Shown in pieces: positions 1-64,000 of a stretch of 64,000 nt of DNA. Position 1 is the first letter of the stretch. Each line of letters starts with the position of its first letter. The position numbers and the translations under genes are program-made. The DNA lies in NCBI RefSeq assembly GCF_029961155.1, contig NZ_JASBRH010000009.1, positions 1-64,000 of the forward strand. Direction: 5' to 3'. The notes below the pieces were generated by a model that saw nothing but the letters and a program-made list of their open reading frames with translations, was not told the DNA's origin and did not search any database. This DNA comes from Pontibacterium granulatum. GTDB taxonomy: Bacteria; Pseudomonadota; Gammaproteobacteria; Pseudomonadales; Balneatricaceae.

Positions 1-809
1 GGTTTGATCGGCTCGGATACCAGTGCCTGCAGCGGGTGGGATTCCAGCGGCAGTTCGAAACCGGCCATCTTCGCAACCACACCGGAGTTACCCGCAACGA
101 CAGAACCTACGCGGTCTGCCATGATGTCGCCGTAACGATTGGTTTTAACGCCAACAATGGTGCCATCTTCGATGATCAGGTCGGTTACTTCAGTTTTCTG
201 GATCAGGTCTACGCCGTGTGCGTCAGCACCACGTGCGAAACCCCAGGCTACCGCATCGTGACGCGCAACACCGGCGCGAGGCTGCCAGGATGCACCCAGG
301 ATCGGGTAACGGGTGTTCTCGGAGCAATCCATGTGAGGAACCAGTTCCTGCACACCTTTTGTATCCAGCACTTCACCGTCGATACCGTTCAGACGGTTAG
401 CGTTTACACGACGCTCGATGTCACGCATATCCTGCAGCGTGTGCCCCAGGTTCAGTACACCACGCTGGGAGAACATTACGTTGTAGTTCAGGTCCTGTGA
501 CAGGCCTTCCCACAGCTTCATCGCGTGCTCGTACAGGTGAGCGGCTTCGTCCCACAGGTAGTTGGAACGTACGATGGTGGTGTTACGTGCGGTGTTACCA
601 CCACCCAGGTACCCTTTTTCGATGACCGCTACATTGGTCACACCAAATTCTTTCGCCAGGTAGTAGGCTGTTGCCAGACCGTGACCGCCGCCACCGATGA
701 TGATGACATCGTACTTCTTCTTCGGCGTAGGGTTACGCCAGGCGCGCTGCCAGTTTTCGTGATGGCTAAGACTGTGCTTGAACAGTCCGAAACCTGAATA
801 ATGCTGCAT
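1..809 (-). CDS. soxB: sarcosine oxidase subunit beta (3' end beyond window)
   Basis: FAD-containing catalytic subunit of heterotetrameric sarcosine oxidase, which demethylates sarcosine to glycine, passing the methyl group to tetrahydrofolate and making H2O2. The minus strand is open from 809 to the window edge (about 269 codons seen). The start [14 protein letters not shown] is preceded by GGGAG. It is followed by a dinucleotide-binding motif [16 protein letters not shown] (about residues 38-53) and conserved SoxB stretches such as [18 protein letters not shown]. The gene lies 58 bp downstream of glyA on the same strand, the usual glyA-soxBDAG order, so soxD, soxA and soxG are expected beyond the left edge (inference). 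Apparent plus-strand frames here are antisense shadows. Confidence 0.93.
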
Positions 810-867
810 CGTATCAGCTCCCGTTAAATGGGCGGTCAGTCGTGCCGACCGCCTCAGTTCTGTTCAA

Positions 868-2130
868 TTAGCGGTAAACAGGGTAGTCAGCGCACAGCGC
901 TTTAACCTGTTCTTTAACTTCAGCGATCTTCGCTTCCAGCGCTTCCGGCTCGCTCAGTACGTCCAGCAGGTCAGCGATCCAGCCCGCCAGAGTACGGCAC
1001 TGCTCTTCTTTGAAACCACGGGTGGTCACAACCGGAGAACCGATACGCAGACCAGAGGTGACGAATGGAGACTGTGGATCGTTAGGCACCGCGTTCTTGT
1101 TCACGGTGATGTTCGCGCGGCCCAGGGCAGCGTCTGCATCTTTACCGGTCAGACCCTGCTTGATCAGGCTCAGCAGGAACAGGTGGTTTTTGGTGCCGCC
1201 GGAAACGATCTCGAAGCCACGTTCGATCAGCACTTCAGCCATCGCGTTAGCGTTCTTAACAACCTGTGCCTGGTACTCTTTGAATTCAGGCTGCAGCGCT
1301 TCCTGGAAAGCTACTGCTTTCGCAGCGATCACGTGCATCAGAGGACCACCCTGACCGCCTGGGAATACTGCAGAGTTGATCTTCTTCTCCAGTGCGTTGT
1401 CGCGGGAGATGATCAGACCACCACGTGGACCACGCAGAGTCTTGTGAGTCGTGGTAGTAACAACATCTGCGAACGGTACCGGGTTCGGGTACAGGCCCGC
1501 TGCGACCAGACCGGCAACGTGTGCCATATCAACAAACAGGTATGCGCCTACTTTGTCTGCGATCTCGCGGAAACGCGCCCAGTCAACGATCTGGGAGTAA
1601 GCAGAGAAGCCTGCCACGATCATTTTTGGCTTGTGTTCAACAGCCAGCGCTTCAACCTGATCGTAATCGATCTCACCGGTTTCTTCGTTCAGACCGTACT
1701 GTACCGCGTTGTAGATCTTGCCGGAGAAGTTAACGTGAGAACCGTGAGTCAGGTGACCACCGTGCGCCAGGCTCATACCCAGCACAGTGTCGCCTGGTTC
1801 ACACAGAGACATATATACAGCTGCGTTCGCCTGGGAGCCGGAGTGTGGCTGAACGTTGGCGTACTCAGCACCAAACAGTTCTTTCGCGCGGTCGATCGCC
1901 AGCTGTTCAGCTACATCGACATATTCACAACCGCCGTAGTATCGCTTTTCAGGGTAACCCTCAGCGTATTTGTTGGTCAGCACGGAACCCTGCGCCTGCA
2001 TAACGCGCGGGCTGGTGTAGTTTTCGGAGGCGATCAGCTCGATGTGCTCTTCCTGACGCTTTGCTTCCTGCTCCATTACCACCCACAGGGCATCATCGAA
2101 ACCTTGGATCTGATCATTCTTATTAAACAT
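868..2130 (-). CDS. glyA: serine hydroxymethyltransferase
   Basis: PLP enzyme interconverting serine plus tetrahydrofolate with glycine plus 5,10-methylene-THF. About 420 residues, the normal length. Typical SHMT stretches are seen: [15 protein letters not shown] near the N-terminus, the PLP-lysine segment [16 protein letters not shown], and [16 protein letters not shown] near the C-terminus. A GTG two codons upstream (2136) is in frame, but the ATG at 2130 is preferred because GAGGAGGT lies five bases before it and overlaps that GTG. Next to soxB it would turn the glycine and C1 unit released from sarcosine into serine. A second, housekeeping glyA elsewhere is likely (inference). Confidence 0.96.
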
Positions 2131-2630
2131 TTGCACCTCCTCACCCGACTAATCGGTGAGTTCTTCAAATCAGTTTTTAATTGTTGTTGTCCTGGCTTTC
2201 TCTCTACTACTTATGAGGGAAAGTAATCAGGCCGGGAGGTAAACGCTGAACGGTGTTACTGGCTAGGAACCCTACACGGGCGTGCTAAACAACTCCCACG
2301 CAATCGATAGTATCGGGTCTCAGGGAGGCGGCTATGCTCGAATACGTCTTGGTAATATCAATTTACGACAGGCGGTCTATTTAGTATGCGACACAACCCC
2401 TGATCCACCCCGCACCGCCGCTGCCAGCGCCATTGCTGGCGTGTAGCGACACACAACAACTCAATTGCGACGTTACAGATTAAATATGCACACCTATGCA
2501 GAGCTGTTTTCTGTATGCGTCATCTTTTTGCGCAACTCCGCACTCCATGCGACATATGCAAAACAATCCATTGCTCGTTATAAGAAGCAGAGGTAGCGTC
2601 CATTTTTTCAATCTTATTGCGTATAGCACC
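2131..2630. other. divergent intergenic region, glyA / EamA
   Basis: About 500 bp carrying the promoters of glyA (minus) and the EamA gene (plus). The minus-strand leader has small self-complementary stretches: GCGTG/CACGC at 2280-2301, and TAGG-AAC-CCTA at 2264-2274 inside GTGT/ACAC. I could not match these to the tandem-aptamer pattern of the glycine riboswitch or to another class I know. A plus frame beginning at 2496 is open into the transporter but lacks recognisable transporter sequence before 2631. Confidence 0.4.
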
Positions 2631-3506
2631 ATGACCACGAATACAGCCACCGTTGATAACGACTACCTGAAAGGATTCACCCTGGTTCTGCTCTCTGCCA
2701 TTGGCTACGGACTGCAACCGTTATTTACCCACGTTGCCTACAGCGACGGCGCCAGCCCCGTGGGCTTATTGGTGCTGCGCTTCCTGGCAGCCTCTTCGAT
2801 GATGTTTGTCTGGTTAAAGCTGCGGGGCTTTGAGATGCCACCGCTGAAACACAACCTGCAATACCTGCTGGTTGGAATCGGATACTCCGGTGCGGCGCTG
2901 GGTTACTACAGTGCCAGCCACAGTACCTCGGTCAGCCTGGCGGTTATTCTGATGTTCTCCTTCCCCGCATTTGTGGTTCTGTTTTCCATTGGGGTACTTA
3001 AGGAGAAAGCCACACCACTGAAGCTGGTCAGTGTCGCATTGGCAATTGGCGGGGTTATTGTGGCGGTCGGCCTGGATATTCAGGGTGATAGTACCGGTGT
3101 GCTTTGGGCGTTGTTCGCGGCGTTTGCGTACGGCTCGGCTATATTGTACGGCACCCATAAAGCCAGCCCGCTGTATCCAGCGCAGTCAGCCTGCATGGTA
3201 TTGATCGGATGCTTCCTGGGTGCGGTAGCGGTCAGCTCGGTGCAACCGACACATTGGCCACAAACGGATGCGGGGTGGTTGTCGGTGGTAGGACTGGCAT
3301 TGTTCGCAACCATCTTCCCGATCGCGACGTTTATAGCGGGTGCGCCTAAGATTGGCGCATCTAATGCGTCCACCATCTCCACCATGGAACCGGTCGTAGC
3401 GGTTGCAATCGCCCTGCTATTGATTGGAGAGCCACTGAATACAGCCACAATGATTGGTGGCGGGATGGTTATTCTTGCTGTGGTCTTGTTATCACGCTCT
3501 AAATAA
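2631..3506 (+). CDS. EamA/DMT family transporter
   Basis: Inner-membrane protein of the drug/metabolite transporter superfamily, about 291 residues with roughly ten hydrophobic segments arranged as two EamA repeats. The first begins FTLVLLSAIGYGLQPLF and the second begins about GVLWALFAAFAYGSAILYG. The C-terminal repeat has the characteristic MEPVVAVAIALLLIGEPL segment. The frame is open upstream to 2496, but transporter-like sequence begins at MTTNTATVDNDYLKGF, so I place the start at 2631; the ribosome-binding site is weak and the start is uncertain. The substrate cannot be told from sequence. It is divergent from glyA-sox and could move an amino acid or C1-related metabolite (inference). 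Confidence 0.85.
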   Translation: MTTNTATVDNDYLKGFTLVLLSAIGYGLQPLFTHVAYSDGASPVGLLVLRFLAASSMMFVWLKLRGFEMPPLKHNLQYLLVGIGYSGAALGYYSASHSTSVSLAVILMFSFPAFVVLFSIGVLKEKATPLKLVSVALAIGGVIVAVGLDIQGDSTGVLWALFAAFAYGSAILYGTHKASPLYPAQSACMVLIGCFLGAVAVSSVQPTHWPQTDAGWLSVVGLALFATIFPIATFIAGAPKIGASNASTISTMEPVVAVAIALLLIGEPLNTATMIGGGMVILAVVLLSRSK

Positions 3507-3582
3507 GCAGTCATTCAACACGACCAGTTAATATTAATAGCCACCTGAATAAACCATTTTCCCTTCGAAAAGTTCGTGCAAT

Positions 3583-3608
3583 AAAAAAGGCCACCCAAAT
3601 GGGTGGCC
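3583..3608 (-). terminator. rho-independent terminator (minus strand), orphan
   Basis: Perfect 8-bp stem GGCCACCC-AAAT-GGGTGGCC preceded on the plus strand by six A, so a minus-strand RNA would end in the stem plus a U-run. No minus-strand gene lies just to the right, so the transcript it ends is unknown. Confidence 0.6.
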
Positions 3609-3756
3609 AAGCACATCCTTCACTGATGGATCGATATAGATCAATTCAAATACTAGCCGTTGTTTTCAAGGTTTAGTTTCCTAAATACGCTACCAGCATT
3701 TTTATTTACGACAATGCCAAACTTCTGAATTCTAAACTCCCCACCGTTCCCTCCTC

Positions 3757-3835
3757 GTTCCCACGCTCTGCGTGGGAACGCATATAATCCGTGCCTTCCA
3801 AGGATTCCCACACAAAGCATGAGAACCCGAAGTTG
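3757..3835. repeat. dispersed palindromic repeat, two hairpin units
   Basis: GTTCCCACGC-TCT-GCGTGGGAAC (3757-3779) is a perfect 10-bp-stem palindrome. It is followed about 25 bp later by a degenerate relative (about 3807-3829, with AAAGCATGAGAAC). Translated on the minus strand it gives the peptide SHAERGNE, a known signature of spurious proteins predicted over this widespread bacterial intergenic repeat. Hence the 108-codon minus frame across it (3706-4032) is not a gene. Confidence 0.7.
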
Positions 3836-3868
3836 CCAGTATTCACCAACCTCCAGCCTATTCCAGGC

Positions 3869-3898
3869 AAAAAAAAGCCACCCATGGCGAAGGGTGGC
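3869..3898 (-). terminator. rho-independent terminator (minus strand), orphan
   Basis: Stem GCCACCC with loop ATGGCGAA and GGGTGGC, flanked by an eight-A tract on the left, giving a U-run on the minus strand. The stem is nearly the same as in the terminator at 3583-3608. Confidence 0.55.
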
Positions 3899-4485
3899 GA
3901 AAAAAGACCCGTAATATACGAGGGATTGGAGCGAGGCAAGCTCCTCAGACTAATTGGACGATTTAGTCTGTAGTCGCCAAAGCAATGCAGTAATATGCAA
4001 GTGCCATCAACGGTTGAGCGCGAATAATCCATTATTCAGTCAAAGTTTCCGGTAACGTCAAATAAGGCAGGGCGTCCCCGCTTAAATATGGCGTTCACTT
4101 CGACTGAAGTTAGATTATCCCAACATGCCTTTACGGCATTATCTAAATACGACTCTCTTTTTCCTAAAAGAGTAATTTTTGACCTTTTTTCTATTTACTT
4201 TGCAAAGATCGCCGTGAACAGGCAGCAACGCCCGCTAACGCACCTCACTTTTGTTTGAATTCTCTGTCTAACCTGCGACAAGGTACGGCGCCTGTAACAA
4301 AGCCAGTAACACTCGCCTCCGAACCATGTGACACCTGTACATACCTCGTTATCGATAATTTTTTCTTTAACGTCAGCCTGCTAAAACCTAAAAAATATCA
4401 CTGATTTCCAGCAACTTATAAGGCAAACAAACATTCAAGAACTATACTTCATTGAACAGTTTTCAGGGATAGTGAGTACGGGACC

Positions 4486-4622
4486 ATGCCTCAACAGGTG
4501 CAGGAAAACAGCCTAAACATCTATATTCTTGGCTTCGTTTTCATCTTTGGCGCATTCATATTTGTGTTTGAATATGGTTACCAGCGCTTTTTCATGCTGC
4601 AGAACGCTTTTGCCGAGGGGCG
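4486..4622 (+). pseudogene. detached membrane N-terminus of the diguanylate cyclase
   Basis: The frame from ATG 4486 encodes a short N-terminus with one clear membrane helix (IYILGFVFIFGAFIFVFEYG) and continues as FFMLQNAFAEG. It then leaves the cyclase frame at a GGGG tract around 4617-4620. One extra G there would join it without a break to MHNNDIQQNAAMDM of the downstream gene. Either a one-base deletion, an error in a homopolymer, or ribosomal slippage is possible. Confidence 0.6.
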
Positions 4623-5675
4623 ATGCACAACAACGACATCCAGCAAAACGCCGCTATGGACATGCGTGTATCCGTGCGTGAGCGTGCCATTTTGCTGTGG
4701 CAAATGACACTGCTGGACGATCAAATAAAGCGTGACGCGCTATATCAACGTTTCTACGCACATGGCAGCGCCTTTCTCAAAGCCCGTGCCCAGCTATTAG
4801 ACACGGACCTGACCCCGCAAGAGCTTGAAGTCATTGATCGGTTGAATTACGAAGCGGCCACCCGTACCTCGGAATTGAAGTCCTTCGCTGAGAAACTAAT
4901 GACCAGCAACCACAGCTCTACAGCCATGCTCAACACAGCACTGTCCGATCAGATCATTGTGGCCAACCTTCTAGACAAACTGATTGAGATGCAACGCACA
5001 CAGAATGAGCACTACCGAGAGCAATCTTCTCAGGCACAAACTCAGCTCTTCGGTCGCGTGTTGATTTACATGGTGATCATTGTCGTAGCGGGTTTTGTCT
5101 TTGCTGGCTACGTAATTTTCACCTCCGCCAAACAGCGCCGATTATTGGAAGCCGCCAACACGGAACTACAACATGTCGCCACTCACGATCACCTGACAGG
5201 TTTGCCCAATCGCGTGTATCTCACCCATCAGATCGAACGGGTTATGTCGTCAGTAAAACGTAAGAATAGCGTTGCGGCGGTGCTATTTATCGATCTAGAC
5301 AACTTCAAGCCGGTCAACGACCAGCACGGCCATGAAATGGGAGACCGTTGCCTGACACTGTTAGCCGCCAGGATCAAGGACAACGTACGCGGCTCTGATA
5401 TGGCGGGACGCCTGGGCGGCGACGAATTCGTAGTCGTCTTAAGTGAGCTTGATAAAGCAGACCAAGCTGAAATCGTGGCGCAAAAGCTGATCAACAAGCT
5501 CAGCGAAACAGTTTGGATCGACGATAAGGAACTTCATCTGTCAGCGAGCATCGGCATATCTTTAATCACTCGAGACACCCGGAGTGCGGAAGCAGCGCTG
5601 ACCGCGGCCGATAAGGCGATGTACATTGCAAAAGAAACCGGCAAAAACCAACTGTGCGTTTTTGATGCACAGTGA
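4623..5675 (+). CDS. diguanylate cyclase (GGDEF), probably missing its first membrane helix
   Basis: Makes cyclic-di-GMP from two GTP. The 350-residue frame has an alpha-helical sensory region (about 1-135), a membrane helix VLIYMVIIVVAGFVFAGYVI (about 142-165), then a GGDEF domain: DHLTGLPNR, FIDLDNFKPVNDQHGHEMGD and an intact LGGDEF active site. An inhibitory I-site R-G-S-D precedes GGDEF by five residues, so the domain looks catalytically and allosterically complete. The first transmembrane segment expected for such a periplasmic four-helix sensor is encoded just upstream in another frame (4486-4622). Without it the sensor could have the wrong topology, unless frameshifting restores it. 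It lies 160 bp upstream of another cyclic-di-GMP gene on the same strand. Confidence 0.85.
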   Translation: MHNNDIQQNAAMDMRVSVRERAILLWQMTLLDDQIKRDALYQRFYAHGSAFLKARAQLLDTDLTPQELEVIDRLNYEAATRTSELKSFAEKLMTSNHSSTAMLNTALSDQIIVANLLDKLIEMQRTQNEHYREQSSQAQTQLFGRVLIYMVIIVVAGFVFAGYVIFTSAKQRRLLEAANTELQHVATHDHLTGLPNRVYLTHQIERVMSSVKRKNSVAAVLFIDLDNFKPVNDQHGHEMGDRCLTLLAARIKDNVRGSDMAGRLGGDEFVVVLSELDKADQAEIVAQKLINKLSETVWIDDKELHLSASIGISLITRDTRSAEAALTAADKAMYIAKETGKNQLCVFDAQ

Positions 5676-5835
5676 TATCAAACACCTCTGAATATTAGAA
5701 ACATACAGTCAGCCCCCTCTCTGCAGAGGGTTTAATTGATGCATATCAGCTTCCATCATTACCAACGCATCTGTCACTTCCCAACGCATCAGCGACTGCT
5801 ACTATGGCCCCTGATTCAAACATGGATACCGCTGT

Positions 5836-8712
5836 ATGGGTAATCTAAAAGCCAACCGTCTTATCATCTACCTGATCTGGGGTGTTATCAGCCTGCTGTC
5901 TGGCATTGTTCTTGTCATTTACGGCTATTCTGTTTACTCGGAACAAACACGTTTCGAGCAATACCTGCAACAGTTTGAAGACGACATCGTTTCTCAGCAG
6001 AAAGCCCGGCTGCAACAAGAAACCGAAAGTGCTGCACGCCGCATCGAAAACGCCTACCTCTCCGCCAAAGACCGTCTGAAAGCGCTGTCCCGTAACGAAG
6101 TAGAGAAAGCCATTGCGCAGATTCAGCACCTGCACAAAACCTATGGTGAACAGATGAATGAGCAGGAGCTAAAAGCCTTTATTCGTGAAAGCTTACGCCC
6201 AATCCGCTTCTTTGATGGCCGTGGCTATCTGTTTATTGATGAGATGGATGGTACGTCGGTGCTGCTACCTCCGGCACCTGGTTTTGAAGGCCACTCCTTC
6301 CTGGCAGACGAGCAATCCAACAGCTACAGCGTCATGATGAAGATCCTCGCTGTCAGTAACTCGCTGGAGCGTAATGGGTTCATCGACTACGAATGGAATA
6401 TGCCCGATAACAAGCAACGAACCCACACCAAAATCAGCTACGTTGCACTGTACGAACCGTTCAATTGGGTTATCGGTGCCGGTGATTACATCCATACCTT
6501 CCGCCAGGGTATAGAGAAACAGATCCAAGAGGATATCGACGCCATCCGCTTTGGCCGCGATGGCTATATCGCAATTGTAAGTGCTGACGGAACGATTCTG
6601 AAAAGTGCCAGCGCCCGCCATCTAGAGGGCATCCACCACGCCAATATGTCCACCATAAATGGCGACGCAATCCGCCTGATCGTCGAGTCCGCAAACGAAG
6701 GGGCTCAGTTCATTTCGTATAACTGGTACCGACCAGACAGCAACAGCATTGAAGAGAAGCTCTCCTACGTGAAGCCCCTGCCCTTTAACGGATGGGTACT
6801 GGTAGCCGGCGTGTATCGGAACACCCTGACCGAACTTATCAACGAAAAACGGCAGGAACTGGACAACCAGCTCAATAGCAGCTTGATCAATCTGGCTGTC
6901 GCGTTTCTGATAATAGGTGGGCTGAGTCTGACGTCCACTTACCTCTTCACTAGCTGGTTGAGCAGACGCTTTAGCGCAACGCATTCAATAATGAAGAAGC
7001 GCCAACAGCTACTGAAGCGCCGCACCGAATTGCTGGAACTTAATGAACGTATTGTGGAAAGTGCATCGGAAGGACTGATCGTCACCGACAGGGACGCGAA
7101 GATCATCCACGTCAACCGTGCGTTTACCGAGATTACCGGCTATACCCGAGATGAGATGCTTGGCAGTACACCCGCCAAGCTCTCATCAGGTGTACAGAAG
7201 GCTCAGTTCTACCAGCAGCTATGGCAAACCCTGGTTGAAACCGGCAGTTGGGCGGGCGAAATCATCAACCGGCGCAAAGACGGCTCGATGTACCCCCAGT
7301 GGCTGTCGATCAATACCTTCTATGGCAAAAACGGCGACGTACTCAATTACATAGCAACCTTCAGCGACATCACGGAGCAGAAGGCAGATCGGGCAAAACT
7401 GAGCTACCTGTCCGATTACGACCCACTAACCGACCTTCCTAACAAGCGGGTTATGCTGGAACGCCTCAACCAGGCACTGGCACACATCGAACGTCATAAA
7501 GGCGAGCAAACAGCAATCCTGTGTATCGACCTGGACCACTTTAAGCGCATTAACGACTCGCTGGGTCATAAATGCGGTGACAAGGTGATCATAGAGATTG
7601 CGCGGCGTATTAAAGGCTCGTTACGGGAAGTGGATACACTGAGCCGGATATCCGGCGATGAATTTGTTGTTGTGCTCGACCCTGCCTACAAAATCTCCGT
7701 TGTCGTCACGCAGATCGCCTTTCGAATGATCGAAGCAATCTCTCAGGTAATAGATCTGCCGGAAGCGGACGTACTGCTGACAGCCAGCATAGGTATCGCG
7801 ATTGCACCTCAGGATGGCGTCAGCTGCGAAGAACTGACTAAACATGCGGATATCGCCCTGCATCACGCGAAGAAATGTGGCCGCAACAACTTCCAGTTCT
7901 TCAAGGGAGAAATGAACGAAACGGTTGTTCAACGCATGCAGATCGAAAACCAGCTCAACGTTGCGATCAACAACCGCGAGTTCGAACTGTATTATCAACC
8001 TCAACACCGTTCATCCGATCGCCGCATGTCGAGTGTTGAAGCACTGATTCGATGGCAACAACGGGATGGCACGCTTGTCTCCCCCGACCAGTTTATTCCC
8101 GTCTCCGAAGAAACCGGCCAGATTATCGAGATTGGCAAGTGGGTTTTGGACGAAGCCTGCCGCCAAGCGGCTCAATGGCTCGCGCACGGCATCGTACTGC
8201 CGGTATCTATAAACATCTCACCCGTGCAGATCAGATCCAAATCGTTTATCACCGATGTAAAACGCGCCCTGGCACGCTACAGCCTCGATCCACACCTGAT
8301 CGTACTGGAAGTGACCGAAACCGCCTTGATCGGAGACGAAGAGCACGTGATCGAAAACCTGAATGCAATCTCGGCACTGGGTGTACCGATCTCGCTGGAT
8401 GACTTCGGAACCGGCTATTCCAGCCTATCGCTGCTGAAAAAGATGCCGGTCTCCGAAGTAAAAATAGACCGTAGTTTCGTGAATGGCGTGCCAACGGATA
8501 CGGAGAACGCCAGCATCATCTCCTCTATCATTTCTGTGGCTCACAACATGAGCCTTGAGGTTGTAGCGGAAGGTGTAGAAAACGAAGAACAGATGGTTTT
8601 CCTGACGGTGCTGAACTGCAACAAGATCCAGGGATACTATTTCTCTCCTGCTGTGCCAGCCGCTCAGTTGGAAGCGTTATACCTCAACAAACACGCAGAC
8701 GCCGTAACCTGA
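5836..8712 (+). CDS. membrane Cache-PAS-GGDEF-EAL cyclic-di-GMP protein
   Basis: 958 residues, predicted to sense a periplasmic ligand and control cyclic-di-GMP. Order: membrane helix (about 9-30); periplasmic Cache-type sensor, with RFFDGRGYLFIDEMDG and later INWVIGAGDYIH-like segments typical of sCache domains (about 60-335); second membrane helix (about 348-372); PAS domain (about 400-515, GLIVTDRDAKIIHVNRAF); GGDEF domain (about 523-690) with SGDEF in place of GGDEF; EAL domain (about 697-950) with EALIRW, DDFGTGYSS, KIDRSFV and VAEGVEN all present. The EAL part therefore looks like an active phosphodiesterase. The SGDEF site may be active, weak or regulatory. No operon partner follows. 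Confidence 0.9.
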   Translation: MGNLKANRLIIYLIWGVISLLSGIVLVIYGYSVYSEQTRFEQYLQQFEDDIVSQQKARLQQETESAARRIENAYLSAKDRLKALSRNEVEKAIAQIQHLHKTYGEQMNEQELKAFIRESLRPIRFFDGRGYLFIDEMDGTSVLLPPAPGFEGHSFLADEQSNSYSVMMKILAVSNSLERNGFIDYEWNMPDNKQRTHTKISYVALYEPFNWVIGAGDYIHTFRQGIEKQIQEDIDAIRFGRDGYIAIVSADGTILKSASARHLEGIHHANMSTINGDAIRLIVESANEGAQFISYNWYRPDSNSIEEKLSYVKPLPFNGWVLVAGVYRNTLTELINEKRQELDNQLNSSLINLAVAFLIIGGLSLTSTYLFTSWLSRRFSATHSIMKKRQQLLKRRTELLELNERIVESASEGLIVTDRDAKIIHVNRAFTEITGYTRDEMLGSTPAKLSSGVQKAQFYQQLWQTLVETGSWAGEIINRRKDGSMYPQWLSINTFYGKNGDVLNYIATFSDITEQKADRAKLSYLSDYDPLTDLPNKRVMLERLNQALAHIERHKGEQTAILCIDLDHFKRINDSLGHKCGDKVIIEIARRIKGSLREVDTLSRISGDEFVVVLDPAYKISVVVTQIAFRMIEAISQVIDLPEADVLLTASIGIAIAPQDGVSCEELTKHADIALHHAKKCGRNNFQFFKGEMNETVVQRMQIENQLNVAINNREFELYYQPQHRSSDRRMSSVEALIRWQQRDGTLVSPDQFIPVSEETGQIIEIGKWVLDEACRQAAQWLAHGIVLPVSINISPVQIRSKSFITDVKRALARYSLDPHLIVLEVTETALIGDEEHVIENLNAISALGVPISLDDFGTGYSSLSLLKKMPVSEVKIDRSFVNGVPTDTENASIISSIISVAHNMSLEVVAEGVENEEQMVFLTVLNCNKIQGYYFSPAVPAAQLEALYLNKHADAVT

Positions 8713-8731
8713 ATTCAGGTTCCTGCACCAA

Positions 8732-8757
8732 AATCCAGAGGATTGCTCCTCTGGATT
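8732..8757. terminator. inverted repeat after the GGDEF-EAL gene
   Basis: AATCCAGAGG, six-base loop, CCTCTGGATT: a perfect 10-bp stem 20 bp after the stop codon, but followed by C/T rather than a clean T-run. Probably a 3'-end structure. Confidence 0.4.
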
Positions 8758-8903
8758 CCCCCTCTCCTGGTCACCAACCACATATACAATCGAAGATCCC
8801 GATGGCTGCCTCCTAGATCTTCGTTTGTCGCCTGCCCTGCCCTCAGCGCAAACTCTCCCCATCAAACAATCACTGCATACAACAAGAACAAACAGGAGCC
8901 ATC

Positions 8904-10106
8904 ATGATTGAGTTGATTCCAGACGCAGGCATCAGCCAACAACGCCTTGATGCGATGTACAACTACCGGCTTGAGCGTATCCGCGCCGTAATGGCCGAAC
9001 ACAACATCTCACTGAGTATTCTGACCAGCCCGGTCAACCTGCGTTATGCGGTTAATTTCGATGAATACCTGATGTTCCAGTCGCACATTCCAACGGCGCA
9101 CCTGTTCATTCCACTTGAAGGCCCTGTCACCCTCTTCGGTGCAAGCCAGCGTCACCACGCCAACGTGGATAGCTACCAGGGCTCCCGTTTCGCAACACCT
9201 TTTGATGGCGGACTGGATCTATCGCGACAATCCCAGCGCATCGTTGCAGATATCGAGCGCTTTATTCGCGACCACCAGCTCCACAACGCGGGTAGCCGGA
9301 TCGCGTTGGAGCGCTTCTCACCGCTGATCAGCCAGCAATTGGTCAGCAAGGGCTACCGCCTGACCGATGGAGAAGCCCTGATCGAACAAGCGAAACTGAT
9401 CAAACACCCCACTGAAATTGACTGCATTCGTCACTCAATCGCGGTTGCCGAGCTCGGCATTCATAAAATGCACACCGCGCTGCAACCGGGCATCACCGAA
9501 AACCAGCTCTGGTCCGTTATCCATCAAGTGAATATTGCCCACGGCGGTGACTGGATCGAAGGCAAGATGCTCGCCTCCGGTCAACGCACCAATCCATGGC
9601 TGCAGGAAGCGACGTCGAAGGTCATCGAAGCCGGTGATATGGTTGCCTTTGATACCGATATGATCGGTCCCCAGGGATATCTGGCGGACATCTCCCGCTC
9701 CTGGATCTGCGGCGGAGGTCGCGGTACCGCCGAGCAGCGCGATGCTTACCAGCATGCTTACGATGAGATTCACCACAATATGGAGTTGATCCGTCCTGGC
9801 GTAAGCTTTTCTGAACTATCTGAAATAGCCTTTGCACGGAAGAAAGAATATCGGGAGCAACGTTATGTGTGTGCCTTCCACGGTGCAGGTATGTCCGATG
9901 AACATCCAAAGATTTACTACGGCGAAGATTGGCAAGGCAACGGCTACGATGGCGTGCTTGAAGAGAATATGGTGATCTGTGTCGAAAGCTATTCCGGTGT
10001 CAAAGGTGGCCGGGATGGGGTGAAACTGGAAGAGATGGTTCGCGTCACCGCAAACGGGTACGAGAAACTCTCTACGTACCCGTATGAAGAATCATTGCTG
10101 AAATAA
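8904..10106 (+). CDS. DddP-like M24-family metalloenzyme (candidate DMSP lyase)
   Basis: 400-residue pita-bread fold protein of peptidase family M24. The start at 8904 follows CAGGAGCC. Metal-ligand positions are present: D250 and D252 (FDTD), D262 (LADISRSW), H326 (FHGAG), E361 (CVES), E376 (KLEE). The segment WIEGKMLASGQRTNPWLQE and the spacing Y321-H326-D332 match what I recall of DddP, which cleaves dimethylsulfoniopropionate to DMS and acrylate, and differ from ordinary Xaa-Pro aminopeptidases and creatinases. Whether this is true DddP or a sister clade needs a tree. It stands alone, convergent with an FrhB-like gene. No dedicated acrylate-metabolism gene is recognisable beside it. Confidence 0.7.
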   Translation: MIELIPDAGISQQRLDAMYNYRLERIRAVMAEHNISLSILTSPVNLRYAVNFDEYLMFQSHIPTAHLFIPLEGPVTLFGASQRHHANVDSYQGSRFATPFDGGLDLSRQSQRIVADIERFIRDHQLHNAGSRIALERFSPLISQQLVSKGYRLTDGEALIEQAKLIKHPTEIDCIRHSIAVAELGIHKMHTALQPGITENQLWSVIHQVNIAHGGDWIEGKMLASGQRTNPWLQEATSKVIEAGDMVAFDTDMIGPQGYLADISRSWICGGGRGTAEQRDAYQHAYDEIHHNMELIRPGVSFSELSEIAFARKKEYREQRYVCAFHGAGMSDEHPKIYYGEDWQGNGYDGVLEENMVICVESYSGVKGGRDGVKLEEMVRVTANGYEKLSTYPYEESLLK

Positions 10107-10141
10107 CCCGTTACGTCTTAATCGCTGAGAAAAAGAGATAT

Positions 10142-10172
10142 ACGCCCCGGAAAACCACCGGGGCGTTTCTTT
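10142..10172. terminator. rho-independent terminator between convergent genes
   Basis: ACGCCCCGG, loop AAAACCA, CCGGGGCGT, then TTCTTTAT on the plus strand, which ends the M24-family gene. The stop codon of the minus-strand FrhB-like gene touches it. Confidence 0.75.
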
Positions 10173-11439
10173 ATACCGGTGTAGGCTCCTCACTATCCCC
10201 GGCCCGGAAGCGACGCCTCGTACCGTCTCGCTGGCGCTTCAGAAAGTCTTCGTCCATCGTGTCGGCGATCTGTGCCAGCCGATGACCTTTACAACGGATA
10301 CCCAAACCGCCCTCTTCCACCAGCCCTTCGATACGTGCCATTCCTGCCTGCTTTTTGAGCACCTGATGAGGCTGGAAGAAATCCATATCGCGTGGGGTGA
10401 TCTCATCGCCGGTTTCGATAAAGCCTGCCTCTACCGCCGCGTTCATCAGGTCATTACCACTGCTGGTGCGCACAATGACCGCGTTACTACCCGGATCATC
10501 TTTTTCCGTCGCTGAATCCACCTGGCAGTCTGGCCAGCTGTCCGCAGCCGCGATATCAGCACCTTCGCCAATACCGTTCGGGCAGATCTTGCAACGAAAC
10601 GGGATCGACCAGTTGGTTTCGCCCTCTCCCCAGAAATCGTTGTAGCTGCGGAAGAACACTTCGCCTTGGGCATTCTCAATTTCAACCGGTCCAGGGCAAC
10701 CATTCCCGCGATAGCGAATACGCGCCAGATCTTTACGCGGTACCCCCGCCTGTTCCAGAAAACCGTTGAAGCTATCTGGAGTGAGATAGCCACCACACAC
10801 AATCGCCAGCTTGTAGCGCACCAGTTCGTCTACACGGGGATCAATACGGGCATAGTTGTTGAGGGCGGATACATCGCAGGGTTTACCGATGAAAGCGAAG
10901 GCTTGGCCACGGTCAAGCAACGGGCCGATATCCAGCAACGGCGCAGCAGGCCCGTAACGGGAACCGGAAGCTTCAATCACATCGGCGTTGGTGAAACTCA
11001 GGTGGCGCTCACCAAAGGCAGGTTCTGAGTCGGAGGCTTTCACATGCAGGATAAAATCAACGTCGCCGCTGGCAACCAGATATTGCGCCAATCCGGTCAT
11101 CACACCACCGGTGGATGCTTTGAAACGAACATCGGGCTGAGCAGTCCAGGCCATCACATTGCGGACATTGCGTCCCCAGATCAGATCCTCCGACGCGCTC
11201 GCATCGGCGGGCAGGTGCTGACTGACATTGATACCGGGACAGACCTGATAGATCGTATCGACCGTTTCGTCGCTCAGATCACCCACCACAACCGGTCGCT
11301 TGTACCCGGTTGCCTGCGTACGTATCTGGATGGAATCTTCACCGGCAACGGACTGACACAAGCCACAACCGGTGCACATCCCCTCTTCAACAATCCGGTA
11401 AAGCCGGTCTTTGGCGGCGCTTCGGCATCGGTCTAACAT
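10171..11439 (-). CDS. FrhB-like Fe-S flavoprotein (coenzyme F420 hydrogenase/dehydrogenase beta family)
   Basis: 422-residue cytoplasmic oxidoreductase. An N-terminal ferredoxin-like cluster motif CTGCGLC (about residues 21-27) is followed by the FrhB N- and C-terminal domains: GGVMTGLAQYLV, AFIGKPCDVSALNN and IRYRGNGCPGPVEI. A second cysteine group FRCKICPNG resembles Fe-S ligands of the FpoF/FrhB/HcaR family. ATG 11439 is preferred with GAGGTG upstream; a GTG one codon earlier is also possible. Family members use F420 or, in bacteria lacking F420, act on other substrates with flavin and ferredoxin. The substrate here is unknown. Confidence 0.8.
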   Translation of the reverse strand: MLDRCRSAAKDRLYRIVEEGMCTGCGLCQSVAGEDSIQIRTQATGYKRPVVVGDLSDETVDTIYQVCPGINVSQHLPADASASEDLIWGRNVRNVMAWTAQPDVRFKASTGGVMTGLAQYLVASGDVDFILHVKASDSEPAFGERHLSFTNADVIEASGSRYGPAAPLLDIGPLLDRGQAFAFIGKPCDVSALNNYARIDPRVDELVRYKLAIVCGGYLTPDSFNGFLEQAGVPRKDLARIRYRGNGCPGPVEIENAQGEVFFRSYNDFWGEGETNWSIPFRCKICPNGIGEGADIAAADSWPDCQVDSATEKDDPGSNAVIVRTSSGNDLMNAAVEAGFIETGDEITPRDMDFFQPHQVLKKQAGMARIEGLVEEGGLGIRCKGHRLAQIADTMDEDFLKRQRDGTRRRFRAGDSEEPTPV

Positions 11440-11526
11440 CACTTACACCTCACAGCAGAACATCTGGATTCATGGTTATTGTGAATTCAGTGTCGACCTC
11501 ATGGCGCAAATGACCAAACTAACTTT

Positions 11527-11572
11527 TCGCAGGCGGAGATCAGATTTTTCGATCCGACTTCCCCGCCTGCGA
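11527..11572. repeat. long-loop inverted repeat between FrhB-like and prx genes
   Basis: TCGCAGGCGG and CCGCCTGCGA form a perfect 10-bp stem around a 26-base loop that itself contains GATC/GATC. It sits 9 bp after the stop of the peroxiredoxin gene (minus strand). Probably a transcript 3' end, but without a U-run. Confidence 0.4.
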
Positions 11573-11581
11573 TAGGTTGAA

Positions 11582-12055
11582 TTACAGCGTTGCCAAAATC
11601 GCTTCGGCAGCGGTTTTTTCCAAGCCTTTCTCATCCACAGCCAGCGTTTTCACAACACCGTTTTCCACCACCATGGCAAAACGCTTAGAGCGCAGGCCCA
11701 TATGGAAGTTATGGAAGTCCGCTTCCAAACCCAACGCAGTCGCAAACTCACCATTGCCATCAGCAACCATCAAAATCTGATCCGCATTGCTTGCCTTACC
11801 CCAGGCATCCATTACGAAGGCATCGTTCACTGCCATACAGATAATCCGATCAACGCCCTTCGCCAGGATCTCATCGGCTTTAACCACATAGCCCGGCAGA
11901 TGCGCGGCTGAACAGGTTGGGGTAAACGCCCCAGGTACTGCAAACAAAACAATCTTCTGATCAGCAAACAGTGCGGTGGAACTTACATTTTCCGGTCCCT
12001 TTTCACCCATGGTCTGGACCGTTACTTCAGGAATGGAATCACCCACTTGAATCAT
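11582..12055 (-). CDS. peroxiredoxin, Prx5 family
   Basis: 157-residue thiol peroxidase that reduces hydrogen and organic peroxides, probably with glutathione/glutaredoxin or thioredoxin. The peroxidatic cysteine lies in PGAFTPTCSAAHLPGY (about residue 48), the canonical Prx5 active site. DAFVMDAWGKA and the C-terminal KGLEKTAAEAILATL also fit. Start chosen at MIQVGDSIPEV with GAGGG upstream; the frame is open ten codons further up but without a site. No C-terminal glutaredoxin fusion. It may protect against peroxide from flavin oxidases such as sarcosine oxidase (inference). Confidence 0.93.
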   Translation of the reverse strand: MIQVGDSIPEVTVQTMGEKGPENVSSTALFADQKIVLFAVPGAFTPTCSAAHLPGYVVKADEILAKGVDRIICMAVNDAFVMDAWGKASNADQILMVADGNGEFATALGLEADFHNFHMGLRSKRFAMVVENGVVKTLAVDEKGLEKTAAEAILATL

Positions 12056-12153
12056 GTTCGTTACCCTCTTTAAATGACCGTGCACCTGTTGGCAATTAGA
12101 TTACCTCAAAGGATGCATCTCAGTTCCTTGTAGCCCGTGCTTACCAACCGACC

Positions 12154-13053
12154 TTAAACATCTTTCGGACGCCGGTTTTGCCCCTGCAGAATCACATAGA
12201 GCCCACTCCCGGTGATGATCGCCGAACCGATCAATGTCGGCAGATCAGGGATCTCAGCAAACAACAGCACACCAAATACTGTAGCAAAGACCAGCAGACT
12301 GTAGTTAAAAGGTTGTAAAACTGAGGCCGGTGCATGCTCCAGTGCTTTGACCAGTAACAGGTGCCCAAATATGCCGGTGACTGATAAGACGGCCATCATC
12401 AGCCACTCATCTGAACTGGGTTCGCGCCACTCAGGAATGCCAAACAACGTGGAAGATGCACACCCTAGCAACGCCATATACAGCATGTTGGTGTTGAAGC
12501 TGTCTCCCGCCGCACTCACAAATCGGGTGATCAGGTTGTAGAAGGCAAAACACACTGCGGCAGACAGGGCGATGAAAGCCTCAGGTTTGAACACCTCCAG
12601 TCCGGGCCGCAAGATAATCAAGGTGCCGACGAATCCCGCAGCCACCGCCAGCCAGCGGCGTAAACCGACCTTCTCTCCCAACATGGGCGACGCCAGCGCT
12701 ATTGCAATCAGCGGGAACACGGCGAGCAACGCATGGGCTTCAGCCAAGCCCAGGTAACGTAACGACAGGTTGAAGATGGCGATCTCTGCCACGGATAACA
12801 GCGAACGTGCTATCTGCAGGCCCGGTTTCCGAGTATGTAATGCACGCCGTAAACCACCACGCCAGGCAACCCAACCGATGGCAAAGAGTGCAAACACCCA
12901 ATAGCGCACCATCACAAACTGGGCGACCGCCATATCCTGCACCAATACTTTAGTGATGGAATCCTGCACTGCAAAGATAAACATCGATCCCAGGCAAAGA
13001 CTGATCCCGAGCGTATGGGTTTGCGTAGCGACCGCCTGATTCTGACTGTTCAT
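12154..13053 (-). CDS. EamA/DMT family transporter
   Basis: 299-residue inner-membrane transporter with ten predicted helices in two EamA halves. The first half includes LCLGSMFIFAVQDSITKVLV and the second VCFAFYNLITRFVSAAG. The start at MNSQNQAVATQTHT is supported by AGGAAGGAG about 7-10 bases upstream; a longer frame starting at 13122 lacks a site. RhaT/RarD-type exporters of amino acids or S-adenosylmethionine resemble it, but no substrate can be assigned. A GTAG-ended palindromic element lies directly upstream (13080-13167). Confidence 0.87.
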   Translation of the reverse strand: MNSQNQAVATQTHTLGISLCLGSMFIFAVQDSITKVLVQDMAVAQFVMVRYWVFALFAIGWVAWRGGLRRALHTRKPGLQIARSLLSVAEIAIFNLSLRYLGLAEAHALLAVFPLIAIALASPMLGEKVGLRRWLAVAAGFVGTLIILRPGLEVFKPEAFIALSAAVCFAFYNLITRFVSAAGDSFNTNMLYMALLGCASSTLFGIPEWREPSSDEWLMMAVLSVTGIFGHLLLVKALEHAPASVLQPFNYSLLVFATVFGVLLFAEIPDLPTLIGSAIITGSGLYVILQGQNRRPKDV

Positions 13054-13079
13054 CCAGCCACTCCTTCCTGATAAGTAGC

Positions 13080-13167
13080 GTAGGTTGGCCTTCGCAAGGC
13101 GAAGCCCAACAATCATGGGCAATGTTGAGTCGATGTGTTGGACATCGCTCCGCGATGGCCAACCTAC
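13080..13167. repeat. REP-like palindromic element with GTAG/CTAC ends
   Basis: 88-bp element bounded by GTAGGTTGGCC and its exact inverse GGCCAACCTAC. It contains two internal hairpins, TTCGC/GCGAA and ATCGC/GCGAT. The GTAG start is the hallmark of REP palindromes handled by RAYT transposases. It lies within the promoter region of the EamA gene. Related GTAG-ended elements occur at 18691 and 48559. Confidence 0.6.
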
Positions 13168-13206
13168 AACCGGGTCTGACTGTTCATGCCACTAGGTTCT
13201 GCAGAT

Positions 13207-13380
13207 AAAAAAGGCCCCTGAGCTGGGGCCAAATTTAAGACACCACGTCTTAAATACCATGGAGTAGTTCTCCCAAAAGGCTCTGAGCTTTTTAGGAAAT
13301 CACTACAGCCCAAACGCTAGTCGGATCAGAACCTTTACTCAAACTAATAGTTTTTAGAAAGATCTTAAAAAATATTTATA
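13207..13380 (-). ncRNA. candidate small RNA (minus strand) with its own terminator
   Basis: GGCCCC-TGAGCT-GGGGCC (13213-13230) with a six-A tract on its left is a strong minus-strand terminator. Yet no protein gene lies upstream of it on that strand before the divergent SMR gene. A perfect 8-bp hairpin TTTAAGAC-ACCAC-GTCTTAAA (13234-13254) precedes it. A/T-rich promoter-like sequence lies around 13350-13380. This layout fits a short independent RNA, with a guessed 5' end; it could instead be a decayed gene's terminator. Confidence 0.35.
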
Positions 13381-13551
13381 CCTAAATCCCTACATCCACG
13401 CTGACGGCACCAGCCGCCTGAAAGCCTCACGCCACGGGGCTTTCAGAGCCACCAAAAAAACCGATACCCCCCTCCAATTTTTTCCGTTTTACAGCTTTTC
13501 ACTGAAGTTCGATATTGAAAGCCAGTTGGTTTTCACAGTGAGGGTTTCGAC

Positions 13552-13914
13552 ATGACGGGCTGGTCTCTGTTGATGTTGGGCATCGTATTTGAAGTGGCAG
13601 GCACCTTTTGCCTGAAGCTATCTAACGGCTTCAGCAATGTCACGGCTTCGGTGCTCTGTTTTGCGTTCTTTGCAGTCGCACTCAGCCTGATCACCCTCAG
13701 CGCGAAAACCCTCGACGTAAGCATCGTATACGCGGTGTGGTCCGGTGTCGGCATTGTGCTGATCACTCTGTTGGGCGTTCTGTTCTTTCAGGAAGCCATC
13801 AGCCCTGGCCGCATCGGTTTTATCGTCCTGATCCTTGTTGGTGTGCTGGGTCTGCACCACGAAAGCAATCCTGAGCAACCGGAGACTGAGCATGTCCATA
13901 CTTCTCAACAATAA
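13552..13914 (+). CDS. small multidrug resistance (SMR) family transporter, EmrE-like
   Basis: 120-residue, four-helix proton antiporter. The essential membrane glutamate is E14 (GIVFEVAGTFCLKLS). The WSGVGIVLI signature in helix three is closer to EmrE/Qac proteins than to guanidinium exporters (Gdx/SugE). EmrE-type proteins export quaternary ammonium compounds, including betaine and choline, which would suit the quaternary-amine genes around it (inference). Start at 13552 after GTGAGGG. Its last 23 bases overlap the start of the hydroxyacid dehydrogenase gene, so the two are translationally coupled. Confidence 0.88.
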   Translation: MTGWSLLMLGIVFEVAGTFCLKLSNGFSNVTASVLCFAFFAVALSLITLSAKTLDVSIVYAVWSGVGIVLITLLGVLFFQEAISPGRIGFIVLILVGVLGLHHESNPEQPETEHVHTSQQ

Positions 13915-14842
13915 CGGCTACGACAACCAGACATGGTACGAGCAACTCACCATGCTGCTGCCCGAGAAAACCGTTTACCGGTATGACCAGCTCAGCTCTG
14001 TAGACATGGTGGCAGACGAGATCGAATACGCCGTGATCTGGAACCACCCTGCGGGCGATCTGCAGTGTTACCCCAATCTGAAAGGCATTCTGTTGTTGGG
14101 TGCAGGTACCGAACATATCGATCAGGACCTAACCGTACCGGACCTACCCATCGTGCGGCTGGTTGATCCCGAAGTATTAAAAGACATGGCGCTCTACACC
14201 CTCTATTGGGTGATGAACCTGCATCGCCAATATGACACCTACCGCGAGCAGCAGAGCCAGCGTGTCTGGCAGCGTCACGACATCTGCGCCCCCCAGGACT
14301 ACAAGGTTACCGTGCTGGGCCTGGGTGCCGTAGGTAAAGAGGTTGCCAATCGACTGCAACTGAACGGCTTCAACGTATCCGGCTGGGATCGCTTTGAACA
14401 GCAGCTGGATGGGGTGACCTGTTACGCAGGCCCTGACCAGTTAGGTGCATCTCTGCAATCAACCGATGTTCTGGTGAACTGCCTGCCGGTTACCCCCGAC
14501 ACCATCGGTTTTATCGACAGCACACTGCTGAATCAGCTGCCGCAATCTGCCGCGCTGATCAATATCAGCCGTGGCGACGTGATCCGCGATGTGGATCTGC
14601 TGGCGGCACTGGACCGTGGCCAACTGAGTCACGCGGTTCTGGACGCCTTCAGCATCGAGCCGCTGCCCGAGTATTCCCGTTTCTGGCGTCACCCCAACGT
14701 GACCGTAACGCCACACATGTCGGGTGCGACTTATGCCCGCTCGGCGGCACGACTGATCGCCGACAACATATTACGCATCGAAAACGGCGAGGAACCGTTT
14801 CCGCTGCATCAACACCCTGCCCGGATCGCTGCCTCGGCATAA
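13892..14842 (+). CDS. D-isomer-specific 2-hydroxyacid dehydrogenase (GhrA-like)
   Basis: 316-residue NAD(P)-dependent reductase/dehydrogenase acting on 2-keto/2-hydroxy acids such as glyoxylate and hydroxypyruvate. The nucleotide-binding motif is VLGLGAVGKEVA (about residues 140-151). Catalytic positions appear in NISRGDVI (Arg), DAFSIEPLP (Glu) and TPHMSGATY (His). Start chosen at MSILLNNNGYDNQTW, with GGAG nine bases upstream, overlapping the SMR gene. It heads a same-strand set with an aldolase, a second dehydrogenase and a BCCT transporter, suggesting a shared catabolic pathway. Confidence 0.88.
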   Translation: MSILLNNNGYDNQTWYEQLTMLLPEKTVYRYDQLSSVDMVADEIEYAVIWNHPAGDLQCYPNLKGILLLGAGTEHIDQDLTVPDLPIVRLVDPEVLKDMALYTLYWVMNLHRQYDTYREQQSQRVWQRHDICAPQDYKVTVLGLGAVGKEVANRLQLNGFNVSGWDRFEQQLDGVTCYAGPDQLGASLQSTDVLVNCLPVTPDTIGFIDSTLLNQLPQSAALINISRGDVIRDVDLLAALDRGQLSHAVLDAFSIEPLPEYSRFWRHPNVTVTPHMSGATYARSAARLIADNILRIENGEEPFPLHQHPARIAASA

Positions 14843-14860
14843 GCGAACCAATCCGGACAC

Positions 14861-15009
14861 CGATTAACCCGGCGGGTTAATCGCTTGATGCATGGACGCA
14901 TCAACATTGGCCATAGGCCAATGCGAGCTCAATAAAAACAAGCAGTTCCGCGTAACTGCGCCCGTTTTTATTGGGCGACGGAAAAATAGGAAGGGAACCT
15001 ATTTTTCCG
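14861..15009 (+). other. run of five perfect hairpins upstream of the aldolase gene
   Basis: Five consecutive stems without mismatches: CGATTAACCC/GGGTTAATCG (14861-14883); TTGATGC/GCATCAA (14885-14904); CATTGGCC/GGCCAATG (14905-14923); CAATAAAAAC/GTTTTTATTG with an inner CAGTT/AACTG (14930-14973); CGGAAAAATAGG/CCTATTTTTCCG (14979-15009). A further GGGTTAAT copy follows at about 15012. It could be a structured leader RNA, a termination-antitermination device or a palindrome cluster; I do not recognise a known class. Confidence 0.5.
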
Positions 15010-15050
15010 CCGGGTTAATAGCAACATAAAAACAATAGAGAGATGAAAAG

Positions 15051-15797
15051 ATGACAACCACACAAGAGCTAACACTGGAACAGCAGCAGGAACAGGTTCG
15101 TATCGATCTGGCAGCGATGTTCCGCCTGACCCATCTGTTTGGCTGGGATGACACCATCTGGAACCACATCACCGCACGTGTGCCGGGTTCCGATCACCAC
15201 TTCTATATGCACCGCTTCGGTCTGAACTACGAAGAGGTCACCGCGTCCAACCTGATCAAGGTGGACGAAGAAGGCAACGTACTGGAAGGTCCAAGTGATG
15301 TGAATACCGCCGGTTTCATCATCCACGGTGCAATCCACCTGAGCGACAGCCACCGCAACAACAAGTTTGTATTCCACGCGCACCCTAAATCCTGCACCGC
15401 AGCCACCGCATTCAAAGAGCTGCCATTCCTGGTTCAGGACTCCTCCATGCTGTACGGCAAGGTTGGTTTCCACGATTGGGAAGGTCTGTCTGTAGACCCT
15501 GAAGAACGTTTCCGTATCGCTGAAAACATGGGCGAAAACAGCTGCCTGATCATGCGCAACCACGGTTTCCTGACCGTAGGTGAAACCGCAGGCGAGTGCT
15601 TCATGAACATGTACTACCTGATCCGTACCTGCGAAGTGGCTCTGCAAGCGACTTCGTCCGGCTACGAGCTGGAACACGGCGACCCGGCACTGTGGGAACT
15701 GGCTGCCAAGCAGTATGAGTCCTTCCCTCCGGGCAAATACGAATGGCCAGGACTGCTGCGCAAATGTGACCGCGCAGACCCGTCCTACAAGTTCTGA
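15051..15797 (+). CDS. class II aldolase/adducin family protein
   Basis: 248-residue protein of the zinc-dependent class II aldolase/adducin head family (fuculose-phosphate aldolase type). Metal-ligand histidines lie in FVFHAHPKS (about residues 106-114) and in MRNHGFLTVGET (about 170). The acidic and N-terminal NHITARVPG segments also match. Bacterial members either cleave sugar phosphates or act on free hydroxy/oxo acids. With no kinase nearby, a non-phosphorylated substrate is likelier (inference). The start follows AGAGAGATGAAAAG. The gene sits behind a highly structured 150-bp leader and 86 bp before the next dehydrogenase. Confidence 0.87.
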   Translation: MTTTQELTLEQQQEQVRIDLAAMFRLTHLFGWDDTIWNHITARVPGSDHHFYMHRFGLNYEEVTASNLIKVDEEGNVLEGPSDVNTAGFIIHGAIHLSDSHRNNKFVFHAHPKSCTAATAFKELPFLVQDSSMLYGKVGFHDWEGLSVDPEERFRIAENMGENSCLIMRNHGFLTVGETAGECFMNMYYLIRTCEVALQATSSGYELEHGDPALWELAAKQYESFPPGKYEWPGLLRKCDRADPSYKF

Positions 15798-15883
15798 TCC
15801 ATTCGCCATCAGATCAGTACGCCGGCAGCACCACTAAAGCAAGGCTGCCGGCCTTACCCAACATATAAGAACGGATAACAAAA

Positions 15884-16777
15884 ATGAAAATCGGTTTTAT
15901 TGGCCTGGGCAATATGGGTTCAGGCATGGCTGCGAACCTGCTCGATTACTGCAAATCTCAGGGTGACGAACTGCTGGTACTGGACCTGAACCAGACCGTG
16001 GTGGATCAATTCATCGCTAACGGCGCGTCTGCGGGCGGCTCCGTTAAGAACATCGCTCAACGCTGTGAAGTGATCTTCACCTCCCTGCCAAGTTCTGTGC
16101 AGGTAAATCAGGTGGCCTTTGGCGAAGACGGCATTCTGGAAAATGCACTTCCGGGCGCAACCTGGTTTGAAACCAGCACCAACGAACTGGCGGAGTGGGA
16201 AAAGGTACGCGAAGCCGCACCGGCAGGCATGACGCTGATCGATGCGCCGGTAACCGGCGGTTCCGAAGGCGCAGCCGCAGGCACCCTGACCATGCTGTTG
16301 GGCGTCGAAGAAGAAACTCTGGCGAAGTTCGCACCTATGCTGGACGCGTTCACCAAGAAAGCGGTACGCATGGGGCCTGCAGGTGCAGGCTATGTAACCA
16401 AGCTGTCCCAGCTGCACCTGAACTACCTGGTGGCAATGGGTATCGGTGAAGCACTGATGATGGGTGCTAAAGCAGATCTGGACCTCAATGTCCTGCACAA
16501 CGTATTGCAGAACAGCTGCGCGCAGAGCTACGTGGTCGACAACTACATCCCGAAAGTGCTGGATGGCAGCTATGACCGCTCCTTCGCATTGGGTCTGGCA
16601 ACCAAAGACATGCGCCTGATCACCGAACTGGGCAGCCACCTGGGTATCGATATGACGCTGGCAAACAGCGTATACGACAACTACAAAGTTGCGACCGACA
16701 AATACGGCGCGGAAGTCCCTCACCTGAGCGTGCTCAAGCTGATCGAAGAGAAATCCGACCAGCTCCTACGCACCTAA
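15884..16777 (+). CDS. NAD(P)-dependent 3-hydroxyacid dehydrogenase (3-hydroxyisobutyrate dehydrogenase family)
   Basis: 297-residue beta-hydroxyacid dehydrogenase. The N-terminal Rossmann motif is IGFIGLGNMGSGMAANLL (residues 3-20). The substrate-binding DAPVTGGSEGAAAGTL and the catalytic-lysine region GAGYVTKLSQLHLNY follow. The usual K-x3-N-N pattern is altered (a His-Leu-Asn in place of Asn-Asn), so substrate preference may differ from classical HIBADH, GarR or tetronate dehydrogenase. It belongs to the hydroxyacid dehydrogenase-aldolase-BCCT cluster, and a strong terminator follows it. Confidence 0.87.
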   Translation: MKIGFIGLGNMGSGMAANLLDYCKSQGDELLVLDLNQTVVDQFIANGASAGGSVKNIAQRCEVIFTSLPSSVQVNQVAFGEDGILENALPGATWFETSTNELAEWEKVREAAPAGMTLIDAPVTGGSEGAAAGTLTMLLGVEEETLAKFAPMLDAFTKKAVRMGPAGAGYVTKLSQLHLNYLVAMGIGEALMMGAKADLDLNVLHNVLQNSCAQSYVVDNYIPKVLDGSYDRSFALGLATKDMRLITELGSHLGIDMTLANSVYDNYKVATDKYGAEVPHLSVLKLIEEKSDQLLRT

Positions 16778-16849
16778 CAGACAACTGCCACACAGCCTGC
16801 ATCACCCCGGTGCGGGCCGTTTTAAGACAAGAACCCTCTGTCCCTCTCA

Positions 16850-16889
16850 CAGGCCGGTTGGCTTTATTCCCGACCCGGCCTGTCTTTTT
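16850..16889 (+). terminator. rho-independent terminator
   Basis: CAGGCCGG and CCGGCCTG pair around a 17-base loop and are followed by TCTTTTTG. It ends the aldolase-dehydrogenase transcript ahead of the BCCT gene. Confidence 0.7.
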
Positions 16890-16989
16890 GATTGAACTAA
16901 ACTTATAGTTCTAACGTTTTGTGCGGATGCACACGGTTCTTATAACCTATTATAAAAACTATAAATCCATCAGGGAGTTACGTAGTAAC

Positions 16990-18549
16990 ATGTCAAATGC
17001 TGATAAACCAGCGCCTCTTTCAACGACAACGGATTACCAGATAGGACAAGACAACATCCAGCCATTTGGTTTGGATATCCATAACTTGGTCTTTCCCGTC
17101 TCTGCAGTATGCATCGTTGTATTTGTCGCATTAACCCTAGTCTTTCAGGAACAGGCCGGCACGTTCTTTAACGAACTGCGCCCTTGGCTGACCACCCAGC
17201 TTGACTGGTTCTTTGTGGGTAGCATCAACTTCTTCATCCTGTTTTGCCTGTACGTCGCCTTCTCCAAGACCGGTCGCGTAAGAATCGGCGGCCCTGACGC
17301 CAAACCAGAATTCAGCTATCCAGGTTGGCTGGCGATGCTGTTCTCTGCCGGTATCGGTATCGGCCTGATGTTCTTTGGTGTGCTTGAGCCGGTTACGCAT
17401 ATGCTCAACCCACCACTGGGTATATCACCCGATGCCCCTGAAGCAGCACGCCTTGGTATCGCCGCGGCAACCTTCCACTGGGGTATGAGTGCCTGGGCGG
17501 TGTACGCGGTTGTTGGCTTGGCGTTAGCGTACTTCAGTTTTAACCACGGGCTGCCACTAACACTGCGCTCAGCATTCTTCCCTCTGCTGGGTGACCGCGT
17601 ATGGGGCTTTACCGGTCACGTAATCGATATCCTGGCGGTCTTTGCCACAATCTTTGGTTTGGCAACCTCGCTGGGTTACGGCGCCGAGCAGATCGCCGCG
17701 GGCCTGAACGAACTGTTCGAGATCTCCCCGTCCAATATCGTAAAGGTTGTTCTGATCATCGGTATCACGATGATTGCGATCGGTTCCTGTGTAGCGGGTC
17801 TCGATTCTGGTGTAAAACGCCTCAGTGAGATCAATATGGTAATGGCGGTTGGCCTGCTGCTGTTCGTACTGTTCAGCGGCCCAACACTGGAACTGCTGAG
17901 CAAGTTTATAATCGGGCTGGGCGACTATCTGATGTACAGCTTCCCACTGTCCAACCCTGTAGGACGAGAAGACACCGGCTTCTATCATGGCTGGACTACA
18001 TTCTACTGGGCATGGTGGATCGCGTGGTCTCCATTCGTGGGCATGTTTATCGCCCGCATCAGTAAAGGCCGCACCGTACGCGAATTCATCGTCTGTGTAC
18101 TGATCGTGCCAACGCTCTTCTGTCTGCTGTGGATGACCGTATTTGGTGGCGCAGCAATCGAGCAGATGGCAGGCGGCTACGACGGTGTGCGTGAAGCCGT
18201 AAACAACTGGCAGCCTGAAGTGGTGCTTTACCGCCTGCTGGCTGAACTACCGATGAGCTTTATCGTATCGTTTATCTCCCTGCTGCTGATCGTGATCTTC
18301 TTCGTAACCTCGTCTGACAGTGGTTCTCTGGTAATCGATACGATCACCGCGGGTGGTATCCTGAACCCACCACTGCCACAACGCATCTTCTGGTGCTCGT
18401 TTGAAGGTCTGGTAGCGATCGCACTGCTGCTGGGTGGTGGCCTGGGATCGCTGCAAGCGGCAACCGTGTCCACCGGTTTCCCGTTCTGTATCGTACTGTT
18501 GCTGATGTGTCTGAGCCTGTACAAAGGCCTGAGGCACGAACGGGTGTAA
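16990..18549 (+). CDS. BCCT family betaine/carnitine/choline-type transporter
   Basis: 519-residue, twelve-helix secondary transporter for quaternary-ammonium or sulfonium compounds. Family signatures: the glycine-rich helix SAGIGIGLMFFGVLEPV and the aromatic substrate-site/signature segment WTTFYWAWWIAWSPFVGMF, followed by ARISKGRTVREF. The C-terminal tail is very short (ends KGLRHERV), lacking the long regulatory tail of osmosensing BetP/BetT, so it looks like a nutrient-uptake carrier. Start placed at MSNADKPAPL (16990); a frame open to 16921 gives an unlikely extension. The gene is between terminators, so it has its own promoter, and is followed by a LysR gene. Confidence 0.92.
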   Translation: MSNADKPAPLSTTTDYQIGQDNIQPFGLDIHNLVFPVSAVCIVVFVALTLVFQEQAGTFFNELRPWLTTQLDWFFVGSINFFILFCLYVAFSKTGRVRIGGPDAKPEFSYPGWLAMLFSAGIGIGLMFFGVLEPVTHMLNPPLGISPDAPEAARLGIAAATFHWGMSAWAVYAVVGLALAYFSFNHGLPLTLRSAFFPLLGDRVWGFTGHVIDILAVFATIFGLATSLGYGAEQIAAGLNELFEISPSNIVKVVLIIGITMIAIGSCVAGLDSGVKRLSEINMVMAVGLLLFVLFSGPTLELLSKFIIGLGDYLMYSFPLSNPVGREDTGFYHGWTTFYWAWWIAWSPFVGMFIARISKGRTVREFIVCVLIVPTLFCLLWMTVFGGAAIEQMAGGYDGVREAVNNWQPEVVLYRLLAELPMSFIVSFISLLLIVIFFVTSSDSGSLVIDTITAGGILNPPLPQRIFWCSFEGLVAIALLLGGGLGSLQAATVSTGFPFCIVLLLMCLSLYKGLRHERV

Positions 18550-18567
18550 CCTGAGAACGTGATAAAC

Positions 18568-18605
18568 AAAGCCCGCTTTCTTAATGATCGCGGGCTTTTT
18601 TGTTT
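18568..18605 (+). terminator. rho-independent terminator after the BCCT gene
   Basis: AAAGCCCGC, 13-base loop, GCGGGC then seven T within 20-45 bp of the stop codon. Confidence 0.8.
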
Positions 18606-18690
18606 TCATATTTCGGAATACCGTCTCCCCCTGTTTTAGGATGAACGGATATTAAACGGGCGATAAATTACATCGTACCTGCAAACTACT

Positions 18691-18784
18691 GTAGCAGCCC
18701 TCTCCGAGGGCGACCGCGCTTTGGTGCAGGCTTTGCGGCCTTGTCGCAGTCGGCACCCTAAAGGGCATAAAAGACCGCTGCTAC
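18691..18784. repeat. REP-like palindromic element with GTAG/CTAC ends
   Basis: 94-bp element with outer inverse arms GTAGCAGC and GCTGCTAC, and G/C-rich inner sequence (CCCTCTCCGAGGGCG near the left end). It lies between the BCCT terminator and the LysR gene. Same architecture as the elements at 13080 and 48559, with different inner sequence. Confidence 0.5.
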
Positions 18785-18841
18785 GCGATTCGATGTAAAT
18801 TACCACCAAGTTGATAACCAGCAAGTGGATAAAAGGCTGTT

Positions 18842-19705
18842 ATGAATATCGAGAACCTGCGCGCCTTCCTGGAAGTCACCGCCACTGGCAGCTTTCAGAA
18901 AGCCTCTGAAAACCTGCATATCACCCAGTCCACCGTCAGTGCCCGAATCAAGGCACTGGAAGAACGGCTCAACCGTGAACTGTTCACCCGTAAACGGGAC
19001 GGCGTTGCGCTGAACAACGGCGGCAAGGCTTTTTATCCCTACGCCCTTTCCGTGGTGAAAACCTGGCAGCAGGCCCAGCAGGAGGTCTCTCTGCCACCGG
19101 GTGTAGAAGGCATAGTCAGCCTGGGCATTCCGGTGCATTACTGGAACAAGCTCTACTCTGACTGGCTGGATTGGATGAACGAGAATGCCCCCGGCATCGC
19201 CACCCGTATTCAGTCTGACTACTCGGTCTTCCTGCTCAACGAGATGCGAGACGGTCTGCTCGATCTGGCCCTAATTTTTGAACCGATGCACAGCCCCGGG
19301 CTACATATGGAGCCCCTGTTCGAAGAACCGCTGATTTTGGTCTCTACCGAACCACGTACTGTAGGCAGCGGTCATACCGAGGGCTACATCTACATCGACT
19401 GGGGCCATCAGTTTCAGGAGCAACACAACCACGAATACCCGGATGTGCCCCACCACCGTATTACCCTGGCACTGGAATACCAGGCTTTGGAACAGATGCT
19501 GGAGCGTGGTGGATCAGCCTACCTCGCCCACTCCACGGTGCAGAAGTATTTGGAGGAAGGGAAACTGTTTCGGGTAGAAGGTGCGAGGGAGTTTAAGCTG
19601 ACGATCTATCTGGCGGTTGCCGATGCACGGCGGAATGATCCCGCCGTACTACAGGCAATTGAAGGGTTAAGGGCTACGCGATTTGTTGGGGAGTATGGGG
19701 TGTGA
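18842..19705 (+). CDS. LysR-family transcriptional regulator
   Basis: 287-residue LysR regulator: N-terminal winged helix NLRAFLEVTATGSFQKASENLHITQSTVSARIKALEE-type DNA-binding domain (residues 4-62), then a substrate-binding domain. It is a clear paralogue of the LysR at 33347-34204: shared phrases include ENLHITQSTVSARIK, RKRDG, DLAL, TEPR, DWG and the C-terminal VEGA/VDGA region. It probably controls the adjacent BCCT-dehydrogenase cluster in response to its substrate (inference). Start at ATG 18842, without a strong ribosome-binding site. Confidence 0.9.
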   Translation: MNIENLRAFLEVTATGSFQKASENLHITQSTVSARIKALEERLNRELFTRKRDGVALNNGGKAFYPYALSVVKTWQQAQQEVSLPPGVEGIVSLGIPVHYWNKLYSDWLDWMNENAPGIATRIQSDYSVFLLNEMRDGLLDLALIFEPMHSPGLHMEPLFEEPLILVSTEPRTVGSGHTEGYIYIDWGHQFQEQHNHEYPDVPHHRITLALEYQALEQMLERGGSAYLAHSTVQKYLEEGKLFRVEGAREFKLTIYLAVADARRNDPAVLQAIEGLRATRFVGEYGV

Positions 19706-20100
19706 TGTGCGTTTCAGCGTGGAATATTAACATATCTAGGCCTCCCCCTCCGTGCCACGCGTAAACTGGATTATAGAAGTTGTCTACTAGTGTTGGTTAG
19801 CTAGACCAACCAATGATGGAATAATTGGTTACCAAAGAAATGTTTAGACATTCCAATAATGGATTACCTTTTGAACAACTGGCACGAACTTTCCAGCCTT
19901 GTTAGCGCGACATGGAACGGACATAAATGCCTTAATACAAAAGAAAATTATATTTATTCAACACTCTCTATAATTCGAACACGCTTCAAGTAATCTTGGA
20001 ATTTTTCTTGTTACCTTTTAGAGAAAAATAGTTCGAACAAAAAAGAAAGGGAGAGTAACACCCTCCCATTGAACATCCGACCTAAATTCTGTACTAGTTA
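19706..20100. other. A/T-rich left flank of the defence-type island
   Basis: About 395 bp with no credible gene. The sequence turns A/T-rich here. Small dyads are seen: GTTGGT-TAGCTAG-ACCAAC near 19793, TTGGTTACCAA near 19825, and two related words AATAATTGGTTACC / AATAATGGATTACC about 30 bp apart. No integrase, tRNA or clear target-site duplication was found. The terminator of the downstream operon lies at its right end. Confidence 0.4.
20037..20067 (-). terminator. rho-independent terminator of the Detocs-like operon
   Basis: GGGAG/CTCCC stem (20049-20067) with a purine A-rich tract (AACAAAAAAGAAA) on its left, giving a U-rich tail on the minus strand, about 35 bp after the stop of the effector gene. 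Confidence 0.65.
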
Positions 20101-21294
20101 CTAATTCCAGTCATAAACATACCAGCATATAAAAAGCAAAATCAACGGAGCATAAGCAGCCTTAAACACACCAAATAACTTTGCAAAATTATCTAAAGCC
20201 TTGTCTAACAAGGAGTAATCCCCATCAAAAGCGACAGCTTTTAATGAATGATCAGAATCAAGAAGCGGCATCCAATATTCATCAATAAACCCAGAATCCT
20301 TACAAAAAAAACTACTATGCCCACCTGAAAAAAACCTATTAACGAAATTATCATCAGACAAAGTACTAAAACCAACCTTCCCGTCCATCCCTGTACCAGG
20401 AACAAACGCCATACTTGCTAAAAGTGCTTTATCGTGAACCGCACAGTCGTTAACAATCCTAATACCCTTGCAGTTTCTGAGCTGACTAAAGTCATGATCC
20501 TGTTTAAGAACACTACCACTCAATACAACAAGATCAATATGCTGGAGCAAATGTTCATCAAATGACTCCAATGCATTAATCAGAACATAAGTACCAAAGC
20601 TATGGGAAAAGCAAACAATTCTTTTAGAGCTATTTTGTTCAATCCAACGCTTAAGGTCGCGTCTAAACCTCGAAACAATGGCATCTCTAAGAATTGGCAT
20701 CAAAAAGCTAAAAACATCAAATCTTGTATATTTAAAGCTAAGATGAGATACGTCTTTATCACAATATTCTGAATCAATTTTGCAATAAAGATCCTCCTGC
20801 CAACTTCCAAACGTGAGAATTCCGTGGACAGTCACAACAGCCAGCTCTCTTTCCTGTGTTTCCACTGAGTCGAGCGAACTAAATGAATAACGTGCTTGGC
20901 TTACTGCCTTAGTTAGCCAAGAAAAGTCGCCCGACCTTGAATGGTAAAGTTTAAAACCTAAGTTTTCAAACTCCAACTCCATGGCTGATGTATCTTTTTC
21001 AAGAGCTGTATAACCTATAACTCGTAATGGCTTTTTTAGAATTCTACCTTTAGATATCTCGCGTAATATCTTAGCACCAGCATCATCAAGAATATCCTTT
21101 TCCCCTTGATACACTGGAAGCGCCATATCTAGGAATAAGACAGGGTAGTAGCATCTTTTCAATGCACGCCGAGCTTCTTGGTAGCTTGCGACAATATCAA
21201 CATCAATTTTCATTGAATCAAATGAAGTCAAAAGCCTTTGGTGTAGCTTAGAGCTTCTTGAAATGTCATCATCTACGATCAAAATCTTATTCAT
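20101..21294 (-). CDS. Detocs-like effector: receiver domain fused to a membrane-anchored alpha/beta hydrolase
   Basis: 397 residues. Residues 1-130 are a response-regulator receiver: acidic pocket D8-D9-D10, phospho-acceptor D56 in VLFLDMALP, and T96 in IGYTALEK. Residues 150-345 look like an alpha/beta hydrolase: VTVHGILTFGSW (oxyanion-loop HG at 157-158), nucleophile elbow SHSFG with S232, and a late GGHSSFF whose H326 could be catalytic. A hydrophobic segment at 378-395 (YAPLILLFICWYVYDW) suggests membrane anchoring. No DNA-binding output domain. The domain order matches a DtcC-type effector of Detocs in which the nucleosidase is replaced by a hydrolase. Overlaps the receiver-only gene by 8 bp. 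Function inferred, not proven. Confidence 0.75.
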   Translation of the reverse strand: MNKILIVDDDISRSSKLHQRLLTSFDSMKIDVDIVASYQEARRALKRCYYPVLFLDMALPVYQGEKDILDDAGAKILREISKGRILKKPLRVIGYTALEKDTSAMELEFENLGFKLYHSRSGDFSWLTKAVSQARYSFSSLDSVETQERELAVVTVHGILTFGSWQEDLYCKIDSEYCDKDVSHLSFKYTRFDVFSFLMPILRDAIVSRFRRDLKRWIEQNSSKRIVCFSHSFGTYVLINALESFDEHLLQHIDLVVLSGSVLKQDHDFSQLRNCKGIRIVNDCAVHDKALLASMAFVPGTGMDGKVGFSTLSDDNFVNRFFSGGHSSFFCKDSGFIDEYWMPLLDSDHSLKAVAFDGDYSLLDKALDNFAKLFGVFKAAYAPLILLFICWYVYDWN

Positions 21295-21733
21295 AACGCC
21301 TAATTACTTCTCCTAACTCGTCTTTCCATTCGAATCCAGCGTGTTCGTAGAATATACACCCCAGATACATATCCTTATATTCATCTTTAGCAATTCTATC
21401 GATATCCTCAATCCCTCCCAATGCAGGATTATCTGTAAAGGATTTATACTGTGTCAAAAAAAGAAAATCGACATTAATTTTTCTTCTCTTGATCTGCCTG
21501 GCAATATCTAATCCGCCATAAGCTCTAAACTCACCACCTGACTGACCATTATTATCAAAAGTAGGCAAGCTCATATCTAGAATAGTTAAGTCGTAGTCGT
21601 TCTTAATCATATTCTTGATCGCCGACGAATAAGATCGACATAAATCAACTGTAGCAGTTTCAAATCGCTCCCGTATAAATTCCACTACTCGCTCACTCTT
21701 ATATTCTCCGTCCTCTACAAGCAAAATATTCAT
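21287..21733 (-). CDS. stand-alone receiver protein, DtcB-like
   Basis: 148 residues made of a single receiver domain: E7-D8 acidic residues, phospho-acceptor D53 in LTILDMSLPTF, and T in FLFLTQYKSF. It has no output domain. In Detocs systems the receiver-only DtcB draws phosphate from the kinase and prevents accidental effector activation; the same role is inferred here. It lies between the kinase gene (9-bp gap) and the effector gene (8-bp overlap), so expression is coupled. An unusual insertion (DNNGQSGGEFRAYGG) follows the phosphorylation site. Confidence 0.75.
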   Translation of the reverse strand: MNILLVEDGEYKSERVVEFIRERFETATVDLCRSYSSAIKNMIKNDYDLTILDMSLPTFDNNGQSGGEFRAYGGLDIARQIKRRKINVDFLFLTQYKSFTDNPALGGIEDIDRIAKDEYKDMYLGCIFYEHAGFEWKDELGEVIRRYE

Positions 21734-21742
21734 ATAGACTCC

Positions 21743-23335
21743 TTACATTGCCTTTGATATACACATTTTTTGACTAAAAACATTTTCGTCAACAGAAACA
21801 GAAAACTGAGCATTCTGACAGAAATCGATTAAATATCTGTATGTCTTGTACAGCCCTGTTCCTCCTTCTGTAGTGAGTAATTCATGATTATCGTCTACAC
21901 TAAAAGTAGGTACTTTATCCAATATTTTCTTTCTATTTATCTCTCTTAGCTTATCCACAGAGACAAAATTTGAAACAACGATTTCGATATCCCGACCATC
22001 ATCTGAGATCTGAGGTACAACCTTAAAGCCAGTATTCTTGCAGCCATGATTGATTGCATTTTGATATGACGTTACTAGAGACCTTACTAGTCCTACCATT
22101 TCATTTTTATTCAATGAACAGTCAGAATCTACTCCTTCAAAGTCTATAGCAATCTCTCTTGGGTCGTAAATTCCCCGAACATTCTCAATGGAAATCTTTA
22201 AAGCATAATCCAAAGAAATGCTTGTATAATGATCATTTCCTGGCTTAACAAACCAGCCTTCGATCAAAGATAACTCTTCAATAACCTTATTTTTTGCGAG
22301 AAATATTTCTTCTCTAAGAATGTTAAGTTCGATCTTCGCTGGGTTACTCTTAAGGCGAAGTACTAACTCATCAAAAAGCTTATTGAATTTTGGCTTTAGG
22401 TCTTTATTTATAAGAGATCTCATGACCCTGAAACAGGTGTCTAGTTGCTGCCATACAAAATCCTCACACAAAGTAAAGAATTCTTCTGGAGTATTCGCGG
22501 GTGAAGTAAACTCCCTAAACTCCTCTAGTTTTCCAGAACTATACGACAAGTTGAATGCAACGCTTCTGTTTGTTGCGTCTCGAGTAGCAACAGGCCAACC
22601 ATTAGCGAGATCAATTAGTTCATCAACCTTTGTAGAAAACCAAGCAAGTTGCTCATCAACAAAATCTAGAAAATCTTCTTGAGCTGCTAGCGCATACTGA
22701 TTCCGCCAATAACTATTTGACTCATAAGAATTCTCATCTACTTTTACAGTAACTAAGTTAGATGCTTCTAGAACACTTCTTATCTGGTTGGGCAAAACAC
22801 CATGCCTAATTTCCGAGCTCAAATACCTTACTAGACCATGGTCTCCATCGAATACGAAATCTTCTAAGACGCTATCGTACACGGTTCCAATCAGAAACTG
22901 CTTTATTTCATCCTCTGAGATTTCCTCACCTGAATCATTTACAAAATTAGCTAAGTCAGATTCTGAAATCCCATCCAAAAAACCTAGATATTCAAGGTAG
23001 GCCCCATAATCTTTAAGCTTTGATTTTTTAATACCATCTGAATCTATAGTTATTTTGTTGGTAACACTATGAGATGACACATTATCTAAAAGTAGTTCTT
23101 CATAAATCTTCTGTTCCTCTGAGTTTAGAGCTTCGTCTCCCTCTCCTTTTCTAGTCTTTAAAAAATCTATAACTTTCAACCTTTCAAACAGGAGCTTTTG
23201 TTTGGTGTCAATTTCAACTAGTATCCCCATGATCTCTGGCGTACATATTGATTCCAAAAAGAAACTCTTCTCCTGATCTAAATCACCCCAAATAGAATCA
23301 AGCTCACTAGGCTTATCCACACCTACAGAAAGCAC
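21743..23335 (-). CDS. histidine-kinase-like protein, DtcA-type kinase half
   Basis: 530 residues. The middle holds a helical segment with YLSSEIRHGVLPNQ; H178 is the likely phospho-acceptor. The C-terminal third is a GHKL ATPase: N-box SYQNAINHGCKN (about 420-432) and a G-box TEGGTGLYKTY (about 485-495). No membrane helices, so it is a cytoplasmic kinase. Starts at GTG 23335, inside the last codons of the upstream sensor gene (13-bp overlap, different frame) with only a weak GAAG before it. It is either a separate translationally coupled subunit or the second half of one protein made by frameshifting. A/T-rich codon use unlike the flanking chromosome. Confidence 0.72.
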   Translation of the reverse strand: MLSVGVDKPSELDSIWGDLDQEKSFFLESICTPEIMGILVEIDTKQKLLFERLKVIDFLKTRKGEGDEALNSEEQKIYEELLLDNVSSHSVTNKITIDSDGIKKSKLKDYGAYLEYLGFLDGISESDLANFVNDSGEEISEDEIKQFLIGTVYDSVLEDFVFDGDHGLVRYLSSEIRHGVLPNQIRSVLEASNLVTVKVDENSYESNSYWRNQYALAAQEDFLDFVDEQLAWFSTKVDELIDLANGWPVATRDATNRSVAFNLSYSSGKLEEFREFTSPANTPEEFFTLCEDFVWQQLDTCFRVMRSLINKDLKPKFNKLFDELVLRLKSNPAKIELNILREEIFLAKNKVIEELSLIEGWFVKPGNDHYTSISLDYALKISIENVRGIYDPREIAIDFEGVDSDCSLNKNEMVGLVRSLVTSYQNAINHGCKNTGFKVVPQISDDGRDIEIVVSNFVSVDKLREINRKKILDKVPTFSVDDNHELLTTEGGTGLYKTYRYLIDFCQNAQFSVSVDENVFSQKMCISKAM

Positions 23336-25122
23336 ATAGTCTTCAAAAATTCAGAGGTAGCCTCTTTAGATGAAAAATCGTTAAGCCGAAAATTAAAGTA
23401 ATAACAGATCAGAGCAGAAATCTCGCCCTCATACCTTTCCCTATCACCACTTATAATTGACGACATTTTTCTCAAAGGATAAAGAACACTATCTTTTATG
23501 CTATTTATGCATCCTTCTGAAACTCTATTAATCACCTCCATATAACTACCAACACAAATCTTCGAGTTTGCCCAAAGATACATATATTCCGAAGCTAGGA
23601 TATCCTTAACGCTAACCAACCCAGAAAGAATAGCATCAACTTTTTGAGAATCTGGCGTACTTTTCGACAACTCCACCTCTAAGTCATATCGTAACTTTCG
23701 ACTTTCACTTAGGTTTTCGTAGTCCACTACACTCAATGTAGACGATATTACATTGCGTTCTGATCCTTCATCACCGTTTAATGCAAATGAATAGTATTTT
23801 GGAGTAAGATCAAACTCACTAAACCCTAATGTTTTACAGGACGAACTAAGAGTATCTTGGTCAACAAAAGGATATGCTGTAAAGCACAACGGCCGAAGGG
23901 AAAAGATAAAGTCAAAACACAACCATCTAAAGCAAAAATTCTCTAAAGTGCTTTTTGACATTTGATAGCTTTGTGTTGATATTAAAAGACTGCATAGTGT
24001 TGTCGCTATCTGTTGATGAACACCACAAATTGCCACATCTTCATCGTCATCGTCGAGCTCATCCTGGCGACCAAGGTAAATTAAAGCTCTAGAGTAGATA
24101 TCCATAACTGAAAAATCCCGTGGATTTTCCACAAGTGCAGCCTCACAGCATTTCACTACCCTCTCATAATCTCCTGATGAGTAGAGTTGAATAATTTTTC
24201 TGAGGCGAGAATCCACTCGTATGCATATTCCTCCGCTTCTTGCATCACTGATATGTGTCCAGGATGTATCCGTTAGATAACCGCAGACTGCCTCACTAAA
24301 TTCAAACAGCAGCCGTTCCCACTCGTAAGAAAAATCTCCTTTAACATCGAGATATGCAACCGATACTCTCTTATATATGAACAGTCTATCAACCGGGCTC
24401 AATTTCTGAGAAAGGTATAGCAGTTCTTCTACTGAAATATCTTTATCCTTATCTCTTGGCAACAAATATAAAGATAGTAAGTCGGCATAACGCTCACTCC
24501 CATTACTTCTAAACTCCTTAAGCAAATTACCTAACACTTGGTTCTTAAAAGCCTCAGGGCTTTTTGCAGTATGTTTACTATATATTACATGTGCAACATG
24601 CGAGATATCGCTATCATTGAATGACTCTTTAAATCGATCAAGCTCTTCCAATTTTTTGAATCTATTATAAATACTCATTCGAGCATCTATAGCCCAAATA
24701 CTACTTCCACAAAGGCTATCAATCCGATCAACCAAACTCAAAGACTGCTCATAATCACCTATAATCAAAGCGCTTTCTAACTTGCACTTAAGATCATAGA
24801 ACGTATTTATGTCTGCAGCATGATCCTTTACGAATTGTTCAAACAATTTGATCTGAAATCTCAACGGAAGATCATATTGATTTTCACGATCTATAAACAG
24901 ATCAGATTTAATACCCTTAAGATTAAGAGAGGAAGTTATTATTCTATTCCTATAACAAACCCTAGAAAAGTATGCGACTGAATCTTCAGAAACGTCACTT
25001 AATGCATGAATTATTCTTGAAACCAGGATGATTTTGGGAGTTTTCTTTACACGAAACCCCTGCGTTATTTTCTTAGCAAGAAACAAATAGAAATGAGCAC
25101 CGCGAGCTTTCGTTCCTTTCAT
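23323..25122 (-). CDS. alpha-solenoid (TPR-like) sensor subunit of the Detocs-like system
   Basis: 599-residue cytoplasmic, helix-rich protein with TPR-like units, clearest at GDYEQSLSLVDRIDSLC (about residues 117-133) and GDYERVVKCCEAALVENPRD (about 313-332). I see no enzymatic motif. It is the first gene of the operon and overlaps the kinase gene by 13 bp. In Detocs the DtcA protein joins a solenoid sensor to the kinase, so this protein most likely senses the phage signal and controls the kinase (inference). The start ATG at 25122 has AGGGA nine bases upstream. Base composition is A/T-rich. A different role, such as scaffolding, cannot be excluded. Confidence 0.65.
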   Translation of the reverse strand: MKGTKARGAHFYLFLAKKITQGFRVKKTPKIILVSRIIHALSDVSEDSVAYFSRVCYRNRIITSSLNLKGIKSDLFIDRENQYDLPLRFQIKLFEQFVKDHAADINTFYDLKCKLESALIIGDYEQSLSLVDRIDSLCGSSIWAIDARMSIYNRFKKLEELDRFKESFNDSDISHVAHVIYSKHTAKSPEAFKNQVLGNLLKEFRSNGSERYADLLSLYLLPRDKDKDISVEELLYLSQKLSPVDRLFIYKRVSVAYLDVKGDFSYEWERLLFEFSEAVCGYLTDTSWTHISDARSGGICIRVDSRLRKIIQLYSSGDYERVVKCCEAALVENPRDFSVMDIYSRALIYLGRQDELDDDDEDVAICGVHQQIATTLCSLLISTQSYQMSKSTLENFCFRWLCFDFIFSLRPLCFTAYPFVDQDTLSSSCKTLGFSEFDLTPKYYSFALNGDEGSERNVISSTLSVVDYENLSESRKLRYDLEVELSKSTPDSQKVDAILSGLVSVKDILASEYMYLWANSKICVGSYMEVINRVSEGCINSIKDSVLYPLRKMSSIISGDRERYEGEISALICYYFNFRLNDFSSKEATSEFLKTMCFL

Positions 25123-25255
25123 TATTTTATTTCCCTATAGTATCCGTTACGGTAATAAGAATAGACACTCAAACCGCACCAAGGATTCATGTAAAATTCA
25201 GTGGATATTTTTTAATCACTATAGAACACACAAAATAAAAGAAAGGTAGATCGTT

Positions 25256-25325
25256 GATAGGCATACGTTTTCCTTAACATCGCGTGTACTTCCATCAGGG
25301 GAATAGCGTCAATCTGATGCCTATC
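25256..25325. repeat. inverted repeat at the right edge of the island
   Basis: GATAGGCAT (25256-25264) and its exact inverse ATGCCTATC (25317-25325), 52 bp apart, between the start of the sensor gene and the terminator of the enolase-family gene. It is close to where base composition returns to the chromosomal style. Confidence 0.35.
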
Positions 25326-25376
25326 CTCACACAATCACTGTGTAGTGTGAAGAGGTAAGCCATTGTTTGTAGTCAC

Positions 25377-25404
25377 AAAAAAGGCCGGTCTTCTCAGACC
25401 AGCC
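25377..25404 (-). terminator. rho-independent terminator of the enolase-family gene
   Basis: GGCCGGTCT/AGACCAGCC stem with one mismatch and six A on its left (U-run on the minus strand), about 35 bp after the stop codon at 25439. Confidence 0.7.
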
Positions 25405-25438
25405 TCTCTCGCTCAGATGTATTGGTAACGGATAGCGC

Positions 25439-26527
25439 TTACCCCTTAATCCGATGCCCTTCGATAAAGTCATAATCGAAGGTGAAGCCCAGCCCCGGTG
25501 CTTCCGGCATCAGGATGTCGCCCTCTTCGATCTGCATCTCTTCGTTGTAGAGTGGTGAGAACCAGTCCACGTGTTCTACCGAGATACAGTTGCTGGCAGA
25601 TCCGGCGATGGCGAGGCTCTGTTCGGTAAAGATATGGGTGGAAATTGGGGTGTGGTAAGCAGATGCAATTGCGGCTGCACGGCGAAATTCACTCAGGCCA
25701 CCGATACGTTGCAGGTCTGGCATCAGTACATCAACGGCACGTTTATCGAGGATGTCTTTCATACCAAAGCGGGTGTAGTCGGTTTCACCGCTGGCAACAG
25801 GAATGTTGATCGCTTCCAGAATACGGGCGTGTCCGACGAGGTCATTGGCCGGTACCGGTTCTTCCAGCCAACCGATGTTCAGGTCTTCCAGCTGGCGGGC
25901 CAATGCGATTGCCTGTCGTGGCGTCATGGACTGGTTGGCATCGGTCAGGATTTCGATATCATCACCCACTGCTTCACGCAATGCTCGGGCACGGGCCACG
26001 TCCTCACGCGGATTTTCTTTACCCAGGCGTAGCTTCATAGATCGGAAGCCCTGCTCGATAAAACCGTGGGCTTCATCGATTAGTTCGTCGATAGACGCAG
26101 ACAACCATAGGCCGCTGCTGGCGTAGGTTTTCACGCGGTCACGGCAGGCGCCAAACAGCTGGTACAGCGGCATGTTGGCCTGTTTGCCGATCAGGTCCCA
26201 AAGAGCGGTATCGATAGCGGAGATCGCGGATACTGTGACGCCCTTTTGGCCCAGCGGGTTACAGTCGACCCACATCTGTTCCCAGATTTTCTCGACGTAT
26301 AACGGGTTCTGACCGATCAGGAACTGGGTCAGGCTGTTGATCATCGCTTCGAACACGGTCAGACGTGCTTTGTTGAGGGCAAAGACGTAGTTCTCCCCCA
26401 CCAAGCCGGTATCGGTTTCGATCATCACCAGAACACAGCCGACGGACTCGGTTTTATGGATCGCGGTGATCAGGGGCTTCTGCAGGGGAATCTCCACCTG
26501 CATCGTTTTTACATTGGTAATCTTCAC
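25439..26527 (-). CDS. enolase-superfamily enzyme, mandelate racemase subgroup type
   Basis: 362 residues: N-terminal capping domain, then the TIM barrel. Active-site positions match mandelate racemase numbering shifted by one: K165 and R167 (KLRLG, Arg where MR has a second Lys), metal ligands D196 (TDANQS), E222 (WLEEP) and E248 (SGET), and the dyad D271 (MPDLQR) plus H298 (STHIF), with E318. It therefore abstracts an alpha proton from a carboxylate, as a dehydratase, racemase or epimerase; the substrate is unknown. Starts at GTG 26527 with GGGAG six bases before. Divergent from a betaine-type ABC transporter. Confidence 0.88.
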   Translation of the reverse strand: MKITNVKTMQVEIPLQKPLITAIHKTESVGCVLVMIETDTGLVGENYVFALNKARLTVFEAMINSLTQFLIGQNPLYVEKIWEQMWVDCNPLGQKGVTVSAISAIDTALWDLIGKQANMPLYQLFGACRDRVKTYASSGLWLSASIDELIDEAHGFIEQGFRSMKLRLGKENPREDVARARALREAVGDDIEILTDANQSMTPRQAIALARQLEDLNIGWLEEPVPANDLVGHARILEAINIPVASGETDYTRFGMKDILDKRAVDVLMPDLQRIGGLSEFRRAAAIASAYHTPISTHIFTEQSLAIAGSASNCISVEHVDWFSPLYNEEMQIEEGDILMPEAPGLGFTFDYDFIEGHRIKG

Positions 26528-27013
26528 GCGTACTCCCGCCTTTCAGATCAGCCAGGTAATCAACACGTCTGCTGGGACGTAAATAACATCAACGGGCTTA
26601 TACAGTTAAAACGCCGTCTGTTTTTATAGTTGCTTGTCTGACTTGTTATTTTTGTTACCAGCCATTCCGCTGACTGGAAGCTATCGTTAGGGGCATCCTA
26701 GAACAGCCAAAAACACAACTGAAATTTAAAATCGTTAACGTTTCCTTAAATTTTATTTATGCCCCGCCCTGCCAAGCCCCATGTCGCTTAGAAAACAAGC
26801 ACCTACCCGGCCTTCCCGCCCCACATAAATTTCATTTAAGTTCTTTCCAATAATTATAAATTTAACAACGGGTCATGCACGGTTCTAGTATCAGCCATAG
26901 AAGTTTTCGATCAGACAAATCTAAACATCACGTGGATTGTGTGGCTGAGGTAATCCTCCCAACAAGCAGCAATCCACCTGGTTAAGTAACAATAAAAATT
27001 AAAGGAAACGACT
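26528..27013. other. divergent promoter region, enolase-family gene / ABC transporter
   Basis: About 485 bp without a gene. It is A/T-rich in the middle, with a dyad-like AAAATCGTTAACGTTTCC around 26730 that could be an operator. It must carry promoters for both divergent units. Confidence 0.35.
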
Positions 27014-27985
27014 ATGAAAAAATCACTCCTGGCATTTGCTGGTTTTATCGCTGGTACTTCCATGATGTCCACTGCCGCACACGCTGACTGCGGTGAAATC
27101 AGCATCAGTGAGATGAACTGGGCGTCCTCCCAGCTGGTAACTTACGTATCCAAATTCCTGCTGGAAGAAGGCTACGGCTGTAAAGTACAAACCGTTCCAA
27201 CCTCGACTGTGCCTTCTGTAACGTCCGTAGCGGAGACCGGCAAGCCGGATATCGTAACCGAGCTGTGGCTGAACTCCGTGCCGCTGTACACCAAGCTGGA
27301 AGAGCAAGGCAAAGTTGTGACCGCAGCCAAGATTCTGTCTGACGGTGGCCAGGACGCATGGTGGATTCCTAAATACCTGGTAGATAAGCACCCAGAGCTG
27401 AAAACCATCGAAGGTGTACTGGCCAATCCAGAACTGGTGGGTGGCCGTTTCCACAATGCGCCTAACGGTTGGGGCATCCGTATCAAGAACGACAACCTGA
27501 TCAAGGCGTTCGACTTTGAAGGCCACAAGATGGGCGTCTTCAACCACGGCTCCGGTGAAACCCTGGCTGCCTCCATCGCGTCTGCTTACAACAACAAAGA
27601 ACCTTGGTTCGGCTACTACTGGGCGCCAACCTCCGTTCTGGGTAAGTACGAGATGGTTGCGGTCGATCTGGGCCCTTACGACGATGCGGCTCACACCTGT
27701 GCTCAGAGTGAAGAGTGTGCGAACCCACAGAAAACCTCCCTTCCGTCTGCACCGGTTGTGACTGCAATCACCGCCGATCTGGCGAAGCGCGCACCTGAAG
27801 TACTGGAGCTGATGAAGAGGGTGACCTTCACCAACGCCGAAATGGGCAAACTGCTGGCTTGGCAGGAAGAGAACAAGGCCTCTTCTGAAGAGACCGCGGT
27901 TCACTTCATTACCACTCAGCAAGGCACCTGGTCCCAGTGGATCAATGACGATGCCCGTAAAAACCTGGCGGGCCTGCTGAACTAA
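27014..27985 (+). CDS. betaine-type ABC transporter substrate-binding protein (OpuAC family)
   Basis: 323-residue periplasmic binding protein. Signal peptide MKKSLLAFAGFIAGTSM...AHA, cleaved near residue 24. The mature part resembles ProX/OpuAC proteins: CGEISISEMNWASSQL at the start of the mature protein, NGWGIRIKNDN, and PWFGYYWAPTSVLGKY, which places Trp/Tyr residues suitable for a quaternary-amine aromatic cage. A paired cysteine loop (HTCAQSEECANPQ) may form a disulfide. Start follows AAAGGAAACG. First gene of the transporter-SDR operon. Confidence 0.9.
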   Translation: MKKSLLAFAGFIAGTSMMSTAAHADCGEISISEMNWASSQLVTYVSKFLLEEGYGCKVQTVPTSTVPSVTSVAETGKPDIVTELWLNSVPLYTKLEEQGKVVTAAKILSDGGQDAWWIPKYLVDKHPELKTIEGVLANPELVGGRFHNAPNGWGIRIKNDNLIKAFDFEGHKMGVFNHGSGETLAASIASAYNNKEPWFGYYWAPTSVLGKYEMVAVDLGPYDDAAHTCAQSEECANPQKTSLPSAPVVTAITADLAKRAPEVLELMKRVTFTNAEMGKLLAWQEENKASSEETAVHFITTQQGTWSQWINDDARKNLAGLLN

Positions 27986-28175
27986 GCAACTGCCGATGGG
28001 GCTTGTGGCTCACACAGCCGCAAGCTCCTCTCCCCTCGCGTATTGGCTACACAGACTGCTGCCCATGGGCTTTGTGCTCCAGCATCTCAACCCAAGTAGC
28101 GAAGTAGCGACACCCGCCCACGAGCCGACGTTCAACCAGGCGGGGCACTGAATAAGAATAAACAGGATAAGAACA

Positions 28176-29210
28176 ATGGCATTCTATGATTCGATTTTCG
28201 ATTCGCTAGGGTTAAAAGAGTGGTGCGGCGCCGATGCCAAAGGTGGCCCGATGACCATGGCGGAACTGCTGACCCGCAGCAAAGGCACCCAGGCAGAAGA
28301 AACCTCTGCCTGGAACGTCCCCTTCCCGTCGCTGGATGAGCTGCACGCCTCGTGCAATGCGATCCCACGTACACGAGATATGACCTCGGGTGTCGAGCAG
28401 TTTTTCCTCGACATCAAAAGCAGCCTGCAGTTTGTGCTTGATCCGCTGACCCAGCCTCTGAGCTGGTTGCTGGACGGATCGATCTGGATGTTTGTGTCCA
28501 TACCGTGGTGGCTGCTGATTGCCCTGACGCTGGTCGCGGTACAGTTTATTACCCGCTCCAAAAGCGCCACCCTGCTGGTTGCGTTTACCTGGCTGTTTAT
28601 GGCGTTTATCGACCACTACACCTACGCCGTACAAACCATGGCGATCATCTTCGTCTGTACCGGGCTCAGCGTACTCCTGGGGGTACCGGTAGGTATAGCG
28701 ATGTCGAAGAACGACCGTCTGCAGAAAGCCGTGATCCCGGTGCTGGATATGCTGCAAACGCTGCCATCGTTCGTGTACCTGATCCCATTGATCTTCCTGT
28801 TCAGTGTGACTGAATCCAAGCTCTACGGTATCGCCATCATCCTGTATGCGATCGTGCCGGTGATCCGCCTGACCGATCTGGGTATTCGCCTGGTTGATCA
28901 GGACATCATCGAAGCCGCCAACGCCTTCGGTATGAGCGCCCGTCAGAAGCTGCTCAGCGTAGAGCTGCCACTGGCCCTGCCGAACATCATGGCCGGTGTG
29001 AACCAGACCATCATGATGTCCCTGGCGATGGTGGTCATTGCATCGCTGGTATCCGCACCGGGCTTGGGTGTGTTGGTACTGCGCGGCATCAACAACCTTG
29101 AATTGGGTGTAGGCCTGGTATCCGGCTTCTGCATCGTAATCCTGGCCATCCTTCTTGACCGTGTCAGCAAAGCCACCCTGGCCCGCGTTGACGTATCACA
29201 GCAGAACTGA
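28176..29210 (+). CDS. betaine-type ABC transporter permease (ProW-like)
   Basis: 344-residue inner-membrane permease of the BPD family. A hydrophilic N-terminal extension of about 90 residues is followed by membrane helices from about residue 98. The coupling EAA motif region is EAANAFGMSARQKLLSVELPLALPNIMAG (about 248-276). Start at 28176 after AGGATAAGAACA. The 190-bp gap after the binding-protein gene is long for an operon and may hold a processing site. ATPase gene follows 11 bp after its stop. Confidence 0.9.
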   Translation: MAFYDSIFDSLGLKEWCGADAKGGPMTMAELLTRSKGTQAEETSAWNVPFPSLDELHASCNAIPRTRDMTSGVEQFFLDIKSSLQFVLDPLTQPLSWLLDGSIWMFVSIPWWLLIALTLVAVQFITRSKSATLLVAFTWLFMAFIDHYTYAVQTMAIIFVCTGLSVLLGVPVGIAMSKNDRLQKAVIPVLDMLQTLPSFVYLIPLIFLFSVTESKLYGIAIILYAIVPVIRLTDLGIRLVDQDIIEAANAFGMSARQKLLSVELPLALPNIMAGVNQTIMMSLAMVVIASLVSAPGLGVLVLRGINNLELGVGLVSGFCIVILAILLDRVSKATLARVDVSQQN

Positions 29211-29221
29211 GGGCGCTGACG

Positions 29222-30289
29222 ATGACTGCAAATGTAAAAGTATCGATTAAGAATCTGTACAAGATCTTCGGCTCCGATCCGAAATCAGCGCTGGTACACG
29301 CCAAGAATGGCATCGAGAAAGCAGAACTGTTGGAACAGCATGGCCACGTGCTGGGCCTGAAAGATATCAACATCGACATAAAGGATGGCGAGATCACGGT
29401 GATCATGGGCCTGTCCGGCTCCGGCAAATCCACCCTGATCCGTCACTTTAACCGCCTGATCGAACCGACCGACGGCCAGATCCTGATCGATGGCGTGGAT
29501 GTGATGACGCTCTCTGACAACGACCTGCGTAAACTGCGTCAGCAAGGTATGTCGATGGTGTTCCAGAAGTTCGCCCTGCTGCCACACAAAACCGTGCTGG
29601 AAAACGCCGGCACCGCCCTGCGCGTGCGTGGTGAAAGCAGCGAAAATGCCGATCAGGAAGGCCGTAAGTGGCTGGACCGTGTTGGCCTGGCAGGCTTTGA
29701 AGATCACTATCCTCACCAGCTGTCTGGCGGTATGCAGCAGCGTGTCGGTATCGCCCGCGCGTTGACCTCCAACTCGGCGGTAATGCTGATGGATGAAGCC
29801 TTCTCGGCACTCGATCCGCTGATCCGTACCGATATGCAGGACCTGCTGCTGGAGCTACAGAAAGAGCTGCACAAAACCATCATCTTTATCAGCCACGACC
29901 TGGATGAAGCCCTGAAACTGGCAGATCACCTTGTAATCCTGAAAGACGGTGAAGTGGTGCAACAGGGAGAGCCACAGCACATCCTGCTCAACCCATCCGA
30001 TCCGTATATCGAGGACTTTGTCAGCGACATCAACCGCGCCCGCGTACTGCGTGTCCGTTCGGTGATGCGCCCGCTGTCTGACAGCACCGCCGCCCATGCC
30101 GGTACGGTCGATTACAACGACACGCTGGAAGATGTGATCTCCCACTCCGACGGTGACACCAGCAAAGTGTATCTGGTGAAGAACGGCAGCGAAGCGGTCG
30201 GCACCATCTGCATGAAAGATCTGGTGCGTGCGCTGGTACCTCGCGCGCCGTCTGAAGACGGTGTACGTGGTCAGGTCAACGCGGCGTAA
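29222..30289 (+). CDS. betaine-type ABC transporter ATP-binding protein (ProV-like)
   Basis: 355-residue ATPase. Walker A GLSGSGKST (about 61-69), signature LSGGMQQRVGIARAL, Walker B VMLMDEAFSALDPL, and switch ISHDLDEAL. An N-terminal extension YKIFGSDPKSAL typical of ProV and a C-terminal region of about 75 residues resembling a single CBS domain (VYLVKNGSEAVGTICMKDLVRAL) are present. ProV proteins usually carry two CBS domains, so the regulatory part is short here. Confidence 0.92.
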   Translation: MTANVKVSIKNLYKIFGSDPKSALVHAKNGIEKAELLEQHGHVLGLKDINIDIKDGEITVIMGLSGSGKSTLIRHFNRLIEPTDGQILIDGVDVMTLSDNDLRKLRQQGMSMVFQKFALLPHKTVLENAGTALRVRGESSENADQEGRKWLDRVGLAGFEDHYPHQLSGGMQQRVGIARALTSNSAVMLMDEAFSALDPLIRTDMQDLLLELQKELHKTIIFISHDLDEALKLADHLVILKDGEVVQQGEPQHILLNPSDPYIEDFVSDINRARVLRVRSVMRPLSDSTAAHAGTVDYNDTLEDVISHSDGDTSKVYLVKNGSEAVGTICMKDLVRALVPRAPSEDGVRGQVNAA

Positions 30290-30329
30290 GCAAACAACAA
30301 AAATAAATACGAAGTAAAAGGTGTAATGA

Positions 30330-31100
30330 ATGAACGTATCTCTTGCCGGAAAACGAGTAGTGATCACCGCCGGTGGCGCGGGTATGGGTCGCGCCACCGC
30401 CCTGGCGATGCACAACCTGGGCGCCACCGTGTTTACCTGTGATTTGGATGAAGCGGCGCTGGCAAGCCTGCCTGACGAAATCACCACCTTTATGTGTGAC
30501 GTATCCGATCCGGCGCAGGTGGATGCGATGTTCGACCAGATCCTGCCGGACGGTCTGGATATTTTGGTGAACAACGCGGGTATCGGCGGGCCAACAGCGC
30601 CCATCGAAGATGTGAGCAATGACGAATGGCGTCAGTGCATGGGCGTATGTATCGATGGTCAATTCTACTGCGCACGCCGCGCAGTGCCGGTATTTAAGCA
30701 ACAGCAGTCGGGTGTGATCATCAATCTGGTATCTGCTGCCGGTATCCTGGGCTTCCCAAACCGTAGCCCCTACGTCGCGGCGAAATGGGCGGTTACCGGC
30801 CTGACCAAAACCCTGGCGATGGAACTGGGCCCGGACAATATCCGCGTAAACGGTATCGTACCGGGTAACGTGAATGGCGAGCGCATGGAGCGCATCATCA
30901 AGGCCCATGCAGAAGCCGAAGATATCGATCCGGAAGAGGTACGCCGCCTCTACGCCATCGGCACTTCTATGCAGTGCTACGTCGATCCGGAGGAGATCGC
31001 GGATATGATCTGTTTCCTCTGCTCCGATTACAGCCGCCATGTATCGGGCCAAATCGTCGGTGTGGATGGTTTTACAGAAACACTGTATCCGCGTACTTAA
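30330..31100 (+). CDS. short-chain dehydrogenase/reductase
   Basis: 256-residue classical SDR. Cofactor motif TAGGAGMGRA (about 11-20), NNAGIGG (about 81-87), catalytic Ser in NLVSAAG, and YVAAK active site (about 147-151). The acidic residue in CDLDEA after beta-2 suggests NAD(H). The last gene of the betaine-type ABC operon, so it probably oxidises a hydroxyl of the imported compound or of an intermediate (inference). A terminator follows. Confidence 0.88.
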   Translation: MNVSLAGKRVVITAGGAGMGRATALAMHNLGATVFTCDLDEAALASLPDEITTFMCDVSDPAQVDAMFDQILPDGLDILVNNAGIGGPTAPIEDVSNDEWRQCMGVCIDGQFYCARRAVPVFKQQQSGVIINLVSAAGILGFPNRSPYVAAKWAVTGLTKTLAMELGPDNIRVNGIVPGNVNGERMERIIKAHAEAEDIDPEEVRRLYAIGTSMQCYVDPEEIADMICFLCSDYSRHVSGQIVGVDGFTETLYPRT

Positions 31101-31129
31101 CCCCCACCTTCATCAACAGCGCCATGTCC

Positions 31130-31158
31130 AGAACCCGGCGACCTGCTGGGTTCTTTTC
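31130..31158 (+). terminator. rho-independent terminator of the ABC-SDR operon
   Basis: AGAACCC/GGGTTCT stem with an inner partial pairing and a following TTTTC. Confidence 0.6.
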
Positions 31159-31241
31159 TCAGTGCTTCTCTTACCTCGTAACTCTAAAACCTGTCTTATC
31201 CTGATATAAGCACCACCGTGCTTAAGCATTGGGAGTCAGAG

Positions 31242-31511
31242 ATGAACGATAAGACACGCATCCTAACCAACGCAGATATCTCCGAAATACATATCGCTCC
31301 ACCTCCAGGACACCTGCATCTGCGTACAACAATTAAGCTGAAATCCGGCGAAGAGATCGTGCTACAGGAAGCCACAGTCGCAAACCTCGTACGGGCCTAT
31401 ATCGGGATCAAAACCCATCCCCAACAGACCAGCTGTCGATTAGTTGGGCAGGAGTTGGAAAAGGGTGAAATGAAGAATGGCTTCGCAAATTGGCAGCTGC
31501 TTGAGGAATAA
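31242..31511 (+). CDS. small conserved-looking hypothetical protein
   Basis: 89 residues from MNDKTRILTN; start chosen because GGGAG lies six bases upstream (an in-frame ATG at 31218 has no site). No domain recognised. Composition is soluble and beta-rich (HLHLRTTIKLKSGEEIVLQEATV), ending in a charged region (LVGQELEKGEMKNG). Flanked by the ABC operon terminator and the TPR-like gene, with no evident partner. Confidence 0.6.
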   Translation: MNDKTRILTNADISEIHIAPPPGHLHLRTTIKLKSGEEIVLQEATVANLVRAYIGIKTHPQQTSCRLVGQELEKGEMKNGFANWQLLEE

Positions 31512-31770
31512 GCTGGAAAGAGATTAGTTGCCTCCCCTAAAGCAACAAAAGCTGCATGATCGCTCCTAGAAGGCCACGTTGAATTCAAACCTGGCATCCT
31601 CAGCTTTCCTACCGCGTTTCTTGCTTCATTAGGCGAACAGCTGAACTACAATTTCATTTAGTTTTATCGTCATTAATAACGAGGCAACCGAGCGAAATTG
31701 CGAAGCTTAAACACCACTTTGAGCAACATCGTTCGTTTGAGTCATCAGGACACAGCGGGAGGCTTCGGTA

Positions 31771-33102
31771 ATGTTATCTGACCAACAAGGCAATCCTCTC
31801 TCCGGCGCAACGCCAACAGCGCTAGAGCAATACAACCAAGCCGTCATAGCCTTCAATCTCTATCGCGGTGATCCCTTTGCGCATTTGGATACCGCCATCG
31901 AAGATGCGCCAGACTTTGCGATGGCGTATATCCTGAAAGCATATCTCTGCGCCACGGCGACTGAACCTGACGCCGTGCAGGCAGCGCTGTCGAATGTTGA
32001 TAAAGCCAAATCGCTATCACTCAACGACAGGGAAAGATCCCATATTGCTGCACTGAACTTGGTGCTCAACGGTAACTGGGATGCTGCCGCTATCGCCCTG
32101 GATCATCACAATGCCGCCTACCCCCTGGATCTTGTCGGAATACAGTGTGGTCATTTGATGGACTTTTACCGGGCCAATGCCAGAGGATTACGCGACCGGA
32201 TCGCCCGGGTCTTACCCAAATGGTCTCCCGAGATTCCCGGCTATTCGATTTTGCTGGGTATGTATGCCTTTGGCTTGGAAGAAAGCGGCAATTACGGACG
32301 TGCAGAAGAGAATGGGCGTCAGGCGGTTGAAATGGAACCGCTTGATTGCTGGGCCCATCATGCCGTTGCGCATGTTATGGAGATGCAGGGCCGGGTCGAA
32401 GATGGCGTTGGTTGGATGACCACGCGAGAGCCCTATTGGTCAGGAGAGGACAACTTTTTCAAAGTGCACAACTGGTGGCATCTGGCACTCTACCATCTGG
32501 ACCTGGGTCAAACCGACGCAGCACTGGCACTCTATGACGGCCCGGTCCGGGAGGATCGCAGTGCCGTTGCACTCGATATGGTCGACGCCTCTGCGCTCCT
32601 CTGGCGCTTAGCATTGCTGGATTGCGATCTTGCTGACCGCTGGCAAGAGCTGGCGACGATGTGGGACCAGCACGCCGATGGAAAGCTATATCCCTTCAAT
32701 GATTGGCATGCGGTGATGGCCTATTTGGGTGCGGGACGGAGTCAAGAGGTGGAGCGTATTCTCACAACCTACAAAGCACTCACCTCTCCGGTAAATCAGG
32801 TGGAGATGTGGGCACAGCAAGTAGGCCTCCCCCTGGTCGAGGGTTTCGCGGCCTTCTGGCATGGCGACTACAAACAGGCGGCAGAAAAGCTCTACAGCGC
32901 GCGCGTGATCGTTAATCGTTTTGGCGGTAGCCATGCCCAACGTGACATCATTGATTGGACGCTGACAGAAGCGGCGTTACGTGGCGGATTAACCGATCTG
33001 GCTGAAGCGTTAGCGAACGAGCGGCTGGCACTGAAGCCACACAGTTTGATGAACCGAAACTTCCTTTCCCGTGCAGGATCGGGATCGGCAGTTGGTCACT
33101 AA
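31771..33102 (+). CDS. tetratricopeptide protein, TTC38-like
   Basis: 443-residue soluble alpha-helical repeat protein. Helical pairs run through the whole length, and central sequence HHAVAHVMEMQGRVEDGVGWM is characteristic of the family that includes eukaryotic TTC38. The molecular function of this family is not known to me. Bacterial members are often near amine or aromatic catabolism genes (weak inference). No signal peptide. Start at 31771, with GGGAGGCTTCGGTA upstream. Confidence 0.75.
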   Translation: MLSDQQGNPLSGATPTALEQYNQAVIAFNLYRGDPFAHLDTAIEDAPDFAMAYILKAYLCATATEPDAVQAALSNVDKAKSLSLNDRERSHIAALNLVLNGNWDAAAIALDHHNAAYPLDLVGIQCGHLMDFYRANARGLRDRIARVLPKWSPEIPGYSILLGMYAFGLEESGNYGRAEENGRQAVEMEPLDCWAHHAVAHVMEMQGRVEDGVGWMTTREPYWSGEDNFFKVHNWWHLALYHLDLGQTDAALALYDGPVREDRSAVALDMVDASALLWRLALLDCDLADRWQELATMWDQHADGKLYPFNDWHAVMAYLGAGRSQEVERILTTYKALTSPVNQVEMWAQQVGLPLVEGFAAFWHGDYKQAAEKLYSARVIVNRFGGSHAQRDIIDWTLTEAALRGGLTDLAEALANERLALKPHSLMNRNFLSRAGSGSAVGH

Positions 33103-33153
33103 AAAATCCTAAGCACGGGATGCAACCCATTCAATAGAGCCTAAGAGGTGGTT

Positions 33154-33321
33154 GTGAAAATATTCGGGGCGGTCGTCGCACTCTGTTTGGCTTTTTACCT
33201 GTTTTTTGAAGCGCACGGCATGAAGGGAATGGGCCTGGGACGCTTCGGTTACATAGTGGGCGCCATTGTGTTGATTGCAGTCACAATCTTTCTATTTGTG
33301 CCCGAAAACAGGGACGACTAA
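33154..33321 (+). CDS. small membrane protein (55 residues)
   Basis: Short frame starting at GTG 33154 with AGAGG a few bases upstream, encoding MVKIFGAVVALCLAFYLFFEA followed by a Gly/Met-rich turn (HGMKGMGLGRFGY) and a second hydrophobic helix IVGAIVLIAVTIFLFV, ending ENRDD. Two predicted membrane helices in a hairpin. It follows the TTC38-like gene by 51 bp and ends 25 bp before the convergent LysR gene. Function unknown. Confidence 0.6.
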   Translation: MKIFGAVVALCLAFYLFFEAHGMKGMGLGRFGYIVGAIVLIAVTIFLFVPENRDD

Positions 33322-33346
33322 TAAGACCTATGACCTTTCTCCGAGG

Positions 33347-34204
33347 TTACGCCTGCCCCAGTTTCACCACCTGCTGCAGCGTCTCTAACGCCATTTCCAA
33401 CAATTCTGAGTTGATCGGATCCTTGGGATACGCAAGGTACACGGGACGGCTAAACGTTGGTGCACCGTCCACGTAGAACAGCCGTTCCTGATCGACGAAA
33501 CGCTCAACCATGCGCTCCGGAAAGTAACCTGCACCGCCGTAGTTAAGGATGTAATCCAAGCCAACCATGCCGATCCCCACCGACAGACGCGGTGCCTGCG
33601 TATCCGGGTAGGCCAGCGCATGCGCTTCACGGAACTCGTCACCCCAGTCCACAAAGACGTAATCGGCTACCCAGCCCTTCTGTACGCCACGTGGTTCGGT
33701 CGCCACCAGCACCAGTGTATCCTCCATCAGCAGTTCACAGTGAAGCTCTGCCTGCTGACGCTTTACGTAGGTCAGCGCCAGATCGAGCTCACCATCGGCG
33801 AGTTGAGCCAGCAAACTGTCGGAGTAATCCATCACCACGCGTGTACCGATGGCCGGTGCGTTGTTCTGCATCTGCTCGATCCAGGCAGGCGTAATCTGCT
33901 GCCAGAGATTAAGCTGCACGCCTAAAGAGATCATCGCTTCGAGCTCTTCGGGTAACGCGATCTCCTGCTTTGCCTGCTCCCAGGCACGCACCGCCGTCGT
34001 CGCATAACGCACGAAGTTTTTACCTGCGGGGGTCAGCTCGGAGCCATCACGTTTACGATGAAACAGCGTGGTGTTGAGCAGATCTTCCAGCACCTTGATT
34101 CGGGCACTGACGGTTGATTGGGTAATATGCAGATTTTCAGCTGCAGTCTGAAAACTGCCATTGCGGGCAACTTCAAGGAAGGCCTTCATATGGTTGATGT
34201 TCAT
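33347..34204 (-). CDS. LysR-family regulator, paralogue of the one at 18842
   Basis: 285 residues. Winged-helix domain MKAFLEVARNGSFQTAAENLH... at residues 5-63, then an effector domain with DYSDSLLAQLADGELDLAL. Extensive similarity over the whole length to the 18842-19705 protein shows a duplication. Adjacent and on the same strand as the first oxygenase gene, which it follows after a terminator, so it is separately transcribed from the 34204-34330 region. Likely regulates the oxygenase pair or transporter (inference). Confidence 0.9.
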   Translation of the reverse strand: MNINHMKAFLEVARNGSFQTAAENLHITQSTVSARIKVLEDLLNTTLFHRKRDGSELTPAGKNFVRYATTAVRAWEQAKQEIALPEELEAMISLGVQLNLWQQITPAWIEQMQNNAPAIGTRVVMDYSDSLLAQLADGELDLALTYVKRQQAELHCELLMEDTLVLVATEPRGVQKGWVADYVFVDWGDEFREAHALAYPDTQAPRLSVGIGMVGLDYILNYGGAGYFPERMVERFVDQERLFYVDGAPTFSRPVYLAYPKDPINSELLEMALETLQQVVKLGQA

Positions 34205-34325
34205 ACAGCATAGCCATTTATTATTTTTGTCTTGAGCTTAGTAATATTTGTTTTTTTGATCAACAAACATATTGGAAGGCGTCGTGAACAGGCAATTACT
34301 GACGCCTAACTCACTGACACTGAAA

Positions 34326-34360
34326 CAAAAAAGGGCAGCCCCTATCCTCAGAGCCACCCT
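34326..34360 (-). terminator. rho-independent terminator of the first oxygenase gene
   Basis: On the minus strand AGGGTGGCTCT and AGGGGCTGCCCT-side sequence form an 11-pair stem that includes G-U pairs, followed by a six-U run (A-tract at 34326-34331). Confidence 0.6.
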
Positions 34361-34412
34361 GAAAGTCTGCATAATATGAAGGCATTCGCGTCAGCGTCCT
34401 GACGCGACGGTG

Positions 34413-35321
34413 TTAGTCGATCAGATCGTCAGGACGGTTCGCCTCGCGCTCGTAGTGGATTGGCAGTGCACGCCCGTAAAACTGTTTAGCGCGCTCTGGG
34501 CGATTTACAGAATCCGGCTCTCGCATGTAGGTCGGCAGCGCAATGTAACGGGACGTCTTACCTTCCACCGGGGTTACACGGTGCATCGAAAAGCGACCTT
34601 TAAAGATCTGCATATCACCCGGACGCAGTGCCAGTGAATGCACCTTGCTATAGTCACCGTTCAATACACGCGCAACCTCGTCCAGGTTCTCGTTTTCAGG
34701 GGTACGCAGGTCTGGGTAGTATTGAAACTCACCGCCCTTCTCCGGTTCCTGAACCAGAATAGACACGGTGAATTCGTTACCGTCAAAGTGCCATGGGAAG
34801 TAATCGCCTTCATCCATGATGCTGTATGGGTTGCTGCCCAGCGGATCAGCCCAACGGTAAATCGGTGCAATCCCTAAGCAGTCAGACACAAACTGCAAAA
34901 TCACATCATTATCGTAGATGGCACGCAGGTCGGAGTACTGTTCCAGGATGTCGGAGTTCACAAATCCGCTGGAGCGTTTTTCGAAGAAACGCGCCGGGTG
35001 ATCTTCAGGAAGTGATGTATCTTCCTTAGTCATATATGGGTTGTGGCTGTCTTCAGACCAGTAGATTTCATCGCGCTGACGCTCGACTTCCTGGCGCATG
35101 CGCTCAATGGATTCCGGCTTGATGATGTCCGGGATACGGCAGCAACCCACAGCATCCAGCTCTTTGCGGCACTGGTCCACCAGCGCTTGACGTTTTGGGG
35201 ATTCCAGATCGTGGATCGGGTAGGTTTCCAGATCGACCAGATCTTCCAACTCAGGCATTACAGACGGCGCTACTGTGAGCTCAACTGCATTCTGTTCGTT
35301 AATGCTAACTGCTTCTGTCAT
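34413..35321 (-). CDS. Fe(II)/2-oxoglutarate oxygenase, BesD/HalD-like, HxD form (copy 1)
   Basis: 302-residue cytoplasmic non-haem iron oxygenase. Facial triad H178-x-D180 (PWHFDGNEFTVS) and distal H247 (SMHRVTP); R258, eleven residues later, suits 2-oxoglutarate binding. The sequence around the triad (YRWADPL, PWHFDGNEF, FKGRF.MHRV, PTYM) resembles the BesD/HalD group of free-amino-acid oxygenases and halogenases. The presence of Asp rather than Gly in the HxD/HxG position predicts hydroxylation, not halogenation. Substrate unknown; an amino acid or betaine is plausible. Divergent from its paralogue at 35835. Confidence 0.8.
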   Translation of the reverse strand: MTEAVSINEQNAVELTVAPSVMPELEDLVDLETYPIHDLESPKRQALVDQCRKELDAVGCCRIPDIIKPESIERMRQEVERQRDEIYWSEDSHNPYMTKEDTSLPEDHPARFFEKRSSGFVNSDILEQYSDLRAIYDNDVILQFVSDCLGIAPIYRWADPLGSNPYSIMDEGDYFPWHFDGNEFTVSILVQEPEKGGEFQYYPDLRTPENENLDEVARVLNGDYSKVHSLALRPGDMQIFKGRFSMHRVTPVEGKTSRYIALPTYMREPDSVNRPERAKQFYGRALPIHYEREANRPDDLID

Positions 35322-35834
35322 GATTCAACCTTTTTTATTTTTCGCGTTGGTAAATATTCAGTGGCCCACAGCCACAAAACCAATTTAGTTAAAAATCATG
35401 TTCAGAAAAAACAGATATATGGATGGTTAAAATTAAGTTTTTCGATATGTGAGCCACATCGACAATCCCTTCTAGTTTTCCAAACCAAGAATGGACACTA
35501 AATCTTTTAAATATCAAATATTTACTAAATCCACACATCAATTTACAATTTCCTCACAAGCACAAAAACCGGCATCAAATCGATATTTTCGATCCATAAA
35601 ATCAATTTATTTTGATCGAGACACACTTCTTTTAAAAACGCGTAACCATCGCAAAAAACATTCTCAACTATTTAAAATTGCAATACTGCATCCGGAGCAC
35701 TTCTGCAGCCCCCATCCGCTCTACATTATTTAAAAAATCGATTTAAAAACGCGGTTTTCTTCGTTTGCCGCCAGGCGTTTCCCGCGATGAATATGTGGCC
35801 ATTCCATGACAAAAATAAACCTAAAGAGGTCCCT
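35322..35834. other. A/T-rich divergent region between the two oxygenase genes
   Basis: About 510 bp, strongly A/T-rich. It contains an exact 12-bp direct repeat TTTAAAAACGCG at 35631-35642 and 35742-35753, and several TCGAT words (for example ATCGATATTTTCGATCC about 35580). These are candidate regulator sites. An 80-codon plus frame at 35491-35733 has no coding look and no ribosome-binding site. Confidence 0.45.
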
Positions 35835-36716
35835 ATGACTGCCACAACTCAGAAAGACTATGCTCAGCAACTTGAACGCCTGGCTCAGATCGTTGATTTG
35901 GACAAATACCCAATCCACGATCTGGAGCACCCCGTGACCCAGGAACTGGTCGCTCGTTGCCGTGAACAGCTGGATGATATCGGCTGCAGCGTTATCGCTG
36001 ACTTTGTCCGCCCGGAAGCTCAGGAACGGATGCGCTTGGAAGCACGCCGCCTCCTGCCGTGTATCTTCCGCTCCGAGCAGGAGCACAACCCATACATGAC
36101 GAAGAAAGACGATCAGCTGTCTAACGATCATCCCAACCACTACCTGCAGCGGCGCACCGCGGGCTTCGTCAACACCGATATCATCCCGGAAGACTCCGAC
36201 ATGCTGGGGATGTACGACAACGACATCATGACCCGCTTTGTGGGTGAGTGTCTGGGCATCTGGCCGATTTACACCTGGGCTGATCCGCTGGCGCGTTGCC
36301 CGTACGGTATTCTGGAAGACGGCGATTACTTCCCGTGGCACTTTGACGGTAACGAGTTCACTGTCAGCGTATCTGTGGAACAACCGGCTGAAGGCGGTAT
36401 CTTCGAGTACGCACCAAATATCCGCACCAAGGAAGATGAAAACATCGAAGCGGTGAAACGCGTGCTGAATGGAGATAAAGAAGGGGTCTACGAGCTGGAA
36501 TGGAAACCGGGCTATCTACAGCTCTTTAAGGGCCGCTATGCGCTGCACCGCGTGCAGAAGGTGAAAGGCCCGGGCGCCTGGATCACGGCCCTGCCAACTT
36601 ACATGACCGATCCGGATACGGTGAACCGCCCGGAGCATTCCAAGCAGTTCTACGGTCGTGCTCTGCCGGTCCACTTTGAGCGCGAAGCCAACCGTCCGGA
36701 CACCCTGCTGGACTAA
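35835..36716 (+). CDS. Fe(II)/2-oxoglutarate oxygenase, BesD/HalD-like, HxD form (copy 2)
   Basis: 293-residue paralogue of the preceding gene; long shared runs include DYFPWHFDGNEFTVS and KQFYGRALP. Iron ligands H169, D171 and H238 are intact. The residue aligned with R258 of copy 1 is Trp (about W249, in GPGAWITALPTY), so the usual 2-oxoglutarate-binding arginine seems to be missing or replaced by another residue. Start at MTATTQKDYA, after AAAGAGGTCCCT; a frame open to 35787 lacks a site. The two copies may have different cosubstrate handling or substrates. Confidence 0.8.
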   Translation: MTATTQKDYAQQLERLAQIVDLDKYPIHDLEHPVTQELVARCREQLDDIGCSVIADFVRPEAQERMRLEARRLLPCIFRSEQEHNPYMTKKDDQLSNDHPNHYLQRRTAGFVNTDIIPEDSDMLGMYDNDIMTRFVGECLGIWPIYTWADPLARCPYGILEDGDYFPWHFDGNEFTVSVSVEQPAEGGIFEYAPNIRTKEDENIEAVKRVLNGDKEGVYELEWKPGYLQLFKGRYALHRVQKVKGPGAWITALPTYMTDPDTVNRPEHSKQFYGRALPVHFEREANRPDTLLD

Positions 36717-36744
36717 ATCGTTTTTGCGAACGCCCCTTCAACGT

Positions 36745-36771
36745 AAAAAGCCTTCCAACAGGAAGGCTTTT
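36745..36771. terminator. bidirectional rho-independent terminator
   Basis: AAAAAGCCTTCC-AACA-GGAAGGCTTTT between the convergent oxygenase and LysR genes. A-tract on one side and T-tract on the other serve both strands. Confidence 0.8.
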
Positions 36772-36776
36772 CTTTA

Positions 36777-37640
36777 TCAGGACACCTGGATATTACTGAC
36801 CTGATTGCGGATCTCATCGGCGAAACAGCGCACCGCCTCACTCACGTCCCCGGGGCTCATATGCAGTTCGATCTCGATCTCTCCCAAGTCCGGCAATCCT
36901 TCTGACGGCTTGATCACCCGCCACTCATCTTTCACCAGTGACTCGGACAGCGCCGAGATCGCCAAACCATTGGTGATCGCAATATCAAAGCCGGTCACGC
37001 CCTGACACTCGAACGAGACAAACCAGTCCTTCTCGTTCTGATTCAGCTTCTCGACGATGTTATGTCGGTAGGCACACCCTTGCTCGTACAACGCCAACGG
37101 AATCGGCTGACTGATATCCAGTTGGTAATCCTTGGCGGCCACCCAGCAGATCTTCTCGCGGCGCACCAGCTGGCCACCGGATTCCTTCGGATCACGGGTT
37201 GCCAGAATCAGATCCAGCTCGCCTTCCCGCAGGCTTTGGTAAAGGTTGTGGCTGTTGTCATTTTTGATCTGGATACGGATCTTCGGAAAGCGGCTGATGA
37301 ACTGTTTCAGAGAATTCAGGATATAGGCACGCGCATAGCCATCGGGGATGCCAAAGCGCACCACGCCCGATACCTCTTCGTCACTGATCGCGTTAAAGGC
37401 CTCTTCCGACAGATTGAGAATCTTGCGGGCATAAGAGAGCAGGATCTCGCCCTCGTGGGTAAGGGTAAACTGGTTATAGCTGCGGTTAAGCAGTTGCTTA
37501 CCCGTGCCCTCTTCCAGCTTCTTCAACTGAATGCTGACCGCCGCCTGGGTACGATGCAAAGACGCTGCGGCTTTGGTGATACTGCCCGCATCCACAATCG
37601 CCACAAAGGTTGCCAACTGGCCGAAGTCGAGCCTTTTCAT
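36777..37640 (-). CDS. LysR-family transcriptional regulator
   Basis: 287 residues with an N-terminal helix-turn-helix (FGQLATFVAIVDAGSITKAAASLHRTQAAVSIQLKKLE type, residues 6-44) and a LysR substrate-binding domain. It belongs to a different LysR branch from the 18842/33347 pair. Convergent with the second oxygenase gene, sharing its terminator. The target is not evident. Confidence 0.9.
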   Translation of the reverse strand: MKRLDFGQLATFVAIVDAGSITKAAASLHRTQAAVSIQLKKLEEGTGKQLLNRSYNQFTLTHEGEILLSYARKILNLSEEAFNAISDEEVSGVVRFGIPDGYARAYILNSLKQFISRFPKIRIQIKNDNSHNLYQSLREGELDLILATRDPKESGGQLVRREKICWVAAKDYQLDISQPIPLALYEQGCAYRHNIVEKLNQNEKDWFVSFECQGVTGFDIAITNGLAISALSESLVKDEWRVIKPSEGLPDLGEIEIELHMSPGDVSEAVRCFADEIRNQVSNIQVS

Positions 37641-37757
37641 AGGTTATCCAAAGCCACGTTATTCCAATCACTTGAATGTATCACTCAATCCTAAGCTTTG
37701 TAATGTGGAATACGACATGTGGGCGAGCGATAAGACCACATGCCGTATCAGCCGTTT

Positions 37758-38228
37758 CTAAGCGCACAGCGCTCGCAGGCTTCCGATGATTTGCACATTC
37801 TCAGGGGCGATTTTCTGTTCATCACGACATAACCAGATCGGCTTAATCCCGGCAGCCAACGCAGGCTCAATATCCTTAGCCAACGTATCACCGACCATTG
37901 CAATGCGCTCTTTTGGGATACCCAGCCGATCAATAATTGCGGGCAGAAACTCCGGCATACCCTTAGCTAACCCCAAGTTTGCCTGGCAGAAGTAACCCGA
38001 GATGTACTGACTCAATCCGACACGTGCAAAGGCTTTTGCGATATCCGCTTCACTGGAATCCGCAGCACCGGTGGCGATGTAAATCTTGGCATGCTGTGAC
38101 AGATAACCCAGCGCCTCTTTGGCCCCATCAACCGCCTCAACCACCTCCCAATCACACATCTTCCCGGGTACATCTGGGAAGTCGATCATGAGCGTATCGC
38201 CCCAATCAAACAGGTAAGTATCGATCAT
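37758..38228 (-). CDS. HAD-superfamily hydrolase
   Basis: 156-residue phosphatase-like protein. Motif I DWGDTL (residues 8-13, D-x-D-like with Gly between), motif II Thr in IATGAA, and motif III/IV in MVGDTLAKDIEPAL followed by AAGIKPIWL. The short cap places it with small HAD phosphatases such as phosphoglycolate phosphatase-like enzymes. The second acidic residue of motif I (D11) is present, so catalysis is expected. Substrate unknown. Precedes the ABM-domain gene on the same strand. Confidence 0.82.
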   Translation of the reverse strand: MIDTYLFDWGDTLMIDFPDVPGKMCDWEVVEAVDGAKEALGYLSQHAKIYIATGAADSSEADIAKAFARVGLSQYISGYFCQANLGLAKGMPEFLPAIIDRLGIPKERIAMVGDTLAKDIEPALAAGIKPIWLCRDEQKIAPENVQIIGSLRALCA

Positions 38229-38263
38229 TGAACTGCCTTGTAGACTTTCAGTGGGATTGGCGG

Positions 38264-38581
38264 TCAGATACCGTAATCACGCTCAACCTTGGCGATGCGT
38301 GTTTTGAAGGAGGAATACCAGCGCTCATGCCCGAGTTTTTGCGCTTCCAGATGTTCCAGGTTTGCTTTCCAGTTCTTGATCGACTCAAGATCAGACCAAT
38401 AGGAAACGGTAATACCCACCTCTTCCCGTGCGGATTCCACCCCCAGAAAACCAGGTTGTTCTGAAGCCAGCTTCACCATTCTTTCAGCCATCTCACCGTA
38501 GCCGTTGTCGTCGTTGGTGCGAAGAGAAGTAAAGATAACTGCGTAGTAAGGAGGTTCGGGTGTTTCTGCGATGAGTGTCAC
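38264..38581 (-). CDS. antibiotic biosynthesis monooxygenase (ABM) domain protein
   Basis: 105-residue dimeric ferredoxin-fold protein. The pattern PGFLGVESAREEVGITVSYW-type beta strand, followed by NWKANLEHLEAQKLGHERWY, is typical of ABM/YgiN-like proteins, which include quinol and haem-degrading monooxygenases. Located 35 bp upstream of the HAD gene on the same strand, probably cotranscribed. The exact reaction cannot be assigned. Confidence 0.82.
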   Translation of the reverse strand: MTLIAETPEPPYYAVIFTSLRTNDDNGYGEMAERMVKLASEQPGFLGVESAREEVGITVSYWSDLESIKNWKANLEHLEAQKLGHERWYSSFKTRIAKVERDYGI

Positions 38582-38751
38582 TGTGAATTCCTGGCGTGGG
38601 TGTTATGGTATGCCTACTTGCCTGCAGATGGTTTGAGTATGGCCCCAAATCATCTGCAGCAGGCGGATACACAAAGCGGATATTGTATGCCCCTGAAACC
38701 TGCCTCAACAAGCCGTTAATCACACTGATTCATTGCACGTGAAAAGTCCGC

Positions 38752-39141
38752 CTAGGCTCCGTCAGTTACATCTCTTGTGCACTTGATAAACTCGATACTC
38801 ATCAGCACAACGCCCATAAACACCGTTATAGAGGCCGCCGCCAGTACCGGATCAAGCGTTTCCGCATCTAGAAACTCACCGTATAGGAGAAACAGTCCCG
38901 GGAGCAAAACCACAGCCCCCGCTTGATGAAGGTAAAACTGCACACATGCCAACCTTGACGTCGAGTTGTTAAGCCAGAGCTTATGGCATAAGCCATACAG
39001 AAACGACAGTAGGAAACCAACCAGCATAATATGGGCGTGTGTCACAAACTGTCCGTGATTGCCCGACGCCGCCATATATATGCCCAAAAGCAAGCCCAAT
39101 ATCGCATAACCAAACGCTGTTAATACAAACTTACGGTCCAT
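38752..39141 (-). CDS. four-helix membrane protein of unknown function
   Basis: 129 residues, four hydrophobic helices. Start at MDRKFVLTAF with GAGGG upstream (an in-frame start at 39159 has none). His residues THAHIMLVGFLLSFLYGLCHKLW in helix two and HQAGAVVLLPG in helix three recall haem-ligand patterns of oxidase-related membrane proteins, but no family can be named with certainty. It stands alone between the ABM gene and a divergent lipoprotein gene. Confidence 0.65.
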   Translation of the reverse strand: MDRKFVLTAFGYAILGLLLGIYMAASGNHGQFVTHAHIMLVGFLLSFLYGLCHKLWLNNSTSRLACVQFYLHQAGAVVLLPGLFLLYGEFLDAETLDPVLAAASITVFMGVVLMSIEFIKCTRDVTDGA

Positions 39142-39355
39142 AAACAACCCTCTGTACACAAGTTGCTACAGAAAGTGTAGACCAGAGATACATTCCGCCT
39201 GTAGGCGCGAGAAATCTTTAACACACATTGCTGTGATCCGGTACACAACTGCTTCCGGCCGAGCCTATCGGCTTATGTTTTTCTACACATAAAGCTCAAA
39301 CCGCCCATCACCAGTCGTCTATAGTTCTACAAGTTGAGTGACTGGAAGCGCTACG

Positions 39356-40231
39356 ATGAAAACCAAGCCGTTACTGCTGATCTCCCTCCTTTGCTTGCCA
39401 TTAGCGGGCTGCAATACGCTAAAAGAGTGGCTTCCTCTGCAGGACGCTGAGCGACAAGCCCCCAACAGCGCTGAGCCCGAGCTATCCAGTGCCGATATCT
39501 ACTATCGGTTGGGTGTGCGCCTTGCCAGTGGCAACGATGGCGATCCCAATTATCCTCGTGCGCTGGATGCGTTTCAGAAAGCGGCCGACCTGGGGCATGT
39601 GGAAGCGCAATACATGTTGGGTACGGCGTATCTCAACGGTAAAGGTACTCAACCAGATACAGAGCAAGCAGTTAAATGGTTGGAGAAGTCCGCACAAAAG
39701 GGGCATGCACAAGCGCAGTACGCACTGGGAAATATCTATCTGAACGGACGTGGCGTTTCGCCAGAAGAAGCCTGGGGCGTGCACTGGTTGATGCGATCTG
39801 CAAAACAGGGGCATGGCCCCGCCCAGTTAGCAACCGGTGTCGCCTTTGCGACCGGTATGGGGGTTGTCCAAGACTTGGGGGAAGCCTCAATGTGGCTACG
39901 GTTGGCACAGAGTAATAACCAACCACAGGCGCAAGCCTTACTGAATAGGCTCCACACTAAGATGAGCGCCGACGAAATCGCGCAAGCAGACGCACGCTTT
40001 AATCGCTGGTCCCCACAGCGTTACACAACAGTCATTTCTCCCGCTGAAATCCGGTTTGTACAACACTGCCTGAACCTGTTGGGTTTCCCATCAGGATCAA
40101 TCGATGGTTTGCTGGGGCCAAACACCCGTAAAGGAATTGCGGCGTATACGTCAGACCGTGGATTGTCTGACATTGGCAATAAGCTAAATACTGACCTGAT
40201 CAGCGCGATCAGGTCAGAAATGGGGGCGTGA
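39356..40231 (+). CDS. Sel1-repeat lipoprotein with C-terminal peptidoglycan-binding domain
   Basis: 291 residues. Lipoprotein signal LLLISLLCLPLAGC with lipobox LAGC (Cys at residue 19). Sel1-type repeats follow at about 70-200 (AQYMLGTAYLNGKGTQ, AQYALGNIYLNGRGV, AQLATGVAFATGMGV). The C-terminal part (VQHCLNLLGFPSGSIDGLLGPNTRKGIAAY, about 235-264) is a PG_binding_1 domain. It probably sits in the periplasm at the outer membrane, bound to peptidoglycan. Start chosen with GGAAG seven bases upstream. Confidence 0.85.
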   Translation: MKTKPLLLISLLCLPLAGCNTLKEWLPLQDAERQAPNSAEPELSSADIYYRLGVRLASGNDGDPNYPRALDAFQKAADLGHVEAQYMLGTAYLNGKGTQPDTEQAVKWLEKSAQKGHAQAQYALGNIYLNGRGVSPEEAWGVHWLMRSAKQGHGPAQLATGVAFATGMGVVQDLGEASMWLRLAQSNNQPQAQALLNRLHTKMSADEIAQADARFNRWSPQRYTTVISPAEIRFVQHCLNLLGFPSGSIDGLLGPNTRKGIAAYTSDRGLSDIGNKLNTDLISAIRSEMGA

Positions 40232-40401
40232 CCTGTACTAACTCAGATCTGACCTTACCTCGCGTTTAGGATGACATCAAAGCAAGGTTGCCTGCCGGTG
40301 AACCAAAGGGGCACAAGGACGTACGGACGTGAATAGCCTAGCTATGTCGCTTTGCAGACACTCTCAGCAATTTGCGTTAAGAAGCAAATACCGCCCTGAT
40401 A

Positions 40402-40983
40402 TCATTTTAAACAGTTAAAAAGATCATCTATCAAATCATTAACACTGTTTTCAGAATTACTAGTCCGTGCGTACAGACGCAAACCAATTAGCTGCATCTG
40501 AATCAACCGAGCCAACCGTTGCGGGTCTTTAGAGGAATCAATTTCACCTGCTTGCTGGGCCTGAGACAACAGATCAGCGAACGCGTTTTCCATAACCTTT
40601 AGCAAGCGTTTTGATTCCTCTAGCAGCTCTTCGTTTTCTTCAGTGAGTTCAGAGACGGTCTTAACCAGCATACACATCTCATTAGGGGCCTGATTTTTCC
40701 CCTGCTGAACCACCAACTTCACAAAGTGTTTCATCGCTGCTAGGGGGCTTGGTGTCGCTTCAACAGATGCTTGCAATCGCTTCAGGCTGCCGTCGGCGTA
40801 ACATTGAAGAGTTTCCTTGAACAAACCCTCCTTACTACCAAAAGCGGCATAAATACTACCAGGACGCATATCGATATGGTCTTGAAGGTTACGCATTGAG
40901 GTTGCATGAAAGCCTTTTTCCCAGAACAGATTGGTCGCCTGGTTTATTACCAACTGACGATCATGCTTCAACTTATTAGCCAT
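40402..40983 (-). CDS. TetR-family transcriptional repressor
   Basis: 193 residues. The TetR DNA-binding domain lies at about 8-55 (ATNLFWEKGFHATSMRNLQDHIDMRPGSIYAAFGSKEGLF), and the C-terminal half is helical, with cysteines (ETLQCYAD, NEMCMLV). Similar to NemR/AcrR-like repressors of electrophile response. Divergent from two glutathione S-transferase genes, with a perfect palindrome between them, so it most likely represses both units. ATG 40983 is preferred over an upstream TTG. Confidence 0.88.
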   Translation of the reverse strand: MANKLKHDRQLVINQATNLFWEKGFHATSMRNLQDHIDMRPGSIYAAFGSKEGLFKETLQCYADGSLKRLQASVEATPSPLAAMKHFVKLVVQQGKNQAPNEMCMLVKTVSELTEENEELLEESKRLLKVMENAFADLLSQAQQAGEIDSSKDPQRLARLIQMQLIGLRLYARTSNSENSVNDLIDDLFNCLK

Positions 40984-41021
40984 ATGAAAATTTTTATTTG
41001 AAAGTGTATTCAAATTTTATA

Positions 41022-41037
41022 TTGAACACTCGTTCAA
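41022..41037. promoter_or_regulatory. candidate TetR operator
   Basis: Perfect dyad TTGAAC-ACTC-GTTCAA in the 139-bp divergent spacer between the tetR-type gene and the GST gene. A related half-site CTGAACG follows at about 41054. Size and position suit a TetR dimer. Confidence 0.6.
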
Positions 41038-41122
41038 GTCCAGATAGGATAACCTGAACGATCGATCAATTACAGACTCAGAAGCATTTAAAAATTTGCG
41101 TAACGGACTTGGTAGATAAACT

Positions 41123-41989
41123 ATGGGCATCCAATACACACCACCAGAAGTCTGGACCTTTGATGAAACGAACGGCGGTACTTGGGCGAAAGTTAACCGT
41201 CCTACCGCTGGCGCTACACATGAGGCGATTCTTCCAGTTGGAAAGCAACCACTACAGCTCTATTCAATGGGCACACCAAACGGACAAAAAGTCACCATCA
41301 TGCTTGAAGAGCTGTTGGCTCAGGGGGTATCAGAGGCCGAGTATGATGCACATTTGATTAAAATTAGTGACGGTGATCAGTTCTCTACAGGGTTTGTAGC
41401 GGCGAACCCTAATTCAAAAATCCCGGTGTTGATTGATCACTCAGCACAGGATTCCCCTGTTCGTGTATTTGAATCCGGCAATATTCTTTTATATCTCGCT
41501 GAGAAGTTTTCCAAACTACTGCCTGCAACGTCCGCCGAAAAGACAGAAACCTTAAACTGGCTTTTTTGGTTACAGGGTTCTGCGCCCTACCTAGGCGGTG
41601 GTTTTGGTCACTTCTACGTATACGCCCCGGAAAAGATGGAATACCCGATTAACCGTTTCACTATGGAGGTAAAGCGCCAGTTGGATTTGCTGGATAAGCA
41701 GCTGGCAAACCAGCAGTACATTGCAGGTGATTATTACAGTATTGCTGATATAGCAATCTGGCCCTGGTATGGAAATCTGGTCCTTGGAAATCAATACAAT
41801 GCCGCAGATTTTTTGGATGTTAATAGTTATCCAAACCTACAACGCTGGGCAAAAGAGATAGAACAACGCCCGGCTGTTCAACGAGGGCGTATTGTTAACC
41901 GAACCTGGGGCGAAAGTTGGGAGCAACTAGCAGAAAGACATAGCGCTTCTGATATTGACCACGTTCTAAAACTTAAACCCCGAAATTAA
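41123..41989 (+). CDS. yghU: glutathione S-transferase, YghU-like
   Basis: 288 residues, thioredoxin-fold N-domain and helical C-domain. Residues matching YghU/Nu-class disulfide-bond oxidoreductases: YTPPEVWTFD at the N-terminus, LYSMGTPNGQKVTIMLEEL, ANPNSKIPVL and FESGNILLYLAEK. These enzymes use two glutathiones to reduce disulfides and peroxides. Preceded by a TetR-type operator and followed by a second GST gene. Confidence 0.9.
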   Translation: MGIQYTPPEVWTFDETNGGTWAKVNRPTAGATHEAILPVGKQPLQLYSMGTPNGQKVTIMLEELLAQGVSEAEYDAHLIKISDGDQFSTGFVAANPNSKIPVLIDHSAQDSPVRVFESGNILLYLAEKFSKLLPATSAEKTETLNWLFWLQGSAPYLGGGFGHFYVYAPEKMEYPINRFTMEVKRQLDLLDKQLANQQYIAGDYYSIADIAIWPWYGNLVLGNQYNAADFLDVNSYPNLQRWAKEIEQRPAVQRGRIVNRTWGESWEQLAERHSASDIDHVLKLKPRN

Positions 41990-42001
41990 AAAGTGAAGAC
42001 G

Positions 42002-42673
42002 ATGCTGAAATTTTACTTTCACCCTACCCCTAATCCTATGAAAGTCGCTCTGTTTCTCGAAGAAGCAGGCTTATCCTATGAATTAGTGCCTGTTGATACG
42101 TTGAAGGGAGAACAACATACACCTGAATATAAATCGATTAACCCAAACAGCAAGGTACCCGCCATTGATGATGATGGCACCGTGGTGTTCGACTCTACCG
42201 CCATCCTGCTGTATCTGGCAGAAAAGCATGACGTATTTCTGGGTGCTAAGGAAAATCGTGGCGAGCTTCTGTCATGGTTGATGTTCATTGCCACGGGATT
42301 GGGCCCCTATTCTGGCCAGGCGGTTCACTTTCAGCGTTCAGCCCCCGAGAATATTCCTTACGCCGTTAACCGCTATCGCAAAGAGGCGATTCGCCACTAT
42401 CAGGTTCTGAATGATCGGCTAGAAGGCAGGGATTTTCTGGTTGGAGATTGCTTTACTCTGGCGGATATTTCAGCTTGGGGATGGATAGACCGGGTGACCC
42501 CAGTTCTAGGTGAAGGAGAGCTGGAAAATTTCCCTGAGCTCCAGCGCTGGTTTACAACAGTGGATGCACGCCCATCTGTAAAGAAAACCCGGGCCTTGGC
42601 TCAAGAATACAGTTTCAAATCAGATATGGATGAAGAAGCGAAGCGAGCTCTGTTTCCGCAGAATTATCAATAG
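42002..42673 (+). CDS. glutathione S-transferase
   Basis: 223 residues from MLKFYFHPTPNPMKV, which matches the usual GST N-terminus; an in-frame GTG at 41993 is less likely. NPNSKVPAIDDDGTVVFDSTAILLYLAE is the glutathione-binding beta-beta-alpha segment. The C-domain carries FLVGDCFTLADISAWGW. YfcG-like. Starts 12 bp after the yghU-like gene and is surely cotranscribed, giving a TetR-regulated electrophile or disulfide response operon. Confidence 0.9.
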   Translation: MLKFYFHPTPNPMKVALFLEEAGLSYELVPVDTLKGEQHTPEYKSINPNSKVPAIDDDGTVVFDSTAILLYLAEKHDVFLGAKENRGELLSWLMFIATGLGPYSGQAVHFQRSAPENIPYAVNRYRKEAIRHYQVLNDRLEGRDFLVGDCFTLADISAWGWIDRVTPVLGEGELENFPELQRWFTTVDARPSVKKTRALAQEYSFKSDMDEEAKRALFPQNYQ

Positions 42674-42693
42674 CAGCCCCAGTCCAGTTCCTG

Positions 42694-42720
42694 ATAAAGC
42701 CTGGGTCAACCAGGCTTTAT
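42694..42720 (+). terminator. inverted-repeat terminator of the GST operon
   Basis: ATAAAGCCTGG-GTCAA-CCAGGCTTTAT, perfect 11-bp stem about 20 bp after the stop. The following T-run is weak. Confidence 0.6.
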
Positions 42721-42806
42721 AGTTGTGAGGGCAACGAACAGTTTCTCAACAGCGAGAATATATTCGATCTAATATGGAGCGAAGTGATTGTGTAAACCTC
42801 CCCTAA

Positions 42807-43010
42807 AATAGCGGCAGCCTACTCGCCGGAATCGGCTTCACCATGGCTCTGTTTATAGCGAACCTCGCTTATAACCAGAATATTGTTGATAGCGCTAAAC
42901 TGGGAATATTCCTAGCATCCATTGTTTCCGCAGCGGCGGGTCTCGCACTGTTAATGTGTTCGCCTGAACGTGGCAATATTTCCTCAAGTGAGCCGCGAAT
43001 CAAACGGTGA
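42807..43010 (+). pseudogene. nhaA: 3' fragment of nhaA (Na+/H+ antiporter)
   Basis: After an in-frame TAA at 42804, the frame encodes NSGSLLAGIGFTMALFIANL and continues with a membrane helix (LGIFLASIVSAAAGLALL) to a stop at 43008-43010. GSLLAGIGFTM-LFI is the conserved end of NhaA, so about 67 C-terminal residues remain with no start or upstream part. It marks a deletion or insertion junction just to the left of the mercury module. Confidence 0.75.
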
Positions 43011-43121
43011 GTCATACCATCATTGAGCAATGACAACCGTTGTAGTGTGTGTAGCCAAGAGCATTTATAAATGCATTCAAAAAAGGACGCGAAAAACCGT
43101 CAACGAAGTTCAGGATGGACA

Positions 43122-43592
43122 TTATTCTTTTTTTTCGATGTCCTTCTTGATTGTATCCAATCTTTCTTTTTGCTCCTCGCTATTTTGCATCTGCATCGAA
43201 CCAGCTTTGCGAGTAGCAGTAAAACGCTCAGTGCTATCAAGTGCCTCAGATAGTTCTGCCAGCCTTTCGTTGATTGAACGAAAGAGCGTCGAGTCCAGCC
43301 TATCCACATTTTTAAGTGCTTGGGTTGCCTGCCTGAGCAGGAGAGGAAGTGATTCCAGAATAGTGTCTTCTATGGGTTGCTTCGCTAATTTGGACTGTAG
43401 TTTTGTGCGATCCTCTAGCCATACCAAAAGCTCTTTAACCTCCTCAGTGAATAGTTCTGCCGCAACATGAGGAGGGAGGCGGTCAACTCGGGCATTGAAT
43501 GAGGCCACAGTGATGTGAATTTCCTTACCTGAAACTTTATCTTTGATAATGCGAATGCAGTTAATCGTGTCGCCTTTGGTAATGAATTCCAT
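43122..43592 (-). CDS. hypothetical protein with helical C-terminus
   Basis: 156 residues from MEFITKGDTINCIRIIKDKVSGKE, start chosen with GAGGAAG upstream; the longer frame to 43700 lacks a site. The N-terminus looks beta-rich, then a long helical region RLPPHVAAELFTEEV...RLAELSEALDSTERF, ending in a Lys/Glu-rich coiled-coil-like tail (IKKDIEKKE). No domain recognised. Located between the nhaA remnant and merR, and probably carried with the mercury module. Confidence 0.6.
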   Translation of the reverse strand: MEFITKGDTINCIRIIKDKVSGKEIHITVASFNARVDRLPPHVAAELFTEEVKELLVWLEDRTKLQSKLAKQPIEDTILESLPLLLRQATQALKNVDRLDSTLFRSINERLAELSEALDSTERFTATRKAGSMQMQNSEEQKERLDTIKKDIEKKE

Positions 43593-43933
43593 AGCTACTT
43601 CCTCGTGACAGAGCACCTTCTCGATCTCTATCAGCTTCAGAGACAACCTAAAAAATAGACCTAGAGAAGAACAATTACCAATAGATAGTCTTGCGCCCAT
43701 GTCTGTGGGGTAGCTGCGAGTTGGAGAGGATCACCAACAAAAGTAAAAATCAGGTGGAGGTGAAAGTCTGGTTTGTGCCGATAAGCGACCGTCCTGGTCA
43801 CTATGGCAGACGGTAGGCAGACCATAAGGCAAAGAAGTCGGTTTTCGACCCCAAACGGGCGTTCACATTAATTTGTGTTGGAGGCTATAGTAAGGATCAC
43901 TCCCCAAGCAATGAGATGTGATGATCAAAATCA
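43593..43933. other. intergenic region upstream of merR
   Basis: 340 bp with no gene. Contains the promoter of the hypothetical gene (minus) and of merR (plus). The word TTTGTGCCGA (43772-43781) reappears at 45054-45063 beyond the last mer gene; this may be chance. Confidence 0.35.
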
Positions 43934-44329
43934 ATGGACAAATTGACTATCAGCACAGCGGCTAAACAGGCTGGTGTGGGCGTAGAGACCATAAGGTATT
44001 ACCAACGTATTGGGCTTATCCTGGAGCCTGCGAAGCCTGCTTCTGGGTATCGAACATACACTGACCAAGATGTGCAGCAGATACAGTTCATACAACGCGC
44101 GAAGAAGCTCGGATTTAGTCTTGTTGAAATCAAGACTCTGCTTTCCCTTGGTGAGGGGAGCTGTGACCAAACCAAGCAATTGGCGTCCAGTAAGCTTGAT
44201 GATGTGAAAGGTAAAATAAAAGATCTCCGTGCAATCAAATATACGCTGGAAACACTGATCAGTTCATGTGAAGACAACAGCTCCAACTCTTCCTGCCCAA
44301 TCATTGACGCCATTTCACAGGGCAAGTGA
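43934..44329 (+). CDS. merR: mercury-responsive transcriptional regulator MerR
   Basis: 131 residues. MerR winged helix TAAKQAGVGVETIRYYQRIGL (about 9-28). Hg(II)-binding cysteines C77, C112 and C121 have the spacings (35 and 9 residues) of the well studied MerR triad. It is followed by a typical C-terminal CPIIDAI. It lies upstream of, and on the same strand as, merC, with the regulated promoter between them, unlike the common divergent arrangement. Confidence 0.93.
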   Translation: MDKLTISTAAKQAGVGVETIRYYQRIGLILEPAKPASGYRTYTDQDVQQIQFIQRAKKLGFSLVEIKTLLSLGEGSCDQTKQLASSKLDDVKGKIKDLRAIKYTLETLISSCEDNSSNSSCPIIDAISQGK

Positions 44330-44336
44330 TTCATGC

Positions 44337-44368
44337 TTGATTCCGTACCATAGTACGGAGTTTATACT
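44337..44368 (+). promoter_or_regulatory. MerR-type promoter and operator for merC
   Basis: Candidate -35 TTGATT (44337-44342) and -10 TATACT (44363-44368) are separated by 20 bp (19 if TTATAC is the -10), the over-long spacer MerR activators act on. The dyad CCGTAC-CATA-GTACGG (44343-44358) fills the spacer and closely resembles classical mer operators. Confidence 0.8.
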
Positions 44369-44399
44369 CAACGTATCGATTAATTTTGAGATGTAGGGT

Positions 44400-44810
44400 A
44401 TGCAGTTATCAATACTTACCGAAAAGCTGGGGGCGCTGGGAACTATCGTCTCGGCTATGGGGTGTGCGTCATGCTTTCCCGTGCTGGGTGCTCTTGGGTC
44501 CGCCTTAGGAATGGGATTCTTGGCACAATTTGAAGGTGTTTTCATCAATACCTTACTACCGCTATTTGCGGCCATTGTGCTCGTCGCTGCCTTAGCCTCA
44601 TGGTGGTCACATAAACGCCACTTGAGAGGTATTTTAGCCATTGCAGGACCTATTATGGTGCTGGCCACTTTGTACCTGTTCTGGACGGACGCATGGAGCA
44701 CCTACATGTTTTACGGAGCCCTTACGCTCATGTTTGGTGTAGCGGTCCGGGATCTCACTTCACCACCTCACCGGGTTTGCCAAACGACTAGACAGAGCAA
44801 GGAGTCGTAG
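44400..44810 (+). CDS. merC: mercury transport protein MerC
   Basis: 136 residues, four membrane helices. The Cys pair C22 and C25 in the first helix (MGCASCFPVLGALG) is the mercury-binding pair of MerC. Expressed from the MerR-type promoter just upstream. The stop codon overlaps the start of the next gene by one base. Imports Hg(II); no mercuric reductase gene is in the window. Confidence 0.9.
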   Translation: MQLSILTEKLGALGTIVSAMGCASCFPVLGALGSALGMGFLAQFEGVFINTLLPLFAAIVLVAALASWWSHKRHLRGILAIAGPIMVLATLYLFWTDAWSTYMFYGALTLMFGVAVRDLTSPPHRVCQTTRQSKES

Positions 44811-45043
44811 TGAACAACAAGATCATTTTGGAATCGACTATTACCTGCCCAGAGTGCGGCCATTCAAAAATGGAATCCATGCCCACCGATGCGTGCCAAT
44901 GGTTTTATGTGTGTGAGGGGTGCGGTACGTTACTGAAGCCACTTCCTGGCGACTGTTGTGTCTATTGCTCCTATGGCACAGTACCTTGCCCTCCAATACA
45001 GGAAGGTACAAGTTGTTGCTCATCTAGCAATACCCCTAACTGA
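44810..45043 (+). CDS. GDCCVxC-domain protein of the mer module
   Basis: 77 residues, start GTG 44810 with AAGGAGTC upstream. Contains CPECGHSKMESMP, CEGCGTLLKP, GDCCVYCSYGTVPCPP and CCSSS: 11-12 cysteines, consistent with a metal-binding small protein. Family members (some with selenocysteine) are commonly found beside merR and mer transporters. It may pass or sequester Hg(II) (inference). Confidence 0.85.
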   Translation: MNNKIILESTITCPECGHSKMESMPTDACQWFYVCEGCGTLLKPLPGDCCVYCSYGTVPCPPIQEGTSCCSSSNTPN

Positions 45044-45111
45044 AGGGGCACACTTTGTGCCGACAGCGGACATAGAATGTCTGATCGCGTTGAATTACTA
45101 CACCTGAGCCG

Positions 45112-45867
45112 TTATTCCTCTTCCGGCTCAGGCGCGTCATCCATCGCTTTTACCGCAGCGACAACCTCGTTGTCTTCACTGATACCCAGCAATTCGTTGA
45201 CCGCATCCATCATCTTATCTTCGCTATCCAGTTCCTTGTTGCTGGCAGCTTCCAATGAACTTCGGGCAACAGCGGCCAGGGTTTCCACATCCGCTTCGTC
45301 TTTCTCTTCGCCCTGCTCCAGATTGCCGACAATCTCGGACAGCTCAGCCTGAATTGCCTTTCGCTCCTGATTGGTCAATTCAGGGTTATCCAGTTCTGCC
45401 AACAGATCACTGATACGTTCGGCATCATCGTCCGATACGCTGGATGCCAGCACCGCGCGCTCATAGGTGGCGATTAACCCTACGCGGGAGTGAGGCGCTG
45501 CGTGAGCATGTGCGGTTGCTGATGCATGGGCGGCGTTCAGGCTGCCTTTCAGCTTGCCGTTGTCATCGTGATAGCCATATTCGTATTTGTCATGTCCCTT
45601 ACCCTGACCTGGGTGGCCGTCCGAGTCGTCGGCACCTTTTGCCTGGCCACCGTGTCCGCCCTTCTCGCCCCCATGTCCGCCACCGTTGCCATTACCACCG
45701 CCATTTCCGTTACCGCCTCCGTTGCCGCCACCATTACCGCCCTTGGCATATACAACTGCACTTGAATCCAGGTCAAAAACGGCGCTACCTAAAACCGGCG
45801 TCAGTGCTAACGCTGTTCCGAACAGAGCCCCTGTAAATAAAGTCTTTAAACTAGAACCTGTACCCAT
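45112..45867 (-). CDS. secreted Gly/Asn/His-rich protein
   Basis: 251 residues. Signal peptide MGTGSSLKTLFTGALFGTALALTPVLGSAVFA-like; start chosen with GAGGGAATTCCCA upstream. Residues about 45-95 are low-complexity Gly/Asn/His (GGNGGGNGNGGGHGG repeats), then a linker (HASATAHAHAAPHS) and a helical, acidic C-terminal half (ISDLLAELDNPELTNQERKAIQAELSEIVGNL), ending DAPEPEEE. Probably exported to periplasm or surface. Function unknown; metal or matrix binding is a guess. Confidence 0.7.
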   Translation of the reverse strand: MGTGSSLKTLFTGALFGTALALTPVLGSAVFDLDSSAVVYAKGGNGGGNGGGNGNGGGNGNGGGHGGEKGGHGGQAKGADDSDGHPGQGKGHDKYEYGYHDDNGKLKGSLNAAHASATAHAHAAPHSRVGLIATYERAVLASSVSDDDAERISDLLAELDNPELTNQERKAIQAELSEIVGNLEQGEEKDEADVETLAAVARSSLEAASNKELDSEDKMMDAVNELLGISEDNEVVAAVKAMDDAPEPEEE

Positions 45868-46029
45868 TGGGAATTCCCTCGATCTGGTCACAAAGGATAT
45901 TGGCGCCCTGACGATCAAACGCCGCCGGTACAAACTGCGCATAACTCGCACATACCTAGTAGCTTAGTGAATAATCGACAACGGCATTGACACTATCTTG
46001 CGTAATGAGTGGAAGTATCTTGGCACAAT

Positions 46030-46054
46030 GAAAAAAGGAGCCCTTATGGCTCCC
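46030..46054 (-). terminator. rho-independent terminator of the DUF3422 gene
   Basis: GGAGCC-CTTAT-GGCTCC with six A on the left, giving a U-run on the minus strand about 38 bp after the stop codon. Confidence 0.75.
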
Positions 46055-46092
46055 CTTTAAACACCTCTCTGAAATGACCTGTAGCTCCTATG

Positions 46093-47457
46093 TTATTTCC
46101 ACTTCGACTCCATCTTTTTCAGACGCTTCTTCCAGCGTCTCGACAAGCCCCACACGGCACCTAATGCAATCGGTACACAGATCGCCACAGCCAGTGGTTT
46201 GTTAAAACCTTCAGCAAAGATAGACACACCACCCAACAGTTTTTCCACCAGCGCAACCAGGTAGTAGCTCAGCACCATCACAGACAAGCCTTCTACTGTC
46301 TGCTGCAGGTTCAGCTGCAACTTGGCACGACGATCCATGGAGATAAGCAGTTCGTGGTTCTGCGCTTCAATCGACATATCCACGCGGGTACGCAGAAAGT
46401 CACTGGCACTGTCGATACGACGAGCCAGGTCGTCCATGCGGCGTTGGGCAGCCTGAACGGTGCGGAACGCAGGCAGCAGGCGGCGATCGATAAAAGCACG
46501 TACCGTTTGCAGCTCGCTGATCTCGCGCTCTTCCAGTTCGGCCAGGCGGCTTTCGACCAGGTCATAATAGGCGTGAGTGGCATCAAAACGGTAACGGGTA
46601 TCGGCGATCATTTCGGAGATCGCCGCAGCCATAGCGGAAAGTTCATTCAGGCGGACTCGCTCATCCTCAGCGCTACGGATGTCCCCCATCTGCCGCACCG
46701 CTTCGGCCAACTGACGCTCCATACCGGTTACCTTACGGCTGATCTCGCGTGCCAGCGGAAATGCCAGCAACATCATGTTGCGGTAGGTTTCCAGCTCTAG
46801 CAGTGCACGCAGCACACGGCCGGCCTGACACTCGTTCAGGTCTTTACTCAGCACCAGGATGCGGTTGAAGTTATCACTGTGCAGGCGAAACGCACTCCAC
46901 AACGACGCCCGTCCTGCGCCGATCTGTGATCCGATCAGGCGCTGTCCTTCAAACCAGGGACGCAACACCTGCGGCGTTACGTCTTCATTCAGCGCATCAC
47001 GCATTTCGACGTGTACGGCAGCAATCAACTGCCCCGGTAGCGATGACAACCAGTCCTGCGGTAACAGATCGATCGGTGGCGCCTGGAACGGCACGGCAGC
47101 CTGGTCGTGTACAATCACGGTATAGCTGCAAAACTCGAAATGCTGTTCCCAGCGCACTTCAAATTCACCAAAATCCTGGTAAAAACAGGTGTCCCCGTCA
47201 CGGGGGCCGTTCACGCTATAGCGCTCGCACAAGGTGCGGAGGTGTTCCCGTGTTGCTGCGGCCGTGCAGCTGACGTCGTGCTTCAGTGCGATATGGGATA
47301 CGCACAACGGCGTGGAGACCACGGGGAACGGACGGTTGTGCAGCTCCGCATAACTGGCGCGGAAATTATCGTGCAGTGTGAAGGGATACGGTTCATGGTA
47401 TACCTCTGTCCGAGCTTTCGGGATCTCTGCATCGTACAACTCAACGCTACTGTTCAT
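46093..47457 (-). CDS. DUF3422 family membrane protein
   Basis: 454 residues. N-terminal sequence with AELHNRPFPVVSTPLCVSHIA is the conserved start of DUF3422. A long helical region follows (about 230-380) with a probable coiled coil, then two membrane helices near the C-terminus (VMVLSYYLVALVEKLL, LAVAICVPIALGAVWGL) and a basic tail RRWKKRLKKMESKWK. Start at 47457 is supported by GGAG five bases upstream; two in-frame ATG/GTG codons lie further up. Biochemical function is not established to my knowledge. Confidence 0.85.
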   Translation of the reverse strand: MNSSVELYDAEIPKARTEVYHEPYPFTLHDNFRASYAELHNRPFPVVSTPLCVSHIALKHDVSCTAAATREHLRTLCERYSVNGPRDGDTCFYQDFGEFEVRWEQHFEFCSYTVIVHDQAAVPFQAPPIDLLPQDWLSSLPGQLIAAVHVEMRDALNEDVTPQVLRPWFEGQRLIGSQIGAGRASLWSAFRLHSDNFNRILVLSKDLNECQAGRVLRALLELETYRNMMLLAFPLAREISRKVTGMERQLAEAVRQMGDIRSAEDERVRLNELSAMAAAISEMIADTRYRFDATHAYYDLVESRLAELEEREISELQTVRAFIDRRLLPAFRTVQAAQRRMDDLARRIDSASDFLRTRVDMSIEAQNHELLISMDRRAKLQLNLQQTVEGLSVMVLSYYLVALVEKLLGGVSIFAEGFNKPLAVAICVPIALGAVWGLSRRWKKRLKKMESKWK

Positions 47458-47602
47458 CGTCTCCGGGTCTCTCATCACTGATTATTAAAACGGGCAGATC
47501 GAACTAGCCTTCCTAGTTTATAGACCAGCTCTACACTCACTAATATAATTCTTTTAACGACTATACTTTTACATATCTAAACATAAAAACCACGGAGACA
47601 AC

Positions 47603-48541
47603 ATGGGTAAGCGTAAAGCGGCACTCTCGGGCCAACTCGCCGATCTGGACCTGCGCCTGCTAAGGGTATTCAAGGCAGTCGTGGAATCCGGCGGTTTTAC
47701 CCCAGCCGAGGTTGAACTGAACCTCGCCAACTCAACCATCTCCAACTACATCTCCGACCTGGAAAAACGTCTGGATATGCGCTTGTGTAATCGCGGGCGC
47801 GGCGGTTTCTCCCTGACCGATCACGGCAAGGTGGTATATGAAGCCACACAAGATCTGCTTAGCGCCGTGGACCAGTTTCGTAACCGTGTAAACATCTCCC
47901 ACGAACGCATCCTTGGCCATCTGCATCTGGGGTTTGCCGAACACATGTTGGGGGCCTACCGTTCCTGCATTATCGAGGCGTTACGGCTCTATACCGAGAA
48001 GGCACCGGATGTACGCGTGCGTATCACCAGCATGAGTTCCGATGATGTGGTACCTGCGGTGCTGGATGGCCGCGTGCAGATCGGTATTTCCGTCACCCAC
48101 CGCAGTATTCCCGAGCTGGATTTCATGCCGCTGTTTGATGAGGAGATGAGCCTGTACTGTGCGAAAGCGCATCCCCTATACGACCGGGATGACAGCAGCA
48201 TCAGCACCGGTGAGCTACAGCGCTTTAAGTTTGTGGAGTCACCTCGCCTGATGCCGGGCCGGGAGGTGGACCCGGTGATGTCGAGCTGGAACAAACACGC
48301 CTCGGCCCACCACCAGGAAGCCCGTGCGGCGCTGATCCTGACTGGACATTATCTCGGCTTTTTACCACAACACTTGGTGAAGAACTGGGGCTGGCTGAAT
48401 GAGATGCGACCGCTGATGCAGGATCGGTTTAATTACTCCAACAGCTTCTCAGCAATGACCAAGCCCTACCCGGAGAATGACCTGGTGATCGGGACCTTTA
48501 TGGAGTGTTTGTGGGACGCGGTTGCGAGTGAGACGAACTAG
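47603..48541 (+). CDS. LysR-family transcriptional regulator
   Basis: 312 residues. DNA-binding domain LRLLRVFKAVVESGGFTPAEVELNLANSTISNYISDLE at about 16-53, then LysR effector domain with DVRVRITSMSSDDVVPAVL. Unlike the other regulators here, its N-terminus has a basic extension (GKRKAALSGQ). It is divergent from the DUF3422 gene and followed by a palindromic element. Target not evident; polyamine genes lie downstream. Confidence 0.9.
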   Translation: MGKRKAALSGQLADLDLRLLRVFKAVVESGGFTPAEVELNLANSTISNYISDLEKRLDMRLCNRGRGGFSLTDHGKVVYEATQDLLSAVDQFRNRVNISHERILGHLHLGFAEHMLGAYRSCIIEALRLYTEKAPDVRVRITSMSSDDVVPAVLDGRVQIGISVTHRSIPELDFMPLFDEEMSLYCAKAHPLYDRDDSSISTGELQRFKFVESPRLMPGREVDPVMSSWNKHASAHHQEARAALILTGHYLGFLPQHLVKNWGWLNEMRPLMQDRFNYSNSFSAMTKPYPENDLVIGTFMECLWDAVASETN

Positions 48542-48554
48542 GTAATCGGCACTC

Positions 48555-48606
48555 TTTTGTAGGGCAGCTTTTAAGCTGCCGGCAGCATGAATGCTGCCCT
48601 ACAAAA
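48555..48606. repeat. palindromic element with GTAG/CTAC core
   Basis: TTTTGTAGGGCAGC and GCTGCCCTACAAAA are exact inverse arms (14 bp), with inner AGCTTTTAAGCT and CAGCATGAATGCTG hairpins. It lies between the LysR stop and the oxidase terminator. Similar in plan to the elements at 13080 and 18691. Confidence 0.55.
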
Positions 48607-48623
48607 ATCCGATCAGCTACAAA

Positions 48624-48652
48624 CAAAAAAAGGGGAAGACAATGTCTTCCCC
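48624..48652 (-). terminator. rho-independent terminator (minus strand)
   Basis: GGGGAAGAC-AAT-GTCTTCCCC with an A-tract on the left. It would end the oxidase mRNA, leaving an unusually long 3' untranslated region of about 220 bases. Confidence 0.65.
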
Positions 48653-48870
48653 GAAGGTAAGGTCTATACGGACCAGAGCATAAATTAAGGCTCTAAACCT
48701 GCAAACGCGATCTGCGTTAAAAAATGGGGTTGGGTAAACCCTTGAGGCAACTGCACAGTGCAGGAGCCTTAGCCACACTGTACTCACAGAGTCATGGGGT
48801 AGATTCTGTGGAATGGGACATTCAGTCCGGCGGCTCCAACTGCCACCGGACTCAATGCATACGGTTTGTA

Positions 48871-50286
48871 TTAACCCAGTTCGTTCTGGGTGATCGGGAA
48901 GCCCATCTTCTCGACCAGACGGATCCAAGGCACACGCCAGCCGCCTTTCTCATCCATGGTATCCAGTGCGTACATGGTGATCTTCGCACCGATCCAACGG
49001 AACGGCTCAGGTGGAATCCAGTTAGGCTGAGTACGGGCAAACTTCAGTTTGGTTTCCGGAATACCGGTGTTATCCAGTACCGCCAGACCAATACGGGAAC
49101 CGAAACGGGTCGCGGTCACACCAAAACCAGAGTAACCACCCGCGTACACCATGTCGCCTTTGTAGTAGCTCTGATAGTGCACCGCCATGCGGGTCGTCAG
49201 ACCGATCGGGCCACTCCATGCGTGGGAGAACTTAACGTCCTTCAGGGTCGGGAAGGTTTTGTAGAAGTTCTTCACCAGGTTCACGAAGTTGTCGGCGGAT
49301 TTGTCCGCTTTCGGATCGGTATTGTTGTTGAAGAAGTAACCCAGACGACCACCAAACAGGATGCGGTTGTCTGCGGTCAGGCGCATGTAGTTCAGCTGGG
49401 TACGGGTATCGTAAACGCCCTGACGGTTCTTCCAGCCGATAGTCGCCAGCTGCTCGTCGGTCAGCGGCTCGGTCACTACTATACGGTCACGGATCGCCGC
49501 AACACGGTTCTTGATCTTCTTGCTGCCCGCCGCAAATGCGTTGGTTGCCAGCAGCACTTTGTTTGCCTTAACGGAGCCTTCTGGCGTGTTGACCAGAACG
49601 CCCGGCTTCAGGTGTTTGGAATCTTGCAGCGGGGTGTATTCAAAGATGCGTACGCCCTTCTCTTTGGCAATACGCTTCAGGCCCCACGCCAGTTTTGCCG
49701 GGTGCACAGTACCACTGCGCTGCTTAGACCACAGACCACCATCAAACAGTGGCGAGTTGATCTCTGCGCGTACTTCTTCGCCGCTCAGCATGTGTGCATC
49801 GTGGCCGTGCTCTTTGTACAGTTTGTACTCACGTTCCAGATCCGGGATGCCTTCCTCACCCACAGCAACGGTCAGCTCACCGCCCCACTCGATATCGCAA
49901 TCGATTTCGTACTTCTCGATAGTTTCGCGGAAGCCGTCCATGTTCTCTTTACCCAGACGTTCCAGCTCAACGATATCTTCCGGGAAGAAGCGGTCGGCGT
50001 TTTCCAGGCCGTGTACGACAGACGCAGACAGGATCGCCGCCGGACGACCGGATGCACCGATTGCCACACACTGGGATTCGATGATCACTACATCGCGTTC
50101 TGGGTTCTGCTCTTTCGCGTGAATAGCAGCCCACAGACCGGTAAAACCTGCACCTACGATCAGCAGGTCACAGCTAATATTGTCTTTCAAAGACGGTTCC
50201 GGCTCTGGTGCAGCTTTGTTATCCAACCAGTAAGGGAAAAATTTGGTTTTCAGAAGAGCCTGCTTAGCATGTTCAGTTGTGCTCAT
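48871..50286 (-). CDS. FAD-dependent amine oxidase, gamma-glutamylputrescine oxidase-like
   Basis: 471 residues, DAO-type flavoprotein. Dinucleotide motif LLIVGAGFTGLWAAIHA (about residues 41-57). FAD/substrate regions are QCVAIGASGRPAAILSA and, near the end, YAGGYSGFGVTATRFGSRIG. Resembles PuuB/OrdL-type oxidases that oxidise gamma-glutamylputrescine or similar amines to aldehydes. No gamma-glutamylputrescine synthetase (PuuA) is in the window, so the substrate may be another amine. A candidate regulatory dyad lies about 85-115 bp upstream of the start. Confidence 0.85.
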   Translation of the reverse strand: MSTTEHAKQALLKTKFFPYWLDNKAAPEPEPSLKDNISCDLLIVGAGFTGLWAAIHAKEQNPERDVVIIESQCVAIGASGRPAAILSASVVHGLENADRFFPEDIVELERLGKENMDGFRETIEKYEIDCDIEWGGELTVAVGEEGIPDLEREYKLYKEHGHDAHMLSGEEVRAEINSPLFDGGLWSKQRSGTVHPAKLAWGLKRIAKEKGVRIFEYTPLQDSKHLKPGVLVNTPEGSVKANKVLLATNAFAAGSKKIKNRVAAIRDRIVVTEPLTDEQLATIGWKNRQGVYDTRTQLNYMRLTADNRILFGGRLGYFFNNNTDPKADKSADNFVNLVKNFYKTFPTLKDVKFSHAWSGPIGLTTRMAVHYQSYYKGDMVYAGGYSGFGVTATRFGSRIGLAVLDNTGIPETKLKFARTQPNWIPPEPFRWIGAKITMYALDTMDEKGGWRVPWIRLVEKMGFPITQNELG

Positions 50287-50370
50287 CGGGTGGTACCTGT
50301 TTTACGTTATTATTCGATACATCGTTCGGGCGATGCTTTGTTGGTATCTACTATCCTTGTTTCTCGCCAG

Positions 50371-50394
50371 AGGGTGTATACCCTCCTTAGGGGT
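50371..50394. promoter_or_regulatory. candidate operator upstream of the FAD oxidase gene
   Basis: AGGGTGTATACCCT is a palindrome overlapping TACCCT-CCTT-AGGGGT (50379-50394). The latter matches the dyad found at 51430, 52621 and 59600 in the same gene cluster. Confidence 0.5.
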
Positions 50395-50441
50395 GTCCAC
50401 GGCTTAGAGGCAACAGCATTTGAACCCTCTAACCCCTTGTA

Positions 50442-51344
50442 TTAAAAGGATTCAAGTTCAATGCCCAGCTCATTAAGCTCGTCGTTCAGCCAGCTACAAA
50501 AGGCAACAATCGCACTGTTCTCTTCCTGGGTACGACGCACAATCAGTTGCAGATGTTCGGGAATACTCATTTCGGGCAGCAGTCGCATCAGGCGCCCCTC
50601 GGTAAGATAGTCAGCCGCGGTAATGGAATCGCTCATCGCTACCCCCTGCCCATAAAGCGCAGCTTCCAGCGCCAGACTGGATTGCTGGTACCGGATCGTC
50701 TCCGCTTCGGCCATCAAGCCGGGGGCACAGGATTTAAACCAACGCGTCCAGCGCGGGTTGTCGTCCCCTTTTAGCAATCGAAAGCGAGATTGATTTTCCG
50801 GGTCTCTACTCATTGGATCGGGCAGCGTTGGACTGCACACCGGAAACATCTCCACACCATTCAGCAGATAACGTATGTAGTCTTCCGGAACGTCCAACTC
50901 ATCCCACACACCCAAGGAGATGTCCGCGTACAGATCCTGCACACCGGCGTGCGCTTCGGTGGTCTTGAGTTCCAGCTCGATATCCGGATGAGCTTCGAGA
51001 AAACGTCCGATGCGCTTCACAAGCCACTTCGAGGCGATGGAATCGGGAACGGAGAGTTTGAGTATGGCCTGCGTTTTTTGCTTACTCACACTGACAGCAG
51101 CATCGGCGATCAGGTCAAAGGCCTGCTTCAATACAGGACCCAGGGAGCGGCCTGATGAGGTAAGGCGCAGTTCCCGCCCCTCTTTCAGAAACAGCTTTAC
51201 GCCCATGTACTCTTCCAGCACACGGATCTGGTGACTGACAGCGCTGTCCGAGACAGACAGTTCCTCTGCAGCTTTGCCAAAATGTTCGTGCCGGGCAGCT
51301 ACTTCGAACACCCGTAACGGGTTCAACGGCGGCATACGACGCAT
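50442..51344 (-). CDS. LysR-family regulator, GcvA-like, candidate regulator of the polyamine genes
   Basis: 300 residues. PLNPLRVFEVAARHEHFGKAAEELSVSDSAVSHQIRVLEEYMGVKLF (about 5-51) is typical of the GcvA/AmpR branch. Start ATG 51344 has AGAGG upstream. It lies between the oxidase and the TorF-like gene, all on the minus strand. A dyad TACCCA-CTTC-AGGGTA 86 bp upstream of its start, shared with other genes of the cluster, points to autoregulation and control of the polyamine regulon (inference). Confidence 0.88.
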   Translation of the reverse strand: MRRMPPLNPLRVFEVAARHEHFGKAAEELSVSDSAVSHQIRVLEEYMGVKLFLKEGRELRLTSSGRSLGPVLKQAFDLIADAAVSVSKQKTQAILKLSVPDSIASKWLVKRIGRFLEAHPDIELELKTTEAHAGVQDLYADISLGVWDELDVPEDYIRYLLNGVEMFPVCSPTLPDPMSRDPENQSRFRLLKGDDNPRWTRWFKSCAPGLMAEAETIRYQQSSLALEAALYGQGVAMSDSITAADYLTEGRLMRLLPEMSIPEHLQLIVRRTQEENSAIVAFCSWLNDELNELGIELESF

Positions 51345-51429
51345 AACCTGACCTCTTATTATTGGAATGCAGGAACAACACAGTACGTGATTGTCGTTGA
51401 GCTTATGCCAGAGGAGAAATGCGCAGAAA

Positions 51430-51445
51430 TACCCACTTCAGGGTA
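51430..51445. promoter_or_regulatory. candidate operator upstream of the LysR gene
   Basis: TACCCA-CTTC-AGGGTA: five of six arm bases pair. Same motif as at 50379, 52621 and 59600. Confidence 0.55.
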
Positions 51446-51485
51446 GAAGTTGGGGTGATCAGGTGGGAAGGTGTTTAGACAACGC

Positions 51486-51526
51486 CCCGGACACCCCCGC
51501 CTGAAGGGGATGGCGTGATGTCCGGG
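51486..51526 (-). terminator. inverted repeat after the TorF-type gene
   Basis: CCCGGACA/TGTCCGGG stem with a G/C-rich interior, 22 bp after the stop codon; no clean U-run. Confidence 0.4.
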
Positions 51527-51547
51527 CCGAGGTATTGATCAGGTCGA

Positions 51548-52270
51548 TCAGAAGGACTTGGATACAGTCAGGACAAAGGTGTCCTGGTTCGCACTGTGGT
51601 CGCTCTCCACTTCAAAGCTGCCGTCCAGATCGGTGTCCAGGTATGCCAGCTCGAAGTCCAACTCAGCCCAGGTTTTGGTCAGGCTGATGGAGTAATCGGT
51701 GTAGTCTTCCAACCCCAGGAAGGAAGGATCGTCGTATGCATCACCGAAGGAGTGACCCACGTGGAAGTTCAGACCGAACTCCTGTGGCAGCTCCATGGCG
51801 TAGTTCAGTTCCAGGTACTGGGTGGATTCGCCCAGGTTCAGGTAATCGTCTGCATACCAGTACGCTACACGTACCGGGCCGTAATCCACACCCAGTGCGA
51901 ATTCGTTGTAATCCTGGTCGATGTCATCACCTGGGTACATGTAACGGTAAACCGTTACGTCGTAGGCAACATCATCGTTGATCGCACCGGCATAACCTGC
52001 GTACAGGTCCAGCTCGACAGACGCACCGTCGTCATCCTCATCACCGGTTGGATAGAAGTCGACATTACTTGCCCACGCACCTGCGAAGAAGCCTGCATCG
52101 TTAAACCAGTCGATGCCACCCTGGATAGCAAAATCTTCTGCCGTTTGGGAGATACCACGGAAACGGTAATCGCTGGTCAGGCTTACGTTCGCGCTGATAT
52201 CCGCAAACGCCTGTACGGAGGAAACCGCCAATCCGGCACCCAGCAAAACCGAGGTCAGTGTTTTTTTCAT
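51548..52270 (-). CDS. TorF-family outer-membrane porin-like protein
   Basis: 240 residues. Signal peptide MKKTLTSVLLGAGLAVSSVQAFA, cleaved near residue 23; the frame is open 52 codons further up but only this start has GAAGG upstream and a signal sequence. The mature part begins ISANVSLTSDYRFRGISQT, the hallmark of TorF/Gcw_chp proteins, followed by alternating beta strands (YAGYAGAINDDVAYDVTVYRYMYPG) and a terminal aromatic residue in VSKSF, as in outer-membrane barrels. Probably a porin for polyamine or amine uptake (context inference). Confidence 0.85.
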   Translation of the reverse strand: MKKTLTSVLLGAGLAVSSVQAFADISANVSLTSDYRFRGISQTAEDFAIQGGIDWFNDAGFFAGAWASNVDFYPTGDEDDDGASVELDLYAGYAGAINDDVAYDVTVYRYMYPGDDIDQDYNEFALGVDYGPVRVAYWYADDYLNLGESTQYLELNYAMELPQEFGLNFHVGHSFGDAYDDPSFLGLEDYTDYSISLTKTWAELDFELAYLDTDLDGSFEVESDHSANQDTFVLTVSKSF

Positions 52271-52704
52271 TGGTTTTTCTACCTTCTTATAATTTTTTAG
52301 AAGCGCTTGGGAGCGCTTTGGACTTGACCAATCGTCACGAGAAAAAGGCAATTTGAGGCAGATTTCTCGGTCTTTCGAGGCGAATAGCGAGCTATTTAAC
52401 GAGAAAGAGCGTGAGAATATGACCAAATTTGCCTGTTTCGCAGTAGATTGGTGTTAAGTCCAACGGGCTCCCGATTCGCGCTAAAAAAATTATTAAGGCA
52501 AGCCTGCCCTCGCGACTATTGAGAATACTTTCGGACAGATTTGAGGATTTCTCAGGTATTGGTTGCGCTTACCTCTGGACGGCCAACCCGCAAAGCCCCG
52601 CCTCACGGGCCTCGGACACCTACCCTAAGCAGGGTATACAGCCTGATCCCGCCTGCTCCTAGACTGGTGGGATAAAGATAACAATAGATTCAGCAGGTGT
52701 TCCC
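52271..52704. other. divergent region, TorF-type gene / aminotransferase
   Basis: 434 bp, no gene. Contains AGCGCT-TGGG-AGCGCT (52302-52317) near the porin start and the dyad at 52621-52636 near the aminotransferase. Promoters of both units must lie here. Confidence 0.4.
52621..52636. promoter_or_regulatory. candidate operator upstream of the aminotransferase operon
   Basis: TACCCT-AAGC-AGGGTA, a perfect 6+6 dyad, 69 bp before the aminotransferase start. Confidence 0.6.
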
Positions 52705-54123
52705 ATGACCGACTTCCAATTGTCCGGTGCCAAGCAGTACAACACCCAGGACATCCAGCAAAAAGACAAAGCCCACCACCTTCACCCATGGCAGGTATTC
52801 GACGTATTCCGCGAGGAAGGCGCACTGCCGATCGTTGCCGGTGATAACAACTTTATCTACGACGCGGATGGCAAAAAGTACTTCGATGCTGTGGGTGGTT
52901 TGTGGTGCAACAACATCGGTCTGGGCCGCAAAGAGATGGCGGAAGCGATTGCACAGCAGGCGTATCAGCTGTCTTACGCCAACCCATTTGTGGATCTCAC
53001 CAACGCACCGGCTGCAGAGCTGGCCGCTAAACTGGCCGAGCTGGCACCGGGTTCGCTGAATCACGTGTTCTTCACCTGTGGTGGTTCCACTGCCGTGGAT
53101 ACTGCCTTCCGCATGATCCACTACTACCAGAACTGCCGCGGCAAACACGACAAGAAACATGTTATCTCCCGGATCAACTCCTACCATGGCACCACCTATG
53201 CCTCCATGTCGATTGGCGGTAAACCGGGTGACCATCCACCGGAGTTCGATTTCATCAGCGATACCATCCATCACTTGAGTTGCCCGAACTTCTACCGTGC
53301 ACCGGAAGGGATGAGTGAGTCTGATTTTGTTGAGTTCCTGATCAAGGAGTTTGAAGACAAAATTGCCGAACTGGGTGGCGCCGACAAAGTCGCCGCGTTC
53401 TTTGCCGAGCCGATCATGGGCGCGGGTGGCGTAATCGTAGCGCCGGAGGGGTACCTCAAGCGTATGCGACAGATCTGCAAAGACAACGACATCCTCTACG
53501 TATCCGATGAGGTGGTGACCGGTTTTGGTCGCCTGGGTCACTGGTTCGCCTCCGCCGATGAGTTCGACATCCAGCCGGACATCATCACCTGCGCCAAAGG
53601 CCTGACCTCCGGCTACCAGCCGCTGGGCGCGACGATTTTCTCCGACGAGATTTTCGACGTACTGAATGCCCCGGACAGCGGCCGCTGCTTTGCCCACGGT
53701 TTCACCTACTCCGGCCATCCGGTGGCCTGTGTTGCAGCCCTCAAGAACATCGAGATTCTGGAACGCGACAAGCTGCTGGATAACGTAAAAGAGGTCGGCC
53801 CGTACTTCGAGCAACAGCTGAAAACCCTGGAAGACTTGCCGATCGTCGGTCAGGTCCGTGGTCGCAAGTTCATGATGTGTGTGGAATATGTGGCCGACAA
53901 AACCACCAAAGCGCTCTTCCCGGAAGAGCTGGATATCGGCAAGCGCGTCTCCAACCACGCCGACGAACGCGGCCTGATCACCCGTGCCATCGTGCACCTG
54001 AATGTAATGTCTCCGGCACTCACCATGACCCGGGACGATGTTGATTTTATCGTTGCCACCCTGCGCGCAAGCATCGAGGCAACCATCAAAGATTTACGCG
54101 AAGAAGGCCTGCTGGCCGCTTAA
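52705..54123 (+). CDS. class III aminotransferase, putrescine/diamine-pyruvate type
   Basis: 472 residues. PLP enzyme with FTCGGSTAVDTAFRM (cofactor phosphate loop), NSYHGTTYASMS, DEVVTGFGRLG (PLP Asp/Val), and the Schiff-base lysine in ITCAKGLTSGYQPLG (about residue 299). It is closest in style to omega-aminotransferases acting on putrescine, spermidine or beta-alanine with pyruvate (SpuC-like). The next gene encodes an aldehyde dehydrogenase suited to the aldehyde it forms. No strong ribosome-binding site but ATG 52705 aligns with family starts. Confidence 0.9.
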   Translation: MTDFQLSGAKQYNTQDIQQKDKAHHLHPWQVFDVFREEGALPIVAGDNNFIYDADGKKYFDAVGGLWCNNIGLGRKEMAEAIAQQAYQLSYANPFVDLTNAPAAELAAKLAELAPGSLNHVFFTCGGSTAVDTAFRMIHYYQNCRGKHDKKHVISRINSYHGTTYASMSIGGKPGDHPPEFDFISDTIHHLSCPNFYRAPEGMSESDFVEFLIKEFEDKIAELGGADKVAAFFAEPIMGAGGVIVAPEGYLKRMRQICKDNDILYVSDEVVTGFGRLGHWFASADEFDIQPDIITCAKGLTSGYQPLGATIFSDEIFDVLNAPDSGRCFAHGFTYSGHPVACVAALKNIEILERDKLLDNVKEVGPYFEQQLKTLEDLPIVGQVRGRKFMMCVEYVADKTTKALFPEELDIGKRVSNHADERGLITRAIVHLNVMSPALTMTRDDVDFIVATLRASIEATIKDLREEGLLAA

Positions 54124-54141
54124 TGACCGGAACATTTAATA

Positions 54142-55560
54142 ATGAAGATTTACGACAAACTGTACATTGATGGTCAGTGGGTTGAGTCCCACGCTAACCA
54201 GATGATCGACGTGATCAACCCGGCCACCGAAGAGATTGCCGGTCGCACCGCACTGGCCGACGAAGTCGATGTTGATCGCGCCGTGCAGGCTGCCCGCCGT
54301 GCCTTTAACAGCTGGTCTCGTACCACTGCGGAAGAGCGTGCCGACTACATCAGTAAACTGGCCGACGCACTGACCAAACGTGTGGACGAGATGACCCACA
54401 CCATCACCACCGAGATGGGAACCACCCTGGCGTTCAGCCGTGAAGTTCAGGTGGAAGATCCAATCGACGCACTGGCTAAACACGCTGCACGCACTGCGTT
54501 GCTTGATCACGAAATCGAGATCGGCAACGCCACAGCAGTGCGTGAACCGGTGGGTGTCTGTGCCTTTATCAACCCGTGGAACTACCCGCTGCACCAGATG
54601 ATCGGCAAGGTTGCCCCGGCCCTGGCGGCGGGTTGCACCATGGTGGTAAAACCCAGTGAAAACACCCCGCTGCATGCCTTCCTGCTGACGGAAGCGATCG
54701 ACGAGATCGGCCTGCCTGCCGGTGTCTTCAACCTGGTGAACGGTACCGGCCCTGAAGTGGGCGAACCGCTGTGTACTCACCCGGAAGTGGATATGGTCTC
54801 CTTCACCGGCTCTACCCGTGCGGGTGTTCGTATCTCCCAGGCGGCAGCGCCAACCATCAAGCGTGTATGCCTGGAGCTGGGTGGTAAGTCCCCTTTCCTG
54901 ATCTGTGAAGATGCAGACCTGGAAACGGCTGTGAAGCTGGGCGTGGATGATGTAATGCTCAACAGCGGCCAGACCTGTACCGCCCTCACCCGTATGCTGG
55001 TGCCGGCCGCGCGTTACGAAGAAGCGGTCGAGATTGCGAAAACCTACACCGAATCCCTGAAGGTGGGCGATCCAACTGAAGAAGATACCTTCCTCGGCCC
55101 GATGGCCTCCCAGATGCAGATGGAAACCGTACAGCGTTACATCGGTATCGGTGTGGAAGAAGGTGCACGTTTGGTAACCGGTGGCCTGGAACGACCAGAA
55201 GGACTGGATAAGGGCTACTATGTTCGCCCGACCATCTTCGCCGACGTGAACAACCAAATGACCATCGCCCGCGAAGAGATCTTCGGCCCAGTGCTGTGCA
55301 TGATCCCTTACCAGAACGAAGCACAAGCCCTGGAGATCGCCAACGACACCCCATACGGCCTCGCGGCACGGGTATGGTCTGAAGACAAAGCGAAAGCGGA
55401 AACCCTGGCCCGCCAGATCCGCGCCGGTCAGGTCTACATCAATGATGGTTTCTGGAACAACGAAGCACCGTTCGGCGGCTACAAGCAGTCCGGTAACGGC
55501 CGAGAACTGGGTAACTTCGGTGTCGAGGAGTTCTTTGAGACTAAGGCGCTGATCCGATAA
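54142..55560 (+). CDS. NAD-dependent aldehyde dehydrogenase
   Basis: 472 residues. Catalytic Glu in LELGGKSP (about 250-257) and Cys in NSGQTCTAL (about 284), with Rossmann segments PWNYPLHQMIGKVAPALAAG and SFTGSTRAG. Starts 18 bp after the aminotransferase stop and is cotranscribed. Would oxidise aminobutyraldehyde or a related aminoaldehyde to an amino acid such as GABA (inference). Confidence 0.92.
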   Translation: MKIYDKLYIDGQWVESHANQMIDVINPATEEIAGRTALADEVDVDRAVQAARRAFNSWSRTTAEERADYISKLADALTKRVDEMTHTITTEMGTTLAFSREVQVEDPIDALAKHAARTALLDHEIEIGNATAVREPVGVCAFINPWNYPLHQMIGKVAPALAAGCTMVVKPSENTPLHAFLLTEAIDEIGLPAGVFNLVNGTGPEVGEPLCTHPEVDMVSFTGSTRAGVRISQAAAPTIKRVCLELGGKSPFLICEDADLETAVKLGVDDVMLNSGQTCTALTRMLVPAARYEEAVEIAKTYTESLKVGDPTEEDTFLGPMASQMQMETVQRYIGIGVEEGARLVTGGLERPEGLDKGYYVRPTIFADVNNQMTIAREEIFGPVLCMIPYQNEAQALEIANDTPYGLAARVWSEDKAKAETLARQIRAGQVYINDGFWNNEAPFGGYKQSGNGRELGNFGVEEFFETKALIR

Positions 55561-55625
55561 GCACCGGAGCAGTCAGAATCACTTTCCATGAATAGCCAGC
55601 TTGCTTAAACCTTTGGCGATTTTTT

Positions 55626-55651
55626 GCGGGAGCCTTGCTCCCGCTTTTTTT
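55626..55651 (+). terminator. rho-independent terminator of the aminotransferase-ALDH operon
   Basis: GCGGGAGC-CTT-GCTCCCGC then seven T, about 66 bp after the stop codon. Confidence 0.85.
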
Positions 55652-55757
55652 CTGCGGCGATCGCAACCTCCCACCGTTGATGGGTACGCCGATAATACTC
55701 ACTGCTGAGCAATTCATCCTTCAGCAGCATTCGCGCTGATAGCCGATCTCCGTAAGG

Positions 55758-56699
55758 TTATTTATCCGTAAAACGAACAGGTGGTTTAATACTACGGTCC
55801 ACTTCCAAATGAAAGATATCAGGCCGCCCATAGTGACCCGATACATCTAACGCTTTCCGCGAGTTTCGTGCATCCTCTAAGCTAATATCGGCATACAGAA
55901 TCCCCTTTTCCTGATGTAACGGACCGCTATGCACGCCACCGAAAGGCTTTACGATTACCGCGTCACCGGGATTTATCCATTCATCGTCATCAAACAGCAT
56001 GTCCCGCTCTGGAAAATCCGCGGGAACATCTGAGCCATGTATCGCAGTGGCGGTACTCAACACCCAACAACCGCCTTCCCTTGCTATGTGGTTCATTGAT
56101 GCAAGCCAGATTTCACCGCTATCCCAAGTCGGAGCAATATATATATCGATGTCTTGCGCAAAGAGAGCGTAACGTGCCAGAGGCATATAACTTTCCCAAC
56201 AAATCAGGCAGCCAATACGTCCAACTGGCGTATCAACCACCCTCAAACCCGAGGCATCCCCCATGCCCCAAACCATCCTCTCCGGATTGGTAGGCATGAG
56301 TTTTCGGTGACGATTCAGGATCTCCCCGTTTGACCCAATAACAACGACCGTATTAAAAAGTGTCGTCCCACTATAGTCGGAATCCACTTCGTTCATGCCC
56401 ATCACTACGACTACATTATGCTTGGCAGCTGCTTCACACACACGATCTAGCCCTCCAGCAGATATATCGACAGCATTCTCTCTTAAGATTGAATGAAGCC
56501 GATTGCCTAGCGCCATATCGCCGCCGGGGCGCAATCGCCAAATCCAAGTGGGGTAACCAGGTAAATAAGCCTCAGGAAATACAACTAACTGAGCACCATT
56601 AGAGACAGCCTCCTCCAAGCTTTCCAACGCACGCTGCATCGTCGCCTGAAGATCCAGCAAGACGGGTGGTTTTTGCACAATAGCTACCTTAATAGTCAT
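55758..56699 (-). CDS. nitrilase/carbon-nitrogen hydrolase
   Basis: 313 residues. Glu-Lys-Cys triad: E43 (FPEAYLPGYP), Lys (NRHRKLMPT, about 134) and Cys (CLICWESYMPLARY, about 165). Residues and length agree with aliphatic nitrilases (nitrile to carboxylate plus ammonia) rather than amidases. Stands alone. Base composition is a little lower in G+C than its neighbours. Convergent with the ALDH operon; role in polyamine or cyanoamine metabolism is possible but unproven. Confidence 0.87.
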   Translation of the reverse strand: MTIKVAIVQKPPVLLDLQATMQRALESLEEAVSNGAQLVVFPEAYLPGYPTWIWRLRPGGDMALGNRLHSILRENAVDISAGGLDRVCEAAAKHNVVVVMGMNEVDSDYSGTTLFNTVVVIGSNGEILNRHRKLMPTNPERMVWGMGDASGLRVVDTPVGRIGCLICWESYMPLARYALFAQDIDIYIAPTWDSGEIWLASMNHIAREGGCWVLSTATAIHGSDVPADFPERDMLFDDDEWINPGDAVIVKPFGGVHSGPLHQEKGILYADISLEDARNSRKALDVSGHYGRPDIFHLEVDRSIKPPVRFTDK

Positions 56700-56911
56700 T
56701 TTCTTCCCCTTTCAGAAGTTGTTTTGTAAGGATAGCTATCGCCCAGCCGTTTGACTGGAAATTAACCTCTGACTGTTTCTGATAATGAAGTCACGGTGGC
56801 GTTTTCCGTGAAACACTGGATATCACATGCAGGCCTTTAAGCGTGTACCCAGCTCAAATGCGGATACCCACAACCTGGCGATTTATAGACTCTAAGACGA
56901 TTAGCCCCTCT

Positions 56912-57418
56912 CTACGAGGCATCACTCTCCGCCGACATCTGCCACCCCGTGCTCTTACCGATCACATCTTCCAGCATGGCAATTTCACGCGACAGCTCCC
57001 GCGACAGGTTAATCATAAAGAGACCAAAGTCCGCAGGGTGATCCACGTGCATGTCGTAAAACTGATCTGAACTGATCTCAACGATCACACTGTCTTCCAC
57101 AGCAACATCGGTGCCTTTATGGGAGATCAAACCAATCATCCAATCGAAGCCCATCTGTTCACCGGGATTGAAATAGCGGGTGAGGACGTGACGTTCTTCA
57201 AAACCACGGTAGAACGCCATTTTCCCCTGCAGCACGACCTTAAAACTGGACTCCCCCGTTGGCACGGTGATGAATTCACCCTTCTCCAACTTCATGATTT
57301 TGCCGCGACTGAGCAGATCGGTAATGGCGTTGTCGGATAGCGCACCAAAGCTCGCCAGCTCCCTGAAGTAAGGCATCCCCATTGAATAGATCACCTGTTT
57401 CGCATCCAGTATTTCCAT
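56912..57418 (-). CDS. cyclic-nucleotide-binding-domain protein without HTH
   Basis: 168 residues from MEILDAKQVIYSM (start chosen: GAGGTAAGGGGT upstream; a longer frame to 57499 lacks a site). A CRP-like beta-barrel: FGALSDNAITDLLSRGKIMKLEKGEFITVPTG and FNPGEQMGFDWMIGLISHKG (about 30-110). The C-terminal helix (NLSRELSREIAMLEDVIG) is not followed by a helix-turn-helix. A ligand-binding module that may act through another protein. Downstream of, and on the same strand as, a LysR gene. Confidence 0.78.
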   Translation of the reverse strand: MEILDAKQVIYSMGMPYFRELASFGALSDNAITDLLSRGKIMKLEKGEFITVPTGESSFKVVLQGKMAFYRGFEERHVLTRYFNPGEQMGFDWMIGLISHKGTDVAVEDSVIVEISSDQFYDMHVDHPADFGLFMINLSRELSREIAMLEDVIGKSTGWQMSAESDAS

Positions 57419-57512
57419 ACCCCTTACCTCAAACTTCTGCACATACTTGAGTGTGGCTTGATATACCCACGACTCTATTTTTAGTCTAGCCGCGTTCACG
57501 CCTGTATGAGCG

Positions 57513-58454
57513 TTATACGTCCTGCTTTACTTGTTCGATCATCCACGCGATCGCCGGATCTTGTGTATACAGCGGATGATGGATCACGGACATATCGATC
57601 GATCCCAGACCTTCCGGTGGTGCAACAAGCTTCACCGGCAACATCTGGGTGAACAGTTCCGCCATCTGGCGCGGCAAGGTGATGATGGCATCGCTCATGG
57701 AGACAATACGTGCGGCCGCGGCGTAGCTCAGGTTGCAGGACACAGATCGGCGCTTAAGTCCTTGCTGCTCCAGCCACAGGTCCACTGCATTTGGGCGTGC
57801 ACCTGCCACATCGGTGAACACCACGTGGGGTTGTTGGATAAACGCATCCAGCGATAAGGTATCCATCACCAAGTCATTTGACTGCCCCGCCAGGCAGACC
57901 AGCTCGTCCGTTACCCAGGGCTCGGTGAGCAAACGCTTTGGTATATCGTGGTACGATTCCAACCCCACGACCAGATCCACCTCCCGGTTTTCCAAACCGG
58001 CCCGCAGCACCTGGTCGGCAATCAACTGGATCTCCACACTGACGTTGGGCGCCTGCTCACGCAAACGAGCCACCAGTGCTGGATAGTGCACCAGCTCAAA
58101 ATAGTCAGTGGTCGCAATCACAAAACGGCGCGTGCTGGTTGCCGGATCAAACGGCTGTGGCGGTGACAGGGTTGCTTCCAGCAATTTAAGGGCCTGCTGA
58201 ACCGCTGGCAACATCTCCAGCGCCCGAGGGGTCGGCAGCATCCCTTTGTCGGTGCGGACCAAGAGCGGATCCCCCAGCTCATCACGCATACGGTTCAGCG
58301 CATGGCTGACCGCAGGCTGACTCAGGTAGACCTTCTTAGCCGCACGGGTGACGTGGCACTCGGTGATAAGCGCCTCAAAGACAATCAGCAGATTCAGGTC
58401 AAACTTACGCAACAACTGGCCGGAACGGCTATCGAGCTCATCCAACGACATCAT
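57513..58454 (-). CDS. LysR-family transcriptional regulator
   Basis: 313 residues, NodD-like. DNA-binding domain LLRKFDLNLLIVFEALITECHVTRAAKKVYLSQPAVSHALNRMRDE (about 15-59), effector domain following. Divergent from the agmatinase-family gene (129-bp spacer), so it probably regulates it (inference). Starts at MMSLDEL with two adjacent ATG codons. Confidence 0.9.
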   Translation of the reverse strand: MMSLDELDSRSGQLLRKFDLNLLIVFEALITECHVTRAAKKVYLSQPAVSHALNRMRDELGDPLLVRTDKGMLPTPRALEMLPAVQQALKLLEATLSPPQPFDPATSTRRFVIATTDYFELVHYPALVARLREQAPNVSVEIQLIADQVLRAGLENREVDLVVGLESYHDIPKRLLTEPWVTDELVCLAGQSNDLVMDTLSLDAFIQQPHVVFTDVAGARPNAVDLWLEQQGLKRRSVSCNLSYAAAARIVSMSDAIITLPRQMAELFTQMLPVKLVAPPEGLGSIDMSVIHHPLYTQDPAIAWMIEQVKQDV

Positions 58455-58583
58455 GCCCCCCTATAACCCAGCTCATAATTCATATCATGCATGTACAGAT
58501 AATATTAATTCATTTCCTTTATGCCAGCCCAAAATTTACCTTGATAGACATACAGATTGAATCCCCTATCAGAGGTACTCAGC

Positions 58584-59534
58584 ATGGCTGGTCAAAACTC
58601 TAAAAACGAAGCACACCTGAAAGCCAACGAGGAGTATGTGCCGATCTACGCCACTTACACCGATACGTTTATGCAGTTCCCATTTGATCGCGAGATCGAA
58701 GCCAGTGATGCGGATGTGGTGGTGTCCGGCATCCCGTTCGACCTGGCGTGCAGCGGCCGCTCCGGTTCCCGCATGGGCCCGAAAGGTGTGCGTACGGCAT
58801 CATCCAATCTGGTATGGGAAGGCCTGCGCTGGCCGTGGGATTTTGCGCTGGATGACCACCTGAAGGTGATCGATTGTGGTGATATCTTCTTCCAGTACGG
58901 CGAGCCGGAAAGCTTTGTGGTGAACGCCGAAGCACACGCTGACCGCATTCTGAATACCGGCAAGAAGATGCTGAGTTTCGGGGGCGATCACTTCGTTACC
59001 CTACCGCTGCTGCATGCGTACGCCAAACACTATGGCCCGCTGGCGCTGATCCACTTTGATGCCCACACCGATACGTATTCGGGCGGTTCCAAATACGACC
59101 ACGGCACCGTATTCCACCACGCGGTTGAGGAAGGTCTGATCGATACCGACCACTCTATCCAGATCGGTATCCGCACCACATACGATCCAGCCGACCACCC
59201 ATTTGAGGTACTGGATGCAGCGTGGGTAAACGATCATGGACCGGCGGGTGTTCTGGAACGAATCAAAGCCCGCGTGGGTGACAAGCAGGCCTATGTAAGC
59301 TTCGATATCGACGGCCTGGATCCAAGCTTTGCACCGGGCACCGGTACGCCGGTTGCGGCCGGTATCACCACCGACTGTGCGTTGAAGGTCATTCGTGGAT
59401 TGCAGGGCTTCGATCTGGTGGGTATGGATGTGGTGGAAGTGGCACCGTCGTACGATCACTCCGAGATCACATCGCTGGCGGCTGCCACACTGGCATTGGA
59501 GTTTTTGTACGTTTTGGCGTCACAAAAGCGCTAA
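58584..59534 (+). CDS. speB: agmatinase-family ureohydrolase (agmatinase or guanidinobutyrase)
   Basis: 316 residues, start at MAGQNSKNEAH with AGAGG upstream. Binuclear Mn ligands in SFGGDHFVT, HFDAHTDTY and SFDIDGLDPSFAPGTGTP are all present. Hydrolyses agmatine to putrescine and urea, or a related guanidino compound (guanidinobutyrate). The symbol is given by family, not by proven substrate. Feeds the aminotransferase-ALDH operon or its GABA product. Confidence 0.85.
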   Translation: MAGQNSKNEAHLKANEEYVPIYATYTDTFMQFPFDREIEASDADVVVSGIPFDLACSGRSGSRMGPKGVRTASSNLVWEGLRWPWDFALDDHLKVIDCGDIFFQYGEPESFVVNAEAHADRILNTGKKMLSFGGDHFVTLPLLHAYAKHYGPLALIHFDAHTDTYSGGSKYDHGTVFHHAVEEGLIDTDHSIQIGIRTTYDPADHPFEVLDAAWVNDHGPAGVLERIKARVGDKQAYVSFDIDGLDPSFAPGTGTPVAAGITTDCALKVIRGLQGFDLVGMDVVEVAPSYDHSEITSLAAATLALEFLYVLASQKR

Positions 59535-59599
59535 TAAAACGCTCGAATTTCCCCTACAAGCATCGCTACAAGGCGTGTCATTCCTGGGCGCGCCACAGA

Positions 59600-59616
59600 T
59601 ACCCCTCAACAGGGTA
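59600..59616. promoter_or_regulatory. candidate operator upstream of the permease gene
   Basis: TACCCC-TCAAC-AGGGTA in the 259-bp spacer between the agmatinase-type and permease genes. Same dyad as at 50379, 51430 and 52621, with a spacer one base longer. Confidence 0.45.
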
Positions 59617-59793
59617 TACCACGATTTCCTTAAGGGCCGCACACTACTCGCATGATAGTGCCTCCTGCCTAAATGGATTTTCAACGTTGAAGCACCACTC
59701 CAATCCGGAGCTTCCACCACCCTCACCGGACGACTTTTTATCGCAGAAGCAGTTATCGGGGCTTAGACTCAATACAATAATTAGAGAGAACCC

Positions 59794-61221
59794 ATGAGCA
59801 ATCCCAACACTCATAAAAAGACACTGACGACAACCGACGTAACCCTTTACACGGTTTCCGCAATCCTCCTCGTAGACCAGATTGCTATGTCAGCGGCTGT
59901 GGGACCATCCGCTATATTCTGGTGGCTGGTTGTACTGGTAATTTTCTTTATTCCCAACACCCTTGTTACCGCCGAGCTGGGTACTTCATACCCGGAACAG
60001 GGCGGCATCTACGCCTGGATTCGTGATGCATTCAGCACCCGCTGGGGCGCCCGTATCACCTGGCTGTACTGGATCAACATCGCACTCTGGATGCCAGCGG
60101 TGTACATCATGTTTGCCGGTATCTACTCCGCACTGTTTGCCCCGGAGATGAGCCTCTGGTCTCAGATCGGTATGGGTATCGCGCTGTGCTGGATGACTAC
60201 CTGGGCCAACTGCCTGTCTCTGGAAAAGAGCAAGTGGATTCCAAACCTGGGTACGCCAATCAAGTTCATCATCATCCTCACATTGGGTGTTGCTGGCCTG
60301 ATGTACGGCCTGAACAATGGCTTTGCCAATGACATCAGCCTGAGCAGCGCAATGGCCAACCTGGAAGAAGGCCTGGCGTTCATTCCGGTGATCGTATACG
60401 GCTGCCTGGGTGTAGAGCTTGTATGTGCTGAAAGTGACGAGATCCGTAATCCGAAGAAGAGTATTCCACGTGCCATGCTGATCGCAGGTCTGGTTACCGC
60501 TTCGTTCTACATCTTCGGTACCGCAGGTGTACTGGCAGCAGTACCGGCTGAAAACATCGACATGATTGACATCCTGGCAACCACCCTGAAAGAGCTGTTT
60601 GGCGGTTCTGATCTGGGTAACGCGTTTGCACTGGTGATCGGTGCACTGATGCTGTTCAGTCTGTACTCCACCATGGTGACCTGGACCCTGGGTGGTAACC
60701 GTGCGGTCGCAGAAGCGGCAGACGAAAAAGAGATGCCTGCGGTATTTGGCTGGGTTAACCGCAAACACAAAGCACCAATCGGTGCAGCGGTTATGACCAG
60801 CGTCATCAGCTCGGCTATTCTGGTGCTGTACGGTTTCATGGCCAACAACGCCGAAGAGCTGTTCTGGACCCTGTTCTCCTTCAGCGCGATCATCTTCCTG
60901 ATGCCATACATCGGTATGCACTTCGCGTTTATCAAACTGCGCCTCACCGATGCTAACCACCCTCGCCCATTCAAGGTGCCGGGCGGCAACACGGTTGGCG
61001 TGCTGATGTCCGCAATGTGCATCGCTGTACTGGCGATGGCGATTCTGCTGTTCTTCTGGGTACCGGGCGAACCACTGGATCTGTCCCTGCTGGCTCAGGT
61101 GGGTGGCGGTGTCATCATCACCCTGATTATCGGTGAACTCCTGGTCCACCGCGGCGAGAAGCTGAAGCAACAGCAGCGGCGCGAATCTGGCCATATCAAA
61201 GTGAACAGCGCATCTGCATAA
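59794..61221 (+). CDS. APC-family amino acid/polyamine permease
   Basis: 475 residues, about twelve membrane helices. DQIAMSAAVGPSAIFWW in helix one, GGIYAWIRDAFSTRWG (consensus E/G-GxY/W-Y-type segment), and VELVCAESDEIRNPKKSIPRAM between helices six and seven are typical of the APC superfamily. By context it imports putrescine, GABA or agmatine (inference). A candidate operator lies about 180 bp upstream and a strong terminator downstream. Confidence 0.88.
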   Translation: MSNPNTHKKTLTTTDVTLYTVSAILLVDQIAMSAAVGPSAIFWWLVVLVIFFIPNTLVTAELGTSYPEQGGIYAWIRDAFSTRWGARITWLYWINIALWMPAVYIMFAGIYSALFAPEMSLWSQIGMGIALCWMTTWANCLSLEKSKWIPNLGTPIKFIIILTLGVAGLMYGLNNGFANDISLSSAMANLEEGLAFIPVIVYGCLGVELVCAESDEIRNPKKSIPRAMLIAGLVTASFYIFGTAGVLAAVPAENIDMIDILATTLKELFGGSDLGNAFALVIGALMLFSLYSTMVTWTLGGNRAVAEAADEKEMPAVFGWVNRKHKAPIGAAVMTSVISSAILVLYGFMANNAEELFWTLFSFSAIIFLMPYIGMHFAFIKLRLTDANHPRPFKVPGGNTVGVLMSAMCIAVLAMAILLFFWVPGEPLDLSLLAQVGGGVIITLIIGELLVHRGEKLKQQQRRESGHIKVNSASA

Positions 61222-61250
61222 GCCCCGCGGAAACACTTTTCACGACATTG

Positions 61251-61287
61251 AAAAAGCCCCCGGCGGTTGATCCGTCGGGGGCTTTTT
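61251..61287. terminator. bidirectional rho-independent terminator
   Basis: AAAAAGCCCCCG ... CGGGGGCTTTTT around a GGCGG-TTGAT-CCGTC inner stem; ends both the permease gene and the convergent sensor kinase gene. Confidence 0.85.
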
Positions 61288-61315
61288 CGTTGACCAACTC
61301 TGGGTGTTGAACCCG

Positions 61316-62716
61316 TTACGCTGCGCCGGACGTCAGAGGCAGGCTGACCCTGAACTGGCTACCCCGCCCTGGCTCACTGATCAAACTGATCGTTCCGCGA
61401 TGGGCCTCCACAACCGCTTTGACCAGACTCAGACCTAACCCCATCCCTGCCTCACTTCGACTCTTGTCCGCTCGATACAGGCGATCAAAAACACGGCTCT
61501 GATCTGCCTGCGCAATACCACACCCCTGATCGGTGACGGTCAGTAACACAGCCCCATCAGCTTGTTGCCAGCCGATCGCAATATCACACCCCGGATCACT
61601 GTACTTGATCGCATTGTCCAACAGGTTGCCAAGCACCTGTCGTAGGCGCACCCGGTCAGCTACCAGGCTCACTGCTTCATCACCTTCAAGGTTTAGGGAT
61701 ACACCCTTGTCTTCCGCTACATGGCTATACATATCGATGGTCTCGATGACCAGCGCCTGCATATCGATCGGTTCAGGATGCAGGCTCAAGATACCGCTCT
61801 CGGCTTCCGAGATATCCATCAGAACCCGTAGCATCGTTTCGATCCGCTCACTCTCCTCCGCACAGTCGAGCAGCGCTTCGCGTAGCGCCTTCTCATCGGG
61901 ATCGGATAGTGCGGACTCGATGCTCAAGCGCATCCGCGCCAAGGGTGTCCGGATATCGTGTGCAACCGCATCCAGCGAATGCTGCATCCCCGTTATCAGC
62001 TGTTCGATGTGAGACAACATCTGGTTGAAAAGATGGGCCAGTTCACCCAGTTCCGAGTGCGGGTCCCGCACCCGAACCCGTGTTTTAAGATCGGTGGCTT
62101 TGATACTGCGCACCGTATCGATCAGGTCATGGACCGGGCGCAAAGCGCGCCAGTTTATATACGCGGTCAGCAAAAGCCCTAAGCACAACAGCGGCACCAT
62201 CACCGAAAGCACCAACGCCCGACTGTCTGCAAGCTCCGTCTCTCGCGGCGCTGCAGACATGCCGATATTAACCCGGCTGCCATCGGATAAGCGGGACTGC
62301 CGCATTAATACCCGCGCCTTGCTGTCGGTAAACGCCACCTCATACCACTCATCGTCGCGGGCATGTACCGCCCCACCCGCCAACGCATCGCCAGGCCAGT
62401 CTTCGGGCTGGATCAGCAACAGGCTGTTGCCGTTCGAATCAAACAACTCCACGTACATCTCTGACCGCTGAAAAAATGGGGCATCCCGGGCAATCACCAA
62501 CTCCAGCTTGTGAAGACCGGCATCCTGTTCCAAGCGCTGATAACTTTCCAGGAAGGAGCTGATCAGTTGCTGATCCTTCTGCAATTGCGCCCTGGCCAGC
62601 AGAAAGTCCACGGTCGCGAACAGAGCAGACGCGCACAGGACGAAAATGAGCGCAAACCGTAACGTAAGGTTTACCGCCGTATTGCGACGAAACTTATCAA
62701 TCGGCCTGGAGGACAT
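61316..62716 (-). CDS. sensor histidine kinase
   Basis: 466 residues. Two membrane helices (about 14-36 and 167-187), a periplasmic sensor between them, HAMP (about 190-245), HisKA with the phospho-His in HDIRTPLARM (about 254), and HATPase with N-box NLLDNAIKYSD and G-boxes DQGCGIA and GMGLGLSL. EnvZ/QseC-like. Its start overlaps the response-regulator gene by 20 bp. Confidence 0.93.
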   Translation of the reverse strand: MSSRPIDKFRRNTAVNLTLRFALIFVLCASALFATVDFLLARAQLQKDQQLISSFLESYQRLEQDAGLHKLELVIARDAPFFQRSEMYVELFDSNGNSLLLIQPEDWPGDALAGGAVHARDDEWYEVAFTDSKARVLMRQSRLSDGSRVNIGMSAAPRETELADSRALVLSVMVPLLCLGLLLTAYINWRALRPVHDLIDTVRSIKATDLKTRVRVRDPHSELGELAHLFNQMLSHIEQLITGMQHSLDAVAHDIRTPLARMRLSIESALSDPDEKALREALLDCAEESERIETMLRVLMDISEAESGILSLHPEPIDMQALVIETIDMYSHVAEDKGVSLNLEGDEAVSLVADRVRLRQVLGNLLDNAIKYSDPGCDIAIGWQQADGAVLLTVTDQGCGIAQADQSRVFDRLYRADKSRSEAGMGLGLSLVKAVVEAHRGTISLISEPGRGSQFRVSLPLTSGAA

Positions 62717-63380
62717 ATCCGACGCCTCGCAGGGTATGGATGAGTTTATCCGGAAAATCTTTGTCTACTTTTGACCGCAAACGGCAGACAAGGACATCCA
62801 CAACATTAGTCTGCGGATCAAAGCTGTAGTCCCAAACGTGTTCCAGAATGAGGGTTTTGGACAGTACCCGACCGGGATTACGCAGGAAGTATTCGAGCAA
62901 CCGAAACTCTCGTGGCTGCAGGGTGATACGTTGGCCGCCCCGGGTTACGGATTTACGCTGCGGATCCAGGCACAGGTCTTTAAACCATAACTCGGACATC
63001 AGCCCCGCATCGGCACTGTGGCTTGCCCGTCGCAGCAGGGCCTGGGCACGAGCCTGCAGCTCAGCAAAGGAAAACGGTTTGGTGAGGTAATCATCACTGC
63101 CGGTTTGTAAACCACGCACACGGTCTTCCACCGAGCGTTTTGCACTGAGGATAATGACCGGGGTGGCAACACCGCAGGCACGCAACTCCTCAATGATCGA
63201 CAAGCCATCCCGCCCCGGCAGCATCACGTCCACGATCAGCAGGTCGTAGTCACCTTCCAGCGCCATGACAAATCCATCGTTGCCATTGCTGACGGTATCA
63301 ACGCACTCCCCATTTTCTGAAAACCCCTTGGCCAGGTAACCTGAGATCTTCTCATCATCTTCTATTACGAGTAATTTCAT
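62697..63380 (-). CDS. OmpR-family response regulator
   Basis: 227 residues. Receiver domain with acidic pocket ED at residues 7-9, phospho-Asp in LLIVDVMLPGRDG (about D51), Thr/Ser and Lys (about 79 and 101, LTKPFSF). C-terminal winged helix (PREFRLLEYFLRNPGRVLSK; VDVLVCRLRSKVD). CopR/PhoP-like. Forms a two-component pair with the following kinase. It is divergent from the GlcG/HbpS-like gene, so may control it (inference). Confidence 0.93.
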   Translation of the reverse strand: MKLLVIEDDEKISGYLAKGFSENGECVDTVSNGNDGFVMALEGDYDLLIVDVMLPGRDGLSIIEELRACGVATPVIILSAKRSVEDRVRGLQTGSDDYLTKPFSFAELQARAQALLRRASHSADAGLMSELWFKDLCLDPQRKSVTRGGQRITLQPREFRLLEYFLRNPGRVLSKTLILEHVWDYSFDPQTNVVDVLVCRLRSKVDKDFPDKLIHTLRGVGYVLQAD

Positions 63381-63524
63381 ACTAAAAATTTATCACTCAA
63401 GTCCGAGACTGGCATCTTAAACCCCCTAACCTTTCCAAGTTGTAATGTTGAGGAAAGCTCACCGCAAGCCATAACACTTACGCTGTTTAGACACATCAAG
63501 TAACCCGCACCGAGGACTCTCATC

Positions 63525-64000
63525 ATGCGTAAGTTGAAAGCACAGCTCATCGGCGCCGCAGGTATCTGCGCGCTGGCATTTAATGTTCAGGCAGCCGACA
63601 TGCCTACTCAATCTTTCCTGCCACTGTCGGTGTCGCAGCAGCTTGCCAACGAAGCACTGACTCAGTGCGCGGCAGACGGCTATAACGTCAGCGTAACCGT
63701 TGTGGATGCGCAGGGCGTTACCCGTGCACAGATCCGCGCGGATAAAGCAGGCCCTCACACGCTGGAAAGCAGCCGCAAGAAAGCGTTTACCTCTGCGAGC
63801 ATGGGGCGTCCGACCGCCGACCTCGCCAACCTGATCAAGAAGATGCCAGAAGTGGCTGGCCTGCGCGATATGGACCCGAACATTCTGATCCTCGGTGGCG
63901 GTCTCCCCATCAAGGTGAACGGTGAAAAGCTCGGCGGTATCGGCGTGGGTGGCGCGCCAGGTGGTCACCTGGACCAGGCGTGTGCACAGGCTGCAATCGA
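63525..64000 (+). CDS. exported GlcG/HbpS-family protein (3' end beyond window)
   Basis: About 158 codons seen. Signal peptide MRKLKAQLIGAAGICALAFN, cleaved about residue 23-24 (VQA-AD). Then LANEALTQCAADGYNVSVTVVDAQGV and SSRKKAFTSASMGRPTADL, the GlcG/HbpS fold (DUF336), and GGLPIKVNGEKLGGIGVGGAPGG. HbpS of Streptomyces is an extracellular haem-binding partner of a two-component system, so pairing with the divergent kinase/regulator is notable. Start ATG 63525 after GAGGACTCTCATC. Confidence 0.85.
   Translation, partial: MRKLKAQLIGAAGICALAFNVQAADMPTQSFLPLSVSQQLANEALTQCAADGYNVSVTVVDAQGVTRAQIRADKAGPHTLESSRKKAFTSASMGRPTADLANLIKKMPEVAGLRDMDPNILILGGGLPIKVNGEKLGGIGVGGAPGGHLDQACAQAAI

Follow-up and report, generated by a model that had tools for sequence, protein, structure and literature searches.

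In the window, the 64,000-nucleotide stretch of Pontibacterium granulatum DNA analysed here, a D-isomer 2-hydroxyacid dehydrogenase gene and a class II aldolase/adducin family gene are separated by a spacer that is filled with five tandem hairpins (Table 1). The start of the dehydrogenase gene is uncertain, the longest ORF opening at 13835, and the aldolase gene is followed by a NAD-binding dehydrogenase, a BCCT transporter and a LysR regulator as assigned by Pfam. The hairpin-bearing element and both flanking genes run in one direction. A sequence-only reading of this DNA had listed five mismatch-free stems of 7-12 bp, the last of 12 bp, and all were found again at the same places; 41 bases separate the end of hairpin 5 from the aldolase ATG. 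Folded as RNA, the spacer reaches -84.3 kcal/mol as compared with a mean of -48.6 (sd 4.7) for dinucleotide shuffles (z -7.6), none of the 200 shuffles being as good; folded as DNA, it gives a z of -8.1 against dinucleotide shuffles, again with none as good. The structure is thus real and well beyond chance. The extent given earlier (14861-15009) covers the hairpins and stops too early on the right. The feature spans from ATTAACCCGGCGG at 14863 to GGTTAATAG at 15013-15021, the latter being an inverted match to ATTAACC at the left end, and the right arm of hairpin 5 is itself part of the right terminal repeat.

Table 1. Features of the dehydrogenase-aldolase spacer and its flanking genes (window coordinates).
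Feature	Position	Strand	Description
D-isomer 2-hydroxyacid dehydrogenase gene (upstream)	13892-14842	+	Pfam 2-Hacid_dh_C, E 1.7e-41
Hairpin 1	14861-14883	+	11 bp, loop of 1; palindrome on the left terminal repeat TTAACCCGGCGG
Whole element (MITE)	14862-15021	+	model R1 positions 1-160; 178.4 bits; blastn copies with the same ends
Element proper	~14864-15018	+	between the target dinucleotides, GA on the left and TA on the right
Hairpin 2	14885-14904	+	7 bp; loop ATGGAC (14892-14897), an ANGGAN hexaloop
Hairpin 3	14905-14923	+	8 bp; arms CATTGGCC/GGCCAATG, followed by CGA
Hairpin 4	14927-14976	+	13 bp including G.T; 10 perfect bp at 14930-14973
Inner hairpin within hairpin 4	14942-14959	+	6 bp
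Hairpin 5	14979-15009	+	12 bp; loop AAGGGAA (14991-14997)
Right terminal repeat	14998-15020	-	reverse complement TATTAACCCGGCGGAAAAATAGG; 22 of 23 bases as in the left end of IS630-family IS
Class II aldolase/adducin family gene (downstream)	15051-15797	+	Pfam Aldolase_II, E 1.9e-37

The spacer of 208 bp can be divided into 48 bp and an element of 160 bp. In G001, a genome of the same genus, the dehydrogenase-aldolase spacer measures 47 bp, and in G030 it measures about 49 bp; the element is absent from both. G034 has no element before its aldolase gene, and the upstream gene there differs. A miniature inverted-repeat transposable element (MITE) has been inserted between the two genes, in a spacer that otherwise measures about 48 bp. 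The sequence-only reading had also considered a cluster of palindromic elements; the feature is palindromic and mobile, and it is one element with five hairpins instead of five separate elements.

A search for copies elsewhere in the genome had been suggested, and blastn with the spacer found a single copy in that genome, together with 49 dispersed matches in eight others (57 genomes searched). Some of these matches are partial; most of the 20 copies examined share the same ends, and copies lie in both orientations. The aligned element is 159-164 bp long in 19 rows. A search of 116 family genomes with a covariance model, R1, gave matches in 23, the window's genome among them, from 7 of 16 genera; five of the 23 have at least 25 matches each, and four (G060, G082, G089 and G093) have weak matches only, with E of 2e-6 to 5e-4. 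A motif search with hairpin 3 in named genomes yielded 90 stretches, mostly from Marinobacterium, an Oceanospirillaceae MAG and Motiliproteus and including apparent chance hits in unrelated phyla. R1 was run on 80 of the 90 and on the window, and 78 of the resulting 105 matches were retained as the copy set; left aside were the window, two contig-edge copies and the 24 rows with the lowest scores, among which were several antisense echoes of other rows. Five copies in Marinobacterium profundum are identical over 159 bp while their flanks differ, a sign of recent movement. One copy used as query against each of the plasmid and phage collections gave no blastn match. Placement was followed in 75 copies (74 of the 78 and the window, with four loci outside the main genera omitted), of which 59 could be scored, the other 16 having no ORF on both sides. 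By simple ORF calling, all 59 fall outside longer ORFs; the element shares its direction with the upstream gene in 38 and with the gene downstream in 29. The element is therefore short, non-coding and dispersed in the relatives, as MITEs are, with one copy in the window's genome.

The ends of the element point to its family. We read nine complete IS in G006, G033 and G080, which are 1102-1111 bp long with TATTAACCCGGCGG at both ends. Three of the nine (L186, L191 and L194) have a left end that agrees with the right end of the window's element in 22 of 23 bases, the L186 sequence being TATTAACCCGGCGGACAAATAGG; the left terminal repeat has only about 14 bases in common with the IS. Two of the IS proteins were scanned against Pfam, and both contain DDE_3 and HTH_33 (winged HTH) domains. 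From these terminal and domain features and from known traits of the family, we take the nine to be IS630-family IS. Among the 58 of 78 copies that have both ends and distinct flanks, 54 have TA on the left and 52 have it on the right; the window copy has GA on the left. The one clean filled/empty pair consists of M. sedimentorum L084, C-TA[TTAACC...GGTTTAA]TA-TTACC, and the empty M. profundum site L038, C-TA-TTACC. This pair fits a TA duplication, and insertion beside a TA without duplication would read alike.

The base that follows the right TA is G in 43 and A in 15 of the same 58 copies, never C or T, and all four bases occur at this position in ten IS630 copies. The purine may reflect a one-sided TAR target or belong to the element as its terminal base, and plain TA duplication would fail to explain it.

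Together, the common ends, TA flanks and dispersal make it very probable that the five hairpins represent one copy of an IS630 (Tc1/mariner)-type miniature transposable element. Being too short to encode a transposase, the MITE would depend on a full-size IS630-family IS, present in some relatives, and we infer that it is mobilised in trans. The transposase would recognise both terminal repeats, the left one being TTAACCCGGCGG and the right one its longer inverted partner, and insert the element at TA; one copy would in this way have landed between the dehydrogenase and aldolase genes. DDE_3 matches are present in 5 of 16 element-bearing genomes (G006, G021, G033, G079 and G080, all of genus g3) and absent from the other 11, the window's genome (G000) included, in a search that transposases without DDE_3 would escape. 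The window copy is probably stranded, since its genome has no DDE_3 match, and an autonomous IS in the same genome is not required of a stranded copy. DDE_3 is likewise absent from 15 of 18 distant hosts; in two of the three that have it, the ends are TATTAACCCGGTG at L259 (G050) and the different TATTAACCGTCTCA at L251 (G682).

We further analysed the fold in 19 blastn copies aligned with MAFFT, using a structure drawn by hand on the window and its relatives. The five-hairpin structure leaves 93.2% of cells paired, as compared with 31.5-40.0% when the partners were slid. Both partners changed in 30 of its 55 pairs; shuffles, which ignore the kinship of the copies, averaged 13.4, and none of 500 was as high. 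Both-sided changes were found in 4 of 9 pairs of hairpin 1, 6 of 7 of hairpin 2, 10 of 13 outer and 4 of 6 inner pairs of hairpin 4, and 5 of 12 of hairpin 5; hairpin 3 (1 of 8) varies too little to be informative on covariation, and the CGA behind it is invariant in all 19 rows. Thus covariation analysis, which the sequence-only reading had called for, gave a strong signal. That reading had opposed its proposal with a scattered mobile palindrome showing no covariation; scattered and mobile the element is, and its covariation is strong.

The hairpin 2-4 core behaves in the same way over a wider range. In 16 diverse copies, 24 of 34 core pairs changed on both sides, with a covariation score of 0.494 versus 0.157 for shuffled alignments. 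A model of this core (R2), which includes neither hairpins 1 and 5 nor the ends, matched 24 of the 390 genomes searched in the order and 12 of the 369 searched in the class; both counts include the window's genome. Among 51 distinct distant cores, five of which are R2 seeds, a stem of at least 8 bp is present at the expected place of hairpin 5 in 30, against 4 at a control place, and GGA occurs in the loops of 25 of these 30 stems, against none of the 4 controls. GGTTAATA-like right ends follow the core in 14 of 51 (control 0), and TATTAACC-like left ends precede it in 11 of 51 (control 1, taken only where upstream DNA sufficed). In some of the distant copies, then, the complete arrangement is found again together with its ends, on stems that have been rewritten. 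The element looks selected for its fold, since its inside has been kept base pair by base pair while the stems were largely rewritten, with pairing held across genera and layout across families.

Two Microbulbifer cores, L091:6087-6265 and L106:6200-6306, occupy the same site in two species and have no IS630-like ends; the M. donghaiensis one (L091) is longer by about 70 bases, which lie within hairpin 4 and include further hairpins.

The loops are conserved as well. Hairpin 2 has mostly a C-G-closed hexaloop, which reads ANGGAN in 39, contains GGA in 45 and contains TCC in none of 56 distant copies (56 of 61 distinct distant rows, those of L060 and L129 being omitted). In a Marinobacterium-type set of 50 rows, the hairpin 2 loop is ANGGAN in 36 and has TCC in 3, namely two inverted loops and one truncated copy, and the hairpin 5 loop has GGA in 41; all these loop counts come from copies related by descent and so are not independent. 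In the two inverted cases, L063:4211-4369 and L057:5314-5477, the loop is ATCCCT for AGGGAT with the stem intact, as if flipped.

A GGA in a hairpin loop is a feature of CsrA/RsmA sites, and CsrA is present in all six genomes searched, G000 included. To our knowledge, sponges of the CsrB/RsmZ type are dedicated sRNA genes and not mobile elements, and the mobile element described here differs from them in this respect. The CsrA/RsmA consensus is RUACARGGAUGU with GGA in a hairpin loop, in the excerpted text of PMC4347634; the element resembles the sites so described in its GGA loops, the second letter of the hairpin 2 hexaloop being free. The likeness to CsrA/RsmA-binding RNA is one of letters only. 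It is a resemblance and not proof, because conservation extends to other parts, such as the hairpin 4 loop and the CGA behind hairpin 3, that CsrA does not explain, and because the copies share descent. A strand test counted 81 G.U against 57 A.C cells in the 50 rows aligned with MAFFT, too weak to carry weight, and hairpin 1 gave the opposite (15 G.U against 17 A.C); an earlier count of 79 against 38 was biased because the alignment had been RNA-scored.

Each insertion would bring a rigid multi-hairpin stretch into an mRNA, and we infer that the fold may be retained for a role of the plus strand as RNA. The least certain step is that CsrA/RsmA would bind to the GGA loops in hairpins 2 and 5. 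We put forward only tentatively, as a possibility rather than an expectation, an old IS630-type MITE family of Gammaproteobacteria that is kept as a structured RNA and plants a pair of CsrA/RsmA-type GGA loops in a transcript, serving gene control or acting as a sponge.

Other reasons for a kept fold have to be weighed against this proposal. A serious candidate, if still short of an even chance, is an IS630-type MITE whose fold is kept at the DNA level, with cruciforms or single-strand hairpins aiding the meeting of the ends or insertion. The excess of G.U over A.C is small, the DNA folding z is as strong as that of RNA, and 2 of 50 copies have an inverted hairpin 2 loop (ATCCCT) on an intact stem, all of which would suit selection on DNA. 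Against it, the loops keep one orientation (GGA 45 versus TCC 0 of the 56 distant copies), and a reading by eye of the outermost 60 bases of the IS copies showed no hairpins. Internal hairpins are not known to be required for IS630-type transposition.

It seems rather unlikely that the hairpins of an IS630-type MITE are kept since copies that insulate neighbouring transcripts or terminate them are tolerated. The absence of all 59 scored copies from longer ORFs and the co-directional upstream gene in 38 of 59 would be expected from such tolerance. Hairpin 5 is, however, followed by no T-run, and the number of terminator-like matches over 13300-17000 is close to that in shuffled sequence (5 versus a mean of 3.5), two of the five being the inner hairpin of hairpin 4 on either strand; the conserved loop letters would also be left unexplained.

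Y1 (HUH) transposases read single-stranded hairpins, so a palindrome moved by such an enzyme, like REP/REPIN or IS200/IS605-derived elements, would explain the five conserved hairpins directly, and the purine that follows the right TA in all 58 copies resembles a one-sided target. Yet the ends match DDE_3 IS630-type IS, with TA on both sides; the element-bearing genomes G005, G020, G092 and G095 have no Y1 match; and among 30 of 62 Y1 matches a copy was found at one locus only (L174:758-916 in G079), where the Y1 gene is a few hundred bp from the copy, while the same gene at L157 has no copy nearby. With Y1 genes not linked to copies, neither in the manner of REP/RAYT nor of IS200/IS605, this was rejected as the main reading and is very improbable.

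Hardly credible is a metabolite-sensing cis-regulatory leader (attenuator or riboswitch-like) of the aldolase operon, the new regulatory leader of the sequence-only reading, to which the filled spacer, the mRNA strand, the end 41 bases 5' of the start codon and the folding far beyond shuffles had pointed, and which is rejected as largely refuted because the orthologous spacers of G001 and G030 are empty, the G034 aldolase gene has no element before it, copies adjoin many other gene pairs in both orientations, and Rfam gave no match at the gathering score in the window, nor any to the element in eight further loci with E allowed up to 1. A strongly structured spacer ahead of one gene is, accordingly, not necessarily a riboswitch.

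MITEs are usually viewed as leftovers of IS whose interior is of little importance. ERIC and Correia (NEMIS) are each one long palindrome, with ends different from those of the element, which is a chain of five hairpins. They are intergenic MITEs, as the element is, and alter mRNA fate when co-transcribed; the excerpted text of PMC10969869, from which we compare them by description, mentions no GGA loop pair. RUP of pneumococcus is a MITE linked to IS630-Spn1, with IS630-like terminal repeats and a predicted folded transcript (PMC3049150, in excerpt). By that description, RUP and the element are both small with IS630-family-like terminal repeats, and they differ in that RUP is 107 bp long, tightly folded with its terminal repeats paired together, and found in streptococci. 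BOX, also of pneumococcus, consists of modular repeats with a consensus RNA structure, some of them transcribed, by the same excerpt; it differs from the element in its link to ISSpn2 instead of IS630, in structure and in host. PMC3049150 uses neither covar- nor compensatory anywhere in its text. The kind is thus already known, IS630-linked and structured MITEs having been described in the excerpted parts of PMC3049150 and PMC10969869. A literature search found, among the titles and abstract openings listed, neither the element nor a CsrA-binding MITE, by which we do not claim absence from print. Compared with its relatives by description, the element is a new, unusually structured MITE family; as far as the searches reach, the covarying hairpin chain, the two GGA loops and the breadth are new.

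If the element does act as a structured RNA carrying CsrA/RsmA-type loops, an insertion would place a neighbouring gene under Csr/Rsm control, or high-copy genomes would hold a dispersed CsrA sponge, and the aldolase gene would have gained a Csr/Rsm switch by one insertion. This raises a testable question, that is, whether transposons spread ready-made post-transcriptional control sites with CsrA/RsmA as the reader.

Several variants of the element were seen among the copies. Tandem core-like arrays occur at L241 (G505:C1:508801-509229; four units spaced every 116 bp) and L129 (G060; three units spaced every 161-162 bp). In G005, inverted copies (L140:260-420 and 3501-3661) flank 3 kb of DNA; a transposon was considered here and rejected, no transposase being read by eye, and the intervening DNA contains one 957-aa ORF that resembles an M16 peptidase (by eye). 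Three copies (L046:2334, L052:41 and L062:4802) are cut at the same terminal-repeat point next to GGCGG, at the left end in one and the right end in two, by a repeated sequence that begins GATGAGATGGTCTCC, as if an IS targets MITE ends. Two longer forms, one of 182 bp and one of 188 bp, in which hairpin 1 is enlarged or hairpin 4 is changed, were found at L071, L080, L081 and L084 and at L047, L061 and L094; the flanks of the 182-bp form are alike in M. rhizophilum (L071) and M. sedimentorum (L081).
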